DNA of 64,000 nucleotides from Facklamia languida CCUG 37842 (GCF_000245795.1 NZ_JH601133.1:1260994-1324993), one strand, 5' to 3'; shown: positions 1 to 64,000, numbered from the stretch's first letter. Notes: generated from the sequence alone by a model not told the origin. A program made the numbers and translations.

Positions 1-17
1 AAATCCCGTCCGGACCG
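1..17 (+). tRNA. 3' end of a tRNA (partial, identity unknown)
   Basis: The first 17 bases look like the end of a T-loop, a 5-nt T-stem strand, a 7-nt acceptor strand and a discriminator base. They lie just 5 nt before a complete tRNA-Gly, as in a tRNA cluster. The anticodon is outside the window. Confidence 0.55.
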
Positions 18-22
18 TTTAT

Positions 23-93
23 GCGGGTGTAGTTTAGTGGTAAAACTACAGCCTTCCAAGCTGTTGTCGGGAGTTCGATTCTCCTCACCCGCT
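23..93 (+). tRNA. tRNA-Gly (anticodon TCC)
   Basis: A 71-nt cloverleaf. The acceptor strands GCGGGTG and CACCCGC pair, followed by discriminator T. The anticodon loop CTTCCAA has TCC in the centre, which reads GGA/GGG glycine codons. The T-loop is TTCGATT. CCA is not encoded. A terminator follows directly. Confidence 0.95.
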
Positions 94-97
94 TTTT

Positions 98-120
98 GAG
101 ACTCTTAGGAGTCTTTTTTT
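98..120 (+). terminator. Rho-independent terminator of the tRNA cluster
   Basis: A short hairpin (AGACTC / GAGTCT, 4-nt loop) is followed by a run of eight T. Confidence 0.8.
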
Positions 121-189
121 TGAGCACTTTATTGGATATTCCTTCTTCTTCATGCTATATTATTGATATTAAAAGAAGGAGGCATTACC

Positions 190-669
190 ATGACAGATAA
201 TATGAAGAACCTTGATGGGATCAAGGATGAAATCGTAGGTAAAGTAAAAGAGGTTTGGGGTAAGGCGACGGATAATCCTGAAACCCAATCTAAAGGGATT
301 GTTCAACAAGTGGAAGGCGATATTAAGCAAGCCGTTGCTAGCGGTCGTGGTCATGCTGATGAATTAAAAGAATCAGCTTCAGCTCGTGTCGAAGAAGCTC
401 AAGAACAGGTAAAACGTCAAATCACGAACGCTCATGAATCTGTTTCGACATCTGCCGATGAGAATATTAAGAATGCGATCGATGAAGGCAAACGCTTGAA
501 GGATGAAGCGGCTGAGAAGGCAGAAGAGTTACGGCAACAAGCAATTGAAGAGAATGAACGTAATCGTGAAGCCACTCGAGAACAAGCAGTCGAAGCAAAT
601 CGTCATGCAGATGATCTAGGTAATAGAATTAATGAAGTCGTAGATAACTTACTAAACGATGAAGAATAA
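190..669 (+). CDS. CsbD-like stress protein with helical extension
   Basis: A 159-aa protein starting at the ATG 9 nt after AAGGAGG. Residues about 5-60 have the CsbD-like layout, with a motif close to GKVKEVWGKATDNPE and a second helix starting VEGDIKQA. CsbD family proteins are small, general-stress-induced and of unknown molecular function. The remaining roughly 100 residues are charged, Ala/Glu-rich and predicted to form a long amphipathic or coiled-coil helix, so the protein is about twice the usual CsbD length. It has no signal peptide or membrane segment. It is monocistronic. Its expected terminator is interrupted by the island that begins just downstream. Confidence 0.8.
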   Translation: MTDNMKNLDGIKDEIVGKVKEVWGKATDNPETQSKGIVQQVEGDIKQAVASGRGHADELKESASARVEEAQEQVKRQITNAHESVSTSADENIKNAIDEGKRLKDEAAEKAEELRQQAIEENERNREATREQAVEANRHADDLGNRINEVVDNLLNDEE

Positions 670-703
670 CGTCTATCCTTATTGATAATATCCTATAGAA
701 AAG

Positions 704-714
704 AGGCCCCTTTG
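704..714. repeat. Left 11-bp direct repeat flanking the island (half of a terminator)
   Basis: AGGCCCCTTTG occurs here 35 nt after csbD and again at 11010-11020. At the right copy it is the 5' arm and loop of a complete hairpin continuing CTGGGCCTCTTTT. Here only the first arm (preceded by AAAAG) remains before IS-like sequence starts. Confidence 0.5.
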
Positions 715-715
715 T

Positions 716-729
716 AGAGTGACCCCAAA
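716..729. mobile_element. Terminal remnant of an IS (GAGTGACCCCAAA)
   Basis: Thirteen bases are identical to the reverse complement of the right half of the paired IS ends at 58896-58940. The remnant abuts the ISL3 left end, which suggests one IS inserted into or next to an older one. Confidence 0.45.
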
Positions 730-733
730 TAGT

Positions 734-2193
734 GGCTCTTTGTCAAATAGGGTGATGGTATTTAAAGTAGACTAAGCAACGAGCTGTTGCTTGGTCTCTT
801 TTTCTTTTCTTCCGGACACATACAGTCTTGATATTAAAAGAATGTGGTTCTTGAAATGGGTATCCTTACGGTAACCATAAGCGTTGCGCTTAAGGACTTT
901 AATTTAATTATTAATTCCTTCGATTGGGCCATTGGTTACGGTAGGATGGTTAAAGGTATTGGAAATATATGGTTGGATTTTCTTAAAGGTTCTCAAAACT
1001 CTTCTTAATCCAGGTGCGAGTGGTCGATTAGATGCTTGATGTAGCGTCATCATAAACTGATCGTAATCGGACTTTTCGAGGGCATAACGAATGTTTTGAA
1101 CCATGCGATAAGTTTCTTTAAAGACTTGATTTTGATCTAAGAGATAATCGACGATATGGCCAGTATTCGTTAGAGAATCAAAGAGGGTAAATCGCCTGTA
1201 ATGTGTGTGGTCAAGGTCTGTCTCCTTCTTTAAAAACAGTTTCCAATACCGCTTGAGTTTATTGTAGAGCCACCGATCTTGGTATTTTACTTTATACATC
1301 CAATGGATACGATATCGATTTAATTCGAGATTGAGTGATTGAACGATGTGGAAGCAATCAATAATAATGGAGGCATTAGGAAAGAGTTGGCGGATCAATT
1401 CGATGTAGGGAGTGTACATATCGATACAAGTGGTTTGGACCTTTTTTCGTTCTTTGCGACTATAACGGTAAAAGTAGGCCTTCAAGTATCTTAAACGTCG
1501 ATCCTCTACGACATCAATGACTTGGTGGTCGGTGGCATCACAGAAGATAAAACTCATGGCCCCATTCACCGTTCGTGTGGACTTAAATTCATCAAAACAA
1601 AGATGTTTGGGGAGTGTCGTTGGCCTTTTACGGACTGCGGAAGAGAATGTATCCACCACCCGACGGACTGTATGAATTGAAACATACGTTTGATCGGCGA
1701 TCGACTTTTCTGAATAGGTTCTGGTGGCTAAGCTAGCAATCTTTTGTTTGGTGGCTCTTGAGATGGAGCAGTTCCTCTCCACAAGTTGTGTCTGTGCAGT
1801 TAATGAATGGTGACATTTTTTACAGAGTAAGCGTTGTTTATTTAGAATGAGATAACTCGCTTGGCCAGCGGATTCGAGGTAGGTAACTTTAGAAGGACGG
1901 AAACCATTCTTAAGGACACAACCTTCATGGTGACACTTTGGACAGGTATGAACAGGATAGGTGAGTGAACAGTGGATATAGAGCTTATTGTCTTGTTCTT
2001 GAACAGAATCTGGGGAGAACTGGATATTTGGGTCTTTAATATTAAGGAATTTTCTTATATCATTAGTCATGCACAGGGTCCTTTCTGTTTTAGGGTAGCA
2101 CTTTAAATATATCGGACTTCTGTGTTTTTGTGTATTTAAAAATAGGGTTGAAGGAAGATTTTTTCTTCCATCAACCCTATATATTATAGAACC
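734..2193 (-). mobile_element. ISL3-family insertion sequence
   Basis: The roughly 1.46-kb element has imperfect inverted ends. The left end begins GGCTCTTTGTCAAATAGGG. The right end, on the complement, begins GGTTCTATAATATATAGGG, and both continue with a GATGG motif. The element contains one minus-strand ISL3-type transposase. I could not find the usual 8-bp target duplication next to these ends, so the boundaries are approximate or the flanks have been rearranged. Confidence 0.75.
772..2070 (-). pseudogene. ISL3-family transposase with an in-frame TAA
   Basis: The frame would encode 432 residues from the ATG at 2070. Near the N-terminus is a zinc-ribbon pattern (CPKCHHEGC, then CKKCHHS), followed by a helix-turn-helix region and the DDE transposase core. 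Acidic residues sit in CFDEFKSTR and IDCFHIVQSLN, with the C-terminal Glu in GPIEGINN. A TAA at 904-906 (codon 389) interrupts the reading just after that motif. The same frame then continues as IKVLKRNAYGYRK up to a normal TAG at 772. The missing codon was probably AAA (Lys), since one substitution explains it. All three catalytic residues precede the stop, so some activity cannot be excluded. Upstream is a long hairpin near 2145-2180. Confidence 0.85.
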
Positions 2194-2224
2194 TGAACTT
2201 ATCTGCCTGCTTGGATTTTGATGC

Positions 2225-2890
2225 CTAGGTATATACTCTTTCATCGGAAAGGTAACTGCCGGGAGCATCTACTGTCGGAAAAGTAACATCTGCATCAGAC
2301 CTTTTCATATACTTATCCCAAACTATCTGCAGCTCTTTACTGCGTTCATTGACATCACCCCCATGAACTGCTTTGCCTGTAAGTGTCAGAAACTTTCCTG
2401 TAACATCGGGAGCATAGACTTCCACATGAGTACTGCGATTATTGATGTAGTAGCGTTCGCTGTCATAAGCAAAACCATCTGCAAGAATAAAGATATGAAT
2501 ACCATTCCCGGACGGACTAAGTTCCGTATATGAATCAAGGGTATCAACAATATTCTGACCTCTAATATTCTGACCTCTTGTATCAAGCTTTCTGTTTATA
2601 ATGCAATCATCACCATCCGCAAGTCTTAATGGTTCAAAGCAGCCGATACCGATACCTGCATAACTACCTTTGCCAAACACCTCCACAGCTTCATTAAAAG
2701 ATGAATAGTGTTGTGGGTTTGTAGCATCGGCTCGTTTTCCGTTAAGCTGATATGGTATTTTGTCAGGATTGGTCTTACCCGGTTTCATTACAAGCTTCCA
2801 CAGACAGAACTTGCCATGGTCTTTCATGAACTTGGGTATCGTGGAGTAATCGAAAACCTCCACGTTCTGTTTTTCGTTTTTCTTATCCAT
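2225..2890 (-). pseudogene. Truncated plasmid/phage primase-polymerase N-terminal fragment
   Basis: A 221-aa open frame resembles the N-terminal archaeo-eukaryotic primase-type domain of large replication proteins of phages, plasmids and integrative elements. Visible features are FCLWKLV near residue 28, KIPYQ near 44, the acidic LADGDDCI cluster that fits a metal-binding hhhDhD-like motif near 90, and SPSGNGIHIF near 125. Full-length relatives continue into a helicase domain. Here the frame runs into unrelated sequence and stops 32 bp from the ISL3 end, so the C-terminal part is missing. It contains a small tandem duplication (RGQNI twice). It is probably non-functional and marks the former replication module of the element that brought in the restriction operon. 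Confidence 0.65.
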
Positions 2891-3059
2891 ACATCTGTAT
2901 TACCTCCTTCCTAATGATAGTTACTTGTATCGTCCATACACTTTCCCACTGGAGAAAGCTTTTAAATTTGAGCGGATACATTTGAAAGAATTTCTGTCCT
3001 TCCTAACTGTTAGTCTTGGGAGAGGCATAAAAAGGACGCTTTTTCTGAAAATATAAAAA

Positions 3060-3083
3060 TCCATCTGCAAAAGTTACAGATGG
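3060..3083. repeat. Inverted repeat upstream of the XRE regulator
   Basis: TCCATCTG and CAGATGGA are separated by 8 nt. The hairpin lies between the primase fragment and the restriction operon. It could be an old terminator or an operator. A TATAAT lies at 3116-3121, about 40 nt before the XRE gene, without a clear -35. Nothing else is recognised in 2891-3162. Confidence 0.4.
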
Positions 3084-3162
3084 ACTGGAGGGGTAGAAAA
3101 ATTCATAAATTTTGCTATAATTATGCTGTATCATTGACATATAAACTAGGAGATGAAATAAA

Positions 3163-3390
3163 ATGACTTATTCAGCTGAAATAAAGAAAATCCGTCAGAA
3201 GTGTTTTTTGTCACAGGAGGCATTTGGCAGAGAACTTGGGGTTTCATTTTCATCAATCAACCGTTGGGAAGGTGGAAAGAGCAAACCTAATATGTCTGCT
3301 ATGAAAAAAATAAAAGATTTCTGTGAAGCGCAGGGTATTGATTTCAGTGCGTTGGAAGCAGAATGGACTAATATCGGAAAGGATGAATAA
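3163..3390 (+). CDS. XRE-family helix-turn-helix regulator
   Basis: A 75-aa protein that is almost entirely one HTH domain. IKKIRQKCFLSQEAFGREL supplies helix 1-2, and VSFSSINRWEGGKSKPN is the recognition helix with the WE-G-SKP signature typical of Cro/C1-type proteins in MTase and restriction loci. Its ATG follows AGGAGATGAAATAAA. Its stop is within 5 nt of the likely hsdM start, so the two are co-transcribed. By position it probably acts as a controller of the restriction-modification operon, but that is inference. The low-GC codon use matches hsdM, hsdS and hsdR rather than the surrounding genes. Confidence 0.85.
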   Translation: MTYSAEIKKIRQKCFLSQEAFGRELGVSFSSINRWEGGKSKPNMSAMKKIKDFCEAQGIDFSALEAEWTNIGKDE

Positions 3391-3394
3391 TACG

Positions 3395-5002
3395 ATGGCT
3401 AAGAAGAAAACTGCTGAAAAAGCTTTAAATATAGATAGCATACTTTTTAACTGTAGAGATTACTTGCGTGCTGCTCGTAATTCCGGCTCATTCTTTGAAA
3501 AAAGAGATATGATGCTCACGCTTGTGTTCTTGCGCTTTATCGGTGAGAAATACGAAGACGGAATCGAGGCTCTTCGACTGACTTTAATTGAACAGGGACT
3601 TGACCCTGATGACGAAAATATCAGAGCAGCATTTTTTGATGATGCTACATTTGCAGATGGAACATATAACCTTCCTGTTGAAGCAAGATGGTCAACAATT
3701 ATTAACACACCTGCACCAAAACTTAACGTTGCACTTGATACTGCTTTAACAAGACTTGAAGAGGAAGATCCTCAGCTTAAAGGTTGCTTTATTAAAGGTA
3801 CATTCACTACAAGAAATTTAGCAGCCAATGACATCAAGAAAATTGTGGATGAAGTAAATAAAATCAGCCACAAAGCATTTGGAGAAGAAAAAGACTTAAT
3901 AGGCTATGTATATGAGTATTTCCTTAAGGAATTTGCAGTTAATGCAACAAAGGAAGAAGGAGAATTTTATACTCCTCATGATGTTGTTCAGCTTATCGCT
4001 GCTATGATTGAACCTTATGACGGCACACTGTATGATCCTTGCTGTGGTTCAGGTGGTATGTTCATTCAAAGTGCTGAACTTGTGAAATCAAAACAAGGCA
4101 ATCTTAACAGTATAAATATCTACGGTCAGGAAAAAGAGCCTGCAACATATCGTCTTGCTAAAATGAATTTGGCACTTCGTGGTATTAGTCATAATCTTGG
4201 TGGTGAGGCAGACTCATCCTTTACCCATGATTTACATAAGGGCTTGTACTTTAACTACATTATGGCAAATCCTCCTTTCAATCTTAAAGGTTGGTATGAT
4301 GAGAATATAAAGAACGATGCTCGTTGGGCAGATTATGTTACACCACCTGAAAGTAACGCAAACTATGCGTGGATTTTACATATGCTTTCGCATTTAAAGC
4401 CTGCTGATGGTGTTGCAGGATTTTTGCTTGCTAATGGTGCATTAAATGACAGCGATACATTAGAAATCCGTAAAAAGCTTATTCAGAATGATAAGGTTGA
4501 AGCCATTATTGTTCTTCCAAGAGAAGTGTTTATTACTACTGATATCAGTGTTACATTATGGATTCTGAACCAGAATAAAAAAGGTGGTAAATATCACGGA
4601 AGGAATCTCCGTAATCGTGAGCATGAAATTTTGTTCATGGATTTACGCCAGTGGAGAGATAATCCTGTCAAAGGTGAAAATAAAAAGAAGGTTCGTTTAG
4701 TAACTGAACAAATTGAACATGCTGCTGATATCTATCACACATGGCAGTCGGAAGGCACTGACGGAGCAAATTACGAAGTTCCCGAGCTTTACCGCAGTGT
4801 TGGTATTGCCGAGATTGAAGAAAAAGGCTGGACGCTCATACCAAGCAAGTATATTGAGTTTATCGACCATGACCTTGAAATTGATTATAAAAAGGAAATG
4901 GCTCGGATACAGGCTGAAATGCGTGAGGTCATGAAGCAGGAAAAGGAATCTCAGCAGATGTTGGAAGAAGCATTCAGGGGGATCGGTTATGGCATTGACT
5001 AA
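3395..5002 (+). CDS. hsdM: Type I restriction-modification system, DNA methyltransferase subunit HsdM
   Basis: A 535-aa N6-adenine methyltransferase. Residues about 1-160 form the HsdM N-terminal helical domain (NSGSFFEKRDMMLTLVFLRF). GEFYTPHDVV near 190 precedes SAM-binding motif I, DPCCGSGGMF near 215. The catalytic motif IV, NPPF, is near 290. HsdM methylates the HsdS-specified target and, with HsdR, forms the restriction complex in the cytoplasm. I chose the ATG at 3395 because MAKKKT is a typical HsdM opening. An ATG at 3383 overlapping the XRE stop is the alternative and would add four residues. The gene overlaps hsdS by 14 nt, which indicates translational coupling. No frameshift or lost motif is seen. 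Confidence 0.95.
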   Translation: MAKKKTAEKALNIDSILFNCRDYLRAARNSGSFFEKRDMMLTLVFLRFIGEKYEDGIEALRLTLIEQGLDPDDENIRAAFFDDATFADGTYNLPVEARWSTIINTPAPKLNVALDTALTRLEEEDPQLKGCFIKGTFTTRNLAANDIKKIVDEVNKISHKAFGEEKDLIGYVYEYFLKEFAVNATKEEGEFYTPHDVVQLIAAMIEPYDGTLYDPCCGSGGMFIQSAELVKSKQGNLNSINIYGQEKEPATYRLAKMNLALRGISHNLGGEADSSFTHDLHKGLYFNYIMANPPFNLKGWYDENIKNDARWADYVTPPESNANYAWILHMLSHLKPADGVAGFLLANGALNDSDTLEIRKKLIQNDKVEAIIVLPREVFITTDISVTLWILNQNKKGGKYHGRNLRNREHEILFMDLRQWRDNPVKGENKKKVRLVTEQIEHAADIYHTWQSEGTDGANYEVPELYRSVGIAEIEEKGWTLIPSKYIEFIDHDLEIDYKKEMARIQAEMREVMKQEKESQQMLEEAFRGIGYGID

Positions 5003-6125
5003 GTATAAACTTGGGGAGCTTATTGAGCTTGTTTTAACTACTAATACAGATTTAAAATATGGCCCTGATGATGTCAGAGGAATGACGATCACAAAAGAAA
5101 TCATTCCAACAAAAGCAGATGTAACCGGAACTGATTTATCGAAATTTTTGGTAGTTAGTCCTAATGAGTTCATATATAACCCAAGAACTCATGGAAAAAA
5201 GATAGGTTTTGGATATAATAATACAAGCAATACGTTTATTATTAGCTGGAATAATATAGCCTTTAGAGTAAAAACGTCTATGATCAGCGTGATTTTGCCA
5301 GACTATTTATTCTTGCATTTTAAACGTGACGAATGGGACAGAGAAGCTTGTTTTCAATCATGGGGAAGCTCAACCGAAGTATTTGCATGGGAATCATTAT
5401 GCGATATGATAGTTGATTTACCCCCTCTCTCAATCCAACAAAAATATGTTGAAATCTACAACTCCATGCTTGCCAATCAGCAAAGCTATGAGCGTGGATT
5501 GGAAGATTTGAAGTTTACTTTTGAAGCGTTAATCGACAATTATAAACACAAATCTGCCAGGAAATCGGTAGGTGAGATTCTTGAGGAAGTAGATAATAGA
5601 AATGCTGATGGAATAATAACCGATGTTCAAGGTATCAATATTACAAAAAAGTTTATGCCATCTGTTGCAAACACAAATGGCGTTGATTTGTCAAAGTATA
5701 AATTAGTGCAGAAGGGTCATTTCGCATTTTCTGGTATGCAGACAGGACGTGATGAATGTATCCGTATTGCTCTGTTTGATAAAGAAGAACCTATCGTAAT
5801 TTCACCTGCATACTCTGTTTTAGAGGTAAAAGATAAAGATGTTTTTGCTGAGTACATAATGATGTGGTTTTCACGTAAAGAAGTTGACCGCTTAGGTTGG
5901 TTTATGAGTGATGCAAGTATAAGAACCAATTTAGATATGGATCGTTTTTACGAAATAGAAATACCAGTACCAACTTTAGAAGTTCAAAAAGTTATTGTTA
6001 ATATATACAACGCATACAATTCCCGTAGGGATATCAATGAAGAGCTTAAAGCACAAATAAAAGATATTTGCCCTATTTTAATTAATGGTTCTATCGAAGA
6101 AGGAATGAAAACAAAGGAGGCGTAA
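4989..6125 (+). CDS. hsdS: Type I restriction-modification system, specificity subunit HsdS
   Basis: A 378-aa subunit made of two similar halves. Each has a target-recognition domain followed by a helical spacer ending in a coiled-coil-like stretch (QQKYVEIYNSMLANQQSYE near 155, QKVIVNIYNAYNSRRDINEE near 340). The two recognition domains share a visible pattern, VRGMTITKEIIPT...TGTDLSK in the first and VQGINITKKFMPS...NGVDLSK in the second, so they look like diverged copies of one domain type. HsdS determines the bipartite DNA target and holds two HsdM subunits. It overlaps hsdM and ends 3 nt before hsdR. No second partial hsdS or invertase gene is present nearby, so phase variation by recombination is not indicated. 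Confidence 0.93.
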   Translation: MALTKYKLGELIELVLTTNTDLKYGPDDVRGMTITKEIIPTKADVTGTDLSKFLVVSPNEFIYNPRTHGKKIGFGYNNTSNTFIISWNNIAFRVKTSMISVILPDYLFLHFKRDEWDREACFQSWGSSTEVFAWESLCDMIVDLPPLSIQQKYVEIYNSMLANQQSYERGLEDLKFTFEALIDNYKHKSARKSVGEILEEVDNRNADGIITDVQGINITKKFMPSVANTNGVDLSKYKLVQKGHFAFSGMQTGRDECIRIALFDKEEPIVISPAYSVLEVKDKDVFAEYIMMWFSRKEVDRLGWFMSDASIRTNLDMDRFYEIEIPVPTLEVQKVIVNIYNAYNSRRDINEELKAQIKDICPILINGSIEEGMKTKEA

Positions 6126-6128
6126 TCT

Positions 6129-9100
6129 ATGGCAAAGTTAAAAGAATATAACGGCCACTATTGTGAATCACAATACGAGTATGCCTTCGTTGGATTATCG
6201 GAAGCTGAAGGCTGGAAATACACAGCCGGCAACAGTATTAGTCGTGTCACAAAAAGAGATGTTTTAATCGCCGATGATTTTAAGAAATTTATTGCTGAGA
6301 CTAATCCTGAACTTATTGAAGATGAAGTTACACAGATATTTGATAACATTCGTCTTGTCGGTGCCGAGAGTGATTTTGCAACCTTGCATAAAGTTTATGG
6401 CTGGATGGTTGATGGTATTCAGTTTACTCCACAGGACGGATTGGCAAAGATGGTACCACTTATCGATTTTGATAATCCAGATAATAACATCTTCCGTGTG
6501 GTTAATCAGTTTACCGTTGAATACACAAATAATGGTCAGAAGGAAAATCGTAGACCTGATGTATTGTTATTTGTTAATGGTATGCCTTTATGCGTTGTTG
6601 AATTAAAAAATCCTGCTGATGCTCATGCGACAGTTTATGATGCGTGGGAGCAGATTAATATTCGCTACTGGAGAGATATTCCACATTTACTACACTACTG
6701 TCCTTTGGCTTGTATCTCTGACGGAGTTAAGACAAGACTTGGTACGGTGCGTACTCCTTATGAGCATTTCTATGCTTGGAGACGTGTGAATGACGGTGAT
6801 GAAGTTTCTCCTCTACCTTTTGCTGAAACTGAAACGATGATTAAAGGTGTATATTCACCTGCAAGATTTTTAGAGATTTTCAGAGATTATATTTATTTTC
6901 AGGATAGTATTTATGATAGTGCCGAAGTTGAAATCGTATGTCGTTACCCACAGTTCTTTGCTGCAAAATTATTAAAGCAAAGTATTGTTAATTCTATCGT
7001 TACCAAGAGTGGTAAAGGTGGTACATACTTTGGAGCAACAGGTTGTGGTAAAACATATACGATGGCTTTCCTTGCACGTCAGCTTGCACTTCGTTGTTCT
7101 GACATTCCAGAAATTGGGTCACCGACAATTATTCTTATCGTTGACCGTGAAGAACTTCAGAAACAAGGTGCTAAACTGTTTACTAAGAGTAAGGAATTCT
7201 TAAATCTTGGTGAGGTATCTGTTGTTAAGAACAGAGCACAGTTAAGAGAAGAACTCGGTGCAAGACAAAGCGGTGGTTTCTATATTTGCACCATCCAAAA
7301 GTTCTGCGACCGAGAAGATGATAAAATCGGTCTTATCAATGACCGTCAGAATATTATATGTTTTTCTGATGAAGCCCACAGAACTCAGCTTGAACATTCT
7401 AAAAAAATCCAGTTTAGCAAGGATGCTGATGAGAATATGAAAGCTATGGTTTCAAAACCATATGCAAAAGTATTAAAGGAAGCATTCCCGCAGGCTACAT
7501 TCGTAGGTTTCACAGGAACACCTATTGCTGAAACTTATCAGACCTTTGGTGAAGAAATTGATAGATACACAATGGATCAGGCAGTTGCAGATGGACTTAC
7601 TGTTTCTATTAAGTATCATCCTCGCATTGCTAAGGTGTTACTTGATAAGACCAAAGCTAAACAAATTGAAGATTACTATAAAAAGTGTGCCGATGATGGT
7701 GCTACATATGATGATATTGAAGCAAGTAAACGAGCAATGAGTTCTATGGAAGTTATTCTTGCAGAACCTTCTCGATTAGAAAGACTTGCTACGGATATTC
7801 ATGACCATTATATTTCATCTTGTGAAGGTGACCCGGATAGAATCCAAAAGGCAATGATTGTCTGCTCAAGCAGAAAGATTGCATATTCTTTACTTCTTAA
7901 ATTCAAGGATAAATATCCTGAATGGTTTGAAGAAAAGAAAACACCTGACGGAGTTACTGCAACAGATGAGGAACTAAAAGAGTTAAAACCTATGCCATTT
8001 ATGGCTATGGTATCCAGTGTAGGAAGTAATGATAAAACTGAGATGTATAACTATCTTGGTGGCGTTAAAAACGATAAACGTTCTGAGAAACTGGATGCAG
8101 CATTTAAACAGAAAAAATCTAATTTCCGTATTGTTATCGTAGTTGATATGTGGATTACAGGTTTTGATGTTCCTTCACTCACATATTTGTACAATGACAA
8201 GCCATTGAAGAAGCATTTGTTAATTCAAACAATAAGCCGTGTAAACAGAAAATATCCGGGTAAGGATTATGGTATGATTATCGACTACATTGGTATTCGT
8301 GACAATATGCGTGAAGCCATGAAGGTTTACGGTGGTGATACATCAGTTGCTCCTACTTCAGATGATGTTGAACTGGCTACATCTGTATTCAGAGAAGAAC
8401 TTGAAATCCTTAAAACACTATTTACGGATTATGATTTAGCACCATTCCTTAATCCAGAGTGTGACCCTGTTGATAGATATAAATTACTTTCTAAAGCAGC
8501 TGAATTTGTCTTTGCGTCAACACAGGCACTGCAGACAGAATCAAATGGAAAGACTAATCAGGTCTCATTTAAGACATATTTCTTAAAGACCGTTAAGAGA
8601 ATGAGACGTGCTTTTGATATTTGCCAACCTTCTGGAAACCTTGGCGAAGAAGAATCTGCACTTGCACAGTGCTTTATGGCTATAGCAGGTTTCGTTCGTA
8701 AAATGAGCGGAACAAGTGATGTTGATGCTGATACTATGAATCGTGCAGTTTCAAAAATGGTTGAAGAAGCATTGAAATACAATCAGGTAGAAAGCGTTCT
8801 TGAAAGTGGCGAGGAAGAAGATATTTTTTCTCCTGAATACTTTGAAAAGTTATCGGATGTAAAAATGCCAGCCACAAAGTTGGAGTTACTTATCAAAATG
8901 CTCCGTAAGCAAATAAAAGAATACGGCAAGGTCAATCAGTTAGCAGCAAAGACTTTCCAAGAAATGCTTGAAAAAACTATTGCTGAATACCATGAAAGAC
9001 GTAAGCACCTTACAGCTGAAGAAGCCGGAGCAGCACAGGAAGCGGCATCAGAAGATATTATTAAGGCTGCTACTGAACAAGCTTTGGCAATACTTCGTCA

Positions 9101-9563
9101 AATGAATGAAAATCGTGAGAGCTTCCGTAAAATAGGATTAACCTTTGAAGAAAAGGCGTTCTATGATATTTTGGTTGTTCTTCGTGACCAGTATAATTTT
9201 GAATATGGTACTGACAAAAAAGTTGATGGTTTTGTTGTAAATGACAAGTGCAAGTCACTTGCTAAAAAGGTTAAGGAAATCATCGATACTAAGTCTTCGT
9301 TTGCTGACTGGCTCAACAATCAGAACGTGCGTAATCAGTTGAAACTTGATATCAAGATTTGTTTGATTAAAAACGGTTACCCGCCACAATACAGTCCTGA
9401 AGTGTTCACAAAGGTTATGGAGCAGGTAGAAAACTTTGAGGAGTATTCCGAAACAACCCCAGAAAGCAAGGTTGTTCCTTTTATTTATTCTGCTCCTACA
9501 CAAAGGCCTATGATGGTTGCTGAAGATAGTGCCCTATATGGTGGAAAGAAGGATGGTGATTAA
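6129..9563 (+). CDS. hsdR: Type I restriction-modification system, endonuclease/translocase subunit HsdR
   Basis: 1144 aa, the usual size. The N-terminal PD-(D/E)xK nuclease shows D144 (RRPDVLLFVNG) and E158-x-K160 (VVELKN). The SF2 translocase follows: Walker A GATGCGKT at about 302-309, the DEAH box in FSDEAHRTQ near 415, and motif III TGTP in GFTGTPIAE. Later motifs include DMWITGFDVPS and QTISRVNRKYPGK. The C-terminal 300 residues are helical, as in HsdR subunits that dock on the methyltransferase. It cleaves unmodified DNA after ATP-driven translocation. The start is the ATG 8 nt after AAAGGAGG. The operon continues into the next gene with an 11-nt overlap. All key residues are present, so the system appears functional. 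Confidence 0.95.
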   Translation: MAKLKEYNGHYCESQYEYAFVGLSEAEGWKYTAGNSISRVTKRDVLIADDFKKFIAETNPELIEDEVTQIFDNIRLVGAESDFATLHKVYGWMVDGIQFTPQDGLAKMVPLIDFDNPDNNIFRVVNQFTVEYTNNGQKENRRPDVLLFVNGMPLCVVELKNPADAHATVYDAWEQINIRYWRDIPHLLHYCPLACISDGVKTRLGTVRTPYEHFYAWRRVNDGDEVSPLPFAETETMIKGVYSPARFLEIFRDYIYFQDSIYDSAEVEIVCRYPQFFAAKLLKQSIVNSIVTKSGKGGTYFGATGCGKTYTMAFLARQLALRCSDIPEIGSPTIILIVDREELQKQGAKLFTKSKEFLNLGEVSVVKNRAQLREELGARQSGGFYICTIQKFCDREDDKIGLINDRQNIICFSDEAHRTQLEHSKKIQFSKDADENMKAMVSKPYAKVLKEAFPQATFVGFTGTPIAETYQTFGEEIDRYTMDQAVADGLTVSIKYHPRIAKVLLDKTKAKQIEDYYKKCADDGATYDDIEASKRAMSSMEVILAEPSRLERLATDIHDHYISSCEGDPDRIQKAMIVCSSRKIAYSLLLKFKDKYPEWFEEKKTPDGVTATDEELKELKPMPFMAMVSSVGSNDKTEMYNYLGGVKNDKRSEKLDAAFKQKKSNFRIVIVVDMWITGFDVPSLTYLYNDKPLKKHLLIQTISRVNRKYPGKDYGMIIDYIGIRDNMREAMKVYGGDTSVAPTSDDVELATSVFREELEILKTLFTDYDLAPFLNPECDPVDRYKLLSKAAEFVFASTQALQTESNGKTNQVSFKTYFLKTVKRMRRAFDICQPSGNLGEEESALAQCFMAIAGFVRKMSGTSDVDADTMNRAVSKMVEEALKYNQVESVLESGEEEDIFSPEYFEKLSDVKMPATKLELLIKMLRKQIKEYGKVNQLAAKTFQEMLEKTIAEYHERRKHLTAEEAGAAQEAASEDIIKAATEQALAILRQMNENRESFRKIGLTFEEKAFYDILVVLRDQYNFEYGTDKKVDGFVVNDKCKSLAKKVKEIIDTKSSFADWLNNQNVRNQLKLDIKICLIKNGYPPQYSPEVFTKVMEQVENFEEYSETTPESKVVPFIYSAPTQRPMMVAEDSALYGGKKDGD

Positions 9564-10869
9564 AGTGTTGTTTGATGAAAAAGATTATAGGGTGTTTGAT
9601 AACACAGATTCTCGCAACTACTTTAAAGAAATACTTCAATCATATTATAGCCAGAATTACCGTGCTACTGTGGTTTTGCTCTATTCATTTGTCATATACG
9701 ACTTATTTATAAAACTACAAAAAATGGCAAACGAAGGTGATAAAAAAGCTGATAAAAAGCTAAAAGAAGTCAATGCAATGATTGAGGATGATGAGAAGTA
9801 TTCAAAAGTGGAAAATGAGATCATTCAATTTTTCAAAGATAATTGCCCGCTATATTTTGATAGATTTATTGAAGATATAGATTATTTGAAAAACTGCAGG
9901 AATAAATGTGCGCATCTAAAGGTAAACGATAATACATTATATGTACCAAGTGACTATCATGCAAGAATGCTTATTTGTTCAATGTATGACCATATTCTTT
10001 CAGTAAAGGCACCTTTCATTATGGATTTATTTTCCATTGCTCAGGCAGATGTAGAAGAATATGCTGAATCTATATCGCATATTCCTAACAATGGTCTTGA
10101 TAATTCAATTAAAAAGAGTATTGCTGAAAAGTATTTAAAACGAATGACGTATGATTCTTTCAGGAAATCATACAAAACATTTGTACGTTTGTTGTTGGTG
10201 TCAGATGCAGAAGAATGTACAAAAAATGTTTATGGTTTATATGCTTTTGCATTTACGATGACTGATTTTGCAATAAAAAATGGCTATACAGCTTTGTTCT
10301 CTGAAGAAACAATAATTGATATCTATTCAAAAGTAAATGTAGAAGGATTAAAAGATAGTTCACGACGAGCAAATGCATTTATATCCCTTATCACTTCCTA
10401 TCCAATCATTATGGATATTGTAAGAGATAATGAAGAAGTTTTTGATTACATCAGTAAACGAGTATTAACAAAACCTCGTGGATTGAATCTATATAAAGCA
10501 TTCTTCCCTCGTGAAAGCAAGAGTATTTATTGCTATTTCAAGGAAATCACATCAGTTCATGAAGCAACTTATACGGAAATGCTATACGAGACAGTAAAAG
10601 AATGTGATGATTTTGATTTGGCAGAGTTTGTTTTGATAATGGCTAAAGCTATTCCAACATTTAATGGTTTTTATGATGCAGATTGCTATATGAGTTTCTT
10701 TAAAAACCATATAACAGAACTTTCAATATCTGAAATAAATGATGTATTGAAAATATATCGAAGAAATGGACAGTGCACTAATAGAGCAAGAGATGCAGCT
10801 GACATGGCAGAAATAGAGAAATATATAAAGGAACAAGAGTCAACAGAAAAAAACACTGTTGAAGAATAA
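9553..10869 (+). CDS. HEPN-motif protein fused to the type I R-M operon (putative RNase effector)
   Basis: A 438-aa protein of no family I can name. Residues about 18-145 look like a HEPN domain. A hydrophobic helix (YRATVVLLYSFVIYDLF, 36-52) is followed by a charged insertion, and then by KNCRNKCAHL with R116 and H121 in the RX4-6H arrangement, including the polar residue after R that is common in HEPN RNases. The remaining roughly 290 residues are mainly helical and resemble nothing I recognise. It has no ATPase, signal peptide or membrane segment. The ATG at 9553 overlaps the end of hsdR; a GTG at 9565 is an alternative start. Overlap and shared codon use say it belongs to the operon. HEPN RNases of type I loci such as PrrC suggest a backup defence role, but that is inference. 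Confidence 0.6.
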   Translation: MVIKVLFDEKDYRVFDNTDSRNYFKEILQSYYSQNYRATVVLLYSFVIYDLFIKLQKMANEGDKKADKKLKEVNAMIEDDEKYSKVENEIIQFFKDNCPLYFDRFIEDIDYLKNCRNKCAHLKVNDNTLYVPSDYHARMLICSMYDHILSVKAPFIMDLFSIAQADVEEYAESISHIPNNGLDNSIKKSIAEKYLKRMTYDSFRKSYKTFVRLLLVSDAEECTKNVYGLYAFAFTMTDFAIKNGYTALFSEETIIDIYSKVNVEGLKDSSRRANAFISLITSYPIIMDIVRDNEEVFDYISKRVLTKPRGLNLYKAFFPRESKSIYCYFKEITSVHEATYTEMLYETVKECDDFDLAEFVLIMAKAIPTFNGFYDADCYMSFFKNHITELSISEINDVLKIYRRNGQCTNRARDAADMAEIEKYIKEQESTEKNTVEE

Positions 10870-10906
10870 CAACCTCACATACCATTTAGGTACTTGAGCA
10901 TAAGAA

Positions 10907-10950
10907 AACGACCACACAGGAGTATTCCTACTCTTGTATGGTCGTTATTT
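10907..10950 (+). terminator. Terminator of the type I R-M operon
   Basis: A strong hairpin with arms AACGACCA and TGGTCGTT plus an inner stem closing on TTCC, followed by ATTTCTTTT. Confidence 0.8.
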
Positions 10951-10991
10951 CTTTTGTCATCGCTTGAAGACGTCACTCAAAAACTGTTTTT

Positions 10992-11038
10992 CATACAATC
11001 CCTAAGTGAAGGCCCCTTTGCTGGGCCTCTTTTGTATG
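10992..11038. terminator. Bidirectional terminator with the right 11-bp island repeat
   Basis: The outer arms CATACAA and TTGTATG enclose an inner hairpin AGGCCC / GGGCCT followed by CTTTT. AGGCCCCTTTG at 11010-11020 repeats 704-714. It would serve the minus-strand membrane gene on its right and probably once served csbD on its left. Confidence 0.6.
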
Positions 11039-11062
11039 AATTAAATGACCAAGATCTGTCTC

Positions 11063-11866
11063 TTAGAAAATAAAGCTTAGTGCATAGGTCAGACTGAAAA
11101 TAAGCGACATGGCAGCATTGTAGTTTAATTTGTTTTGAACTTTCTGGCTGGTTGATACGGGCACAATGGCTGGAAGACTAGCTGTAAGGCTGATTAAAAC
11201 AAATAGGATTTGGACGAAAAATAATGAACGACTGGGTTGAGAAAAGTAGACTCCAAGGATAATCGCCACGACCATCATTCCCAGACTGATTTGCTGGATT
11301 CTGTTTCGGTTAACACCGCTCCGCTTAAAACTTGGTAGGGTTCCTTTAAGGGCTTGGTTTAATAATTCAATCCCCGCTACATAAAAGACAATTGGAATAA
11401 AGAGCTTCATGATCATGGAATTAATTCCTCTTGCTTGCGAAAAATAGGCCATCGCATTTAATAGAAAACTATTAAAGAAGACATTTAAGATATAGTAGTA
11501 GGGGCTATTGACTAGACGCAGTGGATAGAATTTCATGAGAATAAAGCTGAGGTAAAAGATGAGGAGTAAGTTAATAATCCAATGCTGTCTCAACATAAAG
11601 AGGATGGCACTGGCCAGCATCAAGAATGTAAAAGTATAAAAAAGACTTGGATTGACCACTTCTTGGTTATCTTTAATATATTTTTGATACTGGTAATGAT
11701 TGACGAGATTCGAAAAGACCAGGGTCAAAAATAGAAAAAGTGCGGTCATTGGCTCAAATGAGGTCGAAGTTGTAATTCCAGCTATCAAGCCAAAAACAAT
11801 GGCTGCCAAGGGAGTGGCTAGGATTGGAACGAGGGGGTGTTGTAAATAACGTATAAGATCTTTCAT
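11063..11866 (-). CDS. Polytopic membrane protein of unknown function
   Basis: A 267-aa, very hydrophobic protein with about eight or nine predicted membrane helices (for example LVPILATPLAAIVFGLIAG near residue 12 and PIVFYVAGIELLNQ in the middle), short basic loops and no recognisable catalytic motif. I chose the ATG at 11866, which gives MKDLIRYL, because AGAAAGGATC lies just upstream; an in-frame start 24 nt earlier has no good ribosome site. It is monocistronic and convergent with csbD across the island. I do not recognise the family. A transporter or lipid-interacting role is possible but not supported. Confidence 0.6.
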   Translation of the reverse strand: MKDLIRYLQHPLVPILATPLAAIVFGLIAGITTSTSFEPMTALFLFLTLVFSNLVNHYQYQKYIKDNQEVVNPSLFYTFTFLMLASAILFMLRQHWIINLLLIFYLSFILMKFYPLRLVNSPYYYILNVFFNSFLLNAMAYFSQARGINSMIMKLFIPIVFYVAGIELLNQALKGTLPSFKRSGVNRNRIQQISLGMMVVAIILGVYFSQPSRSLFFVQILFVLISLTASLPAIVPVSTSQKVQNKLNYNAAMSLIFSLTYALSFIF

Positions 11867-12036
11867 GATGATCCTTTCTAAAGTTAACATTTTATTGTAC
11901 CTGTCAATAGTTTAATCGATCCGCTGGTATCTTTCAATATATACTTATATGTGAGTGGCTCTTTCAGAATTAAGTAAGTATTTAGTTTAATTCCAATTGT
12001 TGGTTCACATTATATAGTAGTGATATTTTTCGCTTG

Positions 12037-12066
12037 TTTACTTAAAGGTTTAATCTTTGATATAAT
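12037..12066 (+). promoter_or_regulatory. metK promoter
   Basis: TATAAT at 12061-12066 with TTTACT at 12037-12042, spacing 18. It lies just upstream of the SAM riboswitch. Confidence 0.6.
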
Positions 12067-12071
12067 ACGAT

Positions 12072-12153
12072 GCGTTACAAAGAAAAAGTTCCCGATAGGG
12101 TCTATGAAAGTAGATTTGCCTTGTAACCAAAAGAATGACTGGGGGAAATACTA
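12072..12153 (+). promoter_or_regulatory. SMK-box (SAM-III) riboswitch of metK
   Basis: The leader contains GTTACAA (12074-12080) pairing with TTGTAAC (12121-12127), enclosing TTCCCGATAGGG and a TCTATGAAAGTAGA hairpin. The Shine-Dalgarno GGGGGA lies just before the metK ATG. This matches the SMK-box layout known from Lactobacillales metK genes, where SAM binding pairs the ribosome site with upstream pyrimidines and blocks translation. Upstream of the promoter (11867-12036) I see only AT-rich intergenic DNA. Confidence 0.85.
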
Positions 12154-13337
12154 TGCAAGAAAGAAAATTATTTACATCGGAGTCCGTGACTGAAGGGCAT
12201 CCAGATAAGATTGCGGATCAAATATCCGATACAATCCTAGATGCTTTACTGGAACAAGATAAATTTGCGCGTGTAGCCTGTGAAACAGCAGTTAACACGG
12301 GTCTCGTGTTAGTCTTTGGTGAGGTGACTACGACCGCATATGTTGATATTCAGAAGCTAGTTCGTGAAAAAGTAGAAGAAATTGGCTACACCAGAGGAAA
12401 ATTCGGCTTTGACGCAGAGAATATCGCGGTCATTGTATCACTCGATGAGCAATCACCTGATATTGCTCAAGGGGTTGATCACGCCTTAGAGACCAGGGAC
12501 GATCAGTCGCAACAACAAGCAATTGGCGCTGGTGACCAGGGACTGATGTTTGGTTATGCCTGTGATGAGACGCCGGAATTAATGCCTTTACCGATCTCGC
12601 TTTCGCATAAACTGGCTTATCAATTAAGTCAAGTTCGTAAACAAGGTCACTTACCTTATCTTAGACCAGATGGAAAGACTCAGGTAACGGTGGAGTATGA
12701 TGAGCTCGACCAACCCGTTCATATTGATACAGTGGTGGTTTCTTGTCAGCACAGTGATGAAGTTCAACTTGAAGATTTACGAAAGGATATCTTGAATCAT
12801 GTCATTGAACCCACTCTACCAAGTGACTTGTTTGACTCTAAAACCAAGATTTTTATTAATCCGACTGGACGCTTCACCATTGGTGGACCTAAGGGAGACT
12901 CTGGATTGACTGGTCGCAAGATCATCGTAGATACTTACGGGGGGTATGCCCGCCATGGTGGTGGCGCTTTTTCGGGTAAGGATGCAACGAAAGTTGACCG
13001 TTCAGCTTCCTATGCGGCACGGTATGTTGCCAAGAATATTGTGGCAGCAGGCATCGCTAAAAAGGTAGAAATTCAATTAGCCTATGCCATCGGGGTTGCT
13101 CAGCCTGTTTCAATTAATGTAAATACATTTGGAACAGCGACCCACTCGAACCAGGAGATTGAACAGGCCATCCGTCAGCTATTTGACCTGACCCCTAGTG
13201 GCATTATCGAAATGTTAGATCTAAGACGTCCAATTTACGCTAAAACCGCGGCTTATGGTCACTTTGGTCGGGAAGGTGAAGAATTTACCTGGGAGCGAAC
13301 GGATCGCGTTGAGGAATTGTTATCCCTCCTAAGCTGA
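12153..13337 (+). CDS. metK: S-adenosylmethionine synthase
   Basis: A 394-aa enzyme that makes SAM from methionine and ATP. It shows the family signatures [14 protein letters not shown] near residue 10, [12 protein letters not shown] near 118 and the glycine-rich [16 protein letters not shown] near 250, followed by [16 protein letters not shown]. Length and termini are normal. The start is the ATG at 12153, because the SMK-box ribosome site GGGGGA lies 7 nt upstream; an earlier in-frame ATG at 12135 lies inside the riboswitch. Translation is predicted to be repressed when SAM is abundant. It is monocistronic, followed by an independent promoter for the next gene. Confidence 0.98.
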
Positions 13338-13357
13338 TTTTTAATAAGCTAATAATT

Positions 13358-13385
13358 TTGTTATATTTATTAGTCATGGTAATAT
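13358..13385 (+). promoter_or_regulatory. Promoter of the NADH oxidase family gene
   Basis: TTGTTA at 13358-13363 and TAATAT at 13380-13385, spacing 16, about 40 nt before the AGGAGG and ATG of the next gene. Confidence 0.6.
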
Positions 13386-13425
13386 TACTCCTATAGAGCG
13401 ATATTATTTGATAGGAGGAAATATT

Positions 13426-14787
13426 ATGGTTAAGTACGTTGTGGTAGGGACCTCTCATTTTGGTTATGAGTCGGTCCAAACCCTATTGAAGCAAGACAAA
13501 GAAGCAGAGATCCATTTGTTTGAAGCAGATGAACAATCATCTTTTATGGGGTGAGGTGCACAGTCATACCTGGAAGGTATCTCTAAGAACTTAGATGAGG
13601 TTCACTTTGCAAATAACGAGTCCTACGCGGCTCAAGGAATCCATATCCATCCAGCCAGTCAAGTGATTGGGCTTGACCCAGAAGCTAAAGAAATCACCGT
13701 CAAGACGGCTGACAAAGAATATCAAGAAAGCTACGATAAGCTGTTGTTAAGTCCAGGAGGGTTTGCGCCGATTCCTCCAATTGAAGGAATTGAACTCGAA
13801 AATGTTCATACCTTTAGAGGACGGGGCGATACGGATATTGTTCAAAAACGAATGGCTCATACTCGCCATCTCGTTGTAATCGGTGCTGGTTATATTGGAG
13901 TTGAAGTCGCGACGGCCTATGCAGAAGCTGGTATTGATGTGACTGTACTGGATATGAGTGACCGGATTCTTCCAACATATCTCAACCAAGAACTTTCTCA
14001 ACTATTAGAAGATCATGCCAACCAGAAAGGATTAACCTTTAGAGGTGGCGAAAAAGTTGAAAAATTAGTTGGCGAGGATGGCAAGGTAAGCGAGGTGATC
14101 ACGGATAAGGGCGAGTATCCAGCCGATACTGTGATCGTTTCAGTAGGTGTTAAGCCAGGAACAGACTGGCTACAAGGGGCGGTCGATATTGATGATCACG
14201 GCTTTATCAAGGTTGATGAATATTTGAGAACTTCAGCAGAAGATGTTTTTGCTGGAGGGGACGCAACCTATATCCCTTATGCTCCGACTAGGCAACCAAA
14301 TAACGTTGGCTTAGCAACCTTGGCTAGACGTCAAGGGATTGTAGCTGGCTTGAATGCATCGGGACAAACAGTCAAGATGCCACCAGTTTCCGGCACTTCG
14401 GCTCTCCGGTTCTTCGACTATACCATTGCCACTACGGGTCTATCAGCGGCTAATGAATCGATTTATGACGGCAAAGTAGCAAGCAAGTACGTTGAAGAGA
14501 AAGTCTATCCTGATTTTATGCGTAAAGAAGGGCTTGTGCATATGACGATTTACTTTGACGAAGAGAGTCATGTGATTCTAGGGGGACAATTGGTTTCCAA
14601 GTTTGATGTGGCAGACTCCATTAATGTCTTGTCGACTTGTATCAATGCCAAGTACACTTTGGAGCAATTAGCACTCTTAGACTTCTTCTTCCAGCCTAAT
14701 TATGACCGCCCTTGGCATTATCTAAATGTGTTGGCAATTGAAGCACTCGGTAATCAAGTGGGTGGAGCAGATAAATTATTGTTCTAA
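13426..14787 (+). CDS. NADH oxidase / CoA-disulfide-reductase-type flavoenzyme with TGA at the redox Cys codon
   Basis: Read through, the gene encodes 453 residues, normal for the family. The ATG at 13426 follows ATAGGAGG. Residues 1-35 form the FAD-binding VVVGTSHFGYE fold. The NAD(P)H site is VVIGAGYIGVEVATAYAEAG near 150, and the second FAD motif is TSAEDVFAGGDAT near 270. The C-terminal dimerisation domain is intact and ends DKLLF. Codon 43 is TGA (13552-13554) in SSFMG-x-GAQSYLEG, exactly where relatives have the redox-active Cys (SFLSCGMQLYLEG type). No other frame damage exists. Either this is a selenocysteine codon or the enzyme is lost by a nonsense change. A downstream GTG at 13663 could start only a truncated, inactive protein. 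It precedes two sulfur-metabolism genes but has its own terminator. Confidence 0.8.
13552..13580 (+). promoter_or_regulatory. In-frame TGA followed by a SECIS-like hairpin (candidate)
   Basis: TGA is followed after 11 nt by ATACC-TGGAA-GGTAT, a perfect 5-bp stem with a 5-nt loop whose second base is G. The TGA-to-loop distance is 16 nt. This geometry fits the permissive bacterial SECIS description. The stem is short and the hairpin overlaps codons of the conserved YLEG motif, so it may be coincidental. Confidence 0.3.
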
Positions 14788-14806
14788 CTTGCCATATTCA
14801 TATCAA

Positions 14807-14843
14807 AGCAAAGACTAGTATCTGATGCGGTCTTTGCTTTTTT
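14807..14843 (+). terminator. Terminator after the NADH oxidase family gene
   Basis: AGCAAAGAC and GTCTTTGCT arms are followed by a T run. Confidence 0.8.
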
Positions 14844-14917
14844 GAATCTATATTGAAGAAAACGGTTAAATTGTGTAAGATTATTTTATCAATAAGAAGA
14901 CTTTGGGAGGTTTTTAG

Positions 14918-16096
14918 ATGAAATATGACTTTACAACTTGTATCGATCGGACAAGCCAAGGATCAAAAAAATGGTTGTTAATGCGCGAAGCCAAGGAGGA
15001 TATTCAGGAAGGAATTGTGCCTTTGTCCGTTGCTGACTTGGACTTTCCGATGCCTCCAGCTGTGGTTGAAGGGCTAAAAAAGGATCTGGATAGTTTTATT
15101 TGCGGCTATACTCTCCCTACCGATGCCTATTTCCAGGCCGTCCAAAAGTGGATGCGTGACCAGCATCATTGGGAAGTTGAAAGAGATTGGCTTGTCACCA
15201 CACCAGGTGTTGTACCCGCGATTAATGTGTTCGTTAATGCTTTTACTGAACCAGGTGATGGGGTGATTATTTTCCAACCGGTCTACGGACCCTTTGCGGA
15301 TCAAGTCGTCAACCATCAACGGGATTTAACCGTTGTTGAGTTAATCAACCAAGAAGGATCTTACACCATTAATTTTGAAGCCTTTAAGGAAGCGGCCAAG
15401 GATCCGCATAATAAGGCTGTAATTTTCTGTAGTCCACACAACCCTTGCGGCCGGATTTGGACTTCGAAAGAATTAGAGGAAGTCGCTGCAATATGTATGG
15501 AGCATGACCTCTACCTCTTCTCAGATGAGATTCATTTTGATTTGGCCCATAAAGAATATACCCATCACGTATTTGCCAGTCTTTCGCCTGAAATTGCTCA
15601 GCATGTAATTGTCGCAACTGCTCCTTCAAAGACCTTTAACCTAGCAGGATTACAGACTTCAAACATCTTTATTCCTAATAGCGAGTGGCGAGAACGCTAT
15701 ACGCTGATGGCAGAAAAGTTAAACTTATTAGGGAGTCCCGCTCTAGGACTCTTGGCTTGTCAGCACGCTTATAATACCTCAGCTGACTGGAAGGATGAGC
15801 TGGTGGAAGTGATTGAACATAATATGCACTCAGCTAGACAAACTATTCAGGAAAAACTACCAAAGGCTGTCGTAACTCCGGCTCAAGCTTCCTACTTGTT
15901 ATGGGTAGACTTGCGAAAATATAATCTGAAGAGTGATGACATCATGGAACTTATGCTGGAAAATGACTTGTTCGTGACGGACGGGCGAGCATTTGGACAA
16001 GCTGGAGATGGTTTCATTCGGATCCATCTGGCCCTACCAACCAAAATAGCAGAAGCTGCGATTGACCGATTATGTCAAGCGCTGAAGGATTATTAG
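14918..16096 (+). CDS. PatB/MalY-type pyridoxal-phosphate C-S lyase
   Basis: A 392-aa fold-type I aminotransferase-class enzyme. The N-terminal VPLSVADLDFPMPPAV is the hallmark of the MalY/PatB cystathionine beta-lyase group. Further motifs are TTPGVVPAINVF near 87, FCSPHNPCGRIW near 168, SDEIHFDL near 203 (cofactor Asp) and TAPSKTFNLAGLQTSN near 232, with the Schiff-base Lys. It is expected to release thiol or sulfide, pyruvate and ammonia from cystathionine or related cysteine conjugates. The start ATG follows TGGGAGG. It lies 11 nt before a rhodanese, so the pair forms a sulfur-handling operon. Substrate specificity cannot be told from sequence. Confidence 0.9.
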   Translation: MKYDFTTCIDRTSQGSKKWLLMREAKEDIQEGIVPLSVADLDFPMPPAVVEGLKKDLDSFICGYTLPTDAYFQAVQKWMRDQHHWEVERDWLVTTPGVVPAINVFVNAFTEPGDGVIIFQPVYGPFADQVVNHQRDLTVVELINQEGSYTINFEAFKEAAKDPHNKAVIFCSPHNPCGRIWTSKELEEVAAICMEHDLYLFSDEIHFDLAHKEYTHHVFASLSPEIAQHVIVATAPSKTFNLAGLQTSNIFIPNSEWRERYTLMAEKLNLLGSPALGLLACQHAYNTSADWKDELVEVIEHNMHSARQTIQEKLPKAVVTPAQASYLLWVDLRKYNLKSDDIMELMLENDLFVTDGRAFGQAGDGFIRIHLALPTKIAEAAIDRLCQALKDY

Positions 16097-16107
16097 GGAG
16101 TGTTAAG

Positions 16108-17130
16108 ATGTCAAAAGATAGTTCTCATTTGATTGACACTAACTATCAAGTCGCTCAAGCGGGGGCGGACTCTCGTTTATTACAAGCAGATTCCCCTGTT
16201 ATGGAAACAGATTTCTTTGTCAGTGCCCAGTGGCTCCATGATCAAATTTGCCAAGAAGCAAGTAACCTCATTGTTCTGGATGTCACACGGGGAAAGGGAA
16301 ATTATCCGCTTGAACAGAATCGAACGAGTGAAGATTATGCCCTAGGCCATATTCCTGGAGCGATTCATTTGAATACGGATGAACTAGGGGAATTTAAGGA
16401 TTACTTTAATACCCCGGAACAGATGCGGGAGGTATTCTTAAAGAAGGGGGTTCATAAAGACTCCCAGGTGGTCTTTTATTCAATTTATGCCCGAGATATC
16501 CTCTATATTGCCAGCCGGATGGCTTTTGCTGCTTATTATTTAGGCGTTGACCAGGTGAAGATTTTGGATGGCGGCCTCCAGGCTTGGCAACGAGCGGGCT
16601 ACCCGTTGGAAACTCAAGAAAATAAGGGCCGTCCCTGTGATCACTTTGGATGTGATGTCCCAGCACGACCTGAGATCTATCTAAGGACACCTGAAGATTT
16701 AGTGACCTATCGAAAAAAACATCCAGAGAGTCTTCTGGCTTCAGTTCGCACTTGGAATGAATATTTGGGAGTGAACGAAGGGCATCAGTGGAATAAGGGT
16801 TCGGGTGAAATAGCAGGGGCACGTTACTTAGGTGATGAACTCATCGCAAATGTCCAAGGAGAACTTGCAGCCCCTTCTGTTTACCTATCCCAATGGCAGA
16901 AGTGGGGAATAACACCTGATCAAGAAGTGATTCTTTATTGTGGCACTTCTTGGCGATCTTCAACAGCCTTCTTTCTCTTGAAGCATTTGGGCTGGAAGAG
17001 AGTGGTGATGTTCGACGGGTCTTGGTACAAGTATTACCTTGCTCATCAAGAAGATCCTGAACAATTTCCGATTCAAAGAGGCAATCCGATGGGAGAGCCA
17101 GCATTAGAAATCATTGATGAGAGACGTTAA
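16108..17130 (+). CDS. Two-domain rhodanese (thiosulfate/3-mercaptopyruvate sulfurtransferase)
   Basis: A 340-aa, COG2897-type protein with tandem rhodanese domains. The N-terminal domain (about 45-180) has LDVTRGKG and ALGHIPGAIHLN but no catalytic Cys at the active-loop position, as is usual. The C-terminal domain (about 190-325) ends in the active loop YCGTSWRSS, with the Cys coded by TGT. It transfers sulfur to cyanide, thiols or other acceptors through a persulfide. The start is the ATG at 16108, 7 nt after AGGGAG. It is co-transcribed with the PatB-type lyase, so lyase-derived sulfur chemistry is a plausible link. Confidence 0.9.
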   Translation: MSKDSSHLIDTNYQVAQAGADSRLLQADSPVMETDFFVSAQWLHDQICQEASNLIVLDVTRGKGNYPLEQNRTSEDYALGHIPGAIHLNTDELGEFKDYFNTPEQMREVFLKKGVHKDSQVVFYSIYARDILYIASRMAFAAYYLGVDQVKILDGGLQAWQRAGYPLETQENKGRPCDHFGCDVPARPEIYLRTPEDLVTYRKKHPESLLASVRTWNEYLGVNEGHQWNKGSGEIAGARYLGDELIANVQGELAAPSVYLSQWQKWGITPDQEVILYCGTSWRSSTAFFLLKHLGWKRVVMFDGSWYKYYLAHQEDPEQFPIQRGNPMGEPALEIIDERR

Positions 17131-17165
17131 ATTTTTCATCATGATGCGCCCATGAAAGATGACAA

Positions 17166-17208
17166 CCCAGAAGCTCTTTTCTTGTTGAAAGAGCTTCTGG
17201 GTCTTTTT
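17166..17208 (+). terminator. Terminator after patB-rhodanese
   Basis: CCCAGAAGCTCTTTT and AAAGAGCTTCTGGG arms with a 7-nt loop, then TCTTTTT. Confidence 0.85.
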
Positions 17209-17273
17209 AAAAGTTACTTTATTGTTTTCCAAATTGACTGACTTCTCATATAAAATGACTGTGAGTATGTTTC

Positions 17274-17843
17274 TTAAATTTTCTCAATGATTAAGAGGGA
17301 AGGCGGGGTGTTTTTCTGGTTGATGTATTCGAGGTGGCTAATTTGAAATTCTTGTTGTGACCAGCTTGTGAATGATTCAAGGAGGACTTGTTTTTCTTCA
17401 AGTCCCTGGGGATGACCAGCGTAGATAACCACTATGATTTGTCCCCCTTTAACCAATCGGTTTGCGATCTGTTCGATGGCTGCTTGGGTTGAAGAAGGAC
17501 GAGTTGTCATTTGGTGGCCGCCTCCAGGTAAATACCCCAAATTAAAAACTGCTCCATGAACTATAGGGTAGTCCAGGATTGAGACGAATTGATCAAATTG
17601 GTCGTGACTTGCTTCTAGTAATTGATAGTGTTCGACTGGGAAGCCAGCTAATTTTTCTTGACTAGACTGGATTGCCTGATGCTGGATATCAAAAGCAATG
17701 ACCTTTCCTTTAAAAAATGGATGCCGCAAGATAAAGGCAGTATCGTGCCCATTTCCTAAGGTGGCATCAATGAAAATACCAGCTGGAAAGAGATTAATTA
17801 ATTGGTCGAGATGGTGGTGACTCAACTGTACAGCGTTCTTCAT
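17274..17843 (-). CDS. mnmM: MnmM-type tRNA methyltransferase (YtqB family)
   Basis: A 189-aa class I SAM-dependent methyltransferase of the family once annotated as putative rRNA methylase (PF06962). The SAM motif is FIDATLGNGHDTAFI at about 24-38, and the family signature is VFNLGYLPGGGHQMTTRPSST at about 101-121. Characterised relatives methylate nm5s2U to mnm5s2U at the tRNA wobble position. It is monocistronic on the minus strand, convergent with the rhodanese gene. Length is normal. Orthology rests on family motifs, so specific function is inferred. Confidence 0.85.
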   Translation of the reverse strand: MKNAVQLSHHHLDQLINLFPAGIFIDATLGNGHDTAFILRHPFFKGKVIAFDIQHQAIQSSQEKLAGFPVEHYQLLEASHDQFDQFVSILDYPIVHGAVFNLGYLPGGGHQMTTRPSSTQAAIEQIANRLVKGGQIIVVIYAGHPQGLEEKQVLLESFTSWSQQEFQISHLEYINQKNTPPSLLIIEKI

Positions 17844-18002
17844 TTATATACTCCATTCTATCTGATTAGCTTGGTAATCGAATTAAGACTAGTATAAAGG
17901 ATTGGCTGTGAGTCTTGATATAGTTCGTATTACATTTGTGTTACATATGTTAAGTATCAAATAAAAGTCACCGAATTTCGACAAAGAAAAAAAGATAAAG
18001 GG

Positions 18003-18008
18003 TATAAT
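18003..18008 (+). promoter_or_regulatory. -10 element upstream of the autolysin gene
   Basis: TATAAT lies about 58 nt before the ATG. The best -35 candidate is TCGACA at 17978-17983, with a long 19-nt spacing. Confidence 0.4.
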
Positions 18009-18065
18009 AAAGGCGTTATCGATCCAATATTTATTATGGAAATAAAACCGTATGGAGGTTCACGA

Positions 18066-19775
18066 ATGATTCAATTACGTAATCAAAGAATGCGCCAAAT
18101 CGGCCGAAATAAAAGACATAAATTATATAAGAAACTAATAACCCAAGTAAATGCAGGGTTAATTCTATTTTCTGCTGGTTCTGTCTTGGGGAATCCTGTT
18201 GGTCAACCCCGTACAGTCAAAGCCCAAGACAGCTTAAAGAAGGTTTCACCTCTTGAATTTATTAATAATATCAAGCAGTCTGCAGAAAAAATAGCGGCTG
18301 AGAATAATCTTTATGCTTCAGTCATGATTGCTCAAGCAGCCTTAGAATCTGCTTGGGGAAATTCTAGACTTGCCCAGGCCCCAAATTACAATCTATTTGG
18401 AATCAAGGGGAATTATAAGGGTCAATCAACCAATATGGACACCTTGGAAGATGATGGAACAGGGAATTACTACCAAATCAAAGATGATTTTAGACGTTAT
18501 AATTCTTATGCCGAATCTTTAAATGACTATGCGGACCTCTTAACTGGTAAGGGTTCGCAGTGGCGCAGAGAGTTTTATGCGGGTGCTTTAAGATCCAATA
18601 CAAATTCTTACCATGATGCAACAGCCCACTTAACAGGGCGATATGCAACCGATACGAGCTATGGGTCCAAACTGAATAAAATTATTTCTGAATATAATTT
18701 AGATGCCTATGATGTAGCAGGACCTGCATCAAGAGCAAGCAGAAACTCTCAAAACAATTCGACAGCCGACCTCTCAAGAACGCCTAAACAAAGTGGTCAA
18801 ACTTCTACCGCATCAGCGAATTATCAAGTGAAGCCGGGAGATTCCATTTATCGGATTGCACGTCAGTTTGGTATCAAACCTCAAGATTTAATGGCCGCCA
18901 ATAATCTGCAGATAAGTTCGGTTATCCATCCTAACCAACGCCTAATCATTCCTGGAGCAACTTCCTCAAGTGTCGAATCTTCTAGGACACAGGTTACGGA
19001 GGCAAGAATCTCTAAGCAAGTGATTACACCTCCTGCTACTTCAGCTTCAAGTCAGACTGGTCAAAGACAGGGTGCTGGGTCTGCTAAATATACGGTTAAG
19101 AGTGGAGACTCTCTCTATGCGATTGCTGCTAAGCAAGGCTGCAATATTCAAGCGCTCTTGCAGGCGAACGGCCTATCACTTTCTTCTGTGATTCATCCCA
19201 ACCAACAGCTAGTGATCCCAGGTGGCACATCAAATGGATCAAATTCTAATCCAGTGCGGACAGATAATTCGGCTGGAACAAGGAAAGTGGTCGAAAAGAC
19301 AGTCGTCGCTGAAACAACTCAGCCAGCTGGACAAGCAGCAGGCCAAGGAAGTCGTTATACCGTCAAACCAGGCGATTCTTTATATGCCATTGCTCGTAAG
19401 ACCGGGACTGGCATCCAAACGCTTCTAGCAGCAAATGGTTTATCGTTAAACTCTGTGATTCATCCAGGCCAAGTGTTGAGCGTTTCTGGCCAGGTGCAAG
19501 AAGCATCAAGCACTGTTAATACTTATGTTGTCAATGAACCCACTAATCAAGTTGTTAAGGACTATAAGGAAGCCAATCAAGATGTTCCTGTTAAAGTGGG
19601 ACAAACTGAATATATCCAAGCAGAATCCGTTACAACGAACCAAGGAACTTATACTTGTAAGCAGGGGGATACCCTATGGGGGATCGCCAACCGCTATGGT
19701 ATGTCTTTAGAGACACTGGTTGCTAAGAACCATGGTATTTCGGCAATTTATCCAGGAACAGTCCTTTACGTATAA
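18066..19775 (+). CDS. Secreted GH73 N-acetylglucosaminidase with four LysM domains
   Basis: A 569-aa peptidoglycan hydrolase. The N-terminal 50 residues are a basic region plus hydrophobic export segment ending near VKAQDS. The glucosaminidase domain spans about 60-215, with SVMIAQAALESAWGNSRLA containing the likely catalytic Glu and NYNLFGIKGNYKG. Four LysM repeats follow at about 253-300, 340-388, 428-475 and 526-569, each opening Y-x-V/C-K-x-G-D and separated by Ser/Thr/Gln-rich linkers. It should bind and cut peptidoglycan glycan strands during cell separation. The start is the ATG 8 nt after TGGAGG; an earlier in-frame ATG at 18036 has no ribosome site. It is monocistronic. Confidence 0.93.
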   Translation: MIQLRNQRMRQIGRNKRHKLYKKLITQVNAGLILFSAGSVLGNPVGQPRTVKAQDSLKKVSPLEFINNIKQSAEKIAAENNLYASVMIAQAALESAWGNSRLAQAPNYNLFGIKGNYKGQSTNMDTLEDDGTGNYYQIKDDFRRYNSYAESLNDYADLLTGKGSQWRREFYAGALRSNTNSYHDATAHLTGRYATDTSYGSKLNKIISEYNLDAYDVAGPASRASRNSQNNSTADLSRTPKQSGQTSTASANYQVKPGDSIYRIARQFGIKPQDLMAANNLQISSVIHPNQRLIIPGATSSSVESSRTQVTEARISKQVITPPATSASSQTGQRQGAGSAKYTVKSGDSLYAIAAKQGCNIQALLQANGLSLSSVIHPNQQLVIPGGTSNGSNSNPVRTDNSAGTRKVVEKTVVAETTQPAGQAAGQGSRYTVKPGDSLYAIARKTGTGIQTLLAANGLSLNSVIHPGQVLSVSGQVQEASSTVNTYVVNEPTNQVVKDYKEANQDVPVKVGQTEYIQAESVTTNQGTYTCKQGDTLWGIANRYGMSLETLVAKNHGISAIYPGTVLYV

Positions 19776-19789
19776 TCGATTCATCAATA

Positions 19790-20036
19790 AATTTTTAGGA
19801 CCAAGTAGAATCCGTGAAATCTAAAGAGAGCCTATGGGTGGTGCGAGTAGGTAGATGGAACGATTTGAACTCTTCCTATTTAAAAGTTCGGGCGAAGCAA
19901 ACTTTGTGAACCCGAAACGTCTGGCGGCGTTAACGTCTTAAGCATTGGATCATCCAATGGAAGATAGGTGGTACCGCGCTATGAGCGCCCTATAAAGTCT
20001 TTTTCGGCAAGGACTTTATAGGGCTTTTATTTTTTA
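19790..20036 (+). promoter_or_regulatory. T-box leader of leuS (Leu, specifier CTC)
   Basis: The leader has a stem I region with AAAGAGAG and a likely specifier CTC in GAACTCTTCC (19870-19872). The T-box is AGGTGGTACCGCG at 19966-19978. A terminator hairpin, CCCTATAAAGTC / GACTTTATAGGG, is followed by CTTTTATTTTTT. Uncharged tRNA-Leu is predicted to favour the antiterminator and leuS transcription. Confidence 0.9.
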
Positions 20037-20057
20037 ATAAGAAAAGGAGTAATAACA

Positions 20058-22478
20058 ATGACCTATCAACATCGAACAATTGAAAAGAAATGGCAAGAAT
20101 TTTGGGATGATCACCAAACCTTTAAAACTAAAAATCGGCCCGGAAATAAAAAATATTATGTCTTAGATATGTTCCCTTATCCATCTGGACAAGGCCTACA
20201 TGTTGGCCATCCAGAAGGCTATACGGCAACAGATATCATGGCCCGCTTTAAAAGAGCTCAAGGTTATGATGTCTTACACCCAATGGGTTGGGATGCCTTT
20301 GGTCTTCCAGCTGAACAGTATGCCTTAGATACGGGAAATTCACCCGCAGAATTTACTGATAAAAATATTGCGAACTTTAAACGTCAGATTAAATCACTTG
20401 GTTTCTCCTATGATTGGGATCGTGAAATCTCAACAACAGACCCTCATTATTATAAGTGGACTCAGTGGATCTTTACGAAGTTATATGAACAAGGGCTTGC
20501 TTATGAAGCGGATGTGACGGTTAACTGGTGTGAAGCGCTAGGGACTGTTTTGGCAAATGAAGAGGTCATTGATGGGCTTTCTGAAAGAGGGGGCCATCCA
20601 GTTGTTCGCAAGCCAATGAAACAATGGGTGCTAAAGATTACTGCCTATGCCCAACGCTTGCTGGATGATTTGGAGGATTTAGATTGGTCCGAAAGCGTTA
20701 AAGAAATGCAACGTCATTGGATTGGCCGGTCGCAAGGAGCCGTGATTGATTTTGAGCTGAAGGGGAAAACAGAAAAAATTCAGACTTTCACGACCCGACC
20801 CGATACCCTTTTTGGCTTATCCTATCTTGTCCTTGCGCCTGAACACGAGATGGTGAATAAGATTGTTACGAGCTCACAAAAGGATCAAGTGGAAGCCTAT
20901 ATTGATCAAGCTAGTAAAAAGTCAGATCTGGATAGAACCGACCTGTCCAAGGATAAGACGGGTGTCTTTACTGGCGCTTATGCGATCCACCCAGTTACTG
21001 GCCAGGAACTTCCAATTTGGGTTGCGGATTATGTCTTAAATTCTTATGGAACGGGTGCTGTTATGGCGGTTCCAGGACATGATCAACGGGATTATGAATT
21101 TGCTAAGAAGTATGATTTGCCTATTCAAGAAGTAATTGAGTCACCAGCTGGAATTGATGAGCAGGCCTTTGAAGGGGATGGTCCTCATATTCATTCACAA
21201 TTCTTAGACGGGTTAGATAACCAAGCAGCCATTCAAGCGATGATTGAATGGTTAGAAAGTGAAGGGAAAGGACAAGGACAAGTCAATTATCGGTTGAGAG
21301 ACTGGATTTTCTCCCGTCAACGCTATTGGGGTGAACCGATTCCTGTTATTCATTGGGAAGATGGGACTACAAGTGTTGTAAGCGAAGAGGACTTGCCTGT
21401 TGCGCTACCTAAAGCCACCAATATTCACCCATCTGGGACAGGTGAATCTCCACTGGCTAATTTAACGGATTGGTTAGAAGTGACTGACCCTAAGACCGGT
21501 ATGAAAGGCCGTCGTGAAACGAATACCATGCCTCAATGGGCGGGGTCTTCTTGGTACTTTATCCGTTATATGGACCCTCAAAATACCTCCGAAATTGCTT
21601 CTAAAGATGCCCTGGACAAGTGGCAAAATGTTGACCTCTATATTGGGGGAGCGGAGCATGCGGTGCTTCACTTGCTTTATGCACGATTCTGGCATAAGTT
21701 CCTCTATGACCTCGGGGTGGTTCCAACTAAAGAACCCTTCCAGCGTCTGTTCAACCAAGGAATGATTTTGGGTGCAAATAACGAGAAGATGTCAAAATCG
21801 AAAGGCAATGTTGTGAATCCAGATGATGTCGTCCAAGAATATGGGGCAGATACCTTAAGGGTCTACGAAATGTTCATGGGACCATTGGATGCTTCGATTG
21901 CTTGGTCCGAAAACGGGCTGGAAGGGTCACGGCGGTTCTTAGAACGTGTTTGGCGTTTGTTTATTGATGAAGAAAGCAATGAATTGAAGGAAACAGTCAA
22001 AGAAGCTGATAATGAGAAATTAACCAAAGTTTACCATCAGACGGTTAAGAAAGTGACTGAGGATTATGACCAGCTCCATTTTAATACGGCGATTTCTCAA
22101 CTCATGATCTTCCTCAATGAAGCCAAGGGAGAGGAAGTCCTGCCTAAGCAGTATGCAGAAGGCTTTGTTCAGCTTCTGGCACCGATTGCACCGCATTTAA
22201 TGGAAGAGCTTTGGCAAAAACTTGGCCACGAAGAGTCAATTTCTGAAGTGCCTTGGCCAACCTATGATGAAGCGCTCACTGTCGAGAACCAAGTAGAGAT
22301 CGTCTTGCAAATTAATGGCAAAGTCAAAGCCAAAGAGACCATTGCCCTTGACTTAGATAAGTCAGCCATGGAGGAAGTGGCCCTGCGGAACGAAACGATC
22401 CAAGAAGAACTAACTGGTAAAACGATACGCAAGGTGATCGCGATCCCCAATCGTTTGGTGAATATTGTTGCCAATTAG
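20058..22478 (+). CDS. leuS: Leucyl-tRNA synthetase
   Basis: An 806-aa class I aminoacyl-tRNA synthetase. The HIGH-type motif is [16 protein letters not shown] near residue 41. The CP1 editing domain, with [10 protein letters not shown] near 245, is present. The KMSKS motif is EKMSKSKGN near 578. The C-terminal anticodon-binding domain ends VNIVAN. It charges tRNA-Leu in the cytoplasm. The start ATG follows AAAAGGAG. It is under a Leu T-box, so expression rises on leucine starvation. No anomalies were seen. Confidence 0.98.
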
Positions 22479-22559
22479 AAAAAAAGGTTTATAATCGCAT
22501 TTCACCATTAAGAATGTTATATTGTAGGGTAGAATATAGAGTAAAGGAGGTATCTAGCA

Positions 22560-25500
22560 TTGTCTGATCGAGACCAAAATATGAAGCATCATGATGGACG
22601 GAATCAAAGAAGATGGCAGAATCGTAGCTTTGATCCTTATGATCGGTTCGAGACGATTGAATTTACCAAGGAAGATCTTGAAGCGCTTCGTCACCCGAAT
22701 CCGCAACCTTTGGATTCAGATTATTTTACTGAAGAGCAGGAGGGTTTGAGAGAAACAAGAGAAGAGGATTCTCAGCAAATCTTAAGCGACGAGGGACCTG
22801 AACAAGATAATCTTTCCACCTCTGATAGGGAATTCACATCTCAGCTCGATCCACTACCAGGAGAAGAGGAAGTCTCTAGCACCTACGGGCCATCCTCATT
22901 TGATGATTCTGTTCAAGTTCCAGAACATGCCCGTGAAATCGATGCATCAAACGAAGATTTTAGTGATATCTGGGGAGATGGTGAGGCTTGGGTTGATGAA
23001 TCTGGCCATGAATCGACGCCTTCTTTTGAAGACTTGGATGAGAAGGACGAAGAGATGCCAGTCGATCGATTAGGATCGAGGGAACATCTTCAAGAGACCT
23101 TAAACATGGATTTAGAGGATCAGATGTTTGAGCGGCATGATTTCTCACATCTTGATGCCGAGTCTTCTGAAGAGAACCCCTTCGCTTATCGTTCCATTCA
23201 GAAGGAATTAAGAGATCGGCAAGCCTATCAAAGGGTCCACCAGGCCAAGCCAGGCTTCATGCAAGGGATCATGCAAACGATCTTTAGAACACGTGCCGAT
23301 GAAGAAGCTTACCAGCCAATAGAGCCAGAAGAAGCAGATTTTACGGATATGATGGCGGAAACCTTGACTGAGCTTTCAGAGGAAGAGGATTCGGGGCATG
23401 TAATCGATTATCATGAATCGGACATGCTTGAAAGTGAGGAATGGGTTCATGAAGAGTGGGATTCGACCGCTTTAGATGATACCATTGAGCCAATGAATTC
23501 AGAGGATCAAGCGGACTTGCAGGGTCAAGTTGGCATTGATGAAGAGAATGACCTTGAATTATCTGAGCAGACAGGGTCAGAAATGTTAGACTCTGACCAA
23601 GCGATCTCGCAAGAGGAAGGCTCTCTCGAGGAATGGAGAGGTACTCCAATAGCAAGCGATTGGGAAGAAGCGAGTGCTTATCAAGCTGACTTGCAACCCA
23701 AGACTCAAATGTACGATGATGATGATTTAGAAGAATTAGCGGCTGATTTGCCAGAATACCACTATGAATTAGAACCTAAGCAACCTTCTAAGTTGCAACA
23801 ACAACTGCAGAAGTCTCAACATTCCCTGGAGAGGGGATGGCAACAGTTTACGGACCAGTCGCGTCATTTTTGGTCCGGAATCAAGCAAAAGGCTGAGAAT
23901 GTCTTACGAACTGAATCCGATCAAGAGCCAGTTGAAGAGGCTCAATCAGAAGCTCTTCATGGTGAGCAAGACGAATCAAATAGCGAGCAACAAAAAGAGC
24001 TTCTAGGGGTTGACAGTGAACCAACCGAGCAAGATCTTGATGGCAAGGAAGAGGACCCAGTCACACCGGATCAAGAAGCGGAGGAAGAAGTCGACGATCC
24101 AGTTGTTGAAGGTACTGATCCAGCAGCAAAGGATCCTATCGATTCATCAGCTAAAGAGGAAAGTATCGCGTCTGATGAATTAATGGAAAGTATTTCAAAT
24201 GACGACATAGAAGCTTCCGATGGTTCAGAGGATTCAGAAGTTTTAAAAGATTCTGAAGATCTTCCAGGCGATAACAGTGACCTTAACGATTCCCTTGAAG
24301 ACCAAACGGTTCCTGAGACTGGTCTAGCTGGTCAAGAAAAGAAGAAGAAAAAAGACAAGGTCAAAGAAGATCCAAAAGCGCTAGCTGAGCGTATTTCGCA
24401 AGAAACTCAACAGTATCAGGAGCCACTATTATCTGACAGTATTCTTGAAAGTTACACTTTACCACCAGAATCACTTTCAGTGGATGAGGCAGAAGCGGAA
24501 CAGGATACCAGCAAGTCATCCTTCGTTTCAAATGCTGCTTGGTTAAGTTTTGGAAGTATTTTCTCGCGGATTATCGGTGCGCTCTACATTATTCCTTGGG
24601 CGACCTGGTTGGGGGCTGAGTATACCCATGCTAACTCCTTATATGCAGTTGGTTATACCCCCTATGCTTACTTTATTGCGATTGCAACAGCTGGATTTCC
24701 AGGGGCAGTGGCAAAGCAGATTGCCTATTATAATTCTAAGAAGGAATTTAAGGTATCGGATAAGCTGTTTAAATACTCTTTACTGGTGATGCTTGTCACC
24801 GGGATGATTGCAGCAAGTATTTTCTTCTTTGCTGCACCTGCTCTAGCCATTCAATCTTCAACTGATAATCCAGCAGCTGCGGTTGTGGTTATTCGCTCCT
24901 TGGCACCAGCGCTCTTGATTTTACCGATGATGAGCTTGACGAGGGGTTATTTCCAAGGTTTCAATAATATGATGCCTTTTGCTATTTCAGAAATTATTGA
25001 ACAAGTCTTGCGAGTTCTCTATATTTTAGGGTCAACCTACTTGATTATGCAGGTTTATCACGGATCAGTCACTCAAGCGGTTGCCCATTCAACTTTTGCG
25101 GCCTTTGTGGGTGCGGTTGGGTCTGTCATTTTTCTGATTATCGTTTATATTCGTCACTTGCCGGTGATTAATCAGCTTAAGGAAGTATCCGAAGATAAGA
25201 TTCAGATTGACTTTAAGCAGAGTATCCAGATGATGCTGAAGGATTCGATTCCTTTCATTTTATTAGGATCAGGGATTATTCTGGCCCAAGTGATTGACAC
25301 CTTTACCTTTAAGCAGATCTTGGTGCGGACGAGTGTTCTTTTAACCAGTGAAATTGCAGAACTATTTGGGGCCATGAATTTGGACGTCAATAAATTAGTA
25401 ATGATCGTGGTCTCCTTGGCAGTCGCAATGGCCGGCTCATCCATCCCGGCTGTTTCAAGTAAATTTGCCCAAGGAAATGTTAATAAGACGAGTGAATTAA

Positions 25501-26129
25501 TTAAGAATATTGTCTTAGTTTTTGCCCTGGTTATGTTGCCAGCAGCGGTAGGAATGGCCGTGATTGCTAATAATCTCTATCCCTTCTTCTACCCAGCGGG
25601 TCTAGAAATTGGACCTCAGCTCCTTGTTACAGGATCGATTATGGCGATTGCCTTGGGGGCTTATACAGTCCTCGCGACTATTCTTCAATCGATGAGTTAT
25701 CGCCGAGCAGCCGTTACTTATTTACTCATTGGGATTGGAATCAAAGCAATCTTACAATTCCCAATGGTAGCCATGTTTAGAGCCCACGGTGCCATGTTTG
25801 CGACCACCATAGCCTTTGCTGTTATATCGGTCATGATGTGGATGAAGATCTGGCGCGTGATTAAGATCCGTGACCGTTACTTTGTTGGAGATCTGATCCG
25901 GATTGTGATCGCGACGACACTGATGGGTATTGGAGCTTCAGCTTGGAATCGCACCTTGAACTTCATCATGGATCCTGTTGGGCGTGGCTTAACCCTTGTC
26001 CAGATCTTGATTGTGATTGTGGTGGCGGTATTCATTTACTTTGGGGTCTTGGCCCTGTTTGGCATGTTATCCATTCTGATTGGAGACCGGCATGCAACAT
26101 TACAAGAAAGATTGAGTATTGGGAAATAA
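22560..26129 (+). CDS. Lipid II flippase-like (MurJ/YtgP, MOP superfamily) protein with about 650-aa acidic N-terminal extension
   Basis: 1189 aa, starting at a TTG 8 nt after AAAGGAGG. Residues 1 to about 650 are hydrophilic, very rich in Glu, Asp, Ser and Gln, and predicted disordered. Within them are a helical basic patch (residues about 410-455, containing SLERGWQQFTDQSRHFW) and a KKKKKDKVKED stretch. Residues about 655-1185 form the polysaccharide-transport MOP core with around 14 membrane helices, opening VSNAAWLSFGSIFSRIIGALYI. The closest type I recognise is YtgP, the peptidoglycan-precursor flippase of Bacillus and Streptococcus, normally about 540 aa. The extension is not an assembly fusion, because frame and codon use are continuous. 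It overlaps the next gene by 1 nt. Confidence 0.85.
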   Translation: MSDRDQNMKHHDGRNQRRWQNRSFDPYDRFETIEFTKEDLEALRHPNPQPLDSDYFTEEQEGLRETREEDSQQILSDEGPEQDNLSTSDREFTSQLDPLPGEEEVSSTYGPSSFDDSVQVPEHAREIDASNEDFSDIWGDGEAWVDESGHESTPSFEDLDEKDEEMPVDRLGSREHLQETLNMDLEDQMFERHDFSHLDAESSEENPFAYRSIQKELRDRQAYQRVHQAKPGFMQGIMQTIFRTRADEEAYQPIEPEEADFTDMMAETLTELSEEEDSGHVIDYHESDMLESEEWVHEEWDSTALDDTIEPMNSEDQADLQGQVGIDEENDLELSEQTGSEMLDSDQAISQEEGSLEEWRGTPIASDWEEASAYQADLQPKTQMYDDDDLEELAADLPEYHYELEPKQPSKLQQQLQKSQHSLERGWQQFTDQSRHFWSGIKQKAENVLRTESDQEPVEEAQSEALHGEQDESNSEQQKELLGVDSEPTEQDLDGKEEDPVTPDQEAEEEVDDPVVEGTDPAAKDPIDSSAKEESIASDELMESISNDDIEASDGSEDSEVLKDSEDLPGDNSDLNDSLEDQTVPETGLAGQEKKKKKDKVKEDPKALAERISQETQQYQEPLLSDSILESYTLPPESLSVDEAEAEQDTSKSSFVSNAAWLSFGSIFSRIIGALYIIPWATWLGAEYTHANSLYAVGYTPYAYFIAIATAGFPGAVAKQIAYYNSKKEFKVSDKLFKYSLLVMLVTGMIAASIFFFAAPALAIQSSTDNPAAAVVVIRSLAPALLILPMMSLTRGYFQGFNNMMPFAISEIIEQVLRVLYILGSTYLIMQVYHGSVTQAVAHSTFAAFVGAVGSVIFLIIVYIRHLPVINQLKEVSEDKIQIDFKQSIQMMLKDSIPFILLGSGIILAQVIDTFTFKQILVRTSVLLTSEIAELFGAMNLDVNKLVMIVVSLAVAMAGSSIPAVSSKFAQGNVNKTSELIKNIVLVFALVMLPAAVGMAVIANNLYPFFYPAGLEIGPQLLVTGSIMAIALGAYTVLATILQSMSYRRAAVTYLLIGIGIKAILQFPMVAMFRAHGAMFATTIAFAVISVMMWMKIWRVIKIRDRYFVGDLIRIVIATTLMGIGASAWNRTLNFIMDPVGRGLTLVQILIVIVVAVFIYFGVLALFGMLSILIGDRHATLQERLSIGK

Positions 26130-26854
26130 TGCGATTAGATAAATTATTAAGTCATGAAGGATACGGATCTCGCAAAGAAGTCAAAGCCCTGATTAGTTCT
26201 GGGAGCGTCACCATTGATGGTCGAGTGGTGAAGCAGTCCAATGTTCATGTGGATCCCACTCAGCAAGAAGTTAGTGTGGCTGGGCAAGAAGTCCGCTATG
26301 AACCCTTTGTCTACTGGATGCTAAATAAGCCCCAAGGGGTGATCTCAGCAACCGAGGATTCACATCACTCCACTGTGCTTGATTGTTTAGACCCAGAAGA
26401 TCTTCGACCAGACCTTTTCCCAGTGGGGCGTTTGGATATTGATACAACCGGATTGTTACTTATTACCAATCATGGTCCTTTAAATCATGCTTTAACCTCT
26501 CCCAAAAAAGCCATTGCCAAAGTTTATCAAGCGACGATCCAAGGAATTGTGAACCAGGAAATGGTGGAAGTATTTGCTGAGGGAATTGATTTGGGTGATT
26601 TTACCACGCAACCTGCCAAGCTTGAGATTCTAAAGGTTGATCCAAACCAGGAGCAATCAGCGATCCAAGTCACGATAACTGAAGGGAAATTCCACCAAGT
26701 GAAGCGGATGTTTGCTGCTTGTGGGGTAGAGGTGATTCGTCTCCATCGTCTGTCAATGGGGCCACTGCTGTTGGATTCTAACCTAGAAGCGGGAAGCTAT
26801 CGCCGTTTAACAGCAAGTGAGGAAGATCAGTTGCGACCTTATGGTTTAGAATAA
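26129..26854 (+). CDS. RsuA/RluB-family pseudouridine synthase
   Basis: A 241-aa enzyme with an N-terminal S4 RNA-binding domain (RLDKLLSHEGYGSRKEVK at the start) and a catalytic domain. FPVGRLDIDTTGLLLITN near 100 contains the catalytic Asp. KVYQATIQG and EGKFHQVKRMFAACG are conserved motifs of the family. It isomerises a uridine in rRNA. The start ATG overlaps the stop of the flippase gene by one base, so the two are translationally coupled. In Firmicutes, genes of this type often follow ytgP. Whether the target is 16S or 23S rRNA cannot be decided here. Confidence 0.92.
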   Translation: MRLDKLLSHEGYGSRKEVKALISSGSVTIDGRVVKQSNVHVDPTQQEVSVAGQEVRYEPFVYWMLNKPQGVISATEDSHHSTVLDCLDPEDLRPDLFPVGRLDIDTTGLLLITNHGPLNHALTSPKKAIAKVYQATIQGIVNQEMVEVFAEGIDLGDFTTQPAKLEILKVDPNQEQSAIQVTITEGKFHQVKRMFAACGVEVIRLHRLSMGPLLLDSNLEAGSYRRLTASEEDQLRPYGLE

Positions 26855-26880
26855 GTACTTGATGCGCCAATTTTTAGTGG

Positions 26881-26907
26881 GGAAGAGCTTTAGCTCTTCC
26901 TTTTTTA
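26881..26907 (+). terminator. Terminator after the pseudouridine synthase gene
   Basis: GGAAGAGCT and AGCTCTTCC with a minimal loop, followed by six T. Confidence 0.85.
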
Positions 26908-26996
26908 GTGCTATAATAGAAAACGAATACAAGAGGTCTTAGGCAATAAAAATTGTCTAAGTCTCCTTGTTGAATCGAAATTCATGGAGGGATCTT

Positions 26997-28424
26997 ATGA
27001 CAACTTTAGACAATGTGAACTGGCTAGAAGAGGTAACCAACCGTAAAGAAGCCTTATTTGAAGATCTATTTCGTTTGCTCCGAATTCGGTCTGTTCGTGA
27101 GGACCACTTAGCGACCGCTGAAGCCCCAGTCGGACCTGGACCTAAGGAAGCTTTAGAAGAATTCTTGAAGATGGCTCAAGAAGATGGATTCGAAACGAAA
27201 CAATTTGGTCCTTTGGTGGGACGGGTTGAACTTGGCCAAGGAGATACGACTTTAGGGATTCTAGGTCATATGGATGTTGTGCCTGAAGGAAGTGGCTGGG
27301 ATACGGATCCATATGAACCAGTTGTCAAGGACGGACGGATTTATGCGCGTGGATCTTCAGATGATAAGGGACCAACGGTCGCTGCATATTTTGCACTTAA
27401 GCTATTACGTGAACTTGGAGCAGAGTTTAACCAAAAGATTCATGTCATTGTCGGTTCAGATGAGGAATCGGGTTGGATGTGCATGGATCACTATGCAGAA
27501 GTTGAAGAAATGCCAGATTATGGCTTCTCGCCCGACGCTCAATTCCCCATTATCAATGGTGAGAAAGGAAATGTATCTGCTCATCTGACAATTCCAGTGG
27601 GTGAATCTGCTAATGGCTTGAACCAATTAGCTCAATTTGAAGCGGGCTTACGACCTAATATGGTACCAGAAGCGGCGATTGCTGTCGTGAAGGCTGAACA
27701 TCCTGAAGAAATGATGGAAGATTTTGGACAGTATCTAGCAGATAAGCCTGTCACAGGTAAAGTAACACATGAAAGTGATTGCTTGAACTTTGAGGTGAAT
27801 GGTAAGTCAGCCCATGGGTCAACACCAGAGAAGGGACACAATGCTGGAACTTACTTAGCTGAATTCTTAAAGCAATATGACTTCAAATCCAAAGCAGAGA
27901 ACGACTTCTTAGACCTCGTAGGTAATACCCTCCATGATGACTTTGAAGGGGTAAAATTAGGTGTCAATATTGAAGATGAGATTATGGGGGCTCTCTCCAT
28001 GAACGTCGGAATCATCAAGTTCAACTTAACGGATGGTGGTTTTGTTGATGCGAATTTCCGCTATCCAAAAGGGACAGACGAGGAAATAATTCAAAAAGCA
28101 ATCGAACAGGCACTAGCCAATGCGCATTCTTCTGCCAAAGTGGTGATGAGTGATGGCAAAGGACCTCACTATGTGTCACCAGAAGATCCAATGGTCAAGG
28201 TAATGCTAGAGGTATACTCTAAACAGACAGGACTCGAATCCTATGAGAAGACAATTGGGGGCGGAACTTATGGTCGGTTGATGGACCGTGGGGTATCTTT
28301 TGGAGCCCTCTTCCCTGACTCAATTGATGTGATGCATCAGGCGAATGAGTTCTTGGCAATTGATGATCTCTTACGGGCAACGGCTATCTATGCTGAAGTG
28401 ATTTATCGTTTAGCTTGCCAATAA
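26997..28424 (+). CDS. pepV: Dipeptidase PepV (M20 family)
   Basis: A 475-aa zinc dipeptidase. Visible metal and catalytic motifs are LGHMDVVPEG near residue 88, YARGSSDDKGPTVAA near 116 and GSDEESGWMC near 155. The dimerisation-type lid insertion contains FEVNGKSAHGSTPEKG near 265, and the C-terminal metal histidine is in VMHQANEF. It cleaves dipeptides in the cytoplasm and would act downstream of the Opp-type peptide uptake proteins also encoded in this window. The start is the ATG at 26997 after ATGGAGG; the upstream in-frame ATG lacks a ribosome site. It has its own terminator. Confidence 0.95.
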   Translation: MTTLDNVNWLEEVTNRKEALFEDLFRLLRIRSVREDHLATAEAPVGPGPKEALEEFLKMAQEDGFETKQFGPLVGRVELGQGDTTLGILGHMDVVPEGSGWDTDPYEPVVKDGRIYARGSSDDKGPTVAAYFALKLLRELGAEFNQKIHVIVGSDEESGWMCMDHYAEVEEMPDYGFSPDAQFPIINGEKGNVSAHLTIPVGESANGLNQLAQFEAGLRPNMVPEAAIAVVKAEHPEEMMEDFGQYLADKPVTGKVTHESDCLNFEVNGKSAHGSTPEKGHNAGTYLAEFLKQYDFKSKAENDFLDLVGNTLHDDFEGVKLGVNIEDEIMGALSMNVGIIKFNLTDGGFVDANFRYPKGTDEEIIQKAIEQALANAHSSAKVVMSDGKGPHYVSPEDPMVKVMLEVYSKQTGLESYEKTIGGGTYGRLMDRGVSFGALFPDSIDVMHQANEFLAIDDLLRATAIYAEVIYRLACQ

Positions 28425-28442
28425 TTAATTAGTCAATAACTA

Positions 28443-28474
28443 GGCAAACCCTCGCTAGAGGGTTTGCTTTTTTA
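28443..28474 (+). terminator. pepV terminator
   Basis: GCAAACCCTC and GAGGGTTTGC with loop GCTA, followed by TTTTTT. Confidence 0.9.
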
Positions 28475-28523
28475 TTTTCCTTCTAGTATTCTTCAATGGA
28501 GTCAATAGAAGGAGGTAGAGCAA

Positions 28524-29294
28524 ATGCTGAGGATCGAGTCCAAACAAAATCCACGGATCAGGGCTTGGCGTAAATTACAAACCGCCAAGAACCGGCGTAA
28601 ACAAGGTCGCTATCTAGTAGAAGGAGACCATTTACTTGAGGAAGCTTTGAGTCATCAGGCCCTCATTGAAACGGTCCTCTATGTAGAAGACTACATGGGT
28701 CCACTTTTAAACCAGGTGCTAGAGCGGAAGATTGAAATGATTCAGGTCAGTCGCGATATTTTTAAAGAGCTAGCAATGACAGAAACTCCCCAAGGAATTA
28801 TGGCCGTGATCAAAATGGATACCTCATCCATGACCGACTTGAAGGGGCAAAGCTATTTAATTTGTGATGCCATTCAAGATCCAGGTAATTTAGGCACCAT
28901 GATCCGTACCGCAGATGCTGCAGGATGGGATGGGGTCCTATTAGCACCAGGTTGTGTTGACCTTTATAATGATAAGGTCTTAAGGGCAAGCCAAGGATCA
29001 ATTTGGCATCTACCGATTGTCATGGCTTCTAACCAAGAAATTTATGATGCCTTAAAGAGTCAAGACTTACCGATCTATGTGACAGCCCTGCACCAGGAGG
29101 CGAATTCTTACCGAGCAATAACTCAACCACCTGGAGGACTTGTTTTAGGTAATGAAGGTCAGGGTGTGGGGAGCTTCTGGTTAGAGAAGGCGGATCAGAC
29201 CCTCTACATTCCCATGTCCGGTCAAGCAGAGTCATTGAATGTCGCCATAGCAGCAGGTGTTCTGCTATTTCATTGGTCAAGGCTGAGTGAGTGA
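28524..29294 (+). CDS. SpoU/TrmH-family RNA 2'-O-methyltransferase
   Basis: A 256-aa, SPOUT-class enzyme. The N-terminal substrate-binding domain has NPRIRAWRKLQTAKNRRKQG and YLVEGDHLLEEAL. The SpoU motifs are DAIQDPGNLGTMIRTADAAG (motif 1, with the catalytic Asn/Arg region) near 116, LVLGNEGQGV near 208 and IPMSGQAESLNVAIAAGVLL near 230. It methylates a ribose 2'-OH in rRNA or tRNA. The usual Firmicute neighbour of this type is pheST, which lies 1.5 kb downstream here. The start ATG follows AAGGAGG. The target nucleotide is unknown. Confidence 0.93.
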   Translation: MLRIESKQNPRIRAWRKLQTAKNRRKQGRYLVEGDHLLEEALSHQALIETVLYVEDYMGPLLNQVLERKIEMIQVSRDIFKELAMTETPQGIMAVIKMDTSSMTDLKGQSYLICDAIQDPGNLGTMIRTADAAGWDGVLLAPGCVDLYNDKVLRASQGSIWHLPIVMASNQEIYDALKSQDLPIYVTALHQEANSYRAITQPPGGLVLGNEGQGVGSFWLEKADQTLYIPMSGQAESLNVAIAAGVLLFHWSRLSE

Positions 29295-29383
29295 ATTTTT
29301 ACTTAATCTTTACAAGAAATTTACATAATGTTCATACCTTTTAGCTATAATTAAACGTGTAATTGAAAGGGGAGATTGGATCG

Positions 29384-29881
29384 ATGGCTTTAGCTTGGCG
29401 TGATAATGAAGAGTACATGGCAATTGTAGCGGATTTAATGGACCAACAATGTGTTAAAGATTTAGAAAGCTTTGTCCACCACAAAGTAACCAACCGCCTA
29501 GCTCACTCGATCTCCGTATCTTATCGATCCTATCGGTTAGCCAAGCGTTTGAAGCTTGATGCGGTGGCAACTGCCCGAGCAGGTCTCTTACATGACTTGT
29601 TCTTCTATGAGTCGTGCGATAAGCACCAGGTCGGTGGCAGGGGCCATAATTATGAACACCCCCGCATTGCCTTGCAAAATGCTCTTAAAATCACGGATCT
29701 ATCGGACAAAGAGCGCGATATTATCCTAAAGCATATGTTTGGCGCGACTTTAGCCTTTCCAAAATATGGCGAATCTTATATCGTGACCTTGATGGATAAA
29801 CATACTGCTATTTGTGAGTGGTGTGATGGGACAAGCCGTTACTTCCGTCAGTATCTCAAGCGTTTGAAGCTTGCCAGCTAA
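29384..29881 (+). CDS. HD-domain hydrolase
   Basis: A 165-aa cytoplasmic protein with the HD signature. A first His lies in RLAHSISVSYRSYRLAKRL, AGLLHDLFFYE supplies the HD pair near residue 68, and a later His/Asp set includes HNYEHPRIALQNA and HMFGA...LMDKHTAI. HD proteins are metal-dependent phosphohydrolases, and the substrate here is unknown. The start is the ATG at 29384 after GGGGAGA. It is monocistronic between the SpoU methyltransferase and a terminator shared with the minus-strand OsmC gene. A mid-length protein of this type is widespread in Firmicutes. Confidence 0.85.
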   Translation: MALAWRDNEEYMAIVADLMDQQCVKDLESFVHHKVTNRLAHSISVSYRSYRLAKRLKLDAVATARAGLLHDLFFYESCDKHQVGGRGHNYEHPRIALQNALKITDLSDKERDIILKHMFGATLAFPKYGESYIVTLMDKHTAICEWCDGTSRYFRQYLKRLKLAS

Positions 29882-29895
29882 GTGAATCAGCTATA

Positions 29896-29938
29896 AAAAG
29901 AATCCAGACTGGTGAACAGACCGGTCTGGATTCTTTTA
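29896..29938. terminator. Terminator between the convergent HD and OsmC genes
   Basis: AAAAGAATCCAGAC and GTCTGGATTCTTTT arms are symmetrical, so it could stop transcription from both sides. Confidence 0.8.
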
Positions 29939-29946
29939 TAGAGGTC

Positions 29947-30378
29947 TTAGTTAGAAGGTGAAACGAGGCGTATTTTTACATTGGGGGAACCAGCGAGTAA
30001 CTTGGAGACAGGACAGCGTCTTTCGGCTATTTTGAGGAATTCTTCTGCTTGATTTTGTTCCAAATGCGGTAACATAATTTGACCGTCCACAAAGAATTCA
30101 AAGCCTTGACTGCCCTTTGATAATTCGACGACCACCCGAACTTGTGATTGATGAGGAATACCACGTCGGTCTTCTTCTGCCTGGATGGTCGCATTTAAAC
30201 AAGTTGCTAGCGCCATACCAATTAATTGTTCAGGGTTGGTTCCAACAGCTTGAGAATCCAAAGGACTCGATACTGGGAGACGAAGGCCATGGGGTTCATC
30301 GACATAAACCTGGCCAGGTAGGCCATCTGCATTCACAATTTCGGTGTGGTACAAGGCTTTATTTTGAAAGAGATCCAT
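29947..30378 (-). CDS. OsmC/Ohr-family organic hydroperoxide reductase
   Basis: A 143-aa protein of the Ohr/OsmC fold. The two redox cysteines are in IGMALATCLNATIQ near residue 60 and ERRCPVSKLLAG near 124, the spacing expected for thiol-based peroxide reduction. The N-terminus, FQNKALYHTEIVNADG, fits the group. It reduces organic hydroperoxides in the cytoplasm using a dithiol partner. It is on the minus strand, monocistronic and divergent from pheST. No OhrR-like regulator is adjacent. Confidence 0.9.
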   Translation of the reverse strand: MDLFQNKALYHTEIVNADGLPGQVYVDEPHGLRLPVSSPLDSQAVGTNPEQLIGMALATCLNATIQAEEDRRGIPHQSQVRVVVELSKGSQGFEFFVDGQIMLPHLEQNQAEEFLKIAERRCPVSKLLAGSPNVKIRLVSPSN

Positions 30379-30451
30379 AAATGTTTCACTCCTTGATTGG
30401 ATTTACCTTCATTGTAGATGTTTAGAGCCAAAATACAAGCTATGTAGAATG

Positions 30452-30480
30452 TTGACCCCTTGTTCATTTCAAGCTATACT
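30452..30480 (+). promoter_or_regulatory. pheST promoter
   Basis: TTGACC at 30452-30457, 17-nt spacer, TATACT at 30475-30480, just upstream of the T-box leader. Confidence 0.75.
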
Positions 30481-30489
30481 AATCTTAGT

Positions 30490-30735
30490 TATCAAAAAAG
30501 TGATGACAAGGGCTTTTATTAGCAGAGCATTCAAGGGAGATCTGGTAGAGTGGGAACAGATCATGTCAAGCTAATGGATTTCACCCTTCGAGCTGATCTG
30601 TTAATTGTGCGTGGCACAAGAAAAGGATACCTTCATTGGGGTTAACAATGCAAAGTGCTTGAATCTGTTCAAGAACAAGGGTGGTACCACGGTAGCGCGT
30701 CCCTTTTAGGAGGGGTGGGCTTATTTTTTTATTAT
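30490..30735 (+). promoter_or_regulatory. T-box leader of pheST (Phe)
   Basis: The T-box AACAAGGGTGGTACCACG is at 30674-30691. A likely specifier TTC lies at 30580-30582. A terminator-like stem, GCGCGTCCC against GGGGTGGGC with G-T pairs, precedes TTATTTTTTT. Uncharged tRNA-Phe should promote antitermination. Confidence 0.9.
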
Positions 30736-30768
30736 TTGAAGCGGTTATGAATGAATAGGAGGAGTCAA

Positions 30769-31836
30769 ATGGCAGTCCAGATCACACATCTACAAGAGCA
30801 AGTGGAGGCTTTAATCTCCCAGGCTTTACAGGCGATTCAAAGGAGTCAATCAACTCAAGATTTACAAGCGATTCGGGTCCAATATACAGGTAAGAAGGGA
30901 GCCCTCACTCAAGTCTCTAAACAGATGAAAGACTTAGATCCAGCTGATAAGCCTCAATTAGGTCAATTAATTAGTCAGTTTCACCAAGCATTTAATGGTG
31001 CGATGGAAAGCAAGCAAGCGGAACTCTCCCAGAAAGAATTGCAAGACCGGCTGATTAGTGAACAGGTGGATGTGACCCTACCAGGTCATCAATTCCCGAT
31101 CGGAAGCCGTCATATTATTACTCAGACTCGAGAGGAGTTAGAAGACCTCTTCTTGGGGATGGGTTATCAAATTATAGAAGGGCCAGAGGTAGAGGTGGAC
31201 CTCTATAACTTTGAGAAGATGAACCTTCCCAAAAACCACCCTGCACGCGATATGCAGGACACCTTCTATATCTCGGAAGAGGTGCTTTTAAGAACGCACA
31301 CCTCACCTGTTCAGGCTCGTACGATGGAACAACATGACTTTGATCAACAGGGTCCGCTTAAAATGGTCTCACCAGGCAAAGTCTTCCGTCGAGATGACGA
31401 TGATGCGACCCACTCCCACCAATTCCATCAAATGGAAGGACTGGTCGTAGCGGAAGGGATTACGCTGGCTGATTTGAAAGGAACTTTGAGCCAATTTGCT
31501 AAAGCCTTCTTTGGAGAAGAACGTGAGATTCGGTTACGTCCCTCCTTCTTTCCTTTTACGGAACCATCGGTTGAGGTCGACGTCTCTTGCTTCAAGTGTG
31601 GTGGCAAGGGTTGCTCCGTCTGTAAGCAGACAGGGTGGATTGAAGTCCTTGGTGCTGGGGTGGTCCATCCAAATGTACTCGAGATGTCAGGGATTGATTC
31701 AAGCAAGTATTCTGGTTTTGCCTTTGGTGTTGGAATAGATCGGGTGGCAATGCTGAAATATAATATCGATGATATTCGCCATTTCTACCAAAATGATTTA
31801 CGCTTCTTAAAGCAGTTTCAAGGAGGTCAAAACTAA
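30769..31836 (+). CDS. pheS: Phenylalanyl-tRNA synthetase alpha subunit
   Basis: A 355-aa class II synthetase subunit. It has an N-terminal coiled coil (residues 1-85), motif 1 around [18 protein letters not shown], and motif 2 [11 protein letters not shown] with the conserved [19 protein letters not shown]. The motif 3 region is [15 protein letters not shown]. The start is the ATG at 30769 after AGGAGG. Its TAA overlaps the pheT ATG by one base, so the two subunits are coupled and form the alpha2-beta2 enzyme. A zinc-like [12 protein letters not shown] pattern near 280 is typical of bacterial PheS. Confidence 0.98.
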
Positions 31837-34265
31837 TGTTTGTATCCTATCAATGGTTGTCTGAAATGCTCGATTTGGCTGCTTATCCAGCAGAAGAATT
31901 GGCGGAACAGATTTCACGGACGGGAATTGAAATTGAAGGGGTCAAAAACTATGCCGACCATCTTCAAGGACCGATTGTCGTGGGACAAGTGATCCAACAA
32001 GAACCACATCCTAATTCAGATCACTTGCAGATTACCCAAGTCAAGGTGGGGGAAGAAGACGTCCGCCAAATTATCTGTGGTGCACCCAATGTTCACCAGG
32101 GCGCTAAGGTAATTGCAGCGCTTGAAGGATCGGTTCTACCTGGTGATTTCAAGATTAAGACCTCTAAACTCAGAGGGGAAGAATCTCGAGGAATGCTCTG
32201 CTCTTATCAGGAGTTAGGTTTTCCAGAGAATGTGATTCCCAAGGAATTTGTGGATGGCATCGTCTTATTACCAGAAGAGGCAACAGTAGGAGCATCGATC
32301 ATTGACTATCTTCAGTTAGATGATCCGATTCTCGAACTGTCGATTACACCTAACCGGGCGGATGCCCTTTCCATGAGAGGGACCGCTTATGAAGTTGGGG
32401 CAATTGTTAATCAGACGCCCCACTTTGACATATTAGACTTTGATCCGGGTCATCAATCAGAAACAAATGCGATTCAAGAGGTGACCGTCAAATCGGCCAA
32501 CAGAGACTTGTCTGCCATTTATCAATTACGTCTGATTCATGATGTTGTGATTCAACCGAGTCCCTTAAACATTCAATTACGCTTGATGAAGGCCAATGTC
32601 CGACCAATTAATAATATTGTCGATGCAACCAATTATATGCTGATTCTATATGGTCAACCCCTTCATGCCTTTGATTTTGACCGGTTACCGGGTAAAAATA
32701 TTGGTATCCGGAAGGCGAAAGAAGAGGAGGTCTTAACCACTTTAGATGAGACCCAACGGACACTCGATCCAGAAGATATTGTCATCACTGCGGCTGATCA
32801 GGCGGTTGCGCTAGCAGGGCTGATGGGTGGATACGATAGTCATGTAACGGCTGACACACGAAATGTTCTTTTGGAAGCAGCTGACTTTGATGGGCAAGCC
32901 ATTCGCAAGACTTCGCGTCGATTGGGCTTACGTTCGGAATCCAGTGCACGTTTTGAAAAGGGCATTAATCAAGCAACGGTTGCAAGTGCGGGTGAACAAG
33001 CAGCCCTGATGATGGCCCAACTTGCTGGAGGCCAAGTCGAAGAACAGTTTGTTGAAATTGAACCTCAACTGAATCCTCCAGTGGAAGTGACCTTAGACCA
33101 AGCGGATATTTTGAATAAGATTGGAATCCAATTGAATCAAAGGGAAATTCAGGAGATCTTTGATCGTTTAGGCTTTGACCTGGCTTTCCATGGAGACCAG
33201 ATGACGGTTAAGATTCCACCTAGACGGTGGGACATCCGAATACCAGCCGATATCTTGGAAGAGATTGCCCGAATCTATGGCTATGATCGAATTCCGGACA
33301 CCTTACCTAAGGCGCCAAGTCAACCGGCTAAGTTAAGCTCTAGACAGCGACTCATCCGGTCGTCTCGCGCCATTTGTGAAGAAATGGGACTCCATGAGGT
33401 TGTATCTTATGTCCTAGTGTCACAAGCGATGGCTGAATTAAATGCCAGTCAAACAAGACAAGTTGAGCTGATGCTGCCAATGTCTGAAGATCGTAAGGTT
33501 CTCCGTCAATCCATGCTGCCTTCCCTATTAGAGATCGCCCGCTATAATCGGGCCCGCCATCAAGAGAGGTTAGCCTTCTATGAAATAGGAAAAGTCTTTT
33601 TTGCCCAGGAATCGATCCATCAACAACCTGAAGAAGAAGAACGATTAGCCATGCTTGTCTCCGGACAACAAGTAGGCAAACAGTGGGACACTCCAGAGAA
33701 AGCCTATGACTTCTATACCATCAAAGGGATGGTTGAAGGCTTCTTTGCCAGCATTCGCCTGGCAGACCAAGTGACTTATCAGGCAAGACAAGACCTAACC
33801 TGCATGCATCCCGGCCGGACAGCTGAAATCTATCTGCAAGACCAATGCATTGGCTTGGTTGGTCAGATCCATCCGAATCTTGCTAAGGATTATGACTTGT
33901 TAGCGGAGACTTATTTTGCGGAAGTTGACCTGGATGCGATCGACCGGGCAGTACGTGCAGACCTTCTTCAAAGTCCAATTCCGAAGTACCCAGCGACTTC
34001 GCGTGACATTGCTTTATTAGTCAATCGCGACCTGACCCACCAAGAACTCATGACGACCATCCGGTCGGCAGCGGGTGCTGACTTGATCGATTTAGAATTG
34101 TTCGACCGGTATGTGGGAGATTCGATTGCTGAAGGTAAGCAATCGCTTGCTTATCGCTTGACCTTCCAGAATCCGACTAAGACCTTAGAGGAAGAGGAAG
34201 TCAAGCAAGCAATGGATCAAGTCTATGAGGCACTCAATCAGATTGACCAGCTTGAAATTCGTTAA
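31836..34265 (+). CDS. pheT: Phenylalanyl-tRNA synthetase beta subunit
   Basis: 809 aa, normal length. Domains in order are an EMAP-like tRNA-binding domain at about 40-150 (VGQVIQQEPHPNSDHLQI), the B3/B4 editing region at about 210-385, B5 at about 405-475, the class II-like core at about 490-690, and the C-terminal FDX-ACB anticodon-binding domain at about 715-808 (PKYPATSRDIALLV). It partners PheS and edits Tyr-tRNA-Phe. It is the second gene of the T-box-controlled operon. Confidence 0.98.
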   Translation: MFVSYQWLSEMLDLAAYPAEELAEQISRTGIEIEGVKNYADHLQGPIVVGQVIQQEPHPNSDHLQITQVKVGEEDVRQIICGAPNVHQGAKVIAALEGSVLPGDFKIKTSKLRGEESRGMLCSYQELGFPENVIPKEFVDGIVLLPEEATVGASIIDYLQLDDPILELSITPNRADALSMRGTAYEVGAIVNQTPHFDILDFDPGHQSETNAIQEVTVKSANRDLSAIYQLRLIHDVVIQPSPLNIQLRLMKANVRPINNIVDATNYMLILYGQPLHAFDFDRLPGKNIGIRKAKEEEVLTTLDETQRTLDPEDIVITAADQAVALAGLMGGYDSHVTADTRNVLLEAADFDGQAIRKTSRRLGLRSESSARFEKGINQATVASAGEQAALMMAQLAGGQVEEQFVEIEPQLNPPVEVTLDQADILNKIGIQLNQREIQEIFDRLGFDLAFHGDQMTVKIPPRRWDIRIPADILEEIARIYGYDRIPDTLPKAPSQPAKLSSRQRLIRSSRAICEEMGLHEVVSYVLVSQAMAELNASQTRQVELMLPMSEDRKVLRQSMLPSLLEIARYNRARHQERLAFYEIGKVFFAQESIHQQPEEEERLAMLVSGQQVGKQWDTPEKAYDFYTIKGMVEGFFASIRLADQVTYQARQDLTCMHPGRTAEIYLQDQCIGLVGQIHPNLAKDYDLLAETYFAEVDLDAIDRAVRADLLQSPIPKYPATSRDIALLVNRDLTHQELMTTIRSAAGADLIDLELFDRYVGDSIAEGKQSLAYRLTFQNPTKTLEEEEVKQAMDQVYEALNQIDQLEIR

Positions 34266-34304
34266 CATCCTCATGACCCAAGTCTTAACGATCGATCCAT
34301 CAGC

Positions 34305-34346
34305 CGAACGGCTTCCACGCTAAAGGGGAAGCCGTTCGTTTTTTTC
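34305..34346 (+). terminator. pheST terminator
   Basis: CGAACGGCTTCC and GGAAGCCGTTCG arms are followed by TTTTTTTC. Confidence 0.9.
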
Positions 34347-34405
34347 TTTTGGATTCGAACCGGTCATTCCAGGTTAAAAGATCAGTAAATATTATTAGAG
34401 TAAGA

Positions 34406-34434
34406 TTGACAACGCTTTTCTTTCAAGGTACCCT
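34406..34434 (+). promoter_or_regulatory. Promoter of the four-gene cyclodeaminase/ClpB/transporter operon
   Basis: TTGACA at 34406-34411, 17-nt spacer, TACCCT at 34429-34434. No other promoter is evident before the four closely spaced genes. Confidence 0.65.
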
Positions 34435-34485
34435 AAGGCTAGGATGATACCTAAAAGTCATTTATTATTCTGAGGAGGTTTTATT

Positions 34486-35658
34486 TTGTTAGATATTTAT
34501 AAGTATCAAGCACCTGACTTTACAGCAGAAGCCTTTGCGCAAGCTCCGGATGTGACAACAGCGTCCGTGACCAAGGACGGAATCGTGCCCTCTGGTTTCT
34601 ACTTGACAACCCATATGCCGACCTACTATCGGGTAAAGGGAGAATGGCGCTTACCTAAGCGGTCTTCATTGAACTGTGTAGCGGTTCTTGCGGAAGATCA
34701 AGTGGTGATTAAAGAGATCCGTGATGTTAAGGTTGGCGACGAGATCGTGATGGGACGAGGCATTGATGCCAGCCAAGGAATCTTCGTTCACAAGGATGGG
34801 TTTGATCCTGCTGTGACACGTAATGGAGGAGACTTTGTCGAAGCGGCCAATACCTCAAATTATAATTTAATCTATGACCTGCTCAAATATGAGAAAGAAA
34901 ATAATGGCTATATCGCCTGGGTCTTAGGTCCAGCTGTGGTCTTCGACCATAATACGCGGAATGGACTGTCTAAATTAGCTGAGAATGGCTATGTTCATTC
35001 GCTCTTAGGTGGAAATGCCATGTGTACCCATGACCTTGAAGGCGGCTATCTGAACACTGCTTTGGGTCAAGATATTTATACCCAAGAATCAGACCCCATG
35101 GGTCACTATAACCATTTAGATCTCTTGAATGCCGTACGACGGACAGGATCCATTAAAGAATTTATCGCCGAAGGGAACGTGAAGGACGGCTTTATTAAGA
35201 CTTTAGTGAAGTTAGATGTTCCGATCGTATTAGCCGGCTCCATCCGGGATGATGGTCCATTACCGGAAGTGACGAGTGATGTCTATGAATCCTTGACCAA
35301 TGCGAGCGAAGAATTGGCTAAAGCAACGCTGGTCGTTTGTTTAGCGACGACCCTTCACTCCGCTTCCAGTGCTGAGATTTCTTCTTCCTACCGCGTAGAT
35401 GAAGCAGGGAATGTTCTACCTGTCTTCTTCTATACCATTGATGTCACTGAGAATGCAGTTCGTAAGGTGTCTGCTGCACGTGATAACTTGGCCGTTCGTT
35501 CTCTGGTGACAAATGTACAGGACTTTGTAAATAACTTAGAGGATGCTCTGGTTAATGATACCTACGCGGAAGAAGACCGGGTAGAAGTCGAGGACAGTCA
35601 AGCGGTAGTTGTCCCTCAAGAGCAAGTTATTAGTGACCACCAGGTCGATTCATTATAG
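34486..35658 (+). CDS. TIGR00300 / LOR-SDH family protein A (archaeal-type ornithine cyclodeaminase-like)
   Basis: 390 aa, starting at a TTG 7 nt after GAGGAGG. The N-terminal about 100 residues resemble the LOR/SDH conserved domain. The core has the NAD-linked family signatures LLGGNAMCTHDLEGG near 182, GHYNHLD near 207 and VLAGSIRDDGPLPEVTSDV near 247, followed by TTLHSASSAEISSS. Members include archaeal ornithine cyclodeaminases and the C-terminal part of cyanobacterial ArgZ/AgrE. This gene has no arginine-dihydrolase domain. The last 35 residues are an acidic tail not seen in protein B. It is the first gene of an operon with a paralog, a ClpB-like ATPase and a transporter. Family assignment is by motif memory; the substrate is unproven. 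Confidence 0.75.
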   Translation: MLDIYKYQAPDFTAEAFAQAPDVTTASVTKDGIVPSGFYLTTHMPTYYRVKGEWRLPKRSSLNCVAVLAEDQVVIKEIRDVKVGDEIVMGRGIDASQGIFVHKDGFDPAVTRNGGDFVEAANTSNYNLIYDLLKYEKENNGYIAWVLGPAVVFDHNTRNGLSKLAENGYVHSLLGGNAMCTHDLEGGYLNTALGQDIYTQESDPMGHYNHLDLLNAVRRTGSIKEFIAEGNVKDGFIKTLVKLDVPIVLAGSIRDDGPLPEVTSDVYESLTNASEELAKATLVVCLATTLHSASSAEISSSYRVDEAGNVLPVFFYTIDVTENAVRKVSAARDNLAVRSLVTNVQDFVNNLEDALVNDTYAEEDRVEVEDSQAVVVPQEQVISDHQVDSL

Positions 35659-35671
35659 AAAGGGGACCATT

Positions 35672-36775
35672 ATGAAGAAACAATTTGAATTACCTACTTA
35701 TCACGAACCTGATTTCACTCAAGATAAATTTGTAAAGGCTCCTAATGCGACCCTCGTTGAAGTGGAGAAAGATGGTATCTCACCTGAAAATTACCATGCC
35801 CTATCTGTCTTTCCTGAATATTTCAAAATTAACAATAAGTGGGTCTTAGCGGTTCAAAGTCGGATGGATACGGTCTGTGTGGCACATGATACACCTGGAC
35901 AAGAAAGTGTGGATATTGTTGAATTCCGTAATCTCAAGAAAGGTGATAAGGTCGTAGTCGGCCGGACTGAAGATGGGTCAGAAGGAATCTTTGTTCATAC
36001 TGAAGGCTTCCTAGAGGAAGCGAGTGAAGCGGCGACTTTCGGGTTTAGAACGGGACGGTCAAGAGAAACAGCCTTTTCTAAAGATTATGATGATATCTTT
36101 GACCTATTAGAGTATGAGAAAGAAAATAATGGCTATATCACTTGGATTTTGGGGACAGCGACTTCCTTGGACCAAAAGAGCCGCCATGCTCTGCAGAAAT
36201 TGGTCGAAGCGGGCTATATGAATGCCATCTTCTGTGGAACGACTGCTGTAGCAGCCGATCTTGAGTTGGGAACTTATGGCAGTGTTATTGGACAAGCCGA
36301 ATACCTCAATGACCAAAATTCTTACCAAAATTATTATGAAGTGATTAATGCCGTTAATGAAGCAGGTGGTATCGAAGCTTATGTTAAGTCTGGTAAGGTT
36401 AAAGATGGCTTCGTTAAGGCATGTATCGAGAATGGGGTCGAAATCGTTATTGCGGGCACAATCCGGGACCGGTTAACTTTCCCAGATACTTATAATGATG
36501 TCTATGAAGCTCAGGACGCGATGAGAGCTCATGTTAAGAAGACTTCAACGATTATTATGACTTCCGCGATTCTCTTTACGATTGCTTCAGGAAATATGAC
36601 CCCTTCATATAATGAATTTGATGGCAAGGTGCGACCCGTTTATATGTATACGGTCGATATTCAAGAATTTGCCGTGAATAAGTTGTCTGACCGTGGTACT
36701 TTGACGGCTAAGTCGATCGTGACGAATACACAAGACTTTGTCAGCCACATCTCACGGCATTTAACGCAAGATTAA
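35672..36775 (+). CDS. TIGR00300 / LOR-SDH family protein B, divergent paralog
   Basis: 367 aa; the ATG follows AAAGGGG, 13 nt after gene A. It aligns with A along its whole length (shared LLxYEKENNGYI, GKVKDGF, IAGTIRD, VTNTQDFV), but family signature residues differ. The GN and HD of A's GGNAMCTHD become GTTAVAAD, A's GHYNH becomes QNYYE, and A's RDDGPLP becomes RDRLTFP. Its C-terminal DIQEFAVNKLSDRGT is closer to the archaeal family than A's. It may be a non-catalytic or differently specific partner of A. It is co-transcribed with A and with the ClpB-like gene 17 nt downstream. Confidence 0.7.
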   Translation: MKKQFELPTYHEPDFTQDKFVKAPNATLVEVEKDGISPENYHALSVFPEYFKINNKWVLAVQSRMDTVCVAHDTPGQESVDIVEFRNLKKGDKVVVGRTEDGSEGIFVHTEGFLEEASEAATFGFRTGRSRETAFSKDYDDIFDLLEYEKENNGYITWILGTATSLDQKSRHALQKLVEAGYMNAIFCGTTAVAADLELGTYGSVIGQAEYLNDQNSYQNYYEVINAVNEAGGIEAYVKSGKVKDGFVKACIENGVEIVIAGTIRDRLTFPDTYNDVYEAQDAMRAHVKKTSTIIMTSAILFTIASGNMTPSYNEFDGKVRPVYMYTVDIQEFAVNKLSDRGTLTAKSIVTNTQDFVSHISRHLTQD

Positions 36776-36792
36776 GAAAGGGGCTTTGAGGC

Positions 36793-39330
36793 ATGGAGAC
36801 TAAGTACTCTGCTAGGGCAGGGATGGTCATTAAAGAAGCAAAGGACTTAGCCATTCTACACAATAATCCTCAGATTGAAGACCTGCATGTCCACCTGGCC
36901 CTCTTACAACAGAATCACTCTCCCTTGGATCAAGTTTTTGAATACTTTGCGATCGATAAAGCTAGTTACCAAAAGAAGATCCAAGCGGCGGTGGAACGTC
37001 TCAGCTCCAATCCTGGTCTTAGCAACTTATATTATAGCCGCGACTACCAGCGCCTACTTTTGCAGGCCAAAGAGGTGGCTAAGGAGCTCTATCATACCTC
37101 GATCTCGACCCTCCATCTCTTCTTGGCCCTCCTGCGGTTAGAGGGGAGTACCAGCTATCATTTTTTACAGAAGAATGGGTTTGATTATCAAGCCACTTAT
37201 GATTATATCCTTGAATTGAGTCAGACTCACAACTTAAATGAGCGCTACCCACAAGGTCTAGCAGAGGTGCTCAAGCAATATGGGAGCGATTTGACGGAGG
37301 CTGCCCGGCAAGGACAGATTGATCCGGTAGTTGGAATGGATGATGAGATTAACCGGGTGATCCAGGTGCTGAGTCGACGGATCAAGAATAATCCAGTGAT
37401 TGTCGGAGAACCAGGCGTCGGTAAGACGGCAGTGGTCGAAGGCCTCGCACACCGCATTGTCAACCAGGATGTTCCAGAATCCTTACGTCATCGGATGATC
37501 TTCTCCTTAAGATTGTCCGATGTCATTGCAGGTTCTAAATTAAGAGGAGAATTTGAGGAGAAGCTGCGCGAGATCTTAGATATAGTCGCCAATGCTAACC
37601 ACCAAATCATCCTCTTTATTGATGAACTGCATACAGTGGTTGGTATGGGAGGCGGTTCCGGTGGTGTCGATACATCGAATATTCTTAAGCCTCTCCTTGC
37701 TCGGGGTCAGATTAATGTCATCGGTGCAACTACCCATGCTGAGTATGCGCGCTATATCCAGAAAGATGGAGCATTGGAACGGCGCTTTCAGAAGATCATC
37801 GTTCAGGAGCCATCCGTTTCGGATACCATTTCGATTCTAAGAGGGATAAAAAGTAAGTATGAAGCCTATCATGGCTTGCGAATCAAGGATGAAGCCTTAG
37901 TGGCCTGTGCTAAACTATCCGACCGTTATATCACGGGCCGTCGCTTGCCAGATAAGGCGATTGATGTGATGGATGAAGCCTGTTCGATGGTACGCACGGA
38001 AATTGACGCCATGCCGGTTGAGTTAGATGACTTGAAACGGCGTATTTTACAGTTGCAGGTTGAGAAGGTTCGCCTCAAGGAGGAGGATTCAACCAACCCA
38101 GAAGTGGCACAATTACAAGCCGAAATTGAAGAGCTGACGGACCAATTTGAAGCAGATAAGGCGAACTGGCAAAGTGAGAAACGGGCGATGAAAAAGCTAC
38201 AAAAGATTCAAGATCAAATTGATCAGCTAGAGCGGCAGACATCCCAAGCCCAGCAGGAAGATGACTTTGAGGAGATTGTTAACTATTCACATGTCAAAAT
38301 ACCTAAACTGCGCGCTCAAGCTCAAGAATTATTGAGTCGGCCTTACCGTTATAATCTAATTGAAGAGGTGAATCGTCAGCATATCTGTGAGATCATCTCC
38401 AAGTCGAGTGGGATTCCCGTCATGGATTTGAACCAGGATGAAGTGGCCCAATTATTGAACCTGGACCAGCGGCTCCGAGAAAAAGTGATTGGACAAGAAG
38501 CAGCGATTCATCAGGTAGCAGGAAGTATTCTGAGGGCGAAAGTGGGCTTAAAAGCAGTCAATAAACCGATTGCTTCTTTTCTCTTCCTCGGTCCTACAGG
38601 TGTTGGAAAGACTTACCTAGCCAAAGTCTTGGCCAGTGAATTATACCAGGGTCCAGAAGCCCTGATTCGCTTGGACATGAGTGAGTATATGGAGAAGAAC
38701 TCTGTGACTAAGTTAATTGGAGCACCTCCAGGCTACATTGGTTACGAAGAAGGGGGGCAATTAACGGAGCGGATTTTAAATCAGCCCTACTCGATTATCC
38801 TCTTTGATGAGATAGAGAAAGCCCATCCTCAGATCTTTAATTTGCTCTTACAGATATTAGATGAAGGACAGATTACAGACAACAAGGGGCGCAGGGTTGA
38901 TTTTGCGAACACCTTGATCTTATTAACTTCGAATGTCGCAGGTGAGTCGGTAGGCCAAGAAGACCACCTGGAAGACCAGCTTCTTGAGACTTTCCGACCA
39001 GAGTTTCTGAATCGATTAACCGGGATTATTCCCTTCCGTCGCCTAACCAAGTCCGCAATCCGCCAGATTATTGACCTCCATCTGGAAGAGACGGTCCAAT
39101 TGCTCGCCGATCGCCAATTGTCCATTGAACTCTCACCAGCGAGTGTCGAAGCGATTATGGCAGGGTCCGATTATTTAGCTTATGGATCGCGAGAAGTAGT
39201 CCGGTTGATTCATAATGAGATTGAGACACTCTTGGCAGTCGCCATTCTTCAAGGTCAAGTGAAAGACCGAGCCCAGATCCTGGTCGATTATAATGACCAG
39301 CAGCAGTTTTATATTGCTGCGATTGACTAA
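36793..39330 (+). CDS. ClpB-like AAA+ protein unfoldase
   Basis: 845 aa with the ClpB layout. The Clp N-domain repeat spans about 1-140. D1 has Walker A GEPGVGKT at 205-212 and Walker B LFIDELH. A ClpB-type coiled-coil M-domain spans about 405-510. D2 has Walker A GPTGVGKT at 600-607, pore loop GYIGY at about 648 and Walker [11 protein letters not shown]. No ClpP-docking loop is visible between D2 Walker B and the C-terminus, so disaggregation rather than proteolysis is expected. The D1 pore loop reads [10 protein letters not shown], with Leu where ClpB normally has Tyr (AKYRGEFEE). It lies third in the operon with the TIGR00300 pair and a transporter, and no CIRCE or CtsR-like site is seen. 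It could be a specialised paralog or the only ClpB. Confidence 0.88.
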
Positions 39331-39357
39331 AATTTTTTCTAAGATGGAGGTAGCCTT

Positions 39358-40506
39358 ATGGCTCAAAAAGTGACTTATAAAAAGACAGTCGGTCCAGAGA
39401 ATGTGATCTTTTTGATTGTGTTTTTTGGGATCTTTATTGCAATTGGGAGTGTGATGGGGGCAGCCAATATGCTGTCGACCATCATGTCGACTGCTTTTGA
39501 CCTGTTAGTGAATACCTGTTTGTATATTATGGCCATATCCGTCGTAGCGGGGGCCTTATCAGGAATTTTCTCTGAATTTGGTTTTGTTGCATTAGTGAAT
39601 GCTTTAATTAATATTTTTATGAAACCGGTTTATGACCTACCCGGTGCTTCTTCACTTGGGGTCTTAAATTGTTATTTATCGGACAACCCAGCTATTTTGA
39701 CACTGGCTGGGGAAGATAACTTTAAGCGTTACTTTAAGAAATACCAGCTTCCAGCCTTAACCAATCTGGGTACTTCATTCGGGATGGGGCTGATAGTGAC
39801 CACTACTATGATGGGCTTTGCTGGAGAAGACACGGTGAAGGGGGCCCTAATTGGAAATTTGGGTGCCATCATTGGTAGTATTGTGAGTGTACGCTTGATG
39901 TTACACTTTACTCGCAAAGTATATGGCACCACAGATTGGGTGGAGACAAAGTCGTTAGAAGATGTACCGGAGGGTTATCGGACCGTCCGTCAAGGCAGTT
40001 TTGGCTCCCGTTTATTGGAAGCGCTTCTAGATGGTGGAAAGAGTGGGGTTGACATGGGCCTTGCTATTATTCCAGGTGTTATCATTATGTGTACCATGGT
40101 CCTTCTCTTAACAAACGGACCGGGACCAGATGGGGTCTACACCGGTGGACTGGGAGAGGGGATTCCTCTCTTACCCTGGATTGGGGAGAAGTTATCCTTT
40201 ATTCTTACGCCGATCTTTGGCTTTTCGAGCCCCGCTTCTATTGCGGTTCCGATCACAGCACTCGGTTCAGCCGGAGCAGCTGTCGGCATGGCAGGCAAAA
40301 TGGCTGCTTCTGGCATGATTACGGGGAGCGATGTGGCGGTATTTACTGCCATGTGCATGTGCTGGTCAGGTTATTTATCGACTCATATCGCCATGATGGA
40401 TGCTTTGGATACTAAGGAAGTCACTGGCTATGCGATTCTGAGCCATACCATTGGCGGACTAGTGGCGGGGGCTGCAGCTAATTTGATCTTTACCCTGATT
40501 GGCTAA
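39358..40506 (+). CDS. Gate-domain (nucleoside-recognition type) membrane transporter
   Basis: A 382-aa polytopic membrane protein with about nine or ten helices, including VIFLIVFFGIFIAIGSVMG near 16, a Gate-like segment VVAGALSGIFSEFGFVALVNAL near 62 and GALIGNLGAIIGSIVSV near 163. Conserved-looking polar motifs are LSDNPAIL near 108 and SAGAAVGMAGKMAASG near 303. It resembles Gate/nucleoside-recognition family proteins of Firmicutes with unknown substrate. It is the last gene of the operon, 27 nt after clpB-like, with ATGGAGG before its ATG. Its linkage to ornithine-cyclodeaminase-like proteins makes an amino acid or its product a reasonable substrate guess, but this is inference. Confidence 0.65.
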   Translation: MAQKVTYKKTVGPENVIFLIVFFGIFIAIGSVMGAANMLSTIMSTAFDLLVNTCLYIMAISVVAGALSGIFSEFGFVALVNALINIFMKPVYDLPGASSLGVLNCYLSDNPAILTLAGEDNFKRYFKKYQLPALTNLGTSFGMGLIVTTTMMGFAGEDTVKGALIGNLGAIIGSIVSVRLMLHFTRKVYGTTDWVETKSLEDVPEGYRTVRQGSFGSRLLEALLDGGKSGVDMGLAIIPGVIIMCTMVLLLTNGPGPDGVYTGGLGEGIPLLPWIGEKLSFILTPIFGFSSPASIAVPITALGSAGAAVGMAGKMAASGMITGSDVAVFTAMCMCWSGYLSTHIAMMDALDTKEVTGYAILSHTIGGLVAGAAANLIFTLIG

Positions 40507-40676
40507 GCTGTAGCGATACAAGTGCGCCTGTCAATTTAATAGCAATACGAAAGCTTAGCTAAATTTCAGCTGGAATAATCGTAGGAGTTGGTCCTGCCAG
40601 TTGCAGTGAGAGATTTGAGCGGCACTCAGTTTCGAGGAGACAGCTTGTCCCTGACCGTCTGTTAAGAAAGAAGAAA

Positions 40677-40741
40677 ACACCGAATGTGAGATCACTAGGG
40701 GGCAGAAGATCTGCCGCCATGATCTATCATTCGGTGTCTTT
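40677..40741. terminator. Long terminator hairpin after the four-gene operon
   Basis: ACACCGAATG and CATTCGGTGT arms with inner stems (AGATCA / TGATCT, GCAG / CTGC) and a T-rich tail. It lies between convergent units and may serve both. The sequence 40507-40676 before it holds no gene I can support. Confidence 0.75.
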
Positions 40742-40793
40742 GTTCATTTGATATAGGGTTAATTGTTACTGGTCCGGATTTTTATAGGGGATC

Positions 40794-41522
40794 TTAAAGA
40801 ATTTGTTTCAAGAATTCTTGCGTTCTTTCTTCCTGCGGATGGTCAAAGAGTTGGTCAGGATGGGCATCTTCAATGATATAACCCTTGTCCATGAAGACGA
40901 CACGGTCTGAAACCTCACGAGCAAAGCCCATCTCATGTGTAACGACCACCATGGTCATTCCTTCTTGAGCAAGCTGCTGCATCACTGCTAGCACGTCACC
41001 GACCATCTCGGGATCCAGAGCAGAGGTTGGCTCATCAAAAAGCATGATTTCCGGATTCATGGCTAAAGCGCGAGCAATGGCCACCCGTTGTTTTTGTCCA
41101 CCGGATAAGGATTGAGGATAAGAATCTGCCTTATCGCTTAGACCGACCGTTTCTAGAAGTTGTTTGGCTTTAGCGGTCGCTTCCTCTTGAGTCTGTTTGC
41201 CAAGTTCAACGGGTGCTAGGGTAATATTTTCAAGGATGGTCAAGTGGGGGAAGAGGTTAAAGTGTTGAAAAACCATCCCAATATGTTCTCTTGCCTGGTT
41301 AATATTGGTCTCGGGCGAGGTGATATCTTGCCCATTAATGGTGATGGTGCCGCCATTAATAGATTCTAACCGGTTCAAGCAGCGTAAGAGGGTAGACTTA
41401 CCAGAACCAGATGGCCCAATGATACAGACGACTTCCCCTTCTTCAACGGTCAGATCGATTGATTTTAAGACTTGATTCTTTCCGAAAGACTTACTTAAGT
41501 GGCTGACTTGGATGATTGACAT
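40794..41522 (-). CDS. glnQ: Polar amino acid ABC transporter ATPase (GlnQ type)
   Basis: A 242-aa ABC ATPase. Walker A is GPSGSGKST near 36, the Q-loop is [10 protein letters not shown], the signature is LSGGQKQR near 134, Walker B is [14 protein letters not shown]-like near 156, and the switch His is in [10 protein letters not shown]. Strong similarity to glutamine/glutamate uptake ATPases is evident. The gene follows the substrate-binding/permease gene by 1 nt on the minus strand. It is intact although its permease partner is interrupted, so it may be idle or may serve another permease. Confidence 0.95.
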
Positions 41523-41523
41523 A

Positions 41524-42975
41524 TTAGTAGACCAGCTCCTTTTCGATTCGTTGAGATAATTTGGTTAAGATCATAATGATCACCACATAGATAAAGCCAA
41601 CAATGAGCCACATCGACCCTGATTGGTAAGTTCGAGCGATAATGATTCGACCCGTTTGAGTTAATTCAACCAGTCCAATCACTGATAGGATCGAAGTATC
41701 CTTTAAAGTAATAACAAATTGATTAATAAAGGAAGGCAGCATCATCTTAAAGGCTTGAGGTAAGATAATCTTCTTCATGGTCGTTTTACGTGAGAGACCT
41801 AAGGAGCGCCCGGCTTCCATCTGCCCTTTAGCAATTGACTGGATTCCTCCTCGAACGATTTCAGCGACGTAGGCCGCTGCGTTCAAGCCAAGGGTTAAGA
41901 CACCAGCGAGCGTATTTTAGAATTGAACACCCGTCATTTGGGGGAGTCCAAAGTAGATAAAGAAGGCCAAAACTAGTAGAGGCAATCCTCGCATAATGTC
42001 AATATAGAAGGTGGCAATGGCTGCAAGGAAACGATTGTGACTGGCCTTCATGAGGCCGAGAAGCGTTCCCAGAATAAAAGCCACCAAGAGTGAAATGATT
42101 GTAATTAATAAGGTGCTTCCAAGTCCCTTCATGAGGGCTGGAAAGTTGTCTAGGAACTGGCCAACAAAAGAGGTATCAATTTCTTGGACTTGATCGCCTG
42201 TGTAACGCTCAATGATTTGGTCATAGATCCCAGATTCCTTAATATTGGTTAGACCGGCATTAAAGCGGTCTAAGAGCTCATGATCGCCTTCTTTGTTAAT
42301 GGCAAAGCCTAAGTCTAGTAATTCCATCTCTTCGCCAATCAGACGTAAGTCAATCGTGCCAGTCTTCGTGGCATAGGCCATGACGGGATAGTCTTCAATG
42401 ACGGCCGTACTGTTACCTGAAATGACATCTTGATACATATTGACTGAATCTTCAAAGGTGACCACTTCAAATTGGTAATCCTCTTGCAAACGATTAGCAA
42501 TATCATGCCCTTGTGAGCCGATTTTAGTCGCAATGGTATGACCCTTTAAGTCTTCAATCTCTTGGATGTCCGAGCTTTCCTTGACTGCAAACATGGATCC
42601 CACCTGGAAGTAGGGATCGGAGAAGTCGAAGGATTCCTTGCGCTCTTCGGTAATCCCCATGGCCCCGATCATCCCATCTGCTTGTTGACTCTCGAGTGCT
42701 TGGAGGCCGGAAGAGAAGGGCATTAACTCATATTCAATATTAAAATTCTGGTCCTCAGCGATGGCTTCAAGAATTTCAATATCAATACCAATTAACTTAC
42801 CTGTATTGTCAGTAAATTCAAAGGGGGCATAATCCGTAGCAGTGATGATTGAATACGTCGGTTGTTCTTGGTCCTGGGCTAAGGTGATTTCAGGCCTAAA
42901 ATGAAGACCTAAAACTGATAAAAGTGCTAGTAGGGTCAGGGTAAAGTGACAAAAGTGCCTTGTTATTTTATTCAT
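41524..42975 (-). pseudogene. Glutamine-type ABC substrate-binding/permease fusion (GlnPH) interrupted by TAA
   Basis: Read through, the gene gives 483 residues, normal for GlnPH-type fusions. It has a signal peptide (residues 1-34, ending ITLAQ), a periplasmic-type solute-binding domain at about 40-265 (YAPFEFTDNTGKLIGIDIE), then a permease domain with FLGT-like helices and RGLPLLVLAFF. At 41917-41919 a TAA stops translation after GLPQMTGVQF. The same frame continues NTLAGVLTLGLNAAAYVAEI, and the permease EAA loop GQMEAGRSLGL follows. The remaining 120 residues could restart only at an internal ATG at 41886 without an obvious ribosome site. A single base change, for example from AAA, explains it. 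Uptake by this system is probably lost, unless this is a sequencing error. Confidence 0.88.
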
Positions 42976-43122
42976 TGAGTTTTAATCACTCCTTTCTATT
43001 AGTATAAAATTAGGAAAATAAATTTGCAAAAGATAAGCATGTTTTCATGTTTATGGCTTTATATTAGCCTTTTTTAAGGATGTGGTATTCTATTATTTGA
43101 AAACTATCATTTAATTGAAAGT

Positions 43123-43152
43123 CAAAAAGCAGCCTCGCGAGGCTGCTTTTTT
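43123..43152 (-). terminator. Terminator after the RDD gene
   Basis: The palindrome AGCAGCCTCGCGAGGCTGCT has A/T runs on both sides. On the minus strand it lies 15 nt after the RDD stop. Confidence 0.85.
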
Positions 43153-43167
43153 GTACAAATCTATAGG

Positions 43168-44094
43168 CTAAGCAATTTGCCATTTAGCTATGGCTTGTAG
43201 GTATTTCTCATTGATGACACTCGTATCACTCAAAAGATCGATCGGGTGTTGGTGCCGGTTGGTAAAGATTAAGAGGACCATCAGCCAGGGAACGTAATAG
43301 CAGATCACTCGACCAAAGAATTCACGAATGATGAGGGCCGAGAAGGTCAAATGAGTGTGGGGACCATTCAGCGGAACAACCCGCAAATTGAAGAGGATCT
43401 TACCAGGTGTTTGGCCTTTTAAGCTAGCGGTCGCAAGAGTGAAGTATAGGCAATAGATTAGTAAACTAGCGAGTTTAGGAATTAATCCATTGGCTAGAGC
43501 GACTTGGTCTAGTCCCAGGAGATTGAATAGCAAGCGCGTGATGAAATGAATCAGAATCCAGTCGACAGCATAGGCGGCGAATCGGATCCAAAAGCCAGCG
43601 AAGGCTTCTACTGGCACTTGGTCATAGCCATTTGCAACCAGGTCTTCTTGTTGGCGAACCAGGGCTTGGTCATCGATATCTTGTGGGTGAAATTTTAATT
43701 TTGGCTCAGGGGAATGACCGCCTTTAGGAGCGAGGCCTGCTTGGGCTGCTTTCTTGTGGCTTGTTTCTTCAATAGAATTAAGCTTTTCTTGAGAATTAAG
43801 CTTTTCTTGCTGATCCTTATTAGCGGACTCAGGGTTTGGCTCTTCAAATTTGGGAGCAGTTGATTGGATCGAATCCTTTTGCTGGGCATCAAGTTTCGGA
43901 TCAGTTGGTTGGATCGAACCTGCTTGCTGGTCGTCAAGCTGAGTGACTTGGCCCTTAAATCCTGGATCAGAGCCTGAAGGTTGATCGCCAGTTGCTTGGC
44001 TAGTCATTGAAGAATGGGGAGAACTTGATTGAACGGTCCTCGCTGACTTAAAAATTTGTTGTAGGGAGGTCTGGTCTAATTTATTTACTTGCAT
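43168..44094 (-). CDS. RDD-family membrane protein with long disordered N-terminus
   Basis: 308 aa. Residues about 1-155 are Gln/Ser/Pro/Glu-rich with internal near-repeats (variants of DAQQKDSIQSTAPKF and SQEKLNS), so probably disordered and cytoplasmic. Residues about 165-300 form the RDD domain with three or four membrane helices, opening FAGFWIRFAAYAVDWILIHF, with GQTPGKILFNLRVV in the middle. RDD proteins have diverse, mostly unknown roles, and some are Na+/H+ antiporters or transport-linked. The start ATG lies within the end of sppA (14-nt overlap) with AAGGTGGG upstream, so it is coupled to sppA. Confidence 0.85.
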   Translation of the reverse strand: MQVNKLDQTSLQQIFKSARTVQSSSPHSSMTSQATGDQPSGSDPGFKGQVTQLDDQQAGSIQPTDPKLDAQQKDSIQSTAPKFEEPNPESANKDQQEKLNSQEKLNSIEETSHKKAAQAGLAPKGGHSPEPKLKFHPQDIDDQALVRQQEDLVANGYDQVPVEAFAGFWIRFAAYAVDWILIHFITRLLFNLLGLDQVALANGLIPKLASLLIYCLYFTLATASLKGQTPGKILFNLRVVPLNGPHTHLTFSALIIREFFGRVICYYVPWLMVLLIFTNRHQHPIDLLSDTSVINEKYLQAIAKWQIA

Positions 44095-45103
44095 GGTCGA
44101 ACCCACCTTCCCAGCGGTATTCAACTTTCACTTTTTGTGCCTCTTCAATTCGATTGATCACTTGATCAAATTGTTCAGCATAATTCGGTTCACTCTTCAT
44201 AAAAGGAGAGAAGAGAGAAGCAAATTTGTCCTTGCTAGAGATTTTTTCAAAGACCTCTGCCCCTTCTAGGTTATTTTCTTCGCGAATCAGATCGATGACT
44301 TGACGGTAATATTTAAGATCGTCAATTAATCCATTTTTGACAGCTTGGGAAGCCGTGTAGATCCGACCATCGGCTAATTCACGGACTTGTTCTTCCGACA
44401 TGCCACGTCCTTCCATCACCACATGGACAAAGCGGTCAAAGCTTTCGTTGATATAATTCTGCATGACCATCTTTTCCTCTTCAGTCATCTCGCGGTGGTT
44501 TGATCCCATATCCTTTAAATCACCAGATTTGAAGACGTATTGGTCAATTCCAATTTTCTCAAAGAGCTCTTGCATATTCATACCAGAAGTAATAACCCCA
44601 ATGGAACCTGTGATAGTTTCGGGAGTGGCATAGATCTTATCAGCTAAGGTCGCAAAGTAGTAACCGGCTGAAGCTGCCACGGCTCCCATGCTGGCATAGA
44701 CTGGGATATCGCGCTCTGCCATCACTTCTTTGAAGAGGTCATAAGCCTCACGAGTCTCATAGACGGCTCCACCTGGCGTGTCGATTTCTAAGAGGACGGC
44801 CTTGATAGTCTCATCTTGCCGAATCTGCTCAATGGTATCGAGGATCAATTCCTGTTGGTAACTAGTAGAATTTGCAGCAATCGCTCCCTTAATCGGGATC
44901 ACCAAGATCCGCGATTGGTTGTTACCGGGTTCACGTACTTCTTCTTGGAAGCCCGCATCTTTGTTAAAAAGCTGGTTGAAGGACTCACTGGCCAATTTTT
45001 CTTCCATAGTTGGCTGATTTTGTGGCTTTAGAGCAGTTGAAAGACTCGCTGCTACGACCAGAATCAAGGCAAAGGCGACAACGATCCATTTCTTTTTATT
45101 CAT
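44081..45103 (-). CDS. sppA: Signal peptide peptidase SppA (short form)
   Basis: A 340-aa, single-domain SppA of the Gram-positive type. An N-terminal membrane anchor, WIVVAFALILVVAASLSTAL, is followed by the Ser/Lys protease core. LLEIDTPGGAVYETREAYD is near 105, the catalytic Ser lies in GAVAASAGYYFATLAD near 140, and the catalytic Lys in VFKSGDLKDMGS near 195. It degrades leftover signal peptides at the membrane. I chose the internal ATG (MNKKKW) because AAAGG is about 10 nt upstream; a GTG three codons earlier is possible. It forms an operon with the RDD gene. Confidence 0.92.
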   Translation of the reverse strand: MNKKKWIVVAFALILVVAASLSTALKPQNQPTMEEKLASESFNQLFNKDAGFQEEVREPGNNQSRILVIPIKGAIAANSTSYQQELILDTIEQIRQDETIKAVLLEIDTPGGAVYETREAYDLFKEVMAERDIPVYASMGAVAASAGYYFATLADKIYATPETITGSIGVITSGMNMQELFEKIGIDQYVFKSGDLKDMGSNHREMTEEEKMVMQNYINESFDRFVHVVMEGRGMSEEQVRELADGRIYTASQAVKNGLIDDLKYYRQVIDLIREENNLEGAEVFEKISSKDKFASLFSPFMKSEPNYAEQFDQVINRIEEAQKVKVEYRWEGGFDHASK

Positions 45104-45173
45104 ATGCTTCACACCTTTCTGAAATCAGTTTATCATGATTCAATCGCGACCGATAACAAAAACCCTTAAAAAT

Positions 45174-45200
45174 CAAAAAGAACGAGCTTGTGGCTCGTTC
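45174..45200 (-). terminator. Terminator after dus
   Basis: GAACGAGC and GCTCGTTC arms with a short loop. On the minus strand a T-rich tail follows the dus stop. Confidence 0.8.
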
Positions 45201-45208
45201 AGGAGGGA

Positions 45209-46165
45209 TTATAAGTGATTGGCTTCAAATTGGTCGAGTAGTTGGCGGGCTTGGTCGGAATCTTCCGCTTCCATCAACTGGATGCGGAGATCGTTCGCCC
45301 CCTTAAATTCACGGATATAGATCTTGAAAGACCGTCTCAAGGCAGGGAAGGGCTTAAGTTGATACTGGTCAAATAGGTCTAAATGATAACGGAAAAGATC
45401 AATTAACTCCTTAGCAGAGTGATCGCGAGCTTTTTGTTCAAAGGCAAAAGGATTCTTAAAGATACCTCGTCCGATCATGATCCCATCGATGCCATATTGG
45501 TCTGCTAACTCTTGGCCAATTTGACGGTCGGGTATGTCCCCATTAATGGTGATGAGAGTATCGGGTGCCAGGCGGTCACGTAAGTTAGCAATCTCGCCTA
45601 TCAAGTCCCAGTGGGCTGGCACTTTGGACATCTCTGTCTTGGTTCTCAAATGAATTGAAAGGTTGGCAATTCCCTGGTCTAGCAGGAGCGAGAGCCAGTC
45701 CTGGTATTCACTGATCTTATGATGGCCAAGACGGGTCTTGACGGAGACCGGGATTTCACCTTCTTTGGCTGCATGAATTAAGTCAATCGCTATTTGTGGA
45801 CGCAAGATCAGTCCAGCTCCTCGACCATGCTTGAAGACATTTGGAGCAGGACATCCCATATTGAGATCAATCCCCGCAAAGCCTTCTTCCCGCATTCCTT
45901 TGGCCATTTGAGCAAAGAATTGGGGTTTATCGCCCCAAATATGGGCAACAATCGGCTGCTCACTTTCTACTTTTAATAAGCGCCCGCGCACTGAATCTTG
46001 ACCTTGAGGGTGGCAGTAGCTTTCTGAATTGGTAAATTCAGTAAAGAAGACATCCGGCCGGCCAGCCTTCGCAATTACCTGACGAAAGCAGACATCCGTG
46101 ACATCTTCCATCGGGGCGAGGACAAAGAAAGGACGGGGTAAAGTTTGCCAGAAATTTTCGACCAT
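45209..46165 (-). CDS. tRNA-dihydrouridine synthase
   Basis: A 318-aa, FMN-dependent Dus enzyme. [16 protein letters not shown] at about 13-28 is the FMN-binding start. [20 protein letters not shown] near 99 contains the catalytic Cys, and VSVKTRLG near 139 is conserved. INGDIPDRQ and [13 protein letters not shown] near 235 bind the phosphate. A C-terminal helical tRNA-binding domain follows. It reduces uridine to dihydrouridine in tRNA. Its subclass (DusB/DusC-like) is not certain. It is monocistronic with hairpins on both sides. Confidence 0.93.
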
Positions 46166-46197
46166 AACGTAGCTCCTTTGTATTTTATTTCCAAGCG

Positions 46198-46224
46198 AAA
46201 AGGAGTGATCTGATCACTCCTTTT
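46198..46224. terminator. Perfect palindrome between dus and the DUF3841-like gene
   Basis: AAAAGGAGTGATC and GATCACTCCTTTT around a minimal centre. On the minus strand it can act as a terminator of the DUF3841-like gene. Confidence 0.6.
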
Positions 46225-46288
46225 AGAGATGGTACTGATTCTTTATAAATATTGAATAGCTTACCATATTTACTGGAAAAGACAAGCC

Positions 46289-46957
46289 TTAATCTTGGCT
46301 ACCGCGCTTGGCTTGACGGTCTTTAATCATTGCAGCATCCCTTGCCAAATCAAGGGGACGTTCTGGTGGTTCGAAGAGGTTGTCACCAGGATGCAGAACG
46401 CGGACTACCCATTCGGGCTTTATGCGCCAGATATTGCCTTGCACATTGAAGGTGCCCCAATCTTCAATCTCAAAGATACGCTCCCAGGAAGCCTTGATCT
46501 TCTCTTTCATTTCAGGATAGAGGCCTTTGTACCGGTCGGTAAATAAGAAGTGGCCACTTTGAATGCCTAAAGCTTGCAATTCCTTCTGATGCGCTTTAGC
46601 ATCCTGATCATCTTTGGGGATATAGAGATAGTTCAAGACATAGTCCCACTTCATTCCATCAAAGTAGATGATCTCCTCTTTGGGGACTTTGAGACAATAG
46701 CAAATCGAATTATATTCAGGCTTCATGCAATACTTGTCCGTAACGGAACCCCAGATAGGGTACTCTGTTCCTTCAGGACGTGGAACGCGCTTTTCAGCCA
46801 TCTCGACGAAGGTCCGGTAACGGTCCATGAAATACTGGGCATCAGGACCTGTATGTAGGCGGACATAGAGTTCCTTGTTGGTGATTTCACCTTTTTGGAT
46901 TAACTCAAAGATCGAATTCTCATGTTGACGGGTAAATAGATCAACAAAATCTTCCAT
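46289..46957 (-). CDS. DUF3841-like protein
   Basis: A 222-aa soluble protein. The segment FMDRYRTFVEMAEKRVPRPEGTEYPIWG near 60-87 resembles the opening of DUF3841, whose function is unknown. Later LKVPKEEIIYFDGMKWDYVLNYLYIP and the aromatic SWERIFEIEDWG fit the same family. It has no signal peptide, membrane helix or known catalytic motif. It is monocistronic on the minus strand. The family is patchily distributed, so horizontal gain is possible, but base composition is like the neighbours. The family name is from memory and moderate in certainty. Confidence 0.6.
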   Translation of the reverse strand: MEDFVDLFTRQHENSIFELIQKGEITNKELYVRLHTGPDAQYFMDRYRTFVEMAEKRVPRPEGTEYPIWGSVTDKYCMKPEYNSICYCLKVPKEEIIYFDGMKWDYVLNYLYIPKDDQDAKAHQKELQALGIQSGHFLFTDRYKGLYPEMKEKIKASWERIFEIEDWGTFNVQGNIWRIKPEWVVRVLHPGDNLFEPPERPLDLARDAAMIKDRQAKRGSQD

Positions 46958-47316
46958 ATTAGCTCCACCCCTTTGCCTTCATTCTACTTAAATCTACAAG
47001 GGTCAGCAAGAGAAAGGGAAGAATGATACTGATTGATTCAAAAAGCAAAAGCAGTATATAAGTTTCGTGGATTCTAGTTTAATAGAATATTTGAAAGGGA
47101 TTTAAGACAAAATCTTTAAAAACAAGTCATTTTTAAATAAAATTAAGCTGGGATGTGTCTTAACGGCTAGCCTCTTTTCAGAAAGAATCATTCGATTACT
47201 TTTCATAAAAACCTTGAATTTATTAGAAATATTTATCAAACCATAGGCAAATTCTTTGCAAAGTTAGAATGATTTTCTTAAAATGGGAAAGTATTAAAGG
47301 ACTGGAGGAATTTAAA
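46958..47316. other. Intergenic region upstream of bdhA
   Basis: A 359-nt AT-rich gap between divergent genes. A possible plus-strand promoter is TTGATT then TATAAG around 47033-47062. No ORF, RNA gene or repeat is recognised. Confidence 0.4.
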
Positions 47317-48363
47317 ATGACAAAAATGAAAGCAGCAAGATGGTATGCCGCTAAAGACATTCGAGTTGAAGAAATTGAGGTACCAGAAGTTGGTGCTGGA
47401 CAAATTAAAGTGGCAATTAAATATACAGGGATCTGTGGATCTGACTTGCATGAATATTTAGCAGGCCCAATCTTTATCCCAGCTAATGAGAAGCATCCAA
47501 TTTCTGGTGTGCAAGCACCTTTAACCATGGGCCATGAATTCTGTGGCGAAGTTGTTGAAATTGGAGAAGGTGTCGAGAATGTAAAGGTGGGCGACCGAGT
47601 AGCAATTGAACCCATCATTGCAGAACACGGCTTAATTGGAGATTATAATTTAGACCCTAACTTGAACTTTGTGGGCTTAGCGGCCAATGGTGGCTTTGCA
47701 GAGTTCTGTGTTGTTGATGGAGAATTAGCCCATATCATTCCAGATAGCTTGAGCTATGAGCAAGCAGCCTTAACTGAACCGTCAGCGGTTGCTCTTTATG
47801 CGGTCCGTCAATCCGCTCTAAAGGCCGGCGATACAGCGGCAGTCTTTGGATGTGGACCAATCGGCTTATTGGTCATTGAATCACTTAGAGCCGCTGGTGC
47901 TTCCAAGATCTATGCGGTTGAACTCTCAGAAGAACGTCAAGCCAAGGCTGAAGAACTGGGTGCTATTGTGGTCCGTCCAGAAGAAGGTGAGAGCACGGTG
48001 GAAGCGATCCAACGCTTAACAGATGGTGGAGTGGACGTCTCTTATGAAGTGACCGGTGTGCCCGTTGTCTTACAACAAGCCCTTCAATCCGTTCGTAAGG
48101 CTGGTGAATGTATGGTGGTCTCCATTTGGGAGAAGGAAGCAGCCATCGACCCGAATGAATTGGCAATTGGCGAGAAGGCCCTTAAGGGAATTATTGCTTA
48201 CCGTCATATCTTCCCAAATGTGTTAGAATTGATGGAAAAAGGTTACTACTCTGCTGATAAGCTAGTGACCAAGAAGATTAAAGTGGATGATATCGTGGAA
48301 GAAGGATTCGAAGAATTAACTCGCGATAAATCTCAAGTTAAGATTTTGGTATCTCCTAAATAA
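47317..48363 (+). CDS. bdhA: (R,R)-butanediol dehydrogenase, zinc alcohol dehydrogenase family
   Basis: A 348-aa medium-chain dehydrogenase, very close in pattern to Bacillus BdhA. It has CGICGSDLHEYLAGPIFIP near 37, the catalytic-zinc GHEFCGEV near 68 and the NAD-binding AVFGCGPIGLLVIE near 174. The C-terminus is SADKLVTKKI...SQVKILV. As in BdhA, the four-Cys structural zinc loop is absent. It interconverts acetoin and 2,3-butanediol with NADH, regenerating NAD during fermentation. The start is the ATG after ACTGGAGGAA. It has its own terminator. Confidence 0.93.
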   Translation: MTKMKAARWYAAKDIRVEEIEVPEVGAGQIKVAIKYTGICGSDLHEYLAGPIFIPANEKHPISGVQAPLTMGHEFCGEVVEIGEGVENVKVGDRVAIEPIIAEHGLIGDYNLDPNLNFVGLAANGGFAEFCVVDGELAHIIPDSLSYEQAALTEPSAVALYAVRQSALKAGDTAAVFGCGPIGLLVIESLRAAGASKIYAVELSEERQAKAEELGAIVVRPEEGESTVEAIQRLTDGGVDVSYEVTGVPVVLQQALQSVRKAGECMVVSIWEKEAAIDPNELAIGEKALKGIIAYRHIFPNVLELMEKGYYSADKLVTKKIKVDDIVEEGFEELTRDKSQVKILVSPK

Positions 48364-48390
48364 GAAATTAGTAATGGATAAGACAGATAA

Positions 48391-48420
48391 AGCGGGCCTC
48401 ATAGAAGGTCCGCTTCTTTT
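48391..48420 (+). terminator. bdhA terminator
   Basis: AGCGG(G)CCT and AGGTCCGCT arms followed by TCTTTTG. Confidence 0.7.
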
Positions 48421-48502
48421 GATAGGCAATAAAAGGGCTAACTGGTATACTATTTCATATAAGAGTCTTTATAGATTCCAAAAAGAAGCATCGGAGGTTC
48501 AT

Positions 48503-48895
48503 ATGACAGCGATTTATACCAAAAATTATGAAGTGACTCCCGAACAGGCTGCCTCGGCAGTTGGGTCAGGAGACCTACCTGTTCTGGCCACACCGGCTTT
48601 GATTGCCTTGATGGAGAATGCTTGTTATACCTACAGCCAGGAAGTATTGATTGAAGACCCTCAGCAGACAAGTGTGGGGGCCAAGATCGAAGTGAACCAC
48701 CTCTTAGCGAGTCCTATTAAAGGGACGGTTCAGGTGGTTATTGACCAGGTTCACCAAGAAGGGCGGCATATCCATTTTGAGATGACGGCTTATGTGCAGG
48801 ATAAGAAAGTAGCGACCGGTTTACACGAACGGGTGATTATCGATCCAGACCGCCTCTTAGCTAAAGTGGACGCAAACTTTATTGATGAGGTCTAG
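48503..48895 (+). CDS. FlK-like thioesterase
   Basis: A 130-aa hot-dog-fold protein. VTPEQAASAVGSGDLPVLATP and ALMENACYTYSQEVL at residues 8-45 match the fluoroacetyl-CoA thioesterase-like group, with a Glu in MENA. A later VGAKIEVNHLLASPIKG supplies the active-site His region. It presumably hydrolyses a small acyl-CoA; the substrate is unknown. The ATG follows CGGAGG. The stop TAG overlaps the GTG of the next gene by one base, so it is coupled to the YdcF-like membrane protein. Confidence 0.85.
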   Translation: MTAIYTKNYEVTPEQAASAVGSGDLPVLATPALIALMENACYTYSQEVLIEDPQQTSVGAKIEVNHLLASPIKGTVQVVIDQVHQEGRHIHFEMTAYVQDKKVATGLHERVIIDPDRLLAKVDANFIDEV

Positions 48896-49821
48896 TGGCT
48901 GAAATGGCTTGGTTGATGACATGTCTTTGTTTGGGAGGCGCTATTTACTGTTATCGGCAGGATCCTCGTACTATTTGGTTAGGGATTTATTTAGTCTTGG
49001 GGATTGTCTGCCTCGCCCTAGCGTTAAATTCATACTATCCCCTGGCTATCATGGTGGTTCCTTCACTCCTCATCGTGGCGATTCTTATCTATAATGTGTA
49101 TGACTTACTAGTAAGACATCAGAAAAACCGAGTCAATATTGCCAGTTTACTTATTCTTTTGATTTTTATCATGATGGTTTATCTAAATGGCTACAAGGGG
49201 CAGGAAGGATCTGGACTGTTTTACGGGTTGATTTTGGCAGCGAGCTATTTCTTCTTATTATTTAATGCTTATCTTTTTACGGCGATTGCCGCTGTTTATC
49301 ATCGAAAGCCTAAGAGGGTCGATGCGATTGTGGTCTTGGGAGCTGGCCTTCGTGGCCGACAAGTTCCCAGTGTCTTGGCCAGTCGAATTAAGCGGGGGAT
49401 GCAAGTCCTCGATCAATTTCCGCAAGCCATTCTAATCATGTCTGGTGGCCAAGGGGAAGGGGAATCGGTCTCAGAGGCCCAGGCAATGAAGACCTTTGCG
49501 ACCAATAAAGGAGCTGATCCAGAACGGATCTACCTAGAAGCCAAATCTACTTCCACCTATGAGAACCTAGCTTTTACCAAGCGAATGTTGAAGCCGGGTT
49601 CTAAGTTAGCGATTGTGACCAACCACTACCATCTCTTGAGGGCCCTGTTAATTGCACGAGAGCTTGGGATTGAATGTGTGGGTTATGGCGCTCGGACCGC
49701 TTTTTTCTTTTCCTTAAGAGCCTTTGTGCGCGAGTTTGCAGGTTATCTCTACCTAAGATGGCGGCTTCATCTGGGGGTGGTGGTCTTGCTAGTTGGACTA
49801 GGCTTGTTAGGAGTAAAATAA
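48895..49821 (+). CDS. YdcF/ElyC-like (DUF218) membrane protein
   Basis: 308 aa from a GTG that overlaps the thioesterase stop; an ATG at 48904 is an alternative. Residues about 1-135 hold four or five membrane helices. The DUF218 domain (about 140-280) shows VDAIVVLGAGLRG, ILIMSGGQGEGESVSEAQAM, the acidic TYENLAFTKRML and VTNHYHLLRALLIARE. One more helix ends the protein. The family includes ElyC and SanA, linked to envelope integrity; biochemical function is unclear. The combined small operon with a thioesterase has no obvious pathway. Confidence 0.88.
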   Translation: MAEMAWLMTCLCLGGAIYCYRQDPRTIWLGIYLVLGIVCLALALNSYYPLAIMVVPSLLIVAILIYNVYDLLVRHQKNRVNIASLLILLIFIMMVYLNGYKGQEGSGLFYGLILAASYFFLLFNAYLFTAIAAVYHRKPKRVDAIVVLGAGLRGRQVPSVLASRIKRGMQVLDQFPQAILIMSGGQGEGESVSEAQAMKTFATNKGADPERIYLEAKSTSTYENLAFTKRMLKPGSKLAIVTNHYHLLRALLIARELGIECVGYGARTAFFFSLRAFVREFAGYLYLRWRLHLGVVVLLVGLGLLGVK

Positions 49822-49893
49822 TGGAAGATGAAGCTTTACAAATTGCTTCTCAACCCATATGATAAAAAGAGATGATAATGAGGAGGCATAACG

Positions 49894-50247
49894 ATGGCAA
49901 AAGTATATACCCACTATGGCTTATGGTTGCAGGAAGAAGAGGAGAATCAAGTTCGGATTGGCTTGTCTTTATGGGGGCAAGATTCCGCTGGCGAGATCTC
50001 TTATTATGAATTACAAGAAGAAGGGGCCTTCAAGAAGGGCGATGCCCTCTTCTCAGTAGAAGGGTCTAAGGCGGTTACTGAACTGGAAGCACCTTTTGAT
50101 GGTGAAATTGTTCAAGTCAATGAGGTCTTGAGCGCACATCCAGAAGATTTGAATGACAAGGATGAAGATAAGAACTGGTTCGTGCTTGTAACAACAGATC
50201 AATTCAAGGCAGAGGATTATTTAGTAGAAGACCAACCAATTGATTAA
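49894..50247 (+). CDS. GcvH-like lipoyl-carrier protein
   Basis: A 117-aa glycine-cleavage H-like protein. GLWLQEEEENQVRIGLSLWGQDSAG opens like GcvH, and the lipoyl site is in FSVEGSKAVTELEAPFDGEI near 59, with the Lys retained in SKAV. It is about 10 residues shorter than GcvH. No gcvT or gcvP is next to it, so it may serve as a lipoate relay carrier or in an ADP-ribosylation-type GcvH-L system rather than in glycine cleavage. The ATG follows GAGGAGG. It is followed by its own terminator. Confidence 0.85.
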   Translation: MAKVYTHYGLWLQEEEENQVRIGLSLWGQDSAGEISYYELQEEGAFKKGDALFSVEGSKAVTELEAPFDGEIVQVNEVLSAHPEDLNDKDEDKNWFVLVTTDQFKAEDYLVEDQPID

Positions 50248-50252
50248 ACTGA

Positions 50253-50281
50253 TGCTAGTGGGAGTTCCACTAGCTTTTTTT
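50253..50281 (+). terminator. Terminator of the gcvH-like gene
   Basis: GCTAGTGG and CCACTAGC arms with a 6-nt loop, then TTTTTTT. The sequence 50282-50519 holds nothing else I recognise. Confidence 0.9.
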
Positions 50282-50519
50282 GTGGTTGTTTCAATAAGCG
50301 CTGTATTTTTTGTAAGGAATCGATCATGCGACTCAATAAACTGAAGTTCATTCATATTCGATTTAAGATAAGCGGGTTGATTATTAACAAATCATTCTAC
50401 CTTTTAATGTTCGATTGGGGGATACGTTTGGTGTTTCATATCTCCTTCAAAGGCTGAGTAACATTGACTTTAGGCGTTTTCTTTGCTATATTGGCTGAAG
50501 AGATTATTAAGGAATTCAG

Positions 50520-51860
50520 GTGTTGAGAATGAAAAAAGATCACGGCTCTCTATATGGAATTGGAATTGCCATTGGTTTCGTCTTTATCGTGATGATGGTC
50601 ACCATGGTGAGCCAGTTTTTCACAACCAGTAATGAAGGGGTCCCCCATACACATGCTCAGGACCAAGAAGGGGGAATGGTCTATGAAGTCTTTTCTCTTT
50701 ATCAGCAAGATCCAATTTCAGTTGATGGCCGGGTTGACTTGATTAATGACAACTCCTATTATTACGACCCAGAAAAAGGAGAAGTGGAGCAAATTGCGGT
50801 CCAAGATGGCCAGATGGTTAAGAAGGGGGACCTGCTCTTTAAGTATCTCCAAAAGGGCGACCTACAAGAAGAGATCGAAGATACTCTCCGTGAGCAGACA
50901 CGGTTATATAATCAACGGGTTTCGCTGATTGATCAATTATCAAAACAGACCGGCCTGCTTTATAACTACCAAGGAGACACCCTAGCAGGTTATTGGGCGC
51001 AAGATGGAAACTACTATTATTATGTCAGCGAAGTTATCGGTAAGTCGGGTTTGCCCCTTGTTTCAGACAACCCAGTTGATGAAGCAACTTTTCAAGAGAA
51101 TGTCCAAGGGCAAACAGAAGGGGCTGATTCGAGTGAAGGTCTTAAGGATGAGATCCGACAAGTCAACCAGCAAATTGAAGAAATTGAGATTAAGCTCTTA
51201 CGACTTTATAATAAGCAACACGGTGAAGTGAGAGCCGACTATGACGGGAAGGTTATCTTAAATCCTGAAGGGAAGGACCGAACGCATGTACCGCTTGTTC
51301 GCATCATTTCCCAAGGGGTACAAGTTAAAGGGTCCGTATCGGAATATGAATTCTACTTATTAGCCAAAGATCTCCCTGTACAAGTCTATGTGAATGCGGA
51401 AGATCGGTATGTGGAAGGGACGATTGTTCGCTATGATGAGATTCCACCAGCTAGTCCTGTGAGTGATAAATCGGATAGTCCAGAACCGATTGATCCGGGT
51501 CCTGGAGGCATGAACACTGGGACACAATTTGGTTTTGTGGTGTCACCAGATGACTTTATCCAACCTGGTTTTACAGTCAAGATTCAAATGGCTCCATCCG
51601 GGATTGTTGTCCCCCAAGAAGCCATCTTGGATGAGGGAGACCAGCAATTCGTCTTTCGCTATGTTGATGGCAAGGCCGTTAAGACCCCTGTCAAGATTCA
51701 ACAGCAAGGCTTACAGAAAGTTGTCAAACATGGCTTATCAGTTGAGGATCAATTGTTGCTTTATCCTTTTGATTTGAAAGATGGGCAAGTGGTTGAAGTC
51801 ATGGATCCGGCTGGAATGGATGCCATGGGGGATGACATGATGGAAGAAGGACTAGAATAG
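50520..51860 (+). CDS. HlyD/MacA-like membrane-fusion (adaptor) protein
   Basis: 446 aa from a GTG 6 nt after AAGGA; an ATG 9 nt later is possible. A single N-terminal membrane helix (GIGIAIGFVFIVMMVTMV, about 14-31) is followed by a barrel-sandwich domain. The helical hairpin spans about 115-240 (EIEDTLREQTRLYNQRV, then GLKDEIRQVNQQIEEIEIKLLRLYNKQHG), and the beta domain ends in QEAILDEGDQQFVFRYVDGK. It links an ABC exporter to the outside of the membrane. It is the first gene of an operon with a MacB-type ATPase and an FtsX permease, like YknXYZ systems that export peptides or toxins. Confidence 0.9.
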   Translation: MLRMKKDHGSLYGIGIAIGFVFIVMMVTMVSQFFTTSNEGVPHTHAQDQEGGMVYEVFSLYQQDPISVDGRVDLINDNSYYYDPEKGEVEQIAVQDGQMVKKGDLLFKYLQKGDLQEEIEDTLREQTRLYNQRVSLIDQLSKQTGLLYNYQGDTLAGYWAQDGNYYYYVSEVIGKSGLPLVSDNPVDEATFQENVQGQTEGADSSEGLKDEIRQVNQQIEEIEIKLLRLYNKQHGEVRADYDGKVILNPEGKDRTHVPLVRIISQGVQVKGSVSEYEFYLLAKDLPVQVYVNAEDRYVEGTIVRYDEIPPASPVSDKSDSPEPIDPGPGGMNTGTQFGFVVSPDDFIQPGFTVKIQMAPSGIVVPQEAILDEGDQQFVFRYVDGKAVKTPVKIQQQGLQKVVKHGLSVEDQLLLYPFDLKDGQVVEVMDPAGMDAMGDDMMEEGLE

Positions 51861-51869
51861 GGTGCCAGT

Positions 51870-52634
51870 ATGGAATTAAACACAAGACGACCCTTGATCC
51901 AAGTAAGACACTTAGCCAAGTCCTTCCGAAATGGAGACCAGGTCTTGCAAGTGCTCAAAGATATTTCGCTTGATATTTATGAGGGAGATTTTATTTCAGT
52001 AATGGGACCATCTGGTTCCGGTAAGTCTACCTTCATTAATGTTTTGGGCTTTCTTGATAATCATTTTCAAGGCGAGTATTTATTTCAAGGGAAGACCGTT
52101 TCAGAACGATCAGACCGCCAGATCGCACAATTACGCAACGAGAGCGTCGGTTTTGTTTTTCAAAGCTTTAACTTGATCGCAAATATGTCCGTTCTGCAGA
52201 ATGTCCGTCTCCCTCTGCTCTATGCGGGTATGTCATCAAGCAAAGCCCATCAGGAAGTCTTACGGGTTCTGGTAAAGGTCGGTTTGAAAGACAAAGTAAA
52301 TGCGAAACCACATGAATTGTCGGGGGGGCAAAGACAGCGGGTGGCGATCGCGCGAGCTTTAGTCAATCATCCTAAATTTATTATTGCAGATGAGCCAACC
52401 GGAGCCTTAGATACCAAGACTTCTGCCAGCATCATGGACATCCTGGCCAACTTACACCGGGAGGACGGGGTGACCATAGTCATGGTCACGCATGATCCGA
52501 GTCTCCAACGGTACGCGACTCGACATGTGGTCATGATGGACGGGGCCATTCATGAAGTAGCCCAGCATGAGGCTGAAAAGCTCATCCAATCATTTAATTT
52601 GGAAAGTGAGGCAGTGGATGATGAGGATCAGTGA
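51870..52634 (+). CDS. MacB/YknY-type ABC transporter ATPase
   Basis: A 254-aa ABC ATPase. Walker A is GPSGSGKST near 48, the Q-loop is FVFQSFNLIANMSV, the signature is LSGGQRQR near 150, Walker B is FIIADEPTGALDTKTS near 170, and the His switch is in VMVTHDP. The FNLIANMSVLQNVRLPLLYAG segment is typical of the MacB/LolD group. It follows the adaptor by 9 nt and overlaps the permease by 17 nt. It powers the exporter at the cytoplasmic face. Confidence 0.95.
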   Translation: MELNTRRPLIQVRHLAKSFRNGDQVLQVLKDISLDIYEGDFISVMGPSGSGKSTFINVLGFLDNHFQGEYLFQGKTVSERSDRQIAQLRNESVGFVFQSFNLIANMSVLQNVRLPLLYAGMSSSKAHQEVLRVLVKVGLKDKVNAKPHELSGGQRQRVAIARALVNHPKFIIADEPTGALDTKTSASIMDILANLHREDGVTIVMVTHDPSLQRYATRHVVMMDGAIHEVAQHEAEKLIQSFNLESEAVDDEDQ

Positions 52635-53844
52635 GATACTTAAGGCCTCTTTGGCGACCCTTCGGATGAATGGTCGCCGGACCTTTTTGACCATGATCGG
52701 AATTATTATTGGAATTGCGGCCGTCATTACGATCCTCAGCTTAGGTAAGGGGTTTGAAAAGCAGACTCTGGATTCGTTGGCTAAGGATGAAAAGGGAAGA
52801 CGGAGCCAGATTTTTTATTATAATATCAGTGATTTCGACCAGGATCCTTCTCAGCTGGATCCCTTCTCCAGTCAAAATGTTGACTATATTTCCAGTTTAC
52901 CAGGAGTGGATGAAGTGAGTCTATCGGGCGAACAAGTCACTGAGGAATATATGGGTATTCGCTACCGCCAGCTAGAAGAATATTATACCGTCGCGATTTC
53001 CGAGAGCACTCAATATCGGCTATTAGCCGGCCGTAATTTGAATTTAGCGGATTCAAATGCCAAGATGCCCTATGCGATGATTGATGAGATGACGGCGATG
53101 ACCTTCTTTGGTCAAGCAGACCAGGCTTTACATAAGGTGCTGACCATTGATAGTCATGACTATACCATCGTTGGGGTCTTTATCCCAGATATAAACCCGG
53201 ACCAAAACCTGGACCCTATGGTGGATAATGGGATGATGAATATGAATCAACTGGCGATTCCAACTGGAACTTATCGGCGGTTCTCTCTTCAATCGAGCTA
53301 TAATTATAGTATGAAGGTCTTCTACCAGGATGCTGCTGATATGAAGGGGCTGAACCAAGAGATTAATCAGTACCTCCAGGATAATGGCCATGAGCGAGAG
53401 AACGGAACTTATGAGTATTATGATATGACGGAGACGATGGATGAGATTGGTAACCAGTTGAAGATGATCACGCTCTTTATTACTGCGATCGCGGCGATTT
53501 CCTTATTTATTGCAGGTGTCGGTGTGATGAATATGATGTATATTTCAGTCGCTGAGCGCACCAAGGAAATTGGGATCAGGCGGTCCATTGGAGCGACCAA
53601 GCAGTCCATCCAGTGGCAATTCTTGTTAGAAGGGATTGCGATTACGACCCTTGGAGGGTTGATTGGCTATGTTTTAGGATTTACTATCGCCAAAATCATT
53701 GGGAATTTTATCAGCTTCCAGGCAGTCTTTGATATTCCGACCGCTCTTTTGACTGTGGTGATTTCGGTTCTAATTGGGATCCTATCCAGTGTCTTTCCAG
53801 CTCGCCAAGCCTCACGTAAGAATGTCATTGAAATTCTAAGATAA
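52618..53844 (+). CDS. MacB/FtsX-type ABC transporter permease
   Basis: A 408-aa membrane protein with the MacB topology. One helix (TFLTMIGIIIGIAAVITILSLG, about 22-43) is followed by an extracytoplasmic domain of about 240 residues, then three helices in the FtsX domain (about 290-405), including ITLFITAIAAISLFIAGVGVMNMMYISVAERTKEIG. The start is the ATG at 52618; a second ATG is adjacent. The substrate is unknown. Acidic or regulatory two-component genes are not adjacent. Confidence 0.93.
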   Translation: MMRISEILKASLATLRMNGRRTFLTMIGIIIGIAAVITILSLGKGFEKQTLDSLAKDEKGRRSQIFYYNISDFDQDPSQLDPFSSQNVDYISSLPGVDEVSLSGEQVTEEYMGIRYRQLEEYYTVAISESTQYRLLAGRNLNLADSNAKMPYAMIDEMTAMTFFGQADQALHKVLTIDSHDYTIVGVFIPDINPDQNLDPMVDNGMMNMNQLAIPTGTYRRFSLQSSYNYSMKVFYQDAADMKGLNQEINQYLQDNGHERENGTYEYYDMTETMDEIGNQLKMITLFITAIAAISLFIAGVGVMNMMYISVAERTKEIGIRRSIGATKQSIQWQFLLEGIAITTLGGLIGYVLGFTIAKIIGNFISFQAVFDIPTALLTVVISVLIGILSSVFPARQASRKNVIEILR

Positions 53845-53851
53845 GCTAAAG

Positions 53852-53948
53852 AACCCCTTGCTCGATTGGGATGGGCCTTCTGCAAGCAAAGACTATGTGA
53901 GTCAAGTTTGCTGAGAAGGGACCACCATGAGCAAGGGGTTATTGATTT
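53852..53948. terminator. Terminator between exporter operon and surE
   Basis: AACCCCTTGCTC and GAGCAAGGGGTT arms bracket a 65-nt branched interior, followed by ATTGATTTG. It lies between convergent genes. Confidence 0.7.
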
Positions 53949-53969
53949 GTGAGGATAGATTGACTTCAA

Positions 53970-54764
53970 CTAATAGACCGATTCGTCGTTGAACCACTGT
54001 TGGACCTTATTGAGTAAGGCCTCGTTGTTTTGTTTAACGAGTAGAGGGGAGACCGTGATGCTTCCCTTACGCAAACGGTCGATATCCGTACCTTCCTTGA
54101 CAGAGACGGTCCGATAATGACTGGATAAATAATAGACCTTCTGTCCATCATAATCCAAGTCTTCGTGGTAGGAGAACTTGCGGGCATCGAGTTCGATTGG
54201 AAGGACTTCGACTGGAACTGGAGTCTCCTGCCTAGTAGGCTTGTAGGCCGGGAAGTTTAGATTGATTAAGGTATTATCGGGGAAGACTTTGGCCAATAAA
54301 ACTTTGAGAACGCGCTTGAGATCGGGAATAATTTCTTGGTAAGCGAGTGAGCCGTCTGGCTGGCGCTCTAAAGAGGTGGCGATAGCAGGGACACCATGTA
54401 AGACTGCCTGGCGAGCGGCTGCTACAGTACCTGAGTAATAGATATCTTGCCCAGCGTTCACACCTGCATTAATACCCGTCACGACAAAGTCAGGCTTCTG
54501 TTCTTGATAGAAGACATCCATGGCAATATTAACGGTATCCGCGGGCGATCCGTTGACCGTGTAGACTTGGATTCTGTCGGTTGACCGATCTTCTAAATGG
54601 GTCAGTGTTAAGGGACGGCGGGTGGTAATAGCATGGCTAAAACCTGATTTTTCACTGTCTGGACAGACGATGCGGACATGACCGAAGAGGCTGAGGGTTG
54701 AAGCCAATACATGAATTCCTTGACAGTCGATCCCATCATCATTCGTAACCAAAAAATTTAACAT
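53970..54764 (-). CDS. surE: 5'/3'-nucleotidase SurE
   Basis: A 264-aa metal-dependent nucleotidase. The N-terminal metal motif NDDGIDCQGI at about 8-17, SEKSGFSHAITTRRPLTL near 37 and NGSPADTV with GINAGVNAGQDIYYSGTVAAARQ near 71-113 are family signatures. It dephosphorylates nucleoside monophosphates in the cytoplasm. It is monocistronic on minus. The C-terminal 60 residues are normal for the longer SurE forms. Confidence 0.95.
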   Translation of the reverse strand: MLNFLVTNDDGIDCQGIHVLASTLSLFGHVRIVCPDSEKSGFSHAITTRRPLTLTHLEDRSTDRIQVYTVNGSPADTVNIAMDVFYQEQKPDFVVTGINAGVNAGQDIYYSGTVAAARQAVLHGVPAIATSLERQPDGSLAYQEIIPDLKRVLKVLLAKVFPDNTLINLNFPAYKPTRQETPVPVEVLPIELDARKFSYHEDLDYDGQKVYYLSSHYRTVSVKEGTDIDRLRKGSITVSPLLVKQNNEALLNKVQQWFNDESVY

Positions 54765-54894
54765 AAGTTCTAGGCTCCTTTTTAATGTTAACTAGAGTAT
54801 AACAGACCCATGTAAAGATTGTGTAAAGATTCTAGGTTTGACTAAGTGGCTTAACAGCAGTCGCAAGGTCAGAGTGACGGCTGGCTAGAGCAAG

Positions 54895-55692
54895 CTAGCT
54901 TCCCCAGTTATAAAGAACTCGGTTGAAATTTAGATTGAGGAGGTCTTCTCGCCTGATCATAAATTGACCTATCCCATCGTCTGGCCAGTGGATAGGACCT
55001 TGGGAATCTAATTGGAGAAGAACAGTATCAAATCCTTGCCAGTCTCTTATTTGCCAGCGGGGGTCTTGATCGTTGAAGGCGGGATAACCACCTATCATGC
55101 TGCCATAAGGGTCCCATTGTTCAAAGACCTCATCTTTGAATCCTTCTTGTTCAAGGCTTGAGAGGGGGGCGAGAAAGGCTTGGACGTCTTGGTGAGATCC
55201 ATAAATATTCCAAAGAGGGGGAATGATTGTTTTTTCAAAGTCGATCGCATAAGCTTGATCGATCGCCAGGGGAAAGGATGGCTTAATCTCCTGGTTATTT
55301 AAGGCCATTAAGGACTGGATCTTAGCAGGAGTTAAGGACTGGTGGATCTCAGGATAATGGAGGATGCGCCAGTCCTTCTGGTCAGTGGATCCGATTTGGG
55401 GTCCTCGACCGAAATAGGGGTCTGTTTGGCTGATCCAAAATTGGATCAGCCCTTTTTGGGGAAAGCCTTTAAGCGCGTGACCAGCCATCTGCTCATAATT
55501 AATTTGAGCGAGCAGCCGCATGGGGTAACCTTCAAGGTCACGTGGCAGGGCCTCTTCTTCTTCCAAATAAGGGATGCCACCCAGCTTGCTTTGGGTCAAG
55601 TTGGACTCATCTAATGGACTTAGGGTGAGATCTAGCCGCGGATGATTAAACTGTTGGCGGAATAGCTGGACTAAGTTGGGATAGTTTGGCAT
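54895..55692 (-). CDS. YwqG-like (DUF1963) protein
   Basis: A 265-aa soluble protein with the DUF1963 pattern. KLGGIPYLEEEEALPRDLEG near 36-55, MRLLAQINYEQM near 59 and GLIQFWISQTD near 85 are typical, and the C-terminal VLLQLDSQGPIHWPDDGIGQFMIRREDL matches too. Function is unknown; Bacillus YwqG is a relative. It is monocistronic on minus, 130 nt from surE, with no known operon partner. The plus strand upstream has the HAD gene start. Confidence 0.85.
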   Translation of the reverse strand: MPNYPNLVQLFRQQFNHPRLDLTLSPLDESNLTQSKLGGIPYLEEEEALPRDLEGYPMRLLAQINYEQMAGHALKGFPQKGLIQFWISQTDPYFGRGPQIGSTDQKDWRILHYPEIHQSLTPAKIQSLMALNNQEIKPSFPLAIDQAYAIDFEKTIIPPLWNIYGSHQDVQAFLAPLSSLEQEGFKDEVFEQWDPYGSMIGGYPAFNDQDPRWQIRDWQGFDTVLLQLDSQGPIHWPDDGIGQFMIRREDLLNLNFNRVLYNWGS

Positions 55693-55940
55693 GGTTCGTC
55701 TCCTTGATCTTCGATGGCTTCATTATAGAGGGCGATTGTATGAAGTACAAGGTAGATGACCTGAACCTTCAATCCTCTGGTTTCAGTAAAAATCTGTTTA
55801 TAGTCTACATTTGCAGGTTAAAGACTGGCCCTTAAAGAATAATTTCATGAGAATTATTAGGCTTTGGTCAAAGGCTTGCCTAATTAGAAGGTAAAGCGTT
55901 ATCATACTGTTAAGACAAGTAATGCGAGAGGAGTTTAACC

Positions 55941-56411
55941 ATGATTCATTTTGATATTCCAGGTCGTGAGCAAGTCGAACTTGCTTATTTAGTTTTGGAT
56001 TTCAATGGGACTTTAGCGTTTGATGGGCAGTTTATTGCGGGTGTGCCAGAATTACTCACTCAATTGGCTGAACAATTAAAGATCTATATCTGCACGGCGG
56101 ATACTTACCAGACTGTCCAAAATCAGTGCCATTCTCTGCCGGTTGAGGTCAAGACGTTTCCTCAAGGGCAAGCAGCAGCAGCTAAGTTAGAGATCGTTGA
56201 GCAGCTAGGGGCAGACCAGTGTGTAGCCATCGGTAATGGTTATAACGATCTACTAATGATTAAACAAGCTGCCTTATCGGTAGCGGTGATCGAGGGAGAA
56301 GGCACTTATGGACAATGTCTCTACCACAGTGATATTGTCTGTCGATCAATTGGGGAAGCCTTGGATCTCTTAAATCATCCTCAGCGGATCAAAGCGACTC
56401 TACGCCATTAA
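55941..56411 (+). CDS. Small HAD-family hydrolase (soluble P-type ATPase-like)
   Basis: A 156-aa HAD protein of the COG4087 type. The motif-I nucleophile is in LVLDFNGTLAFDG, at about 17-29, and the C-terminal IGNGYNDLLMIKQA near 97 carries the acidic motif IV. It lacks a membrane part and an N-domain, so it resembles only the P-domain of a P-type ATPase. The physiological substrate is unknown. The ATG follows GAGAGGAG. azlCD starts 20 nt downstream and may be in the same transcript. Confidence 0.85.
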   Translation: MIHFDIPGREQVELAYLVLDFNGTLAFDGQFIAGVPELLTQLAEQLKIYICTADTYQTVQNQCHSLPVEVKTFPQGQAAAAKLEIVEQLGADQCVAIGNGYNDLLMIKQAALSVAVIEGEGTYGQCLYHSDIVCRSIGEALDLLNHPQRIKATLRH

Positions 56412-56431
56412 TTCAAGATGGAGATTGATAA

Positions 56432-57136
56432 ATGATGAAATCATGGGAACAATTTCGGTATGCCCTTCAAATCGATTTGCCCATTGCTTTGACTTATATT
56501 GCCTTGGCGATGGGGTTTGGGGTTATGATGACGGCTAATGGCTATAATTGGGTCTGGGCTGGGGCTTTAAGTCTTTTTGTTTATTCCGGCTCTATTCAAT
56601 TTATGGCTCCAATTATGTTAGCGAGTGGGGCTGATTTATTGGGGACTGCTATTTTGACACTAATGGTGAATTTCCGTCTGCTTTTCTATGGTATCAGCCA
56701 GTTACAGCGTTATCGTGGAATCCAATGGTTCAAGAAGCTGTACCTCATCTTTGCTCTAACAGACGAGACTTTCTCATTAGTGAGTCAAGATTATCTTCCT
56801 GTCGGAATTGATCAAGAGCGTTTCTACTTTAATGTGACGATTCTCAATCATTTTTTCTGGATTTCGGGTTCAATTTTGGGGGCTCTCGTTGGAGACTTGC
56901 TACCCTTTTCAACACAAGGCATCGAATTCTCCCTAACAGCTCTTTTTCTAGTGGTGGTGATCAACCAATGGGAAGCAACACAGAACCATCGGCCTGCCAT
57001 CTATGGGCTCATTGGGGGAGTAGTGATGTTGGGGGTTCTAGGACCTGACCAATTTATTGTCCCTGCCATGTTAGCGGCGATTACCATGATTCTAGTGGAG
57101 CACCGCTTGAAGGGAGGGCGTCCCGATTATGTTTAA
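56432..57136 (+). CDS. azlC: Branched-chain amino acid exporter large subunit AzlC
   Basis: A 234-aa polytopic protein. YALQIDLPIALTYIALAMGFGVMM and WAGALSLFVYSGSIQFMAPIML near 39-58 are the AzlC/YgaZ signature, with VNFRLLFYGISQL further on. There are five or six membrane helices. With AzlD it exports branched-chain amino acids or analogues. It overlaps azlD by 8 nt. Upstream TGGAGA precedes adjacent ATG codons; the first was used. Confidence 0.93.
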   Translation: MMKSWEQFRYALQIDLPIALTYIALAMGFGVMMTANGYNWVWAGALSLFVYSGSIQFMAPIMLASGADLLGTAILTLMVNFRLLFYGISQLQRYRGIQWFKKLYLIFALTDETFSLVSQDYLPVGIDQERFYFNVTILNHFFWISGSILGALVGDLLPFSTQGIEFSLTALFLVVVINQWEATQNHRPAIYGLIGGVVMLGVLGPDQFIVPAMLAAITMILVEHRLKGGRPDYV

Positions 57137-57452
57137 TTGGTATAGTGTTGGTTTGATCGCGTTGATGGCCCTTGTTACCTTTATGATTCGACTCTTTCCC
57201 TTTATTGTCTTTAAGAAGCGGACGCCCTTGTGGGTGATTTATCTCGGACAAGTCTTTCCTTACTCGATTATGATCCTTCTATTCCTATACTGCTTGAAGG
57301 ATGTCAACTGGCTATCCTCGAATGGAGTGGCTTCTCTTATTGCTTGCATGGCAGTTGTCTTAGTTCATAAGTGGCGGCACTCGACCATTCTATCGGTAGC
57401 AACCGGAACCGTGGTTTATATGGTGCTGGTACAGGGAGTTCTAGCTGGGTAA
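57129..57452 (+). CDS. azlD: Branched-chain amino acid exporter small subunit AzlD
   Basis: A 107-aa protein with four membrane helices, opening FNWYSVGLIALMALVTFMIR and containing RLFPFIVF and VFPYSIMILLFLYCLKD, the AzlD/YgaH pattern. It is the partner of AzlC. Its ATG lies inside the azlC end, so the two are coupled. No terminator is obvious before pepC. Confidence 0.92.
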   Translation: MFNWYSVGLIALMALVTFMIRLFPFIVFKKRTPLWVIYLGQVFPYSIMILLFLYCLKDVNWLSSNGVASLIACMAVVLVHKWRHSTILSVATGTVVYMVLVQGVLAG

Positions 57453-57542
57453 GGATGACCGTCGACTTGTCGATCCGCGCTAAGAAGCGTACACTATTAT
57501 TGATTGCCACTAATTGAAAGAATAATAGAAAAGGATGATACC

Positions 57543-58877
57543 ATGATTGATCAAGAACTCTTGCAGCAATTTGAAGCGAAATTTAATAAGCCTTGCCGTA
57601 ATCGAGCAAGTCGTCATGCCATTGCGCGGGTGGGTTTACAGGAAGCGAGTCTGAATAATAATGCGATCCGTAAGCACCCCTTTGTCTTCTCGCACGAGAC
57701 GCAGCATGGCAAAATTACTAACCAAAAGGCAACCGGACGGTGCTGGATGTTTGCAGCTCTTAACACGATGCGGGTTGGGACCATGGAGCAATTAAATCTT
57801 GAGACCTTCGAATATTCGCAAAATTATCCACTTTTCTGGGATAAGTTAGAACGGTCTAATTACGTATTAGATTCAATTATTGAAACAGCTGATCAACCGC
57901 TGAATTCGCGACTCGTTTGGCATTTGTTGCAACAACCCATCCAAGATGGAGGTCAGTGGGAGATGTTTGCGGGCATCCTCACAAAATATGGAGCTGTCCC
58001 AAAAGAAGTGATGCCTGAAACTTATCATTCATCGAATACGGCTGGCTTAAATTCACTTTTGACGAATAAGTTACGCGAATTTGCAGCCCGGCTGCGGCAG
58101 ATGCATGAAGCAGGGGCCGATCGGTCGCAACTCCTAGCTAAGAAGGAAGAGCAGCTCTATTTTATCTACAGTGTTTTAGTCAAGGCCTTGGGGCAAGTGC
58201 CTACCGTTTTTGATTATGCTTATCGAGACAAAGATAACCAATATCACAAGTTATCTGGTATTACCCCGCAAGAATTCTTTAAGCAATATGGTGGGGTTCA
58301 GCTGGAAGAGATGGTCAGCTTAATCAATGCACCAACTCAAGATAAGCCTTTTGGCAAGCCCTATACGATTCAATATCTAGCTTCGATTGCTGAAGCCAAG
58401 CCAATCAAATATTTGAATGTCCCAATTGATGTAATGAAGCAAGCAGCAGTCGATGCCATTAAGAGTGGACAGCCGGTCTGGTTTGGTTGTGATGTTGGAA
58501 AGTTTTCAGAACGCAAGTATGGCATAATGGATGATGAGATGTATGCCTATGCAGACACCTTGGGGGAAAGCTTTACCTTGAGTAAGGCGGAAAGACTGGA
58601 TTATAGTGCCAGCATGCTAACGCATGCCATGGTCTTTGTCGGAGTTGATCTGGATGATCAAGGACAACCCCTCACTTGGAAAGTTGAGAACAGTTGGGGC
58701 AAGACATCGGGCGATGAAGGGATCTATTCGATGTCTGACAAATGGTTCGAGGAATATACCTATCAGATCACTGTTCCCCGTCAATTTATCCCAAGTGAAT
58801 GGTTGGAGGATTATGACCAAGAGGCCATCAAATTAGAACCATGGGATCCAATGGGGGCCCTCGCTTACTTAAATTAA
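57543..58877 (+). CDS. pepC: Aminopeptidase C (bleomycin hydrolase family)
   Basis: A 444-aa papain-like C1 peptidase. The catalytic Cys is in NQKATGRCWMFAALNTM near 60-76, the His in LTHAMVFVGVDLDD near 360 and the Asn in WKVENSWGKTSGDEG near 382. The C-terminus is typical of PepC, which trims peptides in the cytoplasm as a hexamer. The start is the ATG at 57543 after AAAAGGATGATACC. It complements PepV and the OppA proteins in peptide nutrition. It is followed by a paired IS-end remnant and a terminator. Confidence 0.95.
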   Translation: MIDQELLQQFEAKFNKPCRNRASRHAIARVGLQEASLNNNAIRKHPFVFSHETQHGKITNQKATGRCWMFAALNTMRVGTMEQLNLETFEYSQNYPLFWDKLERSNYVLDSIIETADQPLNSRLVWHLLQQPIQDGGQWEMFAGILTKYGAVPKEVMPETYHSSNTAGLNSLLTNKLREFAARLRQMHEAGADRSQLLAKKEEQLYFIYSVLVKALGQVPTVFDYAYRDKDNQYHKLSGITPQEFFKQYGGVQLEEMVSLINAPTQDKPFGKPYTIQYLASIAEAKPIKYLNVPIDVMKQAAVDAIKSGQPVWFGCDVGKFSERKYGIMDDEMYAYADTLGESFTLSKAERLDYSASMLTHAMVFVGVDLDDQGQPLTWKVENSWGKTSGDEGIYSMSDKWFEEYTYQITVPRQFIPSEWLEDYDQEAIKLEPWDPMGALAYLN

Positions 58878-58895
58878 AAAGAATCCATTATGACC

Positions 58896-58940
58896 TGGCC
58901 CCAAAAGTTAGACCAGAACATCTAACTTTTGGGGTCACTC
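58896..58940. mobile_element. Pair of IS ends in head-to-head arrangement (deleted element or IS remnant)
   Basis: CCCCAAAAGTTAGA (58899-58912) and its complement TCTAACTTTTGGGG (58921-58934) are 8 nt apart, bordered by TGACCTGG on the left and TCACTC on the right. This looks like the two terminal inverted repeats of an IS with its body deleted. The right end matches 716-729. Confidence 0.5.
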
Positions 58941-58943
58941 TAT

Positions 58944-58971
58944 TAGCCACCCTGGGGTGGCTATTTTTGTT
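58944..58971 (+). terminator. pepC-side terminator
   Basis: TAGCCACCC and GGGTGGCTA arms with a minimal loop, then TTTTTG. Confidence 0.8.
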
Positions 58972-59311
58972 TTCATAACAGGGTGAATTATTTTTTCAAG
59001 ATTTTATCAGAAGAAAAATAATATTACTTAAATAAATTTATCATGAATTGGTAGCGGTTTAAATGGCGGTATTATCCAATAGATCTTTCTAGCCATTTCT
59101 TAAATTATTCTTTTTAAGAATAATATTTGAAATTTAGGCTTGATTTTTATGAAATCTATGATAAATTATTAAAAACAAATGAAATTAAAGAAAAGAAAAT
59201 GAACGCTTTGCAACAACAAGTAAGATTTTCAACTTTATATCTCATTTTTTTATCATGCAAAGCAATCGATGAGATTCGCAGCGTATGGAATGTAAAAGGA
59301 GGAAATTGTGA
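58972..59311 (+). other. AT-rich leader of the first oppA gene
   Basis: Holds a 10-bp inverted repeat (AATTATTCTT and AAGAATAATATT, around 59103-59126) that might be an operator or transcript structure. A 62-codon frame (59127-59315) has no ribosome site and is not accepted. I cannot place a convincing promoter. Confidence 0.4.
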
Positions 59312-61369
59312 ATGAAGCATACATTAAAAAAAGCTTTTGTTAGTTTTGCGGCTGTCTTGGCCTTAGGGTCAGTGGTTGCTCCCCTTGCTGCAAGTGCGCA
59401 AGAAGAAGGGGAACTTGGAACTGAATTTAAAGCAACTTATTTATCAGACCCATCGACCTTGGATTATATCTTTACCCAGCGTCAAACAAACTCAATGCAC
59501 GCAGTCAACTTTGTTGAGGGTCTGTATGAGAATGACCAATATGGTAATTATATTCCAGCAGCTGCTGAATCGCATGAAGTTTCTGAAGACGGCTTGACCT
59601 ATACTTATAAGATCCGTCCAGGAATCAAATGGGTCGATATGAACGGAAATGAATATGCTGAGACGACGGCCCATGACTGGGTGGCAGGCTTGAAGCATGC
59701 TGTCGATGTTCAATCAGAATTATTACCGATTGTGGCAGATTCCATTGCCGGCTTGGCAGATTATATTAATGGGGATATTACAGACTTCGAGGAAGTTGGG
59801 GTTAAAGCCTTAGACGATTATACCCTCCAATATACTTTGACAAGACCAGAGCCTTACTTCAATTCAAAAACAACCTACGGTATTCTATACCCTGTGAACC
59901 AAGAATTCTTAGATGCAGTCGGTGAAGACTTTGGTTCCCTGTCTCCTGACTCCATTCTATATAATGGGCCATTTATCTTAACGAATCTGACAGCTAAGTC
60001 ACAGATTGAGTATATTAAGAACGAGGCTTATTGGGATAAGGATAATGTTCATTTAGACCTAGTTCAATATACCTATAACGATGGTTCAGACCCCGAAGTG
60101 TATTACCGACTTTTCCGCGATGGTGCCGTTTCTTCTTTCCGTGTCGATCCGACCCTGCCTATCTATGGGGACGTTCAAAAAGAATATGAAGGTTACATTA
60201 CCCAACAACAACGTACAGGAACGGCCTTCATGGTTCAATTCAACCTTAACCGGATTAAGCACGAAGCAACTGGCAAGGAAAGCAATAAACAACATGAAGA
60301 TACGCGCCAAGCTTTGCTAAACAAGAAGTTCCGTCAAGCAATCATGTTTGGTTTTAACCGCCATACCTACCTGTCTCAACGCTATGGTGAAGAGTTTGCC
60401 GAAGCGGATATGCGAAATACTTTAGTTCCACCTGAGTTCGTCAATATAGGGGACCAGACTTTTGGTGAAGTGGTGGCTGAAGAGTTAGAAGCACTCAACT
60501 CAGATTTATATGCTGGTGTTGATTTAAGTGATGGACAAGATGCCTTCTATGACCCCGAAAAGGCGAGTGCACTATTCGCTGAAGCCAAGGAAGAATTAGA
60601 AGGGGAAGGGGTTGAATTCCCAATCCAAATTGATTTCCCTGTTCTAGAATCCGTTCCATTAGACGTCAATAATGCTAAGTCCTTCAAATCTTCAATTGAA
60701 GATGCCTTAGGTGCAGAGAATGTGCAGGTGAATATTGTCCTACTGGCACAAGATCCTTATTACGCTGCAACCTACTACGCAACCGTCGCTTCAGAAGTTG
60801 ATTACGATATCACGTCTGCATCAGGATGGTCGCCAGATTATCTTGACCCATCTTCTTATCTTGATATCTATGGTCCAGTTGACGGATCCTTTATCGTGAA
60901 TATTGGCTTCGATCCCATTCTTAAAGAAGGAGCAGAAGATCCCTATGCTGAAGCCAGAGAAGCAACGGGACTTTATGAGTATCAGAAGTTAATTGATGAA
61001 GCTGCAAGTATTACGGATGATCTCGATGCACGTTTTGCAGCCTATGCCAAGGCGCAAGCTTATCTAACTGATGAAGCCATTTCTTTACCAGTGTATACTG
61101 GTGGCTCTAGCTTACGTGTTACGAAAGTTGTCCCATTCTCTGGACCTTATGCTTACGCAGGATCTAGTAGCGATAAGTTCAAATACGTGAAAGTCCAACA
61201 AGAACCAGTTTCTTATGAACAGTGGGAAGCGGCTTATGAGGATTGGGCAGCTAATAAGATCAGCGGGTCAAGCATCTCTTCGAACGCGAACGATGGTGAA
61301 GAGGATAGTGAAGAAACGTCTGAAGAATCAGTCAATGAAGATGAGAGCAGTGAAGAAGCTGCTGAATAA
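59312..61369 (+). CDS. Oligopeptide ABC transporter substrate-binding protein (OppA-like), copy 1
   Basis: 685 aa. A Sec signal peptide (MKHTLKKAFVSFAAV...ASA, cleavage likely after residue 29, before QEEG) is followed by the SBP_bac_5 domain. TYLSDPSTLDY, EDGLTYTYKIRPGIKWVDMNG near 88-110, AHDWVAGLKHAVD and the C-terminal YEQWEAAYEDW are visible family features. No lipobox Cys is present, which is unusual for a Gram-positive OppA that should be lipid-anchored. The last about 30 residues are an acidic Glu/Ser/Asp tail. It should deliver peptides to an OppBCDF permease, which is not in this window. A second paralog follows. The ATG has AAAAGGAGG upstream. Confidence 0.92.
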   Translation: MKHTLKKAFVSFAAVLALGSVVAPLAASAQEEGELGTEFKATYLSDPSTLDYIFTQRQTNSMHAVNFVEGLYENDQYGNYIPAAAESHEVSEDGLTYTYKIRPGIKWVDMNGNEYAETTAHDWVAGLKHAVDVQSELLPIVADSIAGLADYINGDITDFEEVGVKALDDYTLQYTLTRPEPYFNSKTTYGILYPVNQEFLDAVGEDFGSLSPDSILYNGPFILTNLTAKSQIEYIKNEAYWDKDNVHLDLVQYTYNDGSDPEVYYRLFRDGAVSSFRVDPTLPIYGDVQKEYEGYITQQQRTGTAFMVQFNLNRIKHEATGKESNKQHEDTRQALLNKKFRQAIMFGFNRHTYLSQRYGEEFAEADMRNTLVPPEFVNIGDQTFGEVVAEELEALNSDLYAGVDLSDGQDAFYDPEKASALFAEAKEELEGEGVEFPIQIDFPVLESVPLDVNNAKSFKSSIEDALGAENVQVNIVLLAQDPYYAATYYATVASEVDYDITSASGWSPDYLDPSSYLDIYGPVDGSFIVNIGFDPILKEGAEDPYAEAREATGLYEYQKLIDEAASITDDLDARFAAYAKAQAYLTDEAISLPVYTGGSSLRVTKVVPFSGPYAYAGSSSDKFKYVKVQQEPVSYEQWEAAYEDWAANKISGSSISSNANDGEEDSEETSEESVNEDESSEEAAE

Positions 61370-61378
61370 TCAAGTTTA

Positions 61379-61408
61379 AGGGCCGTTCTAGAAACGGCTC
61401 TTTTTTTG
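61379..61408 (+). terminator. Terminator after oppA copy 1
   Basis: AGGGCCGTTTCTAG-type hairpin (GGGCCGTT and AACGGCTC arms) followed by TTTTTTT. The following 280 nt (61409-61690) are AT-rich without a gene; a cre-like sequence sits at 61445-61459 (one mismatch to the consensus). Confidence 0.8.
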
Positions 61409-61694
61409 TGCCCACTAATAATGATAAAATAATGAAAAGAAAATATGAAAGCGTATTATAAAGCGCTTTTAATTGGTGAACACTGCATTTAAAAATGAAA
61501 AAATATTAAAATGGATATAAAAAGAGATAAGAAAATAAAAAATGAAATAATTGAAAAAACAATCAAAAAACCTGTTTTATAGCGAACTAGGAAATCGATT
61601 CGAAATAAAAAATGATAAAAACACCCTATAAAATGAGCAAAATATTAATTATTATTAAAATTTACAGAAAAATGAGTAAGATCCTCATAATGAG

Positions 61695-61723
61695 TTGACA
61701 GCGTTTTCATTATTTGCTATTAT
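61695..61723 (+). promoter_or_regulatory. Promoter of oppA copy 2, overlapping a cre-like site
   Basis: TTGACA at 61695-61700, 17-nt spacer, TATTAT at 61718-61723. TTGACAGCGTTTTCA across the -35 differs from the catabolite-responsive element consensus WTGNAANCGNWNNCW at one position, so CcpA control is possible. Confidence 0.7.
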
Positions 61724-61819
61724 GTATCCATAATCAATGCTGAAAGTGAGGGAAAAGAAAACCAGCAATTTTAGCAATGTTGGACGTCGCAGTGTTTTAT
61801 TAAAGGAGGAAATTTAAGA

Positions 61820-63940
61820 ATGAAGAAAAGCTTGAAAAAAACCTTACTTGGTTTTGTGGCTGCTTTAACTTTGAGCTCAGTTGTAGCACCTATCGCGAGC
61901 TATGCTCAAGAAGAAGGGGATTTGGTTCCAGAGTATAAGATGACTTATCTTACTGACCCTACTTCTCTAGACTACACTTTCTCGATGCGTGACATCAATA
62001 CCAACCATACTGTGAACTTTATCGATGGTCTTTATGAGAATGACCAATATGGTAACTACATTCCAGCGGTTGCGGAATCTCACGAAGTATCTGAAGATGG
62101 CCTCACTTATACCTACAAGATTCGCCCAGGCGTAATGTGGGTGGATATGAACGGAAACGAATATGCTGAAACCACAGCACATGACTTCGTTACTGGTCTA
62201 AAGCATGCGGTCGAAGCTCAATCTGAAATGTTACCAATCGTTTCTTCATCAATTAAAGGATTACAAGATTATATCGATGGTAAGATTTCGGACTTTGAAG
62301 AAGTAGGTGTTAAGGCAATCGATGATTATACTCTTGAATATACATTGAATAAGCCAGAGCCATACTTTAACTCTAAGACTACCTACGGAATTCTTTATCC
62401 AATTAATCAAGAGTTCTTAGATTCAGTTGGAGAAGACTTTGGTTCTCTATCGCCAGATTCCATTCTTTATAACGGAGCTTTCCTATTATCTAACTTAACA
62501 GCGAAATCTCAAATTGAATACGTTAAGAATGAAATGTATTGGGATGCGGAGAATGTCTTCTTAGATCTTGTTCAATTCACTTATAATGACGGATCTGACC
62601 CAGAAGTCTTCTACCGTCTCTTCAAGGAAAATGCGGTTTCTGCCTTTGGAGTGAACCCAACCCTACCTATTTATGATGATGTGAAGCAAGAGTTTGATGG
62701 GTTCATTACTCAAGCTCAACGGACTGGGTCATCATTCCTTCTCCAATTCAACCTTAACCGGATTAAACATGAAGCAACAGGTAAGAGCGATGAAGCACAA
62801 CACGAAGCAACTCATAAAGCTTTACTTAACAAGAAATTCCGTCAAGCTTTAATGTTTGGTTTTGACCGTCACACTTACATGACTCAAATCTTTGGTGAAG
62901 AATTTGCCGATAATGATATCCGGAATACTCTTGTGTCACCTGAATTCGTTAACGTTGGCGAAGAAACATTTGGTCAAGCAGTCACTCGTCACTTACAAGA
63001 AATGGATCCTGAGCTCTATGGTGATATTGACTTAAGCGATGGTCAAGACGGCTTCTATAACCCAGAAAAAGCTGCTAAATTAATGGAAGAAGCTAAGGCT
63101 GAGTTAGAAGCTGAAGGGGTTGAATTCCCAATTCAATTGGATATGCCTGTATTAGAAAGTGTACCAAACTCTGTTAACCTTTCTAAATCATTAAAGGCAA
63201 CCGTTGAAGATGCAATTGGTAGCGACAATGTGGTTGTGAACCCTGTTCTACTTAACCAAGATGCTTATTTAGCTGCAACCTTTAACGCAACTGTTGCATC
63301 TGAAGTGGACTATGACATGACCAATGAATCTGGTTGGATTCCTGACTACTTAGACCCATCTACCTTCTTGGACATTTACCTACCAACTAATGGTACTTTC
63401 CTTGTTCCAATTGGATTTGACCCAATTGTAAGAGAAGGACAAGAAGATCCTTATGCCGAAGCACGTGAAGCATCTGGCTTATTCGAGTATGCTGAACTGG
63501 TTAAGGCTGCAAATGACATTACCGATGATTTAGATGCACGTTACGATGCTTATGCGAAAGCTCAAGCTTGGTTGACGGACTCTGCGATTATCATCCCAAT
63601 CCGTACAGGTGGTTCAGGCTTACGTGTAACAAAAGTTGTTCCATTCTCTGGACCATATGCATACGCGGGTACCGGTAGTCAAAAATTCAAATTCTTCAAG
63701 GTTCAATCTGAGCCTGTTTCATATGAGCAATGGGAAGCTGCCTATGAAAACTGGCATGCAAACAAGGTTGACGGTTCAAGCATCTCTTCACAAAAAGCGG
63801 AAGATTCAGAAGAATCTGAATCAGCTGAAGAGATGGAATCTGAAGAAATGGAAGCTGAAGAAACAAAAGAAGAAGCAGCAGAAGAAACAGAAGAAACAGA
63901 AGAAGAAGCAGCAGAAGAAACAGAAGAAGCTGCAGAATAA
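61820..63940 (+). CDS. Oligopeptide ABC transporter substrate-binding protein (OppA-like), copy 2
   Basis: A 706-aa close paralog of copy 1 in the same order of motifs. The signal peptide ends APIASYA before QEEGDL; then come YLTDPTSLDY, EDGLTYTYKIRPGVMWVDMNG, AHDFVTGLKHAVE and YEQWEAAYENW. It again lacks a lipobox Cys. The C-terminal about 55 residues are an even longer acidic Glu-Ala-Thr tail of near-repeats (EETEETEEEAAEETEE). It has its own strong promoter and AAAGGAGG ribosome site. The pair may differ in peptide preference; binding-pocket residues cannot be judged here. The permease genes are elsewhere. Confidence 0.92.
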   Translation: MKKSLKKTLLGFVAALTLSSVVAPIASYAQEEGDLVPEYKMTYLTDPTSLDYTFSMRDINTNHTVNFIDGLYENDQYGNYIPAVAESHEVSEDGLTYTYKIRPGVMWVDMNGNEYAETTAHDFVTGLKHAVEAQSEMLPIVSSSIKGLQDYIDGKISDFEEVGVKAIDDYTLEYTLNKPEPYFNSKTTYGILYPINQEFLDSVGEDFGSLSPDSILYNGAFLLSNLTAKSQIEYVKNEMYWDAENVFLDLVQFTYNDGSDPEVFYRLFKENAVSAFGVNPTLPIYDDVKQEFDGFITQAQRTGSSFLLQFNLNRIKHEATGKSDEAQHEATHKALLNKKFRQALMFGFDRHTYMTQIFGEEFADNDIRNTLVSPEFVNVGEETFGQAVTRHLQEMDPELYGDIDLSDGQDGFYNPEKAAKLMEEAKAELEAEGVEFPIQLDMPVLESVPNSVNLSKSLKATVEDAIGSDNVVVNPVLLNQDAYLAATFNATVASEVDYDMTNESGWIPDYLDPSTFLDIYLPTNGTFLVPIGFDPIVREGQEDPYAEAREASGLFEYAELVKAANDITDDLDARYDAYAKAQAWLTDSAIIIPIRTGGSGLRVTKVVPFSGPYAYAGTGSQKFKFFKVQSEPVSYEQWEAAYENWHANKVDGSSISSQKAEDSEESESAEEMESEEMEAEETKEEAAEETEETEEEAAEETEEAAE

Positions 63941-63965
63941 TTAAAAATAGATAACTTTGGTTAGG

Positions 63966-63997
63966 ACCACCAGTGTAAGCACTGGTGGTTTTTATTT
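63966..63997 (+). terminator. Terminator after oppA copy 2
   Basis: ACCACCAGTG and CACTGGTGGT arms with loop TAAG, followed by TTTTATTTG. Confidence 0.9.
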
Positions 63998-64000
63998 GTT

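What the first reader, a model, noticed from the sequence alone, without database searches (positions are those of the whole stretch)
34406..40506. Four-gene operon: two ornithine-cyclodeaminase-like paralogs + ClpB-like ATPase + Gate transporter
Seen: one promoter (TTGACA/TACCCT), spacings of 13, 17 and 27 nt, one terminator at 40677. The first two proteins have signatures of the TIGR00300/LOR-SDH family (archaeal ornithine cyclodeaminase, ArgZ/AgrE C-terminal part). Inference: the Gate protein may import or export the substrate, and the ClpB-like ATPase may remodel or assemble the A/B enzyme. I know of no characterised system with this composition. It may be a new amino-acid or metabolite utilisation unit with a dedicated unfoldase.
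Basis: partly seen in the sequence, partly recalled or inferred. Interest (0 to 1): 0.75.

Follow-up and report, generated by a model that had tools for sequence, protein, structure and literature searches.

The report
Two-subunit ornithine-to-proline enzyme with dedicated chaperone
Two neighbouring genes look like the two broken halves of one ancient enzyme, each having lost the parts the other kept, so they probably work only as a pair that turns ornithine into proline, and they travel between bacteria together with their own protein-remodelling chaperone.

Summary
The four-gene unit is real: A (34486-35658), B (35672-36775), ClpB-like (36793-39330) and a Gate-type transporter (39358-40506), with gaps of 13, 17 and 27 nt and a strong terminator. 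A and B are paralogues of the "putative NPN-dependent ornithine cyclodeaminase" family (NCBIfam NF052526).

Most relatives have one copy; 17 genomes carry a tandem A-B pair. Of 94 positions nearly invariant in single-copy enzymes, 37 are kept in both, 24 only in A, 33 only in B, and none is lost from both (8.4 expected). This reciprocal decay points to an obligate A:B heteromer with a shared active site. The fold is related to deoxyhypusine synthase, where trypanosomes use the same arrangement.

Neighbouring genes (arginine deiminase, ornithine carbamoyltransferase, carbamate kinase) point to ornithine as substrate. The extra ClpB is a separate clade, found near A-B pairs but not single-copy genes, and its tree mirrors A's (r=0.89).

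Some A-B clusters contain all nickel-pincer cofactor genes (larB, larC, larE), yet this 99%-complete genome has no larC and no larE above cut-off. Its cofactor (NAD+, or scavenged NPN) is open. Nothing was tested biochemically.

The parts
34406..34434 (+). Possible promoter: TTGACA, 17 nt, TACCCT (weak -10)
   Evidence: Read from the sequence; not found by the consensus scan
34486..35658 (+). Gene A (390 aa, TTG start): catalytic-loop half of the proposed ornithine cyclodeaminase pair
   Evidence: NF052526 431 bits, PF21570 E 1.8e-45; AF2 pLDDT 87.2, pTM 0.86; Foldseek 3c2q, AgrE, ArgZ
35011..35034 (+). A residues 176-183 (GNAMCTHD): conserved in single-copy enzymes, largely lost from B
35101..35115 (+). 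A residues 206-210 (GHYNH): kept in A, lost from B
35239..35259 (+). A residues 252-258 (SIRDDGP): kept in A; B has TIRDRLT
35672..36775 (+). Gene B (367 aa): complementary half of the pair, keeps the N-domain and C-terminal motif set
   Evidence: NF052526 457 bits, above cut-off; AF2 pLDDT 85.1, pTM 0.83; Foldseek 3c2q, AgrE
35858..35869 (+). B residues 63-66 (SRMD): invariant in single-copy enzymes, lost from A
36044..36067 (+). B residues 125-132 (FRTGRSRE): kept in B, lost from A
36590..36604 (+). B residues 307-311 (GNMTP): kept in B; A has AEISS
36793..39330 (+). Dedicated ClpB-like AAA+ unfoldase (845 aa, both Walker A motifs intact)
   Evidence: TIGR03346 948 bits, below its cut-off of 1232; separate clade from housekeeping ClpB, SH-aLRT 100; tree mirrors A
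39358..40506 (+). CD0519/CD1768-family (Gate-like) membrane transporter, substrate unknown
   Evidence: NF049989 587 bits; family above cut-off in 12 of 17 A-B genomes against 6 of 43 single-copy genomes
40677..40737 (.). Terminator hairpin, possibly bidirectional, between convergent genes
   Evidence: RNA fold -42.9 kcal/mol, z -8.4

Best explanation
A and B are the two subunits of one obligately heteromeric ornithine cyclodeaminase, descended by duplication from the single-copy clostridial enzyme. In a homo-oligomer of this deoxyhypusine-synthase-like fold, each active site would be built from two faces on different subunits. After duplication A kept one face (GNAxxTHD, GHYNH, SIRDDGP, H291) and let the other decay; B did the reverse. 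An A:B dimer would then have one good composite site and one dead site. It converts ornithine, the product of the arginine deiminase / ornithine carbamoyltransferase route, to proline and ammonia, using a pyridinium hydride cofactor (NAD+ as in AgrE, or nickel-pincer nucleotide). The operon's own ClpB acts on this enzyme: it helps assemble the heteromer, or strips and reloads dead complexes or cofactor. The membrane protein moves a substrate, product or cofactor precursor. Shown by computation: the gene unit, reciprocal loss, phylogeny, co-inheritance with ClpB, and pathway neighbours in other genomes. Inferred: heteromer, trans active site, reaction, cofactor, ClpB client and transport.
For: Reciprocal decay: of 94 columns at least 97% conserved in 73 single-copy (S) enzymes, 37 are kept in both, 24 in A only, 33 in B only, 0 in neither (8.4 expected; Fisher 8e-6). 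Of the 53 also conserved in the distant TIGR00300 type: 20 both, 16 A only, 17 B only, 0 neither. Per genome, joint losses sum to 10 against 112 expected, while S proteins have a median of 0 losses. A and B are each one clade, nested with the S type. Their ORFs touch or overlap in several genomes. Fold: A and B match 3c2q, AgrE with ornithine and NAD+ (6lrg) and ArgZ, then deoxyhypusine synthases including T. brucei 6dft. There the sites lie at the dimer interface with residues from both subunits (PMC7226451), and the trypanosome paralogues share one live and one dead site per heterodimer (PMC7581365). Pathway: arcA-OTC-S order in L083 and L096; OTC and/or carbamate kinase around A-B in G005, G054, G063, Neofamilia and Anaerococcus. 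This genome has arcA-OTC-arcC elsewhere. ClpB: near 8 of 13 A-B loci and 0 of 67 S loci (p 4e-8); own clade; r=0.89 with A, 0 of 20000 permutations as high. Purifying selection on all four genes.
Against: ClpB was not found near A-B in L058, L060, L066, L069 and L088 (some of these contigs are short), so it is not strictly required. Shared vertical and horizontal descent also produces congruent trees. The reaction rests on family names and neighbours; the NCBIfam name itself says 'putative'. The A-B operon of this genome has no arginine-pathway gene beside it.
Confidence: 0.6

Rival explanations
1. A and B are two separate homo-oligomeric enzymes that diverged to different substrates or steps; the residue differences reflect new specificities.
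For: A and B are only 38% identical. Each is under purifying selection and its own clade. Each gives a confident monomer model.
Against: Neo-functionalisation does not predict that nearly every conserved residue lost by one is kept by the other (0 of 94 lost in both groups), nor that each lost 16-17 residues conserved even in the distant TIGR00300 type. They are adjacent, in the order A-B, in all 17 genomes.
Confidence: 0.15
2. A is the catalyst and B only a regulatory or stabilising pseudoenzyme that contributes no active-site residues.
For: B has lost the GNAxxTHD, GHYNH and SIRDDGP motifs that look most like a catalytic centre.
Against: B keeps 33 near-invariant positions that A lost, so it does more than persist as scaffold; A alone lacks ancient residues that B keeps, such as M65, D66, Q281, R285, N308 and D340 in B numbering.
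Confidence: 0.15
3. The enzyme is nickel-pincer nucleotide (NPN) dependent and this organism lives on scavenged or imported NPN or precursor; NAD+ is not the cofactor. (This concerns the cofactor and is compatible with the heteromer.)
For: larE-larC follow A-B directly and larB lies in the same cluster in G063; clpB-A-B-larE-larB-larC in Anaerococcus mt242 (L064); larC-larE-larB upstream in G054. NCBIfam names the family NPN-dependent.
Against: No larC and no larE above cut-off in this genome. In a phylum sample larC is rarer in genomes with any member of the wider enzyme family than in the rest (12/41 against 212/357). AgrE was crystallised with NAD+ (6lrg). The library held no paper on NPN-dependent ornithine cyclodeaminase.
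Confidence: 0.28
4. ClpB and the transporter are neighbours by chance or share only regulation; they do not act on or for the A/B enzyme.
For: Five A-B loci lack a nearby clpB in the DNA held; the transporter sits apart from A-B in some genomes.
Against: Extra ClpB near A-B only, not near S-type genes; one clade; congruent trees across apparent transfers into the window's family.
Confidence: 0.2

Closest known systems
NF052526 (ODC_var), putative NPN-dependent ornithine cyclodeaminase, single-copy type mostly of Clostridia
   Same: Same family and length; B above and A just below the curated cut-off; overlapping arginine-pathway neighbours
   Different: Single-copy members keep both motif sets; here they are split between two genes, with a dedicated ClpB
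TIGR00300 archaeal-type ornithine cyclodeaminase (3c2q) and the C-terminal half of ArgZ/AgrE (6juy, 6lrg)
   Same: Same fold; A and B score 190 and 165 bits; 25-30% identity in the Foldseek alignments
   Different: Those are single polypeptides; scores here are far below the TIGR00300 cut-off; no arginine dihydrolase domain
Trypanosomatid deoxyhypusine synthase DHSc/DHSp (6dft)
   Same: Distantly related fold (E about 1e-4); two paralogues with complementary roles, one live and one dead site per heterodimer (PMC7581365)
   Different: Different reaction, eukaryotic, about 10% identity, no link to a chaperone known to me
mu-crystallin-type ornithine cyclodeaminase (e.g. Pseudomonas)
   Same: Same proposed reaction, ornithine to proline
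   Different: Unrelated family by sequence; no such match in these proteins. The comparison rests on general knowledge
ClpB disaggregase (TIGR03346)
   Same: Clp_N domain, two AAA+ modules, Walker motifs
   Different: 284 bits under the ClpB cut-off and a clade apart from the housekeeping ClpB of the same genome

Membership tests
NF052526 ODC_var | Score at or above the curated cut-off of 440 bits | tested here: inconclusive
   B 457.2 (met), A 431 (not met, by 9 bits), near full-length matches
NF052526 ODC_var | Residues near-invariant in single-copy members present in the protein | tested here: not met
   Window A lacks 25 and window B lacks 25 of 94; only one column is lost from both
NF052526 ODC_var | Converts ornithine to proline with NPN | not testable with these tools
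   Needs an enzyme assay; the family name says putative
NPN-dependent enzymes | NPN biosynthesis genes larB, larC, larE in the genome | tested here: not met
   No larC, no larE above cut-off in G000; larB not tested in G000. larC present in 12 of 17 A-B genomes
TIGR00300 ornithine cyclodeaminase | Score at or above 410.8 bits | tested here: not met
   190.3 and 165.1 bits
TIGR00300 / ArgZ-AgrE C-terminal fold | LOR/SDH-like fold | tested here: met
   Foldseek TM-score (target) 0.88 for A and 0.85 for B to 3c2q
ClpB (TIGR03346) | Score at or above 1232 bits | tested here: not met
   948 bits; domains and Walker motifs present
CD0519/CD1768 membrane proteins (NF049989) | Score at or above 300 bits | tested here: met
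   587 bits over the full length
Shared-active-site paralogue pair (as DHSc/DHSp) | Complementary loss of conserved residues between paralogues | tested here: met
Shared-active-site paralogue pair (as DHSc/DHSp) | Physical heteromer with a composite site | not testable with these tools

The most novel reading that the evidence does not exclude
A bacterial heteromeric nickel-pincer enzyme in an organism that cannot make the cofactor: the A:B enzyme is loaded with NPN (or a precursor nucleoside) scavenged from neighbours, the transporter being the importer and the dedicated ClpB opening the heteromer for cofactor insertion or exchange. I know of no NPN-sharing system. Hints: the transporter gene lies beside lar genes in G063, G488 and G489, and is retained in lar-less G000, G005 and G487. 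Nothing here excludes it, but plain NAD+ dependence explains the lar-less genomes more simply.
Probability: 0.13. Interest if true: 0.87.

Novelty: new variant of a known kind. Interest (0 to 1): 0.62.

Why it matters
Reciprocal decay of two paralogues into one enzyme is a textbook idea with few clean natural cases. Here a widespread single-copy relative, an outgroup family and 17 natural pairs make it quantitatively testable. It also ties a ClpB-type unfoldase to a single metabolic enzyme, which is unusual. And it raises a concrete question about cofactor choice or cofactor sharing in ornithine-to-proline conversion, a step that can feed proline-based fermentation in host-associated anaerobes.

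Tried and rejected
Mapping the residue sets in 3D was impossible because no coordinates are released.

'The transporter replaces the lar genes' was tested as a complementary presence/absence pattern and rejected: 9 of 17 A-B genomes have both. 'The family as a whole co-occurs with larC' was tested and not supported: in the phylum sample larC is under-represented among genomes with any family member, while in the NF052526-type set it is mildly enriched (45/60 against 224/398).

Anti-phage defence was considered for the ClpB; PADLOC hits are generic AAA matches and none fits A, B or the transporter. Rfam gave nothing in or near the operon.

B residue numbers printed are 15 too low because of a trimmed row; they are corrected in this report and agree.

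Full report
OBSERVATION. The window carries four intact + strand genes: A 34486-35658, B 35672-36775, a ClpB-like gene 36793-39330 and a membrane protein 39358-40506, separated by 13, 17 and 27 nt. Upstream is a gene that I read as pheT (ends 34265); downstream, on the other strand, an amino-acid ABC transporter (both named by eye). A strong hairpin at about 40677-40737 (-42.9 kcal/mol, z -8.4) separates the convergent genes. The genome is one contig of 1.72 Mb, 99% complete.

FAMILIES. A and B match Pfam ArgZ-like C-terminal domains and, best, NCBIfam NF052526 'putative NPN-dependent ornithine cyclodeaminase': B 457 and A 431 bits against a cut-off of 440. Both are far below the TIGR00300 cut-off. 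The third protein has ClpB architecture but lies 284 bits below the ClpB cut-off. The fourth is a full-length NF049989 (CD0519/CD1768) protein.

DISTRIBUTION. The A-B tandem occurs in 4 of 76 genomes of the window's family. A scan of 84,980 species gave 80 best loci of more than 588: 13 more A-B tandems (Anaerococcus, Peptoniphilus, Neofamilia, Tissierellia, Clostridium psychrophilum and others) and 67 other loci, with single-copy (S) genes mostly from Clostridia. In a tree A and B are each one clade, nested with the S type. Genomes of the window's family fall in three places among Anaerococcus and Neofamilia relatives for A and for ClpB, and for two of these three also clearly for B, which suggests repeated transfer of the whole module (inference).

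RECIPROCAL DECAY. I took columns at least 97% conserved among 73 S proteins (94 columns). A (17 sequences) and B (17 sequences) both keep 37; A alone keeps 24; B alone keeps 33; none is lost from both, against 8.4 expected by independence (Fisher 8e-6). The deficit of joint losses is present at every threshold tried. Restricting to 53 columns also conserved in the distant TIGR00300 type gives 20, 16, 17 and 0. Within the 17 genomes the joint losses sum to 10 against 112 expected. S proteins have a median of zero losses. A keeps W145, P149, F153, N177, A178, T181, H182, T191-L193, G206-Y208, H210, S252, D256-P258 and H291, among others; B keeps H42, E49, S63-D66, G97, R98, F123, F125, R126, S130, R131, Y278, Q281, M284, R285, A305, G307, N308, T310, R321, F333, L338, D340 and G342, among others. 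(B numbers printed are 15 too low; one search gives the right ones.) Caveats: the test treats columns as independent, the 17 pairs are related to each other, and the two sets also separate partly by region (A-only 145-291; B-only N-domain and C-terminal part). All four genes are under purifying selection relative to G063, with synonymous sites near saturation.

STRUCTURE AND PRECEDENT. AlphaFold models of A (pLDDT 87, pTM 0.86) and B (85, 0.83) match the M. maripaludis LOR/SDH protein 3c2q, AgrE in complex with ornithine and NAD+ (6lrg), and ArgZ, then deoxyhypusine synthases, including the T. brucei enzyme 6dft. In deoxyhypusine synthase each active site lies at a dimer interface and is formed by residues of both subunits (PMC7226451). 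The trypanosomatid paralogues form a heterodimer with one functional and one dead site (PMC7581365). This is the arrangement the A-B residue pattern predicts. I could not model the complex.

PATHWAY. In other genomes the enzyme genes sit with arginine deiminase and ornithine carbamoyltransferase (L083, L096), or with ornithine carbamoyltransferase, carbamate kinase and/or an AgcS symporter (G005, G054, G063, L057, L061-L063, L065) (representative members confirmed by family models). The window's genome has arcA-OTC-arcC about 108 kb away. Ornithine is therefore the likely substrate. Clostridial conversion of ornithine to proline is described as feeding proline-based fermentation (PMC3091704, PMC9815643, PMC13410763); whether the present family contributes to it is not established.

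CLPB. The window's genome has a second, housekeeping-type ClpB (44% identical). The twelve operon ClpBs form one clade apart from housekeeping ClpB and other Clp ATPases (SH-aLRT 100). Among loci a ClpB lies near 8 of 13 A-B pairs and 0 of 67 other loci (p 4e-8). Distances correlate with A at 0.89 (0 of 20000 permutations as high) and with B at 0.76. A functional tie is likely; the client is inferred.

COFACTOR. In G063 one cluster holds A, B, larE, larC1, larC2, DUF3842, an AraC-type regulator, agcS, arcC, clpB, OTC, the transporter and larB. In L064 the order is clpB-A-B-larE-larB-larC; in G054 larC-larE-larB lie upstream. Yet G000 lacks larC and any larE above cut-off, as does G005, and across the phylum the wider family does not go with larC. 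NAD+ binding has structural support in AgrE. I leave the cofactor open: NAD+ somewhat favoured for this genome, NPN favoured where lar genes are in the cluster.

VERDICT. New variant of a known kind: a heteromeric, reciprocally degenerate ornithine cyclodeaminase with a dedicated ClpB. Rough confidence (judgement, not computed): heteromer with shared site 0.75, ornithine as substrate 0.7, ClpB acting on A/B 0.55, NPN as cofactor in this organism 0.25-0.3.

Noticed in passing
L011:11383-11802, L087:12177-12587, L170:4362-4805, L171:3181-3591, L177:4083-4514: DUF3842 (PF12953; Pfam-confirmed in L011, by BLAST in the others) lies beside larB/larC/larE in five clusters: a candidate further player in nickel-pincer nucleotide synthesis or use.
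   Followed up: partly
L064:15489-18403, L169:6866-9815, L170:7804-10649, L171:6739-9545: A FecBCD-type ABC importer, resembling B12/F420-0 transporters (families checked only in L169), follows the lar genes and could import nickel complexes or the cofactor. L087 and L177 have an Opp/Nik-like ABC transporter there instead, judged by eye.
   Followed up: partly
L087:9995-11101 and 17734-20663: Peptacetobacter hominis has a single-copy enzyme gene within 7 kb of larB-larC-larE.
   Followed up: partly
L069 and L088: The A-B pair of Clostridium psychrophilum (L069) is less degenerate than the others (24 and 16 losses) and may be an early stage of the split; the Tissierellia pair L088 is fast-evolving.
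   Followed up: partly
window 19787-19995, 12070-12155 and 23-93: T-box leader, SAM-III (SMK) riboswitch and a tRNA gene, all on the + strand.
   Followed up: no
L013:5816-8153; also L061-L066: In G054 and several other genomes the end of A and the start of B touch or overlap, suggesting translational coupling and matched subunit supply.
   Followed up: partly
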